A DNA stretch of 22,155 bases. It comes from a virus. The notes under the pieces were generated by a model that had not been told where the DNA came from, ran no database searches, and worked only from the letters and a program-made list of their open reading frames with translations. Location: IMG/VR virus record IMGVR_UViG_3300010396_000579, positions 1 through 22,155 of that record. One strand, 5' to 3'. How positions within the stretch are numbered: position 1 is the stretch's first letter; each line of letters begins with the position of its first letter. Made by a program: the position numbers and the translations under genes. Shown one piece after another: positions 1-22,155 of this stretch.

Positions 1-51
1 TTCCCGACCCGCGTTCTCGCGTCAAAGCACTTCATCACAAGGAAATGAACC

Positions 52-354
52 ATGACAGGTTTGATCGGCTTCAAGTGTGCTCTCCGCCGTGCCTTTCTTC
101 ACGGCCACGTTGCCCCGCAGGCCACCGCAACCGCTGGCGATGTCTCGACCGCAATCATCGTCACCGATGAGCCGCAAGCGGGCTTGGCCGCGATGGAGAA
201 GGTCTATCAGTTCTATTTGGCCAAAGGCAAGTTCACACTCCCCGACGGCACCGTCGAGCCGATGTCCAGCGTCAACTGGCTCGCGCTGCTGTCACAGTTG
301 ATTGCCGACCTGCCGCAACTGCTGGCGATCCTGCTGCCGTTGATCGGCGGCTGA
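52..354 (+). CDS. Small protein of unknown function with hydrophobic C-terminus
   Basis: Predicted 100-aa protein that I do not recognise. The ATG is preceded by AAGGAA at about 40-45, a good ribosome binding site, which supports this start. The middle is soluble and mildly acidic (residues 35-70). The last 20 residues are strongly hydrophobic (LPQLLAILLPLIGG at the end) and could form one membrane-associated helix or an amphipathic tail. It is the first complete gene of the accessory block and is followed by a 111-base spacer holding a small hairpin. Its place upstream of a probable lysis cluster fits a small phage membrane-active protein, but that is only inference from position and hydrophobicity. 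Confidence 0.6.
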   Translation: MTGLIGFKCALRRAFLHGHVAPQATATAGDVSTAIIVTDEPQAGLAAMEKVYQFYLAKGKFTLPDGTVEPMSSVNWLALLSQLIADLPQLLAILLPLIGG

Positions 355-396
355 TCCAAACCAAAGCACGAACGTCGCAGAGCCGTGGGGCTCAGG

Positions 397-412
397 GCCG
401 CTGAAAAGCGGC
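397..412 (+). other. Small GNRA-type hairpin in spacer
   Basis: GCCGCT and AGCGGC form a perfect 6-bp stem closed by a GAAA tetraloop, lying between the genes ending at 354 and starting at 466. Only two T residues follow, so it is a weak terminator at best. It may be an RNA-stability or processing element. Confidence 0.35.
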
Positions 413-465
413 TTGCGGCGTTAGAGCGTTCACCGCGTCCATAGAACAAAGTTGGAGAATGAGCC

Positions 466-873
466 ATGTCGTGCAAGAAGACCTACCCGACGATCCCGCT
501 TCGCTTCGCGTATCCCGGCCGTGACGTGCTGGGCGACCACCTGTCTGACATTTACGGTTGGCAGTTCGAATATCTCGTTCCGGGCGGCGAGTGGACCGCC
601 GGCGCGACGGTCCCGCACCCTGCCGAGTTCGTGGAGTTCCAGATTCCGCCGCAGGACGTTGACGGCGACGTGTCGTTTCGTGCTCGCTGCGGTCGCAAGT
701 CCGTGGTCGATCCGAGCGGCAACTGCCACCGCATTCGCTGGGCTGCTTGGTGCGCGCCGATCACCGTGACCGTGCGCTGCGCCGCGCCGGAGGTTTCGCT
801 GCCGCTCACGATCGAGGATGGCTGCTGCGATGACGGCTGTGTCGAATCTGTCGGCACGCTGACCATCGGTTAA
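466..873 (+). CDS. Cys-rich hypothetical protein
   Basis: Predicted 135-aa protein. The start is chosen because TTGGAGAA lies just upstream of the ATG. No signal peptide or membrane segment is visible. The sequence alternates short hydrophobic stretches in a way that suggests a beta-rich fold. It is unusually rich in cysteine: C3 near the start, several in the middle (RCG, NCH, WCAP, VRCAA), and a CCDDGC cluster close to the C-terminus. The clustered cysteines could bind a metal or form disulphides in a virion or exported protein. I do not recognise the family. It is followed by a strong GC-rich hairpin. Confidence 0.65.
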   Translation: MSCKKTYPTIPLRFAYPGRDVLGDHLSDIYGWQFEYLVPGGEWTAGATVPHPAEFVEFQIPPQDVDGDVSFRARCGRKSVVDPSGNCHRIRWAAWCAPITVTVRCAAPEVSLPLTIEDGCCDDGCVESVGTLTIG

Positions 874-891
874 CTCAAAGCGTCTCGCTCG

Positions 892-926
892 GCCGCGGGG
901 TGCTCGTCGTGCCCCGCGGCTCTTTC
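892..926 (+). terminator. GC-rich stem-loop followed by TCTTTC
   Basis: GCCGCGGGG (892-900) and CCCCGCGGC (912-920) form a perfect 9-bp stem with an 11-base loop, followed by TCTTTC. This has the form of an intrinsic terminator with an imperfect U tract, placed between the gene ending at 873 and the one starting at 957. It also lies inside the longer reading frame that could start at 900, which is one reason to prefer the start at 957. Confidence 0.5.
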
Positions 927-956
927 AAGAGCCTTTCACCACGCCGGAGATTTGCC

Positions 957-1781
957 ATGCGTCGTTTGATCCTGCTTGCCGGGCTGCTGGGAGTTCTGGC
1001 GTGTGATGCGTTTGCCCAATCCGCAGCGGAAGAGTACGCGCGCGAAGTGCGTGGCGAGATCATTCCGCTTTACCCAAAGACCGTTGAGCCGCCGAAGCCG
1101 CTGGCGCTGGCGCAGGCGCCAGTTGCCGAACCCAATGCCGTGCTGACGGTCAATGTCGTCGCCAATGACGTGCTGGAGTTCGATGGCTCGAAGTCCTCGG
1201 GCGGCACGTTGTCATGGACGGCTATTCCGAGCGATATCCTGTTCCAGGTGGCCGATGGCAAGCAAAAGGCGCTGGCTATTCAGACCAATCCGGCCGATCA
1301 GTTCTGCACCGTGGGCCTCGTCGTCACTAACGGCGCGCAGTTCTCAGTAGCCCTGCTTACCGTTCCACTGCCCGTCAAGGCGCCGACCCCGGAGCCGCCG
1401 ACGCCACCCGCGCCGCCAACCCCTCCAACTCCGCCGCCAGCGCCAGTCCCAACGGCCGCGAACCCATTTGTGATGCTGATCACGGACAACGCAAATGAGT
1501 CGTCGCTACCGCCCATTCAGCAGACGCTGGTTGAGAATCGCGAATTCTGGATCGATGCACTGCCAGGCCAATGGCGAACGGCCGATGTGAGCGAGTCGGC
1601 GGCGTCGTCCTTCAAGCCGTGGCTGGCCGCCAAGAAGATTGCGGCACCTGCCTTAGTGTTCATGGACACATCAAAGAACCCGCCATCTGTCCTCGGTGTT
1701 GAGCCGCTGCCGCTGACCGGCGATGGCTTGGCGCCGCTGGTGTTCAAGTACACGACGCCCAAGAGCAAAAGCCGCAACTAG
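957..1781 (+). CDS. Exported, possibly lipid-anchored protein with proline-rich linker
   Basis: Predicted 274-aa protein. The ATG at 957 is preferred over 900 because GGAG lies just upstream and a clean export signal follows: basic MRR, hydrophobic LILLAGLLGVLA, then Cys16. VLAC resembles a lipobox. Alternatively, signal peptidase I could cut after AFA. Residues of about 70-138 look like a PKD/Ig-type beta domain (VLEFDGSKSSG). A Pro/Thr-rich linker occupies about 141-170. The C-terminal ~105 residues form a separate domain containing the segment PALVFMDTSKNPP, which might be thioredoxin-like. The role is unknown. It could modify the host surface or belong to the neighbouring lysis genes. Confidence 0.75.
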   Translation: MRRLILLAGLLGVLACDAFAQSAAEEYAREVRGEIIPLYPKTVEPPKPLALAQAPVAEPNAVLTVNVVANDVLEFDGSKSSGGTLSWTAIPSDILFQVADGKQKALAIQTNPADQFCTVGLVVTNGAQFSVALLTVPLPVKAPTPEPPTPPAPPTPPTPPPAPVPTAANPFVMLITDNANESSLPPIQQTLVENREFWIDALPGQWRTADVSESAASSFKPWLAAKKIAAPALVFMDTSKNPPSVLGVEPLPLTGDGLAPLVFKYTTPKSKSRN

Positions 1782-1817
1782 CCGTACTGTCCACATCTAA
1801 AACAGGGAATCAACGCA

Positions 1818-2600
1818 ATGGCAGATGCAGCACAGCCAGTATTCCAACGCGGCGCGCTCCGTAGTCCACGCCACAAGCTCGCCGCCGCGACACCACACAG
1901 TGCGGCACCGGCACCGGCCAGCTATGGGATCATCCCCAAGCAGCTCGCAATCTGGGGCAACTCAAGCTATGGCGACTGCGTGTCGGCCGAAGAGTGCTTC
2001 AACATCGACGCGGCTAGCACGGCGAATGGGCTTGGCCCTGCGATTGTGTCTGAGCAGGAAGTTATTCAGTGGGCCCGTCAGCATGGGTTCCTGAACGGCG
2101 CCAACCTGTCTGACGTCATGGATCAGATGCAGCGGTCGACCGGAACCGGCATGACGATCGGAAGTGTGACGTATTACGACGGGCCATATCAATCCGTTGA
2201 CTGGACGAACCAAGCGATCTTGTCGTCGGCCATATTTCAGAGCAAAGGATCGGTCAAGATTGCGGTCGCAGCTGACCAGTTGAGCGGCGCAAATGCCGGC
2301 AGTCACAACGGCTGGTATCTGATCAACGGATACCGCGACCGTGGCACCGACCATTGCGTCGGCCTGTGCGGTTACGGAACCGCAGCCGAGTGCTACCAAA
2401 TCCTTGGGATGCCAGTCCCATCGGCGGTCGATCCCACGGCGTTCGGCGTGTTGCTGTTCACGTGGTCAACGGTCGGGTTCGTCGATTGGCAGAGCCTCCA
2501 GGGGCTTATGGCCGATGGCGAAGCGTGGCTTCGCTCGCCGATTTCGATTGCTGTTCCGTCCACTCCTCCACCAGTCCCGGCGCCACCGGCGAGCGTGTAA
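1818..2600 (+). CDS. Papain-like (Cys/His) peptidase-fold protein, candidate lysin
   Basis: Predicted 260-aa protein with AGGGA about 10 bases upstream. It carries a papain-like arrangement: C54 in YGDCVSAEEC, then H179 in DHCVGLCGYG (compare the C1-peptidase His motif ending GYG), then TWSTVGFVDW near 215-224, where papains carry the Asn-Ser-Trp motif. The Asn is not conserved here, so activity is uncertain. The N-terminus (1-35) is Ala/Pro-rich and the last ~15 residues are a Pro-rich tail. It is followed after three bases by a multi-span membrane protein. Position suggests an endolysin-like or processing peptidase role, but a structural role is also possible. The fold call is moderate and the function is inferred. 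Confidence 0.6.
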   Translation: MADAAQPVFQRGALRSPRHKLAAATPHSAAPAPASYGIIPKQLAIWGNSSYGDCVSAEECFNIDAASTANGLGPAIVSEQEVIQWARQHGFLNGANLSDVMDQMQRSTGTGMTIGSVTYYDGPYQSVDWTNQAILSSAIFQSKGSVKIAVAADQLSGANAGSHNGWYLINGYRDRGTDHCVGLCGYGTAAECYQILGMPVPSAVDPTAFGVLLFTWSTVGFVDWQSLQGLMADGEAWLRSPISIAVPSTPPPVPAPPASV

Positions 2601-2603
2601 GCC

Positions 2604-2999
2604 ATGCACTGGCCCGTCCTCATCGTCCTCACCGCCCTGGTGCCCTGCCTGTGTGCCGTCGTGCGCTTCGATGAAACCGTGCGGCCGGCGCTGCTGCGGG
2701 ATTTCCCCTGGCTGCAACAGTCGTGGACGGCAAGCCCATACTTCGTTTTCTGGCAAGCTCACATCTGGTTCGCGGTCTCAGTCATGCTCGCGGCGCACCT
2801 GCTGCACTTCGATCTCTGGAAAGTCGCCGTGCTGGGGCTCAATGCGGCTGCGGTCAAGGAGCAAATTTACGATTTTACGTGGGAAGAACCCGTTCAGACC
2901 GATGACGACACCTGGAAGGACTTCGCCGGCTATGCGATCGGCGTAGCGATTGGGCTGGTGACGTGTCCCGCGCTCGACTACTTGGCCAGGGTGCTCTGA
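2604..2999 (+). CDS. Multi-span membrane protein, holin candidate
   Basis: Predicted 131-aa membrane protein beginning three bases after the stop of the papain-like gene, so probably translationally coupled to it. Hydrophobic segments lie at about residues 3-20, 48-70, 72-86 and 108-128. A polar stretch reads VKEQIYDFTWE then DDTWKDFAGYAIGVAIG. This KE..D....D..KD..G...G pattern recalls VanZ/YfiM-type membrane proteins. The size, membrane spans and place next to a candidate lysin make a holin plausible. It could equally be a VanZ-like membrane protein of unknown role. Its TGA overlaps the next ATG (TGATG). Confidence 0.6.
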   Translation: MHWPVLIVLTALVPCLCAVVRFDETVRPALLRDFPWLQQSWTASPYFVFWQAHIWFAVSVMLAAHLLHFDLWKVAVLGLNAAAVKEQIYDFTWEEPVQTDDDTWKDFAGYAIGVAIGLVTCPALDYLARVL

Positions 3000-3280
3000 T
3001 GAAGATCTATACGCATCCAGACAACTTGCCGTTGATACGAGAGCTTTTTCCCGACGAACGATCTCCGCTTTCGAACAAAGGGCTTCTCGGAGATTTTGCG
3101 AGCGGTCGCTTGTTTGGAATCGAGGTCATTGCTCGCGACACGATGCCGAGAACATCCCCGCGGGAAACAGGGCGCTACCTGTGGCACGAAGGCGGATACT
3201 CCCCGCCAGATGACCGCTTCATCACATATGAAGATGCCGATATTCCGTGGCTGCTCGCGCTCGGATTTATCTCCAAATAG
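2999..3280 (+). CDS. Small hypothetical protein
   Basis: Predicted 93-aa soluble protein starting MKIYTHPDNLPLIRELF. The start at 2999 is preferred over an upstream in-frame ATG at 2963 because it makes the typical TGATG overlap with the preceding stop. The protein contains a WHEGGYSPPDDRF segment and a C-terminal WLLALGFI. No signal peptide or membrane helix is clear. I do not recognise it. Its TAG is followed directly by the ATG of a 31-aa reading frame. Confidence 0.6.
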   Translation: MKIYTHPDNLPLIRELFPDERSPLSNKGLLGDFASGRLFGIEVIARDTMPRTSPRETGRYLWHEGGYSPPDDRFITYEDADIPWLLALGFISK

Positions 3281-3376
3281 ATGCGCGACGAGCCGGTTTT
3301 CTTTCAGCTCTCCGACGAAGCTGAGAGGTTGCTATCCCCGTCACTGAAGATGCCATTTATTAGCGCTTGCGTCTGA
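3281..3376 (+). CDS. Very short (31 aa) linked gene
   Basis: A 31-aa reading frame beginning MRDEPVFFQLSDEAERLL and ending ISACV. The ATG abuts the preceding TAG, and its own TGA shares an A with the next ATG (TGATG at 3374-3378). The support is this unbroken chain of stop/start contacts, because the peptide is too short for family recognition. It could be a functional peptide, or a short frame that carries ribosomes to the next start. Confidence 0.4.
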   Translation: MRDEPVFFQLSDEAERLLSPSLKMPFISACV

Positions 3377-3534
3377 TGTTCCGCTTGACCGTCCAATTCC
3401 GCGAACACGCCCCACCAACGCTGGGCAACGCTCTGCGCGAATCGTTCGCCGAAGCCGGCTTGCCCTGGTCCGAGATTCGCCAGGGCGGCGCGCGTGACGC
3501 GGCGGTGACGGCACTGATGGGGAATAGCCAATGA
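3376..3534 (+). CDS. Short (52 aa) linked gene
   Basis: A 52-aa reading frame beginning MFRLTVQFREHAPPTLG and ending ALMGNSQ. It starts in a TGATG overlap and ends in an ATGA overlap with the i-spanin-like gene at 3531, so it is locked into the coupled chain on both sides. The composition looks like a real small soluble protein with an amphipathic helix (LGNALRESFAEAGL). The family is not recognised. Confidence 0.5.
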   Translation: MFRLTVQFREHAPPTLGNALRESFAEAGLPWSEIRQGGARDAAVTALMGNSQ

Positions 3535-3959
3535 GCCACAAACCAAAGCCCCTGCAAGCCGACAACTGCCCGCTGCGAATCGCGGGCCTGCTGATCGTCG
3601 GCTTTTGCATGGTCGCGGCGCTGCCCTATTTCAGCCCCGCACCGGAGCCCTGCCACTGCCCGGCCGAATTGCAACAGCAACTCCAGGACATGCGCACGGA
3701 CATCGCCGAGCTCGTGGAAGGCTTCGAGGCCCTGGACGATGGCTACCAGCACTTGCGGCCGGACGCGAGCTGGTGCAAGAGCCAAATCGACAAGCAGCGC
3801 GGCAGGCTGGAGTGCCTGGACGTGCGAGTGACGGGTCTCGAGCAACAGGCGGCCGAGGCGAAAGTCTGGGAAGCGTACTACCGCGACTATGCGAAGTTCA
3901 TTCGCGAGTGGGCGATTTGGTTCGCCCGCGAATATGGTCCGAAACCGAAAGGAAGGTGA
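3531..3959 (+). CDS. i-spanin-like membrane-anchored coiled-coil protein
   Basis: Predicted 142-aa protein with a single N-terminal membrane helix (about 15-34), a short Pro/Cys segment (C41, C43) and a long polar helix from about 45 to 115 that looks like a coiled coil. The C-terminus is aromatic and basic. This is the architecture of Rz-type inner-membrane spanins, and it sits downstream of a candidate lysin and holin and upstream of a small exported peptide. No sequence-level match to Rz is claimed. The role is inferred from topology and context. Translation probably begins by coupling through the ATGA overlap with the 52-aa gene. Confidence 0.6.
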   Translation: MSHKPKPLQADNCPLRIAGLLIVGFCMVAALPYFSPAPEPCHCPAELQQQLQDMRTDIAELVEGFEALDDGYQHLRPDASWCKSQIDKQRGRLECLDVRVTGLEQQAAEAKVWEAYYRDYAKFIREWAIWFAREYGPKPKGR

Positions 3960-3962
3960 TCC

Positions 3963-4172
3963 GTGATTATCCGCAACATGCGACCGCTATTGGTCGTGCT
4001 GCTGTCCGTGTTGATCCTGTCGCTGGCCAGTGAGTCTCAGGCCCGCTGGTGGCTCGGCAAGGCTCTGGGCAGGCCGCAACCGCGCGTGACGGTTCGCGGC
4101 GGATCGTGCTCAACTGGCCAGTGTGGGACCGCAGGGAATTGCGCGGGCGGCGCGTGTGCGCTGCCACGCTAG
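3963..4172 (+). CDS. Small exported Cys-rich peptide
   Basis: Predicted 69-aa protein. GTG at 3963 or ATG at 3978 (both in frame) could be the start. A signal peptide is clear: basic R residues, hydrophobic LLVVLLSVLILSLA, then ESQA as a likely cleavage site. There is no lipobox cysteine. The mature part is basic and Gly-rich and carries four cysteines spaced C-X4-C-X5-C-X4-C, probably two disulphides. By position, just after an i-spanin-like gene and just before a terminator, it could be the outer partner of a two-component spanin, but the missing lipobox argues against a classical Rz1. Otherwise its function is unknown. Confidence 0.55.
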   Translation: MIIRNMRPLLVVLLSVLILSLASESQARWWLGKALGRPQPRVTVRGGSCSTGQCGTAGNCAGGACALPR

Positions 4173-4189
4173 GGAAGGCGTGCGATGCG

Positions 4190-4235
4190 CCCGGCTGGCT
4201 TGGTTTCGCGAATTTCCCAGGCCAGCCGGGTTTTT
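4190..4235 (+). terminator. Strong rho-independent terminator
   Basis: CCCGGCTGGC (4190-4199) and GCCAGCCGGG (4221-4230) form a perfect 10-bp stem. TTGG with CCAG extends it by four pairs, one of them G-U. TTTTT follows immediately at 4231-4235. It lies 17 bases after the secreted peptide gene and ends the accessory/lysis block. Confidence 0.9.
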
Positions 4236-4255
4236 ACTCGTAGTTGCGGAGAGCG

Positions 4256-4543
4256 ATGGTGAATGCAAGTGACATCATTCAGTTGTGCATCCTCGCCGTC
4301 GGCATTGTGGCGATTTGCGTCACGATTCGAATCTCCATCACGCAGAAAAACGAGCAGGAGCGCAGCAGCGTCAACGAAAGCCTTTCGACAATCGGCAACC
4401 GCATGGCCAGTATGGAAGCCATCTTGAAGGGCATTCCAGAACTCTGGACCAAAGTTAACAAGCACGGCGAAGAGATTGCGGCGCTTCGCACGCAGCTACG
4501 AACCCCGCGCCGCAGTCGCTTCGAAGAAGACGAAGAAACCTAA
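4256..4543 (+). CDS. Membrane-anchored coiled-coil protein
   Basis: Predicted 95-aa protein beginning MVNASDIIQLC. GGAGA at 4248-4252 is close to the ATG at 4256; a GTG at 4259 would give better spacing, and a TTG at 4244 is also in frame. Residues of about 7-27 form one membrane helix. The rest is a polar, probably coiled-coil helix (QKNEQERSSVNESL onwards) with a basic then acidic C-terminus (RRSRFEEDEET). It is the first gene after the terminator and lies directly upstream of tail-fibre genes. It could be a second spanin-like or lysis-related protein, or a membrane adaptor. The function is not known. Confidence 0.6.
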   Translation: MVNASDIIQLCILAVGIVAICVTIRISITQKNEQERSSVNESLSTIGNRMASMEAILKGIPELWTKVNKHGEEIAALRTQLRTPRRSRFEEDEET

Positions 4544-4555
4544 GGAGACCTTGCC

Positions 4556-5014
4556 ATGAGTTTTGGATCAGGCGGTTCGGTTGCGGCGCGGGAAGTCGCC
4601 CTGTGGCATCACGAGTTCAAGGGCACGGCTGACACCCAGCCGACTCACATTTATGTGGGCCTATCGACGACCGACCCGCTCCAAGATGGCTCTGGAATCA
4701 CCGAGCCCAGCACAGGCGGATATGCCCGTGTAATCTGCGATAGCTGGACCGTTAGCGGCAGCATTACCAATCAGAACAGCGTGGCCGATGCGGCGGGCGT
4801 GAACGCTCAAAACACCAGCGAGATCGACTTCGGCACGCCTTCGGCAGACTGGGGCACGATTGCCTACGCCTTCACGGCTGATGCTTCGACGTCGGGCAAT
4901 ATCCGTCAGGTCTGCAAGCTGGACGTTGCTCAATTGTGCAATGCCGGCAACCCGGTGAGCATTGCCGCCGGCGCGCTCAAGTTCCAAAAGGGTTGGTTGA
5001 CCCCGCACTCATAG
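4556..5014 (+). CDS. Phage tail fibre/tail-tip family protein
   Basis: Predicted 152-aa protein with a strong AAGGAGA ribosome binding site at 4542-4548. It shows the pattern I associate with a common phage tail-fibre-associated family: HIYVGLSTTDPLQDGSGITE, then GGYARV, an Asn/Ala-rich beta stretch, then DFGTPSADWGTIAYAF and a C-terminal AAGALKFQKG. It is followed by the large modular fibre gene, so it is probably a virion tail-tip or fibre component. The family recognition is from memory of the motif pattern. Confidence 0.7.
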   Translation: MSFGSGGSVAAREVALWHHEFKGTADTQPTHIYVGLSTTDPLQDGSGITEPSTGGYARVICDSWTVSGSITNQNSVADAAGVNAQNTSEIDFGTPSADWGTIAYAFTADASTSGNIRQVCKLDVAQLCNAGNPVSIAAGALKFQKGWLTPHS

Positions 5015-5027
5015 TCGCTGAGCCGCC

Positions 5028-7244
5028 ATGCGGAAAATCGTTTTCGATAACATGCCGACGTCCGGCTACTGGACTGTTTCGGACGGCGCCAACACGACGG
5101 CACTCCTGGATTCGAGCACCACAGCAGCGGAACTGGGAGCGGCAATGGACGCTGCTTCGCTCTCCGGTGGCCCGTACACGAGCGCCGTCACGGGTGATTT
5201 TTCTAGCGGCTTTCTGGTGGCCACGGCCCAGGCGCTGACAGTCGCGACATTGCCGGCCACCCCCCCGGGCATTGTGAGCGTTACGGACGTGTCCGACTAT
5301 GAGCCTGGTCCGATCACGATTTCGCTCAGTGCCGGCGCGGATGGAATCAACGACTCTGGAGACAGCACAGCCTTTTACCGTTGGTCGAGCGGCTTGGTAT
5401 CTGTGATCCCGTCCAGCGCAATCAGCGCCTTGGACCAAGGGGATCTGGTGAATGTACTTGTCTCGGGCGTCGGCGATATTTCGACCTGGAATTGCCACTC
5501 CGATGCCTCGATAAGTGGCACGATCGACTATGACGGCAATCTGGCGATTAACTTCCTCGACAGCGGAGGAACGGATCAGACGGCGGGGCTGGCGGGAATC
5601 GTCGCCAGCGGCGGCGAGATCGTGCTCACGCCGTTTATCGGTCCATGGAACACGGGATTCGTTACGCCGGTCGAGATGCTCCAGCAAGTCTCCGTCGCTC
5701 CGGAGGTAGGTGCCGGGACATTTACTCTCACCGACGACACGTCTCAGACGAGCGGTCCCATTCCCTACGATGGTATTACCGGGGATGTCAATACCGCAAT
5801 GATTGGTATGACGGAATATGCGTTCAATTGCACGGCGACGGACGGCGGCCCATGGACGATTGACTTTGGGGTGTCGGAGAGCGTGCCACTACTCACTGTC
5901 GATGCGACCGAATTGACCGTGTCGCCGCTACGATACGCGGGCCTTGCGGTCAGTGTGTCGGAAGTGCGGGCAGGCGGTCCCGGGGACAGCCCCGGCGCTC
6001 CAATCGTGATCACCGTAGCGGGCGGTCAGGATTCCGGCGATGGCGTGAACTACTATCGCTGGTCGGAGAGCCTCGTCTCCGTCAGTCCGACCGGCGCGGA
6101 GAGCGCTCTGGACCAACTAGATCCCGTCGAAGTCGCGGCTAACGGCATTAGTATTGGGGAATGGATCTCCGAGAGCAATGCCGGCCTGTCTGGTGTCGCG
6201 GACTACGACACGAATTTCGCCATCAATTTCATGGACGATGGCGGTTCCGATCACAGCGCAAGCGGCGATGACGCGCTAGGCGGTATTGCGGCCTCAGGCG
6301 GCGATTTCACTCTGACTCCATCTAGCGGCGCGTGGAATAGCGGGTACGCGGGCGATGCCTCCACCGAACAGCAGCAGGTGTCAATCCCCTCCGAGGTCAA
6401 TGGCGGCACGTTCGAGCTTACGCTCCCCGACTCCAGCGTGATCGCCTTCGACTGGGACATGAGCGCCGCGGACATGCAGTCCGCGATTCAGGCGCACAGC
6501 ACTTATATCTCTGCAACGGTCAGCGGCGGCAATCCGACTTGGACGATTGATTATGGCGTCGGTGAATCGCTGTCACTAGCCAGCGGAAACGGCGACTACC
6601 TGCTTGCGCCGGTCGATGCCACCGTTGAGCCTGTGTTATCCGGGACTGCCGCCGAAGGCGAAGCCGCGACGTGCCATCTGACCGTTGAGACGATTTCCGC
6701 CATAGGCGCCGAAGGCGAAGCCGCGCGCGGGTCTCTCATCATCGATGTGAACTGTCGCGGAGCCGGCGCCGAAGGTGAGGCCGCCCGGGGCGTGCTAACC
6801 GTGGCCGTCGATACTCTTTCCGCGACGACTGCGGAGGGGGAGGCGGCGAGTGCTGCCCTTACTGTGCAAAAGGTAATCGCTGGAACTGCGGCCGAGGGTG
6901 AGGCGGGACTGTGTCACCTGACAGCCGGCATTGAGCTACATGGCACGGCCAGTGATGGAGAGGCGTCCCGCGCGGTACTCACGGTCGACGTATTTGCCGG
7001 CGGAAAAGCTGCCGAGGGTGAAGCTGCGCGGGGCGTGCTAACGGTCGATGTGAAGTCAACGGGCACAGCGGCCGAAGGCGAATCAGCCCGCGGATCGCTC
7101 ACGGTCCATGTGTTTATGAATGCGGTTGCCGCCGAAGGAGAAGCCGGCCGAACTCCGCTGACAGTTCAGCGTCAGAGCATCGGCCAGCCGTGCTTCGTGG
7201 GCGATGTAATCCCCTACCCGGTAATGGCCATGGGTGTGCTATGA
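5028..7244 (+). CDS. Modular tail fibre/adhesin-like protein with tandem repeats
   Basis: Predicted 738-aa Gly/Ser/Ala/Asp-rich protein without a signal peptide, typical of a virion fibre. Two module types alternate. A small beta domain (GTFTL...WTIDFG) occurs at about 229-283 and 459-512, with a diverged copy at about 10-75. A larger domain (PITISL...FYRW...ALDQ...GGI.ASGG...WN.G) occurs at about 95-212 and 325-440. The C-terminal part (about 542-714) has nine units of about 20 residues with core AEGEAxxxxLTV, probably a shaft or beta repeat. The last ~25 residues form a distinct cap. It overlaps the next gene by ATGA. Function in host attachment is inferred from architecture and neighbours. 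Confidence 0.75.
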   Translation: MRKIVFDNMPTSGYWTVSDGANTTALLDSSTTAAELGAAMDAASLSGGPYTSAVTGDFSSGFLVATAQALTVATLPATPPGIVSVTDVSDYEPGPITISLSAGADGINDSGDSTAFYRWSSGLVSVIPSSAISALDQGDLVNVLVSGVGDISTWNCHSDASISGTIDYDGNLAINFLDSGGTDQTAGLAGIVASGGEIVLTPFIGPWNTGFVTPVEMLQQVSVAPEVGAGTFTLTDDTSQTSGPIPYDGITGDVNTAMIGMTEYAFNCTATDGGPWTIDFGVSESVPLLTVDATELTVSPLRYAGLAVSVSEVRAGGPGDSPGAPIVITVAGGQDSGDGVNYYRWSESLVSVSPTGAESALDQLDPVEVAANGISIGEWISESNAGLSGVADYDTNFAINFMDDGGSDHSASGDDALGGIAASGGDFTLTPSSGAWNSGYAGDASTEQQQVSIPSEVNGGTFELTLPDSSVIAFDWDMSAADMQSAIQAHSTYISATVSGGNPTWTIDYGVGESLSLASGNGDYLLAPVDATVEPVLSGTAAEGEAATCHLTVETISAIGAEGEAARGSLIIDVNCRGAGAEGEAARGVLTVAVDTLSATTAEGEAASAALTVQKVIAGTAAEGEAGLCHLTAGIELHGTASDGEASRAVLTVDVFAGGKAAEGEAARGVLTVDVKSTGTAAEGESARGSLTVHVFMNAVAAEGEAGRTPLTVQRQSIGQPCFVGDVIPYPVMAMGVL
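6651..7169 (+). repeat. Nine tandem ~60-bp (20-aa) coding repeats
   Basis: Units start at 6651, 6708, 6768, 6831, 6891, 6951, 7011, 7071 and 7131, giving a period of 57-63 bases (19-21 codons). The protein consensus is AEGEAARGxLTVDVxxxGTA. The codons for the core differ between units (for example GCCGAAGGCGAAGCC, GCGGAGGGGGAGGCG and GCCGAGGGTGAAGCT). The repeats are therefore old and conserved at the protein level rather than recently amplified. Confidence 0.9.
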
Positions 7245-7630
7245 GCAGCGAGCAACTGCGGCGGCAAGTGGTCTTCTACGCGGGCCAGTCACGCACGCTG
7301 GCGGCCCGGCTCTCGAAGCCGCAGCCATCGCCGTTCATTGAGGGTGATCCATACCAGCAGGCTGACATCGTGTCGATCACCGCGACGGTGTATTCCAACG
7401 ACAACATCGTCGATGCGTGGAATGCTATTTCGGTGGATGTCTCCGACGTGATCAGCAACACGCTGCAGGGGTGGCGCGCCGACGCGATCGGCTACAACTT
7501 CAAGCACACGATCGGGCCTGAAGGATTCCCGGTGGGCTGCGTGCTGGGCAAGGTCGTGTATCAGTTCACGATGGCGGACGGAACGCAGTGGGCGGTCGAG
7601 TTCTACGGGCCAGTGGAGCGAGTGCCATGA
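7241..7630 (+). CDS. Phage structural protein, fibre-module partner
   Basis: Predicted 129-aa protein. The ATG at 7241 is chosen because it forms an ATGA overlap with the fibre gene stop; an upstream in-frame ATG at 7190 would overlap the fibre gene by more than 50 bases. It begins MSSEQLRRQVVFYAGQSRTLAARL-like sequence and continues as a beta-rich domain (SITATVYSNDN, then ISVDVSDVISNTLQ, then a C-terminal VYQFTMADGTQW). I associate this pattern with small proteins near phage fibre or baseplate genes, but cannot name a family. Location at the end of the fibre block suggests a virion component. Confidence 0.6.
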   Translation: MSSEQLRRQVVFYAGQSRTLAARLSKPQPSPFIEGDPYQQADIVSITATVYSNDNIVDAWNAISVDVSDVISNTLQGWRADAIGYNFKHTIGPEGFPVGCVLGKVVYQFTMADGTQWAVEFYGPVERVP

Positions 7631-7893
7631 GCGGCTACGCGAAAGGAATGGCGACCGTCAGTCGAAACCGGCTTGGGTCCTTCCCGGCACCCCCGGGGGC
7701 GGCGCGCGGGCTGCGTTTTCGCGCCGGACGGGCACATTTCACGTACCCGGGGGTGGCCACCACCATTCGAGCAAAACGGTTTGATTGTATTGTCGGCCTC
7801 CTGAGAAGTGAAGCGAGAACGACGCAACCGCAACTGGCGAAGCCGCTTTCGGCGTGTCCAGTAAGCCTATCTATGTGTGACGGGGCTGAATGA
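7627..7893 (+). CDS. Possible 88-aa gene over a GC-rich palindromic segment
   Basis: A reading frame that starts in an ATGA overlap at 7627 and stops in an ATGA overlap at 7890, which supports translation or at least ribosome passage. The predicted protein (MSGYAKGMATVSRNRLGSF, then a basic Arg/Ala-rich region) has no recognisable domain, membrane helix or signal peptide. The underlying DNA is rich in palindromes and may be a packaging site, so coding may be secondary. An alternative is that the segment is non-coding and the overlaps are chance. Confidence 0.4.
   Translation: MSGYAKGMATVSRNRLGSFPAPPGAARGLRFRAGRAHFTYPGVATTIRAKRFDCIVGLLRSEARTTQPQLAKPLSACPVSLSMCDGAE
7676..7753. other. Candidate cos/packaging-recognition segment
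   Basis: This stretch contains GGGTCCTTCCCGG at 7675-7687, a perfect 10-bp palindrome CCCCCGGGGG at 7690-7699, a GGCGCG...CGCGCC inverted repeat (7701-7706 with 7720-7725) and a second CCCGGGGG at 7746-7753. It lies directly upstream of the small terminase gene, where lambda-type phages with a GpA terminase carry cos. Assignment is by position and symmetry only. Confidence 0.35.
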
Positions 7894-8549
7894 ATGCCGC
7901 TGAACTGCTTGCCAATCTCAAAGCCACGCCCGCGCAGCTATCCGAGTGGATCCGGCAGGGACTTCCTGTTTCTAAACGCGGGCGGCTTCGAGATTTCGAC
8001 CTATTGGCCGTCACCGTATGGGCCTTCGGCCAGCTTGCTTCGCTTTCGGAGCGCTCCGCTCCTGACGGGACGCTTGCGACGGTCGATGCTGTTTCCGCAC
8101 ACTTCTCGACCAACCGCCGCACGGCTCACGAGTGGAAAGCGGCATGGCAGGCCGATGGATTGCCTTGGGCCGATGGCCCGTACCCGATCGTGGCGATTGA
8201 GACCTGGCGGCGCATGCGGGACATCGCCAAGGGGGTCGACGAACAACGGCGGATTATGTCCGTCAACGCGGCGCGGGCGGAGTGGAGGTTCAAGCAGGAG
8301 CAAGGGTTGATGATCGACGTACAGGTGCCAGCCGTGATCGTCTCCCGTGTGCTGACGCTGCAAATGAACATCCTGGAAAACTTCCCTGACCGCATCGCCT
8401 CGCGTCTGCCCGACCAGATGACTCCGGAGGCATGGCCTCAACTCAAAGATTCAATCGCCACCGGCTGCCGTGAACTGGTCGAGGACGTGACGGGCAAAAT
8501 GCAAGCGGGTCTCAAGGAACTCGAATCGGAAATCGGGGGTGCGAAGTGA
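7890..8549 (+). CDS. terS: Terminase small subunit (Nu1-like DNA-binding protein)
   Basis: Predicted 219-aa protein that should recognise the packaging site and recruit the large terminase. Two Nu1/MerR-like winged-helix patterns can be seen: residues of about 13-40 (AQLSEWIRQGLPVSKRGR) and about 72-110 (VDAVSAHFSTNRRTAHEW, then ADGLPW and IVAIETWRR). The C-terminal half is helical and charged, suitable for oligomerisation or contact with the large subunit. The start at 7890 overlaps the preceding stop (ATGA), and the gene lies two small genes upstream of a GpA-like terminase. The assignment rests on the motif pattern and context. Two tandem DNA-binding motifs would be unusual compared with Nu1. 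Confidence 0.7.
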   Translation: MNAAELLANLKATPAQLSEWIRQGLPVSKRGRLRDFDLLAVTVWAFGQLASLSERSAPDGTLATVDAVSAHFSTNRRTAHEWKAAWQADGLPWADGPYPIVAIETWRRMRDIAKGVDEQRRIMSVNAARAEWRFKQEQGLMIDVQVPAVIVSRVLTLQMNILENFPDRIASRLPDQMTPEAWPQLKDSIATGCRELVEDVTGKMQAGLKELESEIGGAK

Positions 8550-8875
8550 AGCTCGGCACGCAAATCAACCTAGAACCCGGCGAAAAGATCGTCCCTTTGC
8601 CCGTCGAAATGCCAGCGTCCGCCCGCGCGGCGTTGGCGGTCTTCGAGTGGCTGTGCGGCAAAGGGGACAGATCCAAGGCGGAGGAGGACGCCTACGAAAC
8701 GGCGCTGATCCACCTAACCGCGTTCATCCATGTCGGGCCGCTGGTGATTCGACAGCGAACTCCTTGCACGTGCGCGACAATAATTGCTGGAGATCCGCAC
8801 CTACCAGACTGCCCGTCATACCCGCCGTTGCCAGTTCGTCAACGAACGCCTGGATACCAGGAGTTTACGCAATGA
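8546..8875 (+). CDS. Small hypothetical protein in the terminase operon
   Basis: Predicted 109-aa protein starting at GTG in a GTGA overlap with the small terminase stop, with GGGGGT upstream. The N-terminal half is helical and acidic (SARAALAVFEWLCGKGDRSKAE). The C-terminal part has three cysteines in CTC and PDCPSYPP, a possible small metal site. The family is not recognised. Its place between the small and large terminase genes, with 4-base overlaps at both ends, suggests a packaging accessory or a protein made in proportion to terminase. Confidence 0.6.
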   Translation: MKLGTQINLEPGEKIVPLPVEMPASARAALAVFEWLCGKGDRSKAEEDAYETALIHLTAFIHVGPLVIRQRTPCTCATIIAGDPHLPDCPSYPPLPVRQRTPGYQEFTQ

Positions 8876-9057
8876 GCAACCTAACCCGTTTCATGCAAGT
8901 TCCGCCGGGGCGAAGGCCGCTGACGGCACGGGGGGCGGCGCGCTGCGCAATGACATTCGAGGCTTGCGCTATGCGGATAGCTATTGCGCGCATTGAGAGA
9001 AGTTTCCAGCCCGAAGAGTGCCGCGAAGTTTATGGAGGCGGCGCATTGTCGCGATGA
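8872..9057 (+). CDS. 61-aa hypothetical protein in the terminase operon
   Basis: Predicted 61-aa protein beginning MSNLTRFMQVPPGRRPLTAR and ending GGGALSR. It starts in an ATGA overlap and ends in another ATGA overlap with the large terminase, and AGGAG at 8859-8863 is a good ribosome binding site. The protein is basic with three cysteines and a helical middle (EACAMRIAIARIERSF). No domain is recognised. Evidence for expression is the ribosome binding site plus the overlaps. Confidence 0.55.
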   Translation: MSNLTRFMQVPPGRRPLTARGAARCAMTFEACAMRIAIARIERSFQPEECREVYGGGALSR

Positions 9058-11090
9058 CCACCCTCGCCCCACTCCCGCTGGCTCCCGCTTTCGCGCCCGT
9101 CGTCGGCCGCTGGGCGGAGCTGTGCGCAGTGCGGCGCAAGGCGTTGCCATCCCAGTGGGCTGAATCCGCGATCGAACTCCCCGAAACCGTGACGTCGGAC
9201 CCCGGCCCGCTGCGGTTGAAGCGAACGCCCTATTTGGTCGAACCGCTGGACGCGATCGCGGATCCGGCAACCGAGATGGAAACGCTGATCTTCGGAACGC
9301 AGATCGGCAAGACGCTGTTGATTCAGTTGCAGCAATCTTATGTCGCGGTCGAGACCCCCGCGCCGTGCGGCTTGTTCGGCCCGAATCTCGCTGCCATCCG
9401 CAAGCTACGGGATAAATACAAGCTGATGTGCCAGGCGTCCGCAGCGCTGCGCCGCGTTGCCCCCGGCAGCCGCGAGTGGAACGATATCAGCATCAACTTC
9501 CGCAACTCGATTACCTATCTCGGCTACGCCGGCAGCACGCAAAGTCTCTCGGGTGAAACCTGCAGGTATGTGTTCAAGACCGAGTTGGACCGCTGGCGAG
9601 ACTGGGAAACACAGGGTAGTAGCTCTTCGAAGGCCGACGAACGGACCAAGAACTGGCAAAAGTTCTTCATCCTCCAGGAATCGACACCCACCGACGAAAC
9701 CAGCGAGATTTGCGCCCAGTACGAACTGAGCGACAAGCGGCGTTATCTCGTTCCCTGCCCGCACTGCGGCCACTTCCAAGAGTTGCGATTCTTCAAGCAT
9801 AAGGAGGGGCCATTCGTCGGCCGTGGTCAGATCAAAGGCTTGCAGGATGACGCTGGACGCTGGTTGCCAGTGGAAGCGGTTCACAAATCGGCGTGGTACG
9901 AATGCGAGGCCGAAGGCTGCAAGATCGAAGACTGGCACAAGCCGCAGATGCTCGCCCGCGGCCGCTGGTGCCCGGCAGGCCAGACAGTCAACAAGGCCGG
10001 CCAGCTCGAAGGCACGCCCGACCGCTCCGCCCGGCATCGCGGTTACAAGCTCTCCAGCCTGTATTCCCCCAAGCTCACGTTCGGCCAGATCGCGGCCAAG
10101 TACCTGGAAAGCCGGGATGATCAGGCCAGCCTGCAAGTGTTCTGGAATGACTGGCTGGGGTTGCAGTGGTTCCGCAAGCGGCCAACGCCCAAGTTCGAAA
10201 AGATCGGCCGGCGGCTGCAGGGTGCCCACAAGCGCGGCTACGTCCCGCAACAGGCGTTTTTCCTCACGCTGGCCGCTGACGTGCAAGCCGATCGGGTCTA
10301 CTGGGTGGTCCGCGCCTGGGGTGAGGGCTCGACAAGCTGGTTGATCGACTTCGGCATGATTCCCCAAAAGACCAATCCGGAAACGGGCGACATAATCCCG
10401 AATTCGGATCTTGCCACGCTCTATTCCGAGATCCTGCCCCGCTCATTCCCGCTCATCGCCCCGAACGCTGCTGGCCGCAAGCAACTGCCGATCTACCGGG
10501 CCGGCATCGATTCACAGCACCGCACCTTGGACGTGTACGAATGGTGGTACTCTCACCAGGCCGAGATGGGGCCGCGGCTGCTGGTGCTGGCCGGTGATGC
10601 CCGCGTGCAAGCCGGCGAGTATTACCGCTGCACAAACGTGACGCAGAACACGCGCACGGGTAAGCCTTATTCCGGCACGATCAAGCGTTGGGGCATCGCC
10701 GTGGATCTGTACAAGCCCGACCTGCGCGCCCGCTGGGAGGCGGATCTGCATTTGCCGGGCACCTGGTGGCTGTACGAAGGCATCCTGGACGACGGCAACG
10801 ACTATCTGCGACAGATCTGCAGTGAGACGCAGGCCGAGAAGATCAACAAGCTGACCGGCAAGAAAACGCTGGTCTGGGCAGTGGGTGACAAGCGCGTTGG
10901 CAACCACTACTGGGACTGCGAGGTCTACGGGCGGGCGCTGGCGGATATGGCGGTCGAAGACGGCGGCCGACCCGACTGGACGAACCTCGAGCGTCGGGCG
11001 GCGGTGACTCCCTCGGCTTCCGCAACCCAGCAGCCCAAGCCGCAATTCACCACGCCTGACGGTCGGCCCTACCTTTTGACGGAGAGATAG
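9054..11090 (+). CDS. terL: Terminase large subunit, GpA family
   Basis: Predicted 678-aa DNA-packaging ATPase and nuclease of the lambda GpA type. The start at 9054 (ATGA overlap) is preferred over 9018. Visible motifs: Walker A GTQIGKT at 81-87; Walker B-like YVFKTELDR at 172-180; STP at 210-212 as coupling motif; a four-cysteine zinc-ribbon pattern (C235, C238, C284, C289); and the nuclease domain with acidic positions in LTLAADVQADR (D409) and AGIDSQHRT (D486), and near GNHYWDCEVYGRAL. The length matches the family (lambda gpA is about 640 aa). It acts at the portal vertex, cutting concatemers at cos and driving DNA into the prohead. Confidence 0.93.
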   Translation: MTTLAPLPLAPAFAPVVGRWAELCAVRRKALPSQWAESAIELPETVTSDPGPLRLKRTPYLVEPLDAIADPATEMETLIFGTQIGKTLLIQLQQSYVAVETPAPCGLFGPNLAAIRKLRDKYKLMCQASAALRRVAPGSREWNDISINFRNSITYLGYAGSTQSLSGETCRYVFKTELDRWRDWETQGSSSSKADERTKNWQKFFILQESTPTDETSEICAQYELSDKRRYLVPCPHCGHFQELRFFKHKEGPFVGRGQIKGLQDDAGRWLPVEAVHKSAWYECEAEGCKIEDWHKPQMLARGRWCPAGQTVNKAGQLEGTPDRSARHRGYKLSSLYSPKLTFGQIAAKYLESRDDQASLQVFWNDWLGLQWFRKRPTPKFEKIGRRLQGAHKRGYVPQQAFFLTLAADVQADRVYWVVRAWGEGSTSWLIDFGMIPQKTNPETGDIIPNSDLATLYSEILPRSFPLIAPNAAGRKQLPIYRAGIDSQHRTLDVYEWWYSHQAEMGPRLLVLAGDARVQAGEYYRCTNVTQNTRTGKPYSGTIKRWGIAVDLYKPDLRARWEADLHLPGTWWLYEGILDDGNDYLRQICSETQAEKINKLTGKKTLVWAVGDKRVGNHYWDCEVYGRALADMAVEDGGRPDWTNLERRAAVTPSASATQQPKPQFTTPDGRPYLLTER

Positions 11091-11094
11091 CGCA

Positions 11095-11406
11095 ATGGCG
11101 AAGAAGCACGCACACAAGCCAGACGATTTAACGGCGACGGAACTGGCCCCGGTTCGTGACGATCCGCCAGACGTCAAACTGGTGCTGATCGAAGTCCCCG
11201 TCGCCCATCCAAAGGAAGGCTATCAGGGCTCGAACGTGCAGGTTGGTTTGAATGGCGCAGATCGCGTGGCCATGCGCCGACTCAAGGCCGGCTTGGAACG
11301 CTCTGGCGCGATGCTGCGCAACGGCTCGCGCATGGTCCCGGTGAAGTCTGGAGCTGACGTGTTTCGCTGGCTGTTGCAGCACATCCAAGAGCAATCGGCC
11401 GGCTGA
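11095..11406 (+). CDS. Small protein between terminase and head-connector genes
   Basis: Predicted 103-aa protein with GGAGAG at 11081-11086 eight bases before the ATG. The N-terminus is basic and disordered. The C-terminal half is helical (VAMRRLKAGLERSGAMLRNG) and ends in FRWLLQHIQEQSAG. I associate this type of protein with the same position in related phages, but know no function. It sits where lambda has W (head-tail joining), without a sequence match to gpW. It could be a packaging or head-completion factor. Confidence 0.65.
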   Translation: MAKKHAHKPDDLTATELAPVRDDPPDVKLVLIEVPVAHPKEGYQGSNVQVGLNGADRVAMRRLKAGLERSGAMLRNGSRMVPVKSGADVFRWLLQHIQEQSAG

Positions 11407-11505
11407 TCTCGCGTGCCATCATCGCACGTTCCGGCAAGATTTATGAAGAATCTGCGCAAAATCCCGCGCCGAATCTGGTTTCCATAAGACCACATTGCTG
11501 GTCGT
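11407..11505 (+). other. Spacer without recognised signals
   Basis: A 99-base spacer between two packaging/head genes. I see no convincing promoter, hairpin or ribosome binding site. A 14-codon frame starts at 11442, which is too short to support. Confidence 0.5.
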
Positions 11506-11832
11506 ATGACGATCAGCAGCTCCAGTACTCTTGCCGACTGCCAGGCCGCTTACCTCGATAATTGCGGTTATCGCGAGCAGCGCAGCCTGACCATGGCCCG
11601 GGCCTTTTGTTCGGCCTGCCGGGCAATCCTGCTGCTGATGCCACAGAGCGCAGCGCAAGGTGGCGATCAGACAATCTCGTTCAACATCCCGGCCATTCGC
11701 GCGCAGCTCGACGACGCGCAGGGCTGGATTGCGATGAACTCTGCCGGCAACGGCAGCGAGCGCGTGGTCGGCACCGTCAGCCCCAACTTCCGTGGTCTCT
11801 ATGGGCCTTTCGGCCATGGGGGCTGCTGGTGA
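11506..11832 (+). CDS. Head-tail connector-like protein (gpW-position)
   Basis: Predicted 108-aa protein with no strong ribosome binding site. The N-terminal half is helical (LADCQAAYLDNCGYREQ, then ARAFCSACRAILLLM), followed by a linker and a second helix (NIPAIRAQLDDAQGWIAMN). This two-helix pattern and the location directly before the portal resemble small head-joining proteins (gpW position). The C-terminal tail is Gly-rich. Its stop overlaps the portal GTG start (GTGA). The match is by layout and helix pattern only. Confidence 0.6.
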   Translation: MTISSSSTLADCQAAYLDNCGYREQRSLTMARAFCSACRAILLLMPQSAAQGGDQTISFNIPAIRAQLDDAQGWIAMNSAGNGSERVVGTVSPNFRGLYGPFGHGGCW

Positions 11833-13460
11833 GTCGTCGCGATGAAGTGGCCAGCAGTGTTTCCGAAGCCTTCTATGACATGAAGGCGGACTACAACGCT
11901 GCCAAGGTATCTCCCTATCGCCGGTTACGGCAGGGCACGCTGGCTGTCGGATCGCACGCCGATTGGCACATTCGCGTGCCGACGGACTATTGGCGGATCA
12001 TGGAGCAGGCCCGGACCTTCGACCGTGACGACATGCTCGTTTCGCAGATGGTCAACCGGGCTGTTTCGAACACGCTGCAAGGCGGCTTCCGGCCGCAGCC
12101 AGACACCGGCGACCCGGGGCTTGATACCGAGTTGACCGAGCGCTGGCACGACTGGGCGGGCGATGAAGAGAAAGTCGACTTGGAGGGCGAAAAGACCTTC
12201 CATGAAATGGAGCGGCTTGGGCTGCGGCAGCATTTCGTCGACGGCGACGTGTTTGCCTTGCTGCTGCGCGAGGGCGGCATGCAGATGATCGAGGCGCACC
12301 GGGCCCGCACCCCCGGCAACGCGAACCGCAAAGACGCGGCCAAGCGGCACATGGTTCACGGCGTCTTGCTGGACGATAACCGCCGCCGCCTCGAGGTCTG
12401 GTTTACCAACGAACAGATCGACATCTGGGCCTCGATCGAACGCATCAGCGACATGGATAAGCGCAAAGTGCGCGATGACCAGGGCTTCCGCCAGTTGTGC
12501 CAGATCTACAGCCCCAGTCGGTCAACTCAGACTCGCGGAATTTCGGCGCTGGCCCCGGTCTTCGATCCGGTCGGCATGCACGAGGATATTCAATTCGCCG
12601 CGATGGTTCAGCGCCAAGTGGCAACGTGCTTCGCCGTGCTGCGTGAACGCGAACTTGGATTCAAGGGAAACGACGGGCCGCCGCTGGGGGACGTGCCGTG
12701 TGTTCCGCACAGCGGGCCCGCGCTGCGCCGTCTGTCCGGCGGCATCGCCCCGGGGATGGAGATCACGGGCGAACCCGGCGAAAAGATCACCGGCTACGCG
12801 CCGAACATTCCAGGCGGCGACTACTTCGAGCACATGCGTTCGATCATTCAATTGATCGGCGTCAATCTCGGCCTGCCGCTGGTGCTGGCGCTGCTGGACG
12901 CCTCGGAAACCAACTTCAGCGGTTGGCGCGGGGCGGTCGACCAAGCGCGGTTGGGATTCAAAGACAATCAACGGATGCTGATTCGCCGTTTTCACCGGCC
13001 GGTCTGGAAATGGCGCGTGCGGCAGTGGATGGCCGACGATCCGGCAATCAATGCCAAGGCCAAGTCCGGAATCGTGGATCCGCTGGCCCATCGGTGGAAC
13101 ACGCCCGCTTGGCCCTATATCGACCCCTACAAAGATGCCCAAAGCGACGTTTACGAGTTGGCCAATCTGCTGACCAGCCCGCGCCGCAAGTATGCCGAGC
13201 GCGATTGCCAGGGTATCGAGGAAGAGACGGTCGACGATCGGGCGCGGTCGATCGTCTATGCCAAGAAAAAGGCGGTCGAGGTCAACAAGGCCGTCGATGA
13301 TAACACGCCCATTACCTGGCGGGATCTGCTGCCGCTGCCTTATCCGGCCGGCTTCAAAGTCGCCGCAGCCGAAAACCTGCCCGGCGGCGATGACGACGAA
13401 TCGGCAGCGCCCAAGAAAACCAATCCCACCCGCGGCAAGCCGCAAGCGAAGAGAGCCTAA
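11829..13460 (+). CDS. Portal protein (lambda gpB-like)
   Basis: Predicted 543-aa portal starting at GTG in a GTGA overlap, close to lambda gpB in length (533 aa). The frame stays open upstream to 11562, but that would overlap the connector-like gene completely. Typical features: an N-terminal SHADWHIRVPTDY and MVSQMVNRAVSNTLQGG region, GERTFH-like acidic segments, the central DGDVFALLLREGG motif, HEDIQFAAMVQRQVATCF, and the SETNFSGWRGAVDQARLGF stretch close to the lambda-type portal signature. The C-terminus is Lys/Pro-rich. It forms the dodecameric ring through which DNA enters. Order (terminase, connector, portal, protease) matches lambda. Confidence 0.93.
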   Translation: MSRRDEVASSVSEAFYDMKADYNAAKVSPYRRLRQGTLAVGSHADWHIRVPTDYWRIMEQARTFDRDDMLVSQMVNRAVSNTLQGGFRPQPDTGDPGLDTELTERWHDWAGDEEKVDLEGEKTFHEMERLGLRQHFVDGDVFALLLREGGMQMIEAHRARTPGNANRKDAAKRHMVHGVLLDDNRRRLEVWFTNEQIDIWASIERISDMDKRKVRDDQGFRQLCQIYSPSRSTQTRGISALAPVFDPVGMHEDIQFAAMVQRQVATCFAVLRERELGFKGNDGPPLGDVPCVPHSGPALRRLSGGIAPGMEITGEPGEKITGYAPNIPGGDYFEHMRSIIQLIGVNLGLPLVLALLDASETNFSGWRGAVDQARLGFKDNQRMLIRRFHRPVWKWRVRQWMADDPAINAKAKSGIVDPLAHRWNTPAWPYIDPYKDAQSDVYELANLLTSPRRKYAERDCQGIEEETVDDRARSIVYAKKKAVEVNKAVDDNTPITWRDLLPLPYPAGFKVAAAENLPGGDDDESAAPKKTNPTRGKPQAKRA

Positions 13461-13463
13461 GCG

Positions 13464-14873
13464 ATGCCACGATCTCACCGCGTACCGGATGAACTGCGAG
13501 CCCTGGGCGTGCCGCGCATTGACCAGTATTTCGGCTTGCTGGCGATCGAGGAACGCTATTGCCGCTCGGCCTTCGAGCAAGTTCGCAGCATGGATCTGGT
13601 GTTGCACGTCCAGGAGCAGAAGCGGCTGCGGTCAAGTGCGATGCGATCCGACAGCATCAGCGACCGCGCTAGCTACCCGGTATCGAGCGGTGGCGTGGCA
13701 ATCGTCGAAATGACCGGCCCGCTGATGAAACAGGTCAGCAGCTTTTCCGGCGGCACGTCCAGCGTGTTCGCGAAAAAGCAAATCCGCTCGGCCGCCCGCG
13801 ACCAGGAAGTGGGCGGCATTCTGCTCAAGTTCGACAGCCCCGGCGGCACGACCAGCGGCACGATGGACTGCTTTGACGAGATCCAAGCCGTGGCGGCAAA
13901 AAAGCCGGTCTGGGCTTACTGCGAGGATATGTGCGCGAGCGCGGCCTATTTCATGGCCTGCGGGGCGGACAAGATTTTCAGCAACGCCACGGCGCTGGTC
14001 GGCTCGATCGGCACCTACATGGTGGTTTACGACCAATCGGCCGCAGCCACGATGCAGGGGCTCAAGGTGCATGTGCTGTCGACCGGCAAATACAAGGGCG
14101 CCGGCGTGGCGGGAACGGAGATCACCCCAGAACAGTTGGCAGACTTCCAACGCATCGTCGATGAAACCAACTCGCTGTTTCTGGCCGCGGTGCAAAAAGG
14201 GCGCGGCATGGACGCGAAGACCGTGGCTGACATTGCCGACGGCCGTTGTCACCTGGCCGAAGCGGCGGCCGATCTGGGGCTGATCGACGGCATTCAATCC
14301 TTTGACGAAACACTGTCCGGCCTGGAAATGCTGGCAGGTAAACCATCCGGTCGCAGTGTCGCCCGGTCAACCACAAGGAGCCAATCTATGGCCAAGGAAA
14401 ATGCGACCCAGGAAAGCGCCACGGCGGATGTCGTGATCGCAGGCGTCACCGGACCAGCCACCTACAACCAGATCGTGGCCGAATGCGTCGGCGCGGATCC
14501 GGCCTTCATCTGCAAGCAATTGGAAGCCGGCGCCACGATCGCGCAGGCCACCAAGGCTTGGATGATCGAGCAGAACGCGCGCGTCGCGGCAGCGAAGAGC
14601 GAAACCGAAGCGGCCCGCGCCAAGGCCAACAAGCCTGGCAGCGATCCGCTCCCGGCCGGCAATCCCGAAGCGGCCGATGCCGCGGGCAATGCCGTGGCCG
14701 AGTTCGATGCCAAGATCGATGCCGCGCTTCCGCGCTTCAACGGCAATCGTCGGCGCGCGCTGTCGTTCGTGGCCAAGGCGAATCCGGCGCTACACAAGGC
14801 GTATGTGGAGAGCTTCAATGTCGCCAACGGCCGGAAGCTGCACAAGATCACCGGCAACCCGTTCGCGGCCTAG
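13464..14873 (+). CDS. Head maturation protease (S49, gpC-like) with C-terminal scaffold
   Basis: Predicted 469-aa protein starting three bases after the portal stop. Residues of about 75-300 are an S49/SppA-like serine protease: FDSPGGTTSG at 123-132, the nucleophile S159 in CASAAYFM, and the catalytic lysine in STGKYKGAG (K211, less likely K209). The C-terminal ~160 residues are Ala/Glu/Lys-rich and helical, like the Nu3 scaffold region of lambda C. An internal start with its own ribosome binding site lies at 14388. The protein should co-assemble in the prohead, cleave scaffold and itself, and be lost on maturation. Confidence 0.92.
   Translation: MPRSHRVPDELRALGVPRIDQYFGLLAIEERYCRSAFEQVRSMDLVLHVQEQKRLRSSAMRSDSISDRASYPVSSGGVAIVEMTGPLMKQVSSFSGGTSSVFAKKQIRSAARDQEVGGILLKFDSPGGTTSGTMDCFDEIQAVAAKKPVWAYCEDMCASAAYFMACGADKIFSNATALVGSIGTYMVVYDQSAAATMQGLKVHVLSTGKYKGAGVAGTEITPEQLADFQRIVDETNSLFLAAVQKGRGMDAKTVADIADGRCHLAEAAADLGLIDGIQSFDETLSGLEMLAGKPSGRSVARSTTRSQSMAKENATQESATADVVIAGVTGPATYNQIVAECVGADPAFICKQLEAGATIAQATKAWMIEQNARVAAAKSETEAARAKANKPGSDPLPAGNPEAADAAGNAVAEFDAKIDAALPRFNGNRRRALSFVAKANPALHKAYVESFNVANGRKLHKITGNPFAA
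14375..14380 (+). promoter_or_regulatory. Internal ribosome binding site for the scaffold
   Basis: AAGGAG, seven bases before an in-frame ATG inside the protease gene. It decides the start of the nested scaffold. Confidence 0.8.
14388..14873 (+). CDS. Nested scaffold protein (Nu3-like), in-frame internal start
   Basis: In frame with the protease gene at codon 309. AAGGAG at 14375-14380 lies seven bases upstream of an ATG (MAKENATQESATADVV). The predicted 161-aa product is helical, rich in Ala, Lys and Glu, and ends with a basic C-terminus (NGRKLHKITGNPFAA). Scaffolds commonly bind capsid through such a C-terminal end. The same protease-with-nested-scaffold arrangement is known for lambda C/Nu3. 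Here the internal ribosome binding site is better than the one for the full gene, consistent with scaffold being made in excess. Confidence 0.8.
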   Translation: MAKENATQESATADVVIAGVTGPATYNQIVAECVGADPAFICKQLEAGATIAQATKAWMIEQNARVAAAKSETEAARAKANKPGSDPLPAGNPEAADAAGNAVAEFDAKIDAALPRFNGNRRRALSFVAKANPALHKAYVESFNVANGRKLHKITGNPFAA

Positions 14874-14932
14874 TCGCTCAGCGGGTTCAGCAACCATCCA
14901 TTAACAGCCAACCGCCCTGAAAGGAATAAGTT

Positions 14933-15901
14933 ATGAGTTATGATCCGGCCGCCACGGCGGCAACTCACATCGACGGCCACTTCCGCAGCTTTCCCGCTCC
15001 GGTGGCCATCTCACAGTATGCGCGCGTGAAGCTCGATGGTAGCGGCAATCTGGCCCTGGCCGGCGCCGACGACCTGGAAGTCGGCGAAATCTGGGAGGCC
15101 GCGTTTACCGGCGGCATCCTGCCTCCTGCCCGCAGCGTGCGCCTCGTCACGTCGATGGGCACAACCAAGATGATTGCGGCCGGTGCAATTGGCGTGATGG
15201 CGCAGGTATTTCGCGCGGCCAATGGGCAGATCACCGCAACACCACACGGGTTTGCCCTTGGCTTCGCTCTGATGACAGCCACCGCCAGCGGCGACGTGAT
15301 CGAGGTCTTGCGCTATACCGACCCGGGCGATGCCAATGCCAGCGCCGCGACCACCAGCGTGGCCGGACTGGTCGAGGAAGCGGCGGCGGTCACCAGCCTG
15401 ACCGACAACACGACCGGCAACAACGCCGGCACCACGCTCCCGGTCGGGGCGCCGATTATCACGATTAGCATCCCCATTCCCGCCCTGTCGGCACTGGCTG
15501 CGGGCGTGAACGTGAATTTCGACCCCGGCTTCAATGGCAAGATCGTCTCGGCTGGTTTCCGCACCGGCCCGACACCGGCCAGCACGTCCGGAAAGTCCGC
15601 TACGCTGTTGCCGACCGCCAACGGTTCGCCGGTGTCTGGTGGCACGCTCGCGCTGACCACGGCCAGTAGCAGTGTCGCCGGCGCCTTGACTTCCGGCTCT
15701 TCAATCACCGGCAGCAACACCTTCACCAGTGGCCAGTCAGTTGGCGCCAGCGTTTCCGGCGCAACCGCATTCATCGAGGGCAACGGAGCCATCGAGTTGA
15801 AGCTGCTTAACCAGGACCTGGCGGACGCGCTGGCTGCCAATGCCCTGGCGGTCAACACGCTGCTGGCCAACATGCGGACCGCGGGTCAGTTGCACTCTTA
15901 A
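14933..15901 (+). CDS. Head decoration/capsid cement protein with beta-rich C-terminal domain
   Basis: Predicted 322-aa protein with AAGGA at 14921-14925. The first ~130 residues have repeated hydrophobic beta strands of the DUF2190/cement type (PVAISQYARVKLDGSGNLA, then GAIGVMAQVFRAANGQITA and GDVIEVLRY). After an Ala/Thr-rich linker (about 135-180), a second beta domain follows: IPIPALSALAAGVNVNF, FNGKIVSAGF, GSPVSGGTLALTTASS, then TFTSGQSVG. Its place between scaffold and major capsid matches lambda D. Two domains make it about three times longer than gpD. It probably sits on the outer capsid surface, with the second domain displayed. Confidence 0.75.
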   Translation: MSYDPAATAATHIDGHFRSFPAPVAISQYARVKLDGSGNLALAGADDLEVGEIWEAAFTGGILPPARSVRLVTSMGTTKMIAAGAIGVMAQVFRAANGQITATPHGFALGFALMTATASGDVIEVLRYTDPGDANASAATTSVAGLVEEAAAVTSLTDNTTGNNAGTTLPVGAPIITISIPIPALSALAAGVNVNFDPGFNGKIVSAGFRTGPTPASTSGKSATLLPTANGSPVSGGTLALTTASSSVAGALTSGSSITGSNTFTSGQSVGASVSGATAFIEGNGAIELKLLNQDLADALAANALAVNTLLANMRTAGQLHS

Positions 15902-15933
15902 CCACAACCCGGAAACCGAAACGTCTTGAAATG

Positions 15934-15971
15934 AAAAAACCCGGCCAGTGGACGCCAATCCCCTGGCCGGG
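15934..15971 (-). terminator. Terminator-like hairpin reading on the minus strand
   Basis: CCCGGCCAG (15940-15948) and CTGGCCGGG (15963-15971) form a perfect 9-bp stem with a 14-base loop. Six A residues at 15934-15939 precede it on the + strand, so a T tract follows the stem only on the - strand. On the + strand it would be a stable leader stem without a U tract. Confidence 0.55.
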
Positions 15972-15983
15972 ACAGCACAATCC

Positions 15984-16033
15984 GGCTGTTCGCCGAATCG
16001 CGCCGTAGGAAGCCTGATTTTAAGCGAACAGCC
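15984..16033 (+). promoter_or_regulatory. Stem-loop in the major capsid leader
   Basis: GGCTGTTCGC (15984-15993) and GCGAACAGCC (16024-16033) are a perfect 10-bp inverted repeat with a 30-base loop. It ends nine bases before the GGGAG ribosome binding site of the capsid gene (16042-16046). It may stabilise the mRNA or influence capsid translation. Confidence 0.5.
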
Positions 16034-16055
16034 CCAGCAATGGGAGCTTTTCGCT

Positions 16056-17051
16056 ATGGCTTCTCCTTCCTCCTCAGTCGCCACACTGCGCCCCGATCTG
16101 GCCCGCAGTTTGGAGCAGTTCGATTTGGCCATGGATCGACAGGGCTTTATCGGGCTGCAGTTGTGCCCGGTGATTGAAGCCCAAAAGGCCGGCGGCAACT
16201 GGGGCAAGATCCCGCTCGAGCAATTGCTGCAAACCCGGGAAACCCGCCGCGCTCCCGATGGCAGTTACAGCCGCGGCAAGTACACGTTCGACCCGAATAA
16301 CGTATTTGTTACGACCGAGCACGGGGCCGAAGAGCCGGTCGACGACAACGAAGCCACCATGTATTCCAGCTACTTCGATCAGGAGCTGGTTTGCACGGAG
16401 CGAGCCTACGACGCCGTTCTCCGCAACCAGGAGATCCGCATTGCCGGCCTGTTGACCGACACCGGCGTTTTCACCGGCAGTCAGGCGGTTACGGCTTCGA
16501 CGTATTGGACCGATCACGACAATTCCACGCCCATGGACGACGTGCTCGCCTGGAAACATCAGGTCTGGCGCAACTGCGGCCTGTGGCCCACCGTGCTGGC
16601 GATTCACAAGTTGCTGTTCGATCACCTGCGGCGCAATTCGCAGATGATCGAGCAATTGAAATTCAACGGCATTCAGGACGTCACGCCGTCGAAGATCAAC
16701 GCGGCCATGATCGCGCAGGCTTTGGACGTGGAGCAGGTTCTGGTTGCCGGCAGCCCGAAGAATCTGGCCAATTCGGCGCAGACTCGTTCACTGGCCACGA
16801 TCTGGCCCCAGGACAAGGTTTTGCTCGGCCGCACTTCACAGACCGAAGACCCGCGCGAACCGTGTGTGGCCCGCACGTTCCACTGGGACGAAGACGGCAG
16901 CACGATCGGGGGCACGGTGGAGACCTACCGCGAAGAGAAGATTCGCGGCGACGTGGTGCGCGTTCGCCACCAGGTGGGCGAGCAGTTGTACTACAAGGAA
17001 TGCGCGGTGCTGGCCACCGGACTCTGGCAGAGCGGCGTCGAAGGCTTCTAA
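16056..17051 (+). CDS. Major capsid protein (gpE-like)
   Basis: Predicted 331-aa protein, close to lambda gpE (341 aa). The ATG at 16056 has GGGAG nine bases upstream. The longer frame from 15948 runs through two hairpins and is unlikely to be used. Consistent features: an N-terminal helix (RPDLARSLEQFDLAMD), a loop-rich region with RAPDGSYSRGKYTFDP, and RNQEIRIAGLLTDTGVF, which matches the conserved gpE-type spine. The C-terminus reads LYYKECAVLATGLWQSGV. The position after protease, scaffold and decoration genes fits exactly. It forms the icosahedral shell after scaffold removal. Confidence 0.87.
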   Translation: MASPSSSVATLRPDLARSLEQFDLAMDRQGFIGLQLCPVIEAQKAGGNWGKIPLEQLLQTRETRRAPDGSYSRGKYTFDPNNVFVTTEHGAEEPVDDNEATMYSSYFDQELVCTERAYDAVLRNQEIRIAGLLTDTGVFTGSQAVTASTYWTDHDNSTPMDDVLAWKHQVWRNCGLWPTVLAIHKLLFDHLRRNSQMIEQLKFNGIQDVTPSKINAAMIAQALDVEQVLVAGSPKNLANSAQTRSLATIWPQDKVLLGRTSQTEDPREPCVARTFHWDEDGSTIGGTVETYREEKIRGDVVRVRHQVGEQLYYKECAVLATGLWQSGVEGF

Positions 17052-17066
17052 GTCCAACGGTGCGCC

Positions 17067-17468
17067 ATGGCGACTGTCTTTGACACCTTGTTTGCATCCA
17101 CCGGCTTGCCAGTTCTTTTCCGGAACTTCGGCGAGCCGGTGGTCTACCTGGTGCATGGCGGTCTACAGGTGCCGCTGGTGGCGATTATCTCGCCGGATGA
17201 GGACAGCGAGCCGGAAACCAACCACGAGCGGCTGCGGCTGGAACGGATCAAGGTTCGCATCGGCGTGTCGGATGCGCAGGTTGTCGCCGGCCAGAACGTC
17301 GGCGGCATTCCGTTTCCCAAGGAGTTGGATCGGCTGGTGCGCACGTATGACGTGACGCAGCGGCCTTACGTGTATGTCGAGCCGATCAGCATGAACGAGA
17401 ACACGCAACTGCTGCGGTTCCAGCGTGATCGCGTCGAGCGGATTGGCACCGGGAACCAACAGCGATGA
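17067..17468 (+). CDS. Head-tail connector-like protein
   Basis: Predicted 133-aa protein with a weak ribosome binding region. It begins MATVFDTLFASTGLPVLF. Residues of about 24-75 look beta-rich (EPVVYLVHGGLQVPLVAI, then LRLERIKVRIGVS) and the C-terminus is polar. The place directly after the capsid gene and before a tail-completion protein suggests an FI/FII-type connector or head-completion protein. I do not recognise the family. It overlaps the next gene by four bases (ATGA). Confidence 0.6.
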   Translation: MATVFDTLFASTGLPVLFRNFGEPVVYLVHGGLQVPLVAIISPDEDSEPETNHERLRLERIKVRIGVSDAQVVAGQNVGGIPFPKELDRLVRTYDVTQRPYVYVEPISMNENTQLLRFQRDRVERIGTGNQQR

Positions 17469-17965
17469 GCGCCGTCGAGCCCTGCGGAATCCTGTCGGCG
17501 CCGGTTCACAAGACGGAGCAGTTGCTGGCCCAAAGCCAGACGTTTCAACACAAGGTCAAGGCGGGAACGCCCGAAGATGCCAGGCGGTTTATTCATGTGC
17601 CCAATGAGGACGTTGCCCGTTGGTTTCTCGGCCTGGAACGGCCGGCGGCCGTGGTCTCGCTCGGCAACTCGCTGCTGCAGCGCACCACCGGTTATTACCT
17701 GCGTCCCGAACAGCGCGTCGTGCAACTGCTGCTCACCGACTTTGATTGCTTCCCCGAATCGCGCCGCGACTCGTTCTACGACTTCACCAACTTTGCCGGC
17801 GGCGTCCTGGCGGACCTGGCCAACGGCCAGGCGGAAGACTGCAACCTCACCATCGACAAGATCATTGCCCCCGATGGGCCGCTGTTCACGCATCCCAACC
17901 GGCAAAGCGAGCCGGACAAAAACTACTGGCTGATCTTCATCGACATCTACGTCAGCGATAAGTGA
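17465..17965 (+). CDS. Connector/tail-terminator region protein
   Basis: Predicted 166-aa protein starting in an ATGA overlap. Mixed alpha/beta composition, with EDARRFIHVPNEDVARWFLG and VVQLLLTDFDCFPESRRDSFYDF segments and a C-terminal YWLIFIDIYVSDK. Single Cys residues and no membrane helix. The genomic place matches lambda genes between FII and V. Function is assigned only by position. Confidence 0.55.
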   Translation: MSAVEPCGILSAPVHKTEQLLAQSQTFQHKVKAGTPEDARRFIHVPNEDVARWFLGLERPAAVVSLGNSLLQRTTGYYLRPEQRVVQLLLTDFDCFPESRRDSFYDFTNFAGGVLADLANGQAEDCNLTIDKIIAPDGPLFTHPNRQSEPDKNYWLIFIDIYVSDK

Positions 17966-17971
17966 GCACTC

Positions 17972-18475
17972 GTGGCCTCGGTCAACTTCAATATCACGCT
18001 CATCGAGACGCAACCGCCTGAGGCGCTGGCCAAGCAATGGCCCACCGTGGCCGGCGCCGCCAATCGCGCGGCCGGTGACCTGTATGCCACCACGCTCTTG
18101 CCGCAACGCTTCAAGCCCGGCAACCGTGAGAAGTTCGGCTTTCAACCCCGCAAGCCCGATTACGAACAGCGCAAGCTCCGCTACGCGGCCTATGGCATCG
18201 CGCAGGAGGGCGGCGTGGCCGATCTCGTATTCCGCGGCACACTGCGAGACCGAATCCTCTCCAGCGGCGTCGTGTTCGCCGATCAGCACCAGGCCATTGT
18301 CTCGATGGTCGGCACCAGCTACGTCAACATCGGCCGCGCCGGCTCGCCGGACAAGGCGCATGAGATTGCCCTGCTGGTGGAGAGTGAATTGCGCCCTGTG
18401 CAGGAAACCCAAGAGCGCGTCGTGCAACAGCAGATCGCGCAAATCGAAGACACCAAAACCACACGTTCTCGCTAA
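17972..18475 (+). CDS. Tail completion/virion morphogenesis-like protein (gpZ position)
   Basis: Predicted 167-aa protein starting at GTG, six bases after the preceding stop. The central part has the pattern of tail-completion and HK97 gp10-type proteins: basic aromatic segment FKPGNREKFGFQPRKPDY, then EQRKLRYAAYG, then VADLVFRGTLRDRIL (the RK...G.L motif), followed by beta strands. The C-terminal 30 residues form a polar helix. It likely completes the tail end or helps in tail-head joining. The motif is recognised from general pattern and not from alignment. Confidence 0.65.
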   Translation: MASVNFNITLIETQPPEALAKQWPTVAGAANRAAGDLYATTLLPQRFKPGNREKFGFQPRKPDYEQRKLRYAAYGIAQEGGVADLVFRGTLRDRILSSGVVFADQHQAIVSMVGTSYVNIGRAGSPDKAHEIALLVESELRPVQETQERVVQQQIAQIEDTKTTRSR

Positions 18476-18486
18476 GGACTTTTTCT

Positions 18487-19425
18487 ATGGCTGTCTCGCA
18501 AGTCTACGTCCTGCATGGCGTGCAAACGCCGAACGTGTTTTATGGCCAGATCACCCAGCACGCCAACAGCTCGGGCGTCGACCAGATGTTGCAGTATAGC
18601 GCGGGCTATCCCGTTCCGCTGTACCGCGGCGTCCGGGGCGCCAAGCCGATCGTCACGTTCACCACCACGCAACTGGCCACGCTGATCGGTGAATGCGGCA
18701 TCTATGGCGTGGATCAGTCGGGCGGCAATGTCGATCTGTATTACCGTCTGGCCACCGATCGGGGCTCGCGGGCCAGCCCCACGGCCACCGTGCATTACCG
18801 CTTCCGCATGCAGAACGCATTTATGTTCTGGCGCCGCATCCAGGCGAACAACCAGGGGGAAGCCACGGCCGAAGTCACGATCTATGGCCTGTTCGACGGC
18901 ACCAATCCGCCGGTCGTTCCGGCTGGTTCCACGGCGCTGGCGGGCACGCCCACGGCGGCCGAGTCGTTTGGCCTCGGTCCCATTGTGATCAACGGCAGTG
19001 TGTACAGCGGCTTCCAAAGCGCTTCGCTCGATCTGGGCGTCGAACTCATCGAACGCTCGGACCAGTCCGACCCCTGGATGAGTTTTTGCGGCATCAAACA
19101 GCTCAACCCGATCGTCACGGCCAGCGGCCTGAACCCCGCGGCCTGGACCACGCTGGGCGTGCTGGGCTCGAACCTGACCAGCTTCATTCTGTACCTGCGC
19201 AAGCGGAACCTCGACTGCGCTGGGGACGCGGCCTATGTCGCGGATGGCACCAGTCAGCACATCGCGGTTTCCTCGAGCAAGGGGATGATCATGCCGCAGC
19301 AATCGTCTGGCGGAGGCAACACGGAATTGATCACCGGCATTTGGGCGGGCCTGGTCAGCCCCGATGGCACCAGCGACCCCTTGAGCGTTTCGGCGGCGGC
19401 GACCATCGCCAGCCCGGCGGCATGA
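18487..19425 (+). CDS. Major tail tube protein
   Basis: Predicted 312-aa protein with AAGGA at about 18474-18478 upstream of the ATG. It is beta-rich and Gly/Ser/Thr-rich, with SQVYVLHGVQTPNVFYGQI at the N-terminus, an internal IGECGIYGV segment and EATAEVTIYGLFDG. The C-terminus is Ala/Ser-rich, which suits a tube protein with an Ig-like or flexible tail. The position between tail completion and tape measure matches lambda V. The length is somewhat larger than gpV (246 aa). The next 31-aa frame starts in an ATGA overlap with its stop. Confidence 0.75.
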   Translation: MAVSQVYVLHGVQTPNVFYGQITQHANSSGVDQMLQYSAGYPVPLYRGVRGAKPIVTFTTTQLATLIGECGIYGVDQSGGNVDLYYRLATDRGSRASPTATVHYRFRMQNAFMFWRRIQANNQGEATAEVTIYGLFDGTNPPVVPAGSTALAGTPTAAESFGLGPIVINGSVYSGFQSASLDLGVELIERSDQSDPWMSFCGIKQLNPIVTASGLNPAAWTTLGVLGSNLTSFILYLRKRNLDCAGDAAYVADGTSQHIAVSSSKGMIMPQQSSGGGNTELITGIWAGLVSPDGTSDPLSVSAAATIASPAA

Positions 19426-19517
19426 ATCGAGTCGAGCGATGTTGTATTGCGTTCACGAAACTTGCGGCTGCGTACGCCGTGCTGAGACTCGCGTATTACC
19501 TCCTTTTCCAAAGGTGA
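19422..19517 (+). CDS. 31-aa single-span membrane peptide
   Basis: A 31-codon frame starting in an ATGA overlap with the tail tube gene. The peptide begins MNRVERCCIAFTKLAAAY and ends YYLLFQR. It has basic ends and a hydrophobic centre (about 8-28), so it resembles a one-helix membrane peptide with two adjacent cysteines near the N-terminus. The AAGGTGA ribosome binding site of the next gene spans its stop. It is unusual inside a tail operon. It may be a small regulatory or membrane peptide, or a frame that carries ribosomes to the next start. Confidence 0.5.
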   Translation: MNRVERCCIAFTKLAAAYAVLRLAYYLLFQR

Positions 19518-19520
19518 CCC

Positions 19521-19814
19521 ATGGCGGGCGATGAACAAGCCACGACGGGCGAACAGGAAAAACCCAAGGCCACCGGCAGCGGCCCGGCGGTGCGGACGCT
19601 GTTTGAGCAGAGGCGCGATTACCTGTCGCAATCACTGTCCATCACCAAGGCCGATGCCACCGCGCGGCTCAACAGCCTGGTGGGCAACTACGCGGCCAAG
19701 AAGGGCATGCACGACGAAGGCCCGGCGCGTGATTTCGTGCTGGATCTCGACCCCGAACGGCTGTTGGACCTGCTGGCCCACGGCGCGCACGAGGCGGCTC
19801 GGCTGCTGAAGTAA
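19521..19814 (+). CDS. Small helical protein in tail operon
   Basis: Predicted 97-aa protein with AAGGTGA at 19511-19517 just upstream of ATG. The first ~25 residues are polar and disordered (GEQEKPKATGSG). The rest is helical and charged (FEQRRDYLSQSLSITKADATARLN, then ERLLDLLAHGAHEAARLLK). It sits between the tail tube and a frameshift gene, where lambda-like phages have tail-assembly chaperones. It might be a partner of the chaperone, but no family is recognised. Confidence 0.6.
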   Translation: MAGDEQATTGEQEKPKATGSGPAVRTLFEQRRDYLSQSLSITKADATARLNSLVGNYAAKKGMHDEGPARDFVLDLDPERLLDLLAHGAHEAARLLK

Positions 19815-19849
19815 CTAGCCCCTGACCACTAGCCACTGGCCCCTATTCA
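19815..19849 (+). repeat. Heptamer tandem array CTAGCCM upstream of start codon
   Basis: Five consecutive heptamers occupy 19815-19849: CTAGCCC, CTGACCA, CTAGCCA, CTGGCCC and CTATTCA, the last running into the ATG at 19849. They replace any visible ribosome binding site. I associate such CTAGCCA-like arrays with planctomycete intergenic DNA, but have not searched for them. Confidence 0.6.
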
Positions 19850-20646
19850 TGGCTTGCTTGCAGTATTTCCTCCCCGGCGTGATGGCTTCCGACCTGGCAT
19901 CGGGCGGCCAACTCAATCGGCCACTGCTGGAAGAGCGCGGCTTGGGCAGCATCTTCGCGGACATCACCAGGCCGGCAGACTGCCCGCATTTCGAGCTGGC
20001 CGGATCGGGCGGCCCGGGCGGCAAGCCGGGCGTGATCATTTACGCACTGCCGGGCCACGGCAATCCGCCGCGCCGCACGGGCTACTTTGCCGACGACAAG
20101 AATTTCGAATGGTCTCCGGTTGGCGATGGCTCGAAGCTCTGGATTTGCATCGATCGAGCGTTCCCGCCGGCGCCGGTGGATCTCCCGCGACGGCAGATGA
20201 TCGAAGGGCATGCGGTCAAGCTCGATGACGGAAACGAGTGGATCGTCCCCGTGATTCGCCGTTGGGGCGGCGGCACGCGGTTGCCGCGCAGCTTTTCCTA
20301 CGACTCGGCCGGCAAGCTCCTGCAAGCCGTCAAGCCAGGATACCAGGCGTATTGGGAGCGATCTGCGGCCGTGTCTGATTTCGTCTATGCCAATGGCAGC
20401 GTTGAGTTGCAGTGGGCCGTTGATACCTGCCTCGACCTGTTGGGCCTGAATTATCGCCTCGGCCGCAACGAGCAAACCGTCCTGGGGCTCGTGGGTTCCG
20501 AGAACTGGCGCGACATCTTGCGAGCCGCGGTGGATTATCCGACCGCACTACAGGTGCTTGAGGAGGAACGACTCAAAAAAAAAGCGGAGCCTGTGAATTC
20601 TCCGCCCGCTATGTCGAGTGCCGAACCTGGCTCGACGGCCGGCTGA
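19849..20646 (+). CDS. Tail assembly chaperone-like protein, zero-frame product
   Basis: Predicted 265-aa protein located where lambda encodes G/GT, just before the tape measure gene. The start has no Shine-Dalgarno sequence and is preceded by a heptamer array. The N-terminal ~150 residues are beta-rich (GVIIYALPGHGNPPRRTG, then WICIDRAFPPAPVDLP and EWIVPVIRRWGGG). The C-terminal part is helical (VELQWAVDTCLDLLGLNY, then NWRDILRAAVDYPTALQV), ending in a Lys-rich stretch at the slippery site. The zero frame adds 20 residues after AAA-AAA-AAA and stops. A -1 shift at that site would give a 285-aa form. The chaperone role is inferred from location and frameshift. The fold is not recognised and is longer than lambda gpG (140 aa). 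Confidence 0.65.
   Translation: MACLQYFLPGVMASDLASGGQLNRPLLEERGLGSIFADITRPADCPHFELAGSGGPGGKPGVIIYALPGHGNPPRRTGYFADDKNFEWSPVGDGSKLWICIDRAFPPAPVDLPRRQMIEGHAVKLDDGNEWIVPVIRRWGGGTRLPRSFSYDSAGKLLQAVKPGYQAYWERSAAVSDFVYANGSVELQWAVDTCLDLLGLNYRLGRNEQTVLGLVGSENWRDILRAAVDYPTALQVLEEERLKKKAEPVNSPPAMSSAEPGSTAG
20561..20605 (+). promoter_or_regulatory. Programmed -1 frameshift (or slippage) signal
   Basis: Three elements in order: AGGAGG at 20561-20566, a Shine-Dalgarno-like stimulator; nine A residues at 20575-20583 with zero-frame codons AAA-AAA-AAA; and a perfect 6-bp hairpin GCGGAG (20584-20589)/CTCCGC (20600-20605) with a 10-base loop. The spacing from AGGAGG to the last A-AAA-AAA heptamer is 10 bases, as in dnaX-type sites. 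The hairpin starts directly at the A run, which is closer than usual and could also favour transcriptional slippage. Confidence 0.8.
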
Positions 20647-20705
20647 CCAACCAGTACCCGTCCCGCGGCGAACTATTCCTGGCCGCTCATCCTGATATGC
20701 AGTAA
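20583..20705 (+). CDS. -1-frame extension of the chaperone-like gene
   Basis: After slippage the frame reads AGC GGA GCC and stays open for 40 codons to TAA at 20703-20705. The extension has a coding-like sequence (CEFSARYVECRTWLDGRL, then YPSRGELFLAAHPDMQ). The only in-frame ATG is near its end and no other usable start was seen, so it should be reached only by frameshift. It ends two bases before the tape measure ATG. The composite protein would be about 285 aa, in the role of lambda gpGT. Confidence 0.75.
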   Translation, partial: SGACEFSARYVECRTWLDGRLTNQYPSRGELFLAAHPDMQ

Positions 20706-20707
20706 CG

Positions 20708-22155
20708 ATGTCCGATCCTCGCGTCAAAACCATCTTCGAAGCTGACGACAAAGGCACGCAGGAGGCGATTGCCAATCTGCAGAAGGGGATGGAACGGCTG
20801 CGCGAAACCAACCAGCGCATGGCCAAGGAGGCCAGCGAGCACCACCATCACGAGGAAGCCTTCCACGCCAAGGCGCTGGAGTTCGGCAAGGAACAAGTTG
20901 ATTCGATCAAGGAAAGCATCGTCGAATACTTCACGCTCAAATCCGCGATCGAACTGACCACCGAGGCCCGCAAGAAACTGACGGAGGTTACCAAAGAGGC
21001 CGCTTCCGAGCGGCTGTCTACCTCGACGTCCCTGGTGGGCATGCTGCGCGATTCTGGCCAGATCCAGAATATCAGCATGTTCGAAAAGGCGTTCGAGCAA
21101 ATGCCGGGGCGCGACGAAGATAAGTTGCGGCGCATGCAGGAATCTCTCCGCACGCCGTTTCTGTCGCCCAAGGAATACGTCGAGAACGCCCGCGCCGCAT
21201 CGCATCTTGGCGCCTATACCGACACGACCGGATCAGGGGAACTGCTTGGGCAGATCGGCTACATGGCGCCAGGTCTTTCGCCTGAGCAGCGGGGACGATT
21301 GACGGTCGAGGCGTTGAAGCAAACCGGCAGCGCCCACGGCGAGCTATTGGAAGGGATTCGCGATGAACAGTTTCGCCGATTGGTGCGCGGTGGGGTGTTC
21401 GGCCAGGGGCAAGAGGGCGTCATGGGGGCGATGGGATTCGCTTCGTCGCTCCTGAAGGCAGGCGGCGGAACGAGGTCGCTCGCGGCATTGGAAGCCGTCT
21501 TGACCGAAAAGTTTGAAGCTCGCCCGGAACGCATGTACCCTTCCGACCGCCCGATTGACCCGAAGGATATTACTCGCTCGCATCTTGCCGGCCTGAATGA
21601 TCGCGAACGGTTTCAGTATCTTTTGACCCATCAAGGAGAGCTTGGAAACATTTTCTCCGAGAATCAAATCCCGGCCATGCGCGAAGCGATGGCGAATTGG
21701 CGCACCAGTGCGGCCGCATATTCAGCCGCGGCGGCCGCTCCAATTCCCCGCTCCCCAGCAAGCCCCGCGCTGGAGCGCGTCGAACGCAACAAGGCAATTG
21801 CCGCGGCTCACTCTCAATCCATGGCCTCTTACGCCGAAGAAGGAGAATTCAACGAGGAATTTTTCGGCGAGAAGGGTAGGCTCGAAGCCGTCTGGAATGC
21901 GAATTACGGCAAGAATCTCCTCAGCAATCGGGCCCGGATGGCGACGGGGACGCTCAATCGGGCAGTTGGAACGCTCTCCGACGAATCCGAGGCCGACGTG
22001 AACATGTCGACCCTGAAGGCCTTGGCTAATCGCGAAGGTGATCCCAATGGCCCGCTGCATCAGCTGTTTAGCGAAGCACTGCGCGTGCTCAGGGAAATCC
22101 GCGATCGGACGCCCACTCAAGAGGAAATGCTGCAGCGCTCGCGCGAACAAGCCAA
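20708..22155 (+). CDS. Tape measure protein, N-terminal part (runs off window)
   Basis: Open reading frame from ATG 20708 without a stop to the end of the window, at least 482 aa, so the gene is partial at its 3' end. It begins MSDPRVKTIFEADDKGTQEA and continues as mostly helical, charged sequence with coiled-coil character (LQKGMERLRETNQRMAKE), a His cluster HHHH, Ala-rich stretches and a Gly-rich segment. Location directly after a frameshift chaperone gene fits lambda H. No Shine-Dalgarno sequence precedes it, so initiation probably depends on ribosomes ending at 20705. It would set tail length and be built into the tail with the chaperone's help. Confidence 0.8.
   Translation, partial: MSDPRVKTIFEADDKGTQEAIANLQKGMERLRETNQRMAKEASEHHHHEEAFHAKALEFGKEQVDSIKESIVEYFTLKSAIELTTEARKKLTEVTKEAASERLSTSTSLVGMLRDSGQIQNISMFEKAFEQMPGRDEDKLRRMQESLRTPFLSPKEYVENARAASHLGAYTDTTGSGELLGQIGYMAPGLSPEQRGRLTVEALKQTGSAHGELLEGIRDEQFRRLVRGGVFGQGQEGVMGAMGFASSLLKAGGGTRSLAALEAVLTEKFEARPERMYPSDRPIDPKDITRSHLAGLNDRERFQYLLTHQGELGNIFSENQIPAMREAMANWRTSAAAYSAAAAAPIPRSPASPALERVERNKAIAAAHSQSMASYAEEGEFNEEFFGEKGRLEAVWNANYGKNLLSNRARMATGTLNRAVGTLSDESEADVNMSTLKALANREGDPNGPLHQLFSEALRVLREIRDRTPTQEEMLQRSREQA

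Follow-up and report, generated by a model that had tools for sequence, protein, structure and literature searches.

One gene of a virus of planctomycete-type bacteria appears to give rise to a tail-building protein in two versions. Most messages would yield a chaperone-like protein of 265 aa whose end lies shortly past a run of nine A's (A9). On a fraction of the messages, RNA polymerase would slip on the nine A's with the net addition of one A, and ordinary translation of the altered message would proceed in the -1 frame, appending a conserved tail of some 40 aa that stops where the tape measure gene begins. As the analogy to lambda gpG/gpGT suggests, coating of the tape measure protein would probably be the task of the short form and recruitment of the tube protein that of the long form. 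Comparison of homologues indicates that this is a real, conserved programmed recoding event, a variant of the known tail-chaperone frameshift. RNA polymerase slippage is probably its main route and is favored over ribosomal slippage alone, a ribosomal contribution being likely; that it is the polymerase rather than the ribosome that slips is something we infer, as are both protein roles.

Gene order and homologues of the chaperone-like protein

The window, i.e., the whole stretch of DNA analyzed, is a metagenome contig of 22,155 bases (IMG/VR virus record IMGVR_UViG_3300010396_000579, positions 1 to 22,155). Its modules follow a siphovirus-like order: terminase (GpA type), portal, protease, decoration protein, major capsid (matching PHROG 1005), and small connector genes, followed by the tail genes, which comprise a presumed tube gene, a 97-aa open reading frame (ORF), the 265-aa ORF, and a long ORF (Table 1). 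No PHROG or Pfam match was found for the presumed tube gene. The gene at the tape measure position matches tape measure PHROGs in five relatives (L027, L032, L133, L135, and L137), and the chaperone-like gene lies between the tube and tape measure genes in the window, L132, L133, and L135 to L137, with the tube gene assigned by position and mutual similarity only. An ORF of 97 to 129 aa with no family match recurs between the presumed tube and chaperone genes in the window (19521-19814), L132, L135, L136, and L137. Elsewhere in the window, a 738-aa ORF (5028-7244) contains imperfect protein repeats of the type AEGEAARGxLTV; tandem DNA repeats were not seen there.

TABLE 1 Tail-region features of the window
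Feature	Position	Strand	Basis or remark
Presumed tail tube gene	18487..19425	+	By position and a homologue in L133
Zero-frame tail-chaperone-like gene, 265 aa	19849..20646 (stop TGA 20644-20646)	+	ORF; 41 distinct homologues
AGGAGG, possible local stimulator	20561..20566	+	10 nt before the in-phase heptamer; not a family feature
A9 slip site (three zero-frame AAA codons)	20575..20583	+	In-phase A_AAA_AAA at 20577-20583
Extension in the -1 frame, 40 aa past the run, with stop	20583..20705 (stop TAA 20703-20705)	+	Peptide conserved; third codon positions most variable
6-bp hairpin immediately downstream of the run, probably incidental	20584..20605	+	GCGGAG (20584-20589) pairs with CTCCGC (20600-20605)
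Presumed tape measure gene	20708..22155 (runs off the window end)	+	Own PHROG matches weak

The family of the 265-aa protein had no sequence match in Pfam, PHROGs, NCBIfam, or PDB and was absent from 50,697 GenBank phage records. Used alone as the query, the window protein gave no match in IMG/VR or among GenBank phages, and tblastn of three family members (L003, L079, and L136) against phage records was likewise negative. An AlphaFold2 model of the protein was confident (pLDDT 88, pTM 0.83), with a beta-rich N-terminal part and a helical C-terminal part (163-246), and a Foldseek search of the model against PDB and BFVD returned no meaningful neighbor (best E values of 0.076 and 0.11). These results bear out the view, expressed in a preliminary description of this DNA, that the zero-frame protein is not an obvious gpG relative. 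We take it to be a member of a so far undescribed chaperone-like family whose gpG/gpGT-type placement is by analogy and not by homology, no meaningful sequence or fold match to known tail chaperones having been found. A chaperone role is suggested by its position, by the tape measure matches downstream in the five relatives, and by the recoding itself.

As the window protein alone matched nothing, the first relatives were contigs fetched with a capsid alignment and then with a portal alignment. Among the first of these, L003 and L004 held a homologue of 25% identity; its run, at the corresponding site, was A10, and its -1 frame closed shortly ahead of the following gene. A profile search was then run against all loci and 392 planctomycete-phylum genomes (12 positive), and a viral scan was added with an alignment truncated upstream of the run to keep the -1 frame from biasing it. 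A scan of the genome contigs with the capsid alignment gave no relative. The final set comprised 41 distinct homologues (at most 90% identical) from IMG/VR contigs and planctomycete genomes, including six genome-derived homologues located in 4- to 8-Mb contigs and surrounded by phage gene order. One contig with a related portal (L017) was binned as a Microbacteriaceae metagenome-assembled genome (MAG), possibly by a binning error.

Conservation of the A run and of the -1 peptide

The A9 run, AGGAGG, the GCGGAG/CTCCGC hairpin, the -1 frame, and the ATG at 20708 given in the preliminary description were all confirmed at their positions. The run is the sole one of at least seven A's or T's in the window. 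The -1 frame is open from 20562 to 20702 and stops two bases before the ATG of the presumed tape measure gene, and its only start codon is an ATG in the penultimate codon, which agrees with the earlier statement that it is open for 40 codons and has no useful start of its own. The -1 tail was modeled as two short helices (pLDDT 80). A DENR_N Pfam match of the -1 peptide (E value of 0.0013, 18.7 bits) was under the 25.3-bit cutoff and was taken as chance.

Comparison of the run and the -1 frame across homologues, proposed in the preliminary description as a check, came out in favor of programmed -1 recoding in the tail-chaperone slot of a family with no known relatives. Among the 41 distinct homologues, the run was A9 in 33, A10 in 4, and A8 in 1, with no run in 3, and the -1 frame was open past every one of the 38 runs, mostly for 32 to 63 codons. 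The peptide R[WY]L..Y..W..G..P.YRPT..DLW.L was recognizable in nearly all of the 38; the alignment held family-wide around W..G..P.YRPT..DL and was weak in the most diverged members, e.g., L046, L103, and L113. The suggestion that the -1 frame looked coding-like was likewise upheld, as its peptide is conserved and its third codon positions vary the most (entropies of 1.33, 1.32, and 1.71 bits; P values of 7e-7 and 2e-4 for homologues that are not statistically independent). Departures from the common arrangement were seen in L107 (75% G+C), in which CGG GGA AAA, a canonical ribosomal heptamer G_GGA_AAA, replaces the run and is followed by a similar peptide; in L040, with a GTGA stop-start overlap ahead of the -1 peptide and no run; and in L115, the most diverged homologue, which is without the extension and whose stop overlaps the ATG of the next gene.

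A chance A run was rejected on the count of such runs in 430 kb of homologous loci, whose coding strand held 39 runs of at least nine A's, 37 of them at the slip site. It is this conservation that makes the A9 run significant, since the run of the window taken alone is only mildly unusual, as an A9 also arose in 7 of 100 dinucleotide shuffles. In one relative, nine A's in a row with no obvious recoding role were observed at the start of a gene before the portal (L008:5031-5039; MAKKKTM...).

The -1 frame could in principle be an independent small gene that is not fused but is started by itself or by coupling, and the stop-start overlap of L040 is of that kind. We consider this very improbable, as in 22 of the 38 homologues with a run, the window included, the -1 frame offers no start codon ahead of the motif, as several homologues have a -1 stop overlapping the run, and as the run itself would be left unexplained. 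Because the peptide is conserved, starts are missing in many homologues, and none of the 41 has an in-frame fusion, the comparison supports selection on the -1 peptide and its fusion to the zero-frame product at the run.

Homopolymers are error-prone and the window is a metagenome contig, and hence a sequencing error had to be weighed, together with phase variation by replication slippage and a decaying gene. A true A10 (or A7) in the window would indeed fuse the two frames, as the preliminary description had warned, but with its other example, A8, the extension would come to lie in the +1 frame. Explanations of this kind have hardly any probability left. They are refuted in substance by the recurrence of the same arrangement in 38 distinct homologues; run-bearing homologues are also found in the 4- to 8-Mb chromosome contigs, which rules out a metagenome artefact. 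The lack of fusions and the presence of the same A10 site in two metagenomes (L003 and L004) speak against them as well.

Polymerase and ribosomal slippage as possible routes

The AGGAGG, the A run, and the hairpin had been read in the preliminary description as a dnaX-type cassette, a reading that was not sustained. Instead of lying at a set distance, the hairpin follows the run with no spacer at all, and neither it nor the Shine-Dalgarno (SD)-like sequence is kept among relatives. The 60 nt of the window that hold the hairpin fold with a z score of -1.5, and 13 of 200 shuffles fold as well. Across homologues, no common hairpin was seen downstream of the run, and folding was close to the control both for the 60 nt after it (mean z of -0.44 ± 0.17 versus -0.13 ± 0.10) and for the first 30 nt (z of +0.17 versus -0.03). 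SD-like 5-mers upstream of the run were found at 10 of the 38 sites, with 4.8 expected, a weak excess that Glu-rich codons (GAG GAG GAA in the window) could explain. Given the near-control folding and this weak excess, we regard the AGGAGG/hairpin cassette as local and not as a family trait. Rfam gave no match near the slip site.

A different picture was obtained for the run itself. Its length was kept independently of codon phase: 37 of the 38 runs consisted of 9 or 10 A's, in all three phases (9, 17, and 12 sites in phases 1, 2, and 3, respectively). Codon phase differed even within a cluster joined at 50% identity, where the run length stayed at nine, as though substitutions at the edges had built the run anew. 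Runs of nine A's or T's are known to make bacterial polymerases slip, and the RNA-DNA hybrid of these enzymes measures 9 to 10 bp (PMC5009743); An with n above 7 is a listed transcriptional slip motif (PMC3711429). Polymerase slippage is favored because the run has 9 to 10 A's in every phase, although 7 nt (or six A's and a G) would suffice for the ribosome, because the phase changes within the 50%-identity cluster at a constant length, and because a sister chaperone family, described below, uses ordinary 7-nt ribosomal heptamers. Transcriptional slippage, which the preliminary description had named last, thus fits the comparative data best, with the constant -1 direction as a point that does not conform to it. 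By the GeneTack rule of thumb, a constant -1 direction is read as ribosomal, while the direction varies among orthologues if the slippage is transcriptional (PMC3711429); here, it was -1 in 38 of 38 homologues. In the papers searched, which lay largely outside the subscription literature, transcriptional slippage was not described for any phage tail chaperone.

The direction of the shift is also in line with ribosomal -1 frameshifting alone on the in-phase A_AAA_AAA, as in lambda G-T and Escherichia coli dnaX, with the long run only raising the efficiency. Such a heptamer is present inside every A9 and is usable by ribosomes, which counts against the polymerase reading, as do the G_GGA_AAA of L107, the A8 of L103, and the weak SD-like excess. 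The A_AAA_AAN heptamers of the sister family and, in the window, the AGGAGG 10 nt upstream point the same way, and in a reporter, frameshifting rose with A-run length (10% for 7 A's, 40% for 9, and 63% for 11), the mechanism not being separated (PMC3711429). Frameshifting by ribosomes alone leaves unexplained, however, that none of the 38 runs has 6 or 7 A's in any codon phase, and no stimulator is conserved; we therefore hold it to be a possible but rather unlikely explanation.

The sister family occupies the same slot in ten related phages (L008, L018, L043, L058, L070, L080, L088, L090, L093, and L097). It is an unrelated chaperone-like protein with a Cys-rich (CxxC) -1 extension of about 100 to 110 aa (e.g., L008:12362-13008), and its slip sites are A_AAA_AAC, A_AAA_AAG, or A_AAA_AAA in runs of A6 to A9, mostly of 6 or 7. 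Run length differed between the two families (Mann-Whitney P value of 3e-6, Fisher P value of 2e-5, with three near-identical sites counted once and homologues that are not independent). The hosts of the two families may differ. A8 runs were observed in both families within one MAG (G002; L018 at 9769 and L103 at 2190), A8 being otherwise rare in the family of the window; perhaps this reflects a host-specific threshold.

Returning to slippage by the polymerase, we find it fairly probable, if a little less so than the choice of main route itself, that in one family of planctomycete phages the polymerase sets the dose of the long form by slipping on a run whose nine A's match the RNA-DNA hybrid, that the sister family relies on the ribosome, and that two recoding routes have been exchanged for one job.

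Relation to known recoding systems

The protein family described here lies outside the reference family libraries and has a recoding site conserved in length and not in codon phase. If the slippage is transcriptional, RNA polymerase would set the ratio of the two chaperone forms, a ratio tied to tail assembly in lambda. The presence of A7-heptamer and A9-run families in one gene slot amounts to a natural experiment on the choice of recoding route. The -1 domain of all these genes is missed by annotation pipelines.

Tail-chaperone recoding is a textbook phage frameshift and is described as ribosomal. Like lambda gpG/gpGT and the HK97-type systems, the family of the window has its gene just upstream of the tape measure gene, a -1 extension between both genes, and two expected products. 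It differs from them in the lack of a sequence or fold match, in a zero-frame protein of about 230 to 290 aa, in a short extension (mostly 32 to 63 aa), in A9 to A10 runs in place of a 7-nt heptamer, and in having no conserved stimulator. With the E. coli dnaX cassette, it shares an A-rich slip site and, in the window, the AGGAGG 10 nt before the in-phase heptamer, but here no spacer separates the hairpin from the run, both stimulators lack conservation, and the shifted product is the longer one. The Cys-rich-extension chaperones of related phages have the same slot and a -1 extension at an A run, whereas the proteins are unrelated and their A6 to A9 runs form ordinary A_AAA_AAN heptamers. Programmed transcriptional slippage at A or T runs is known from the A9 of Thermus dnaX, Shigella spa13 and mxiE, and the A11 of Citrobacter tssM1 (PMC5009743, PMC3711429, PMC4256274). 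As in those systems, a long A or T run lies inside a coding frame, and a product in another frame would arise when the run length is misread; here, by contrast, the run of presumed slippage belongs to a phage tail module and is kept across a diverse family.
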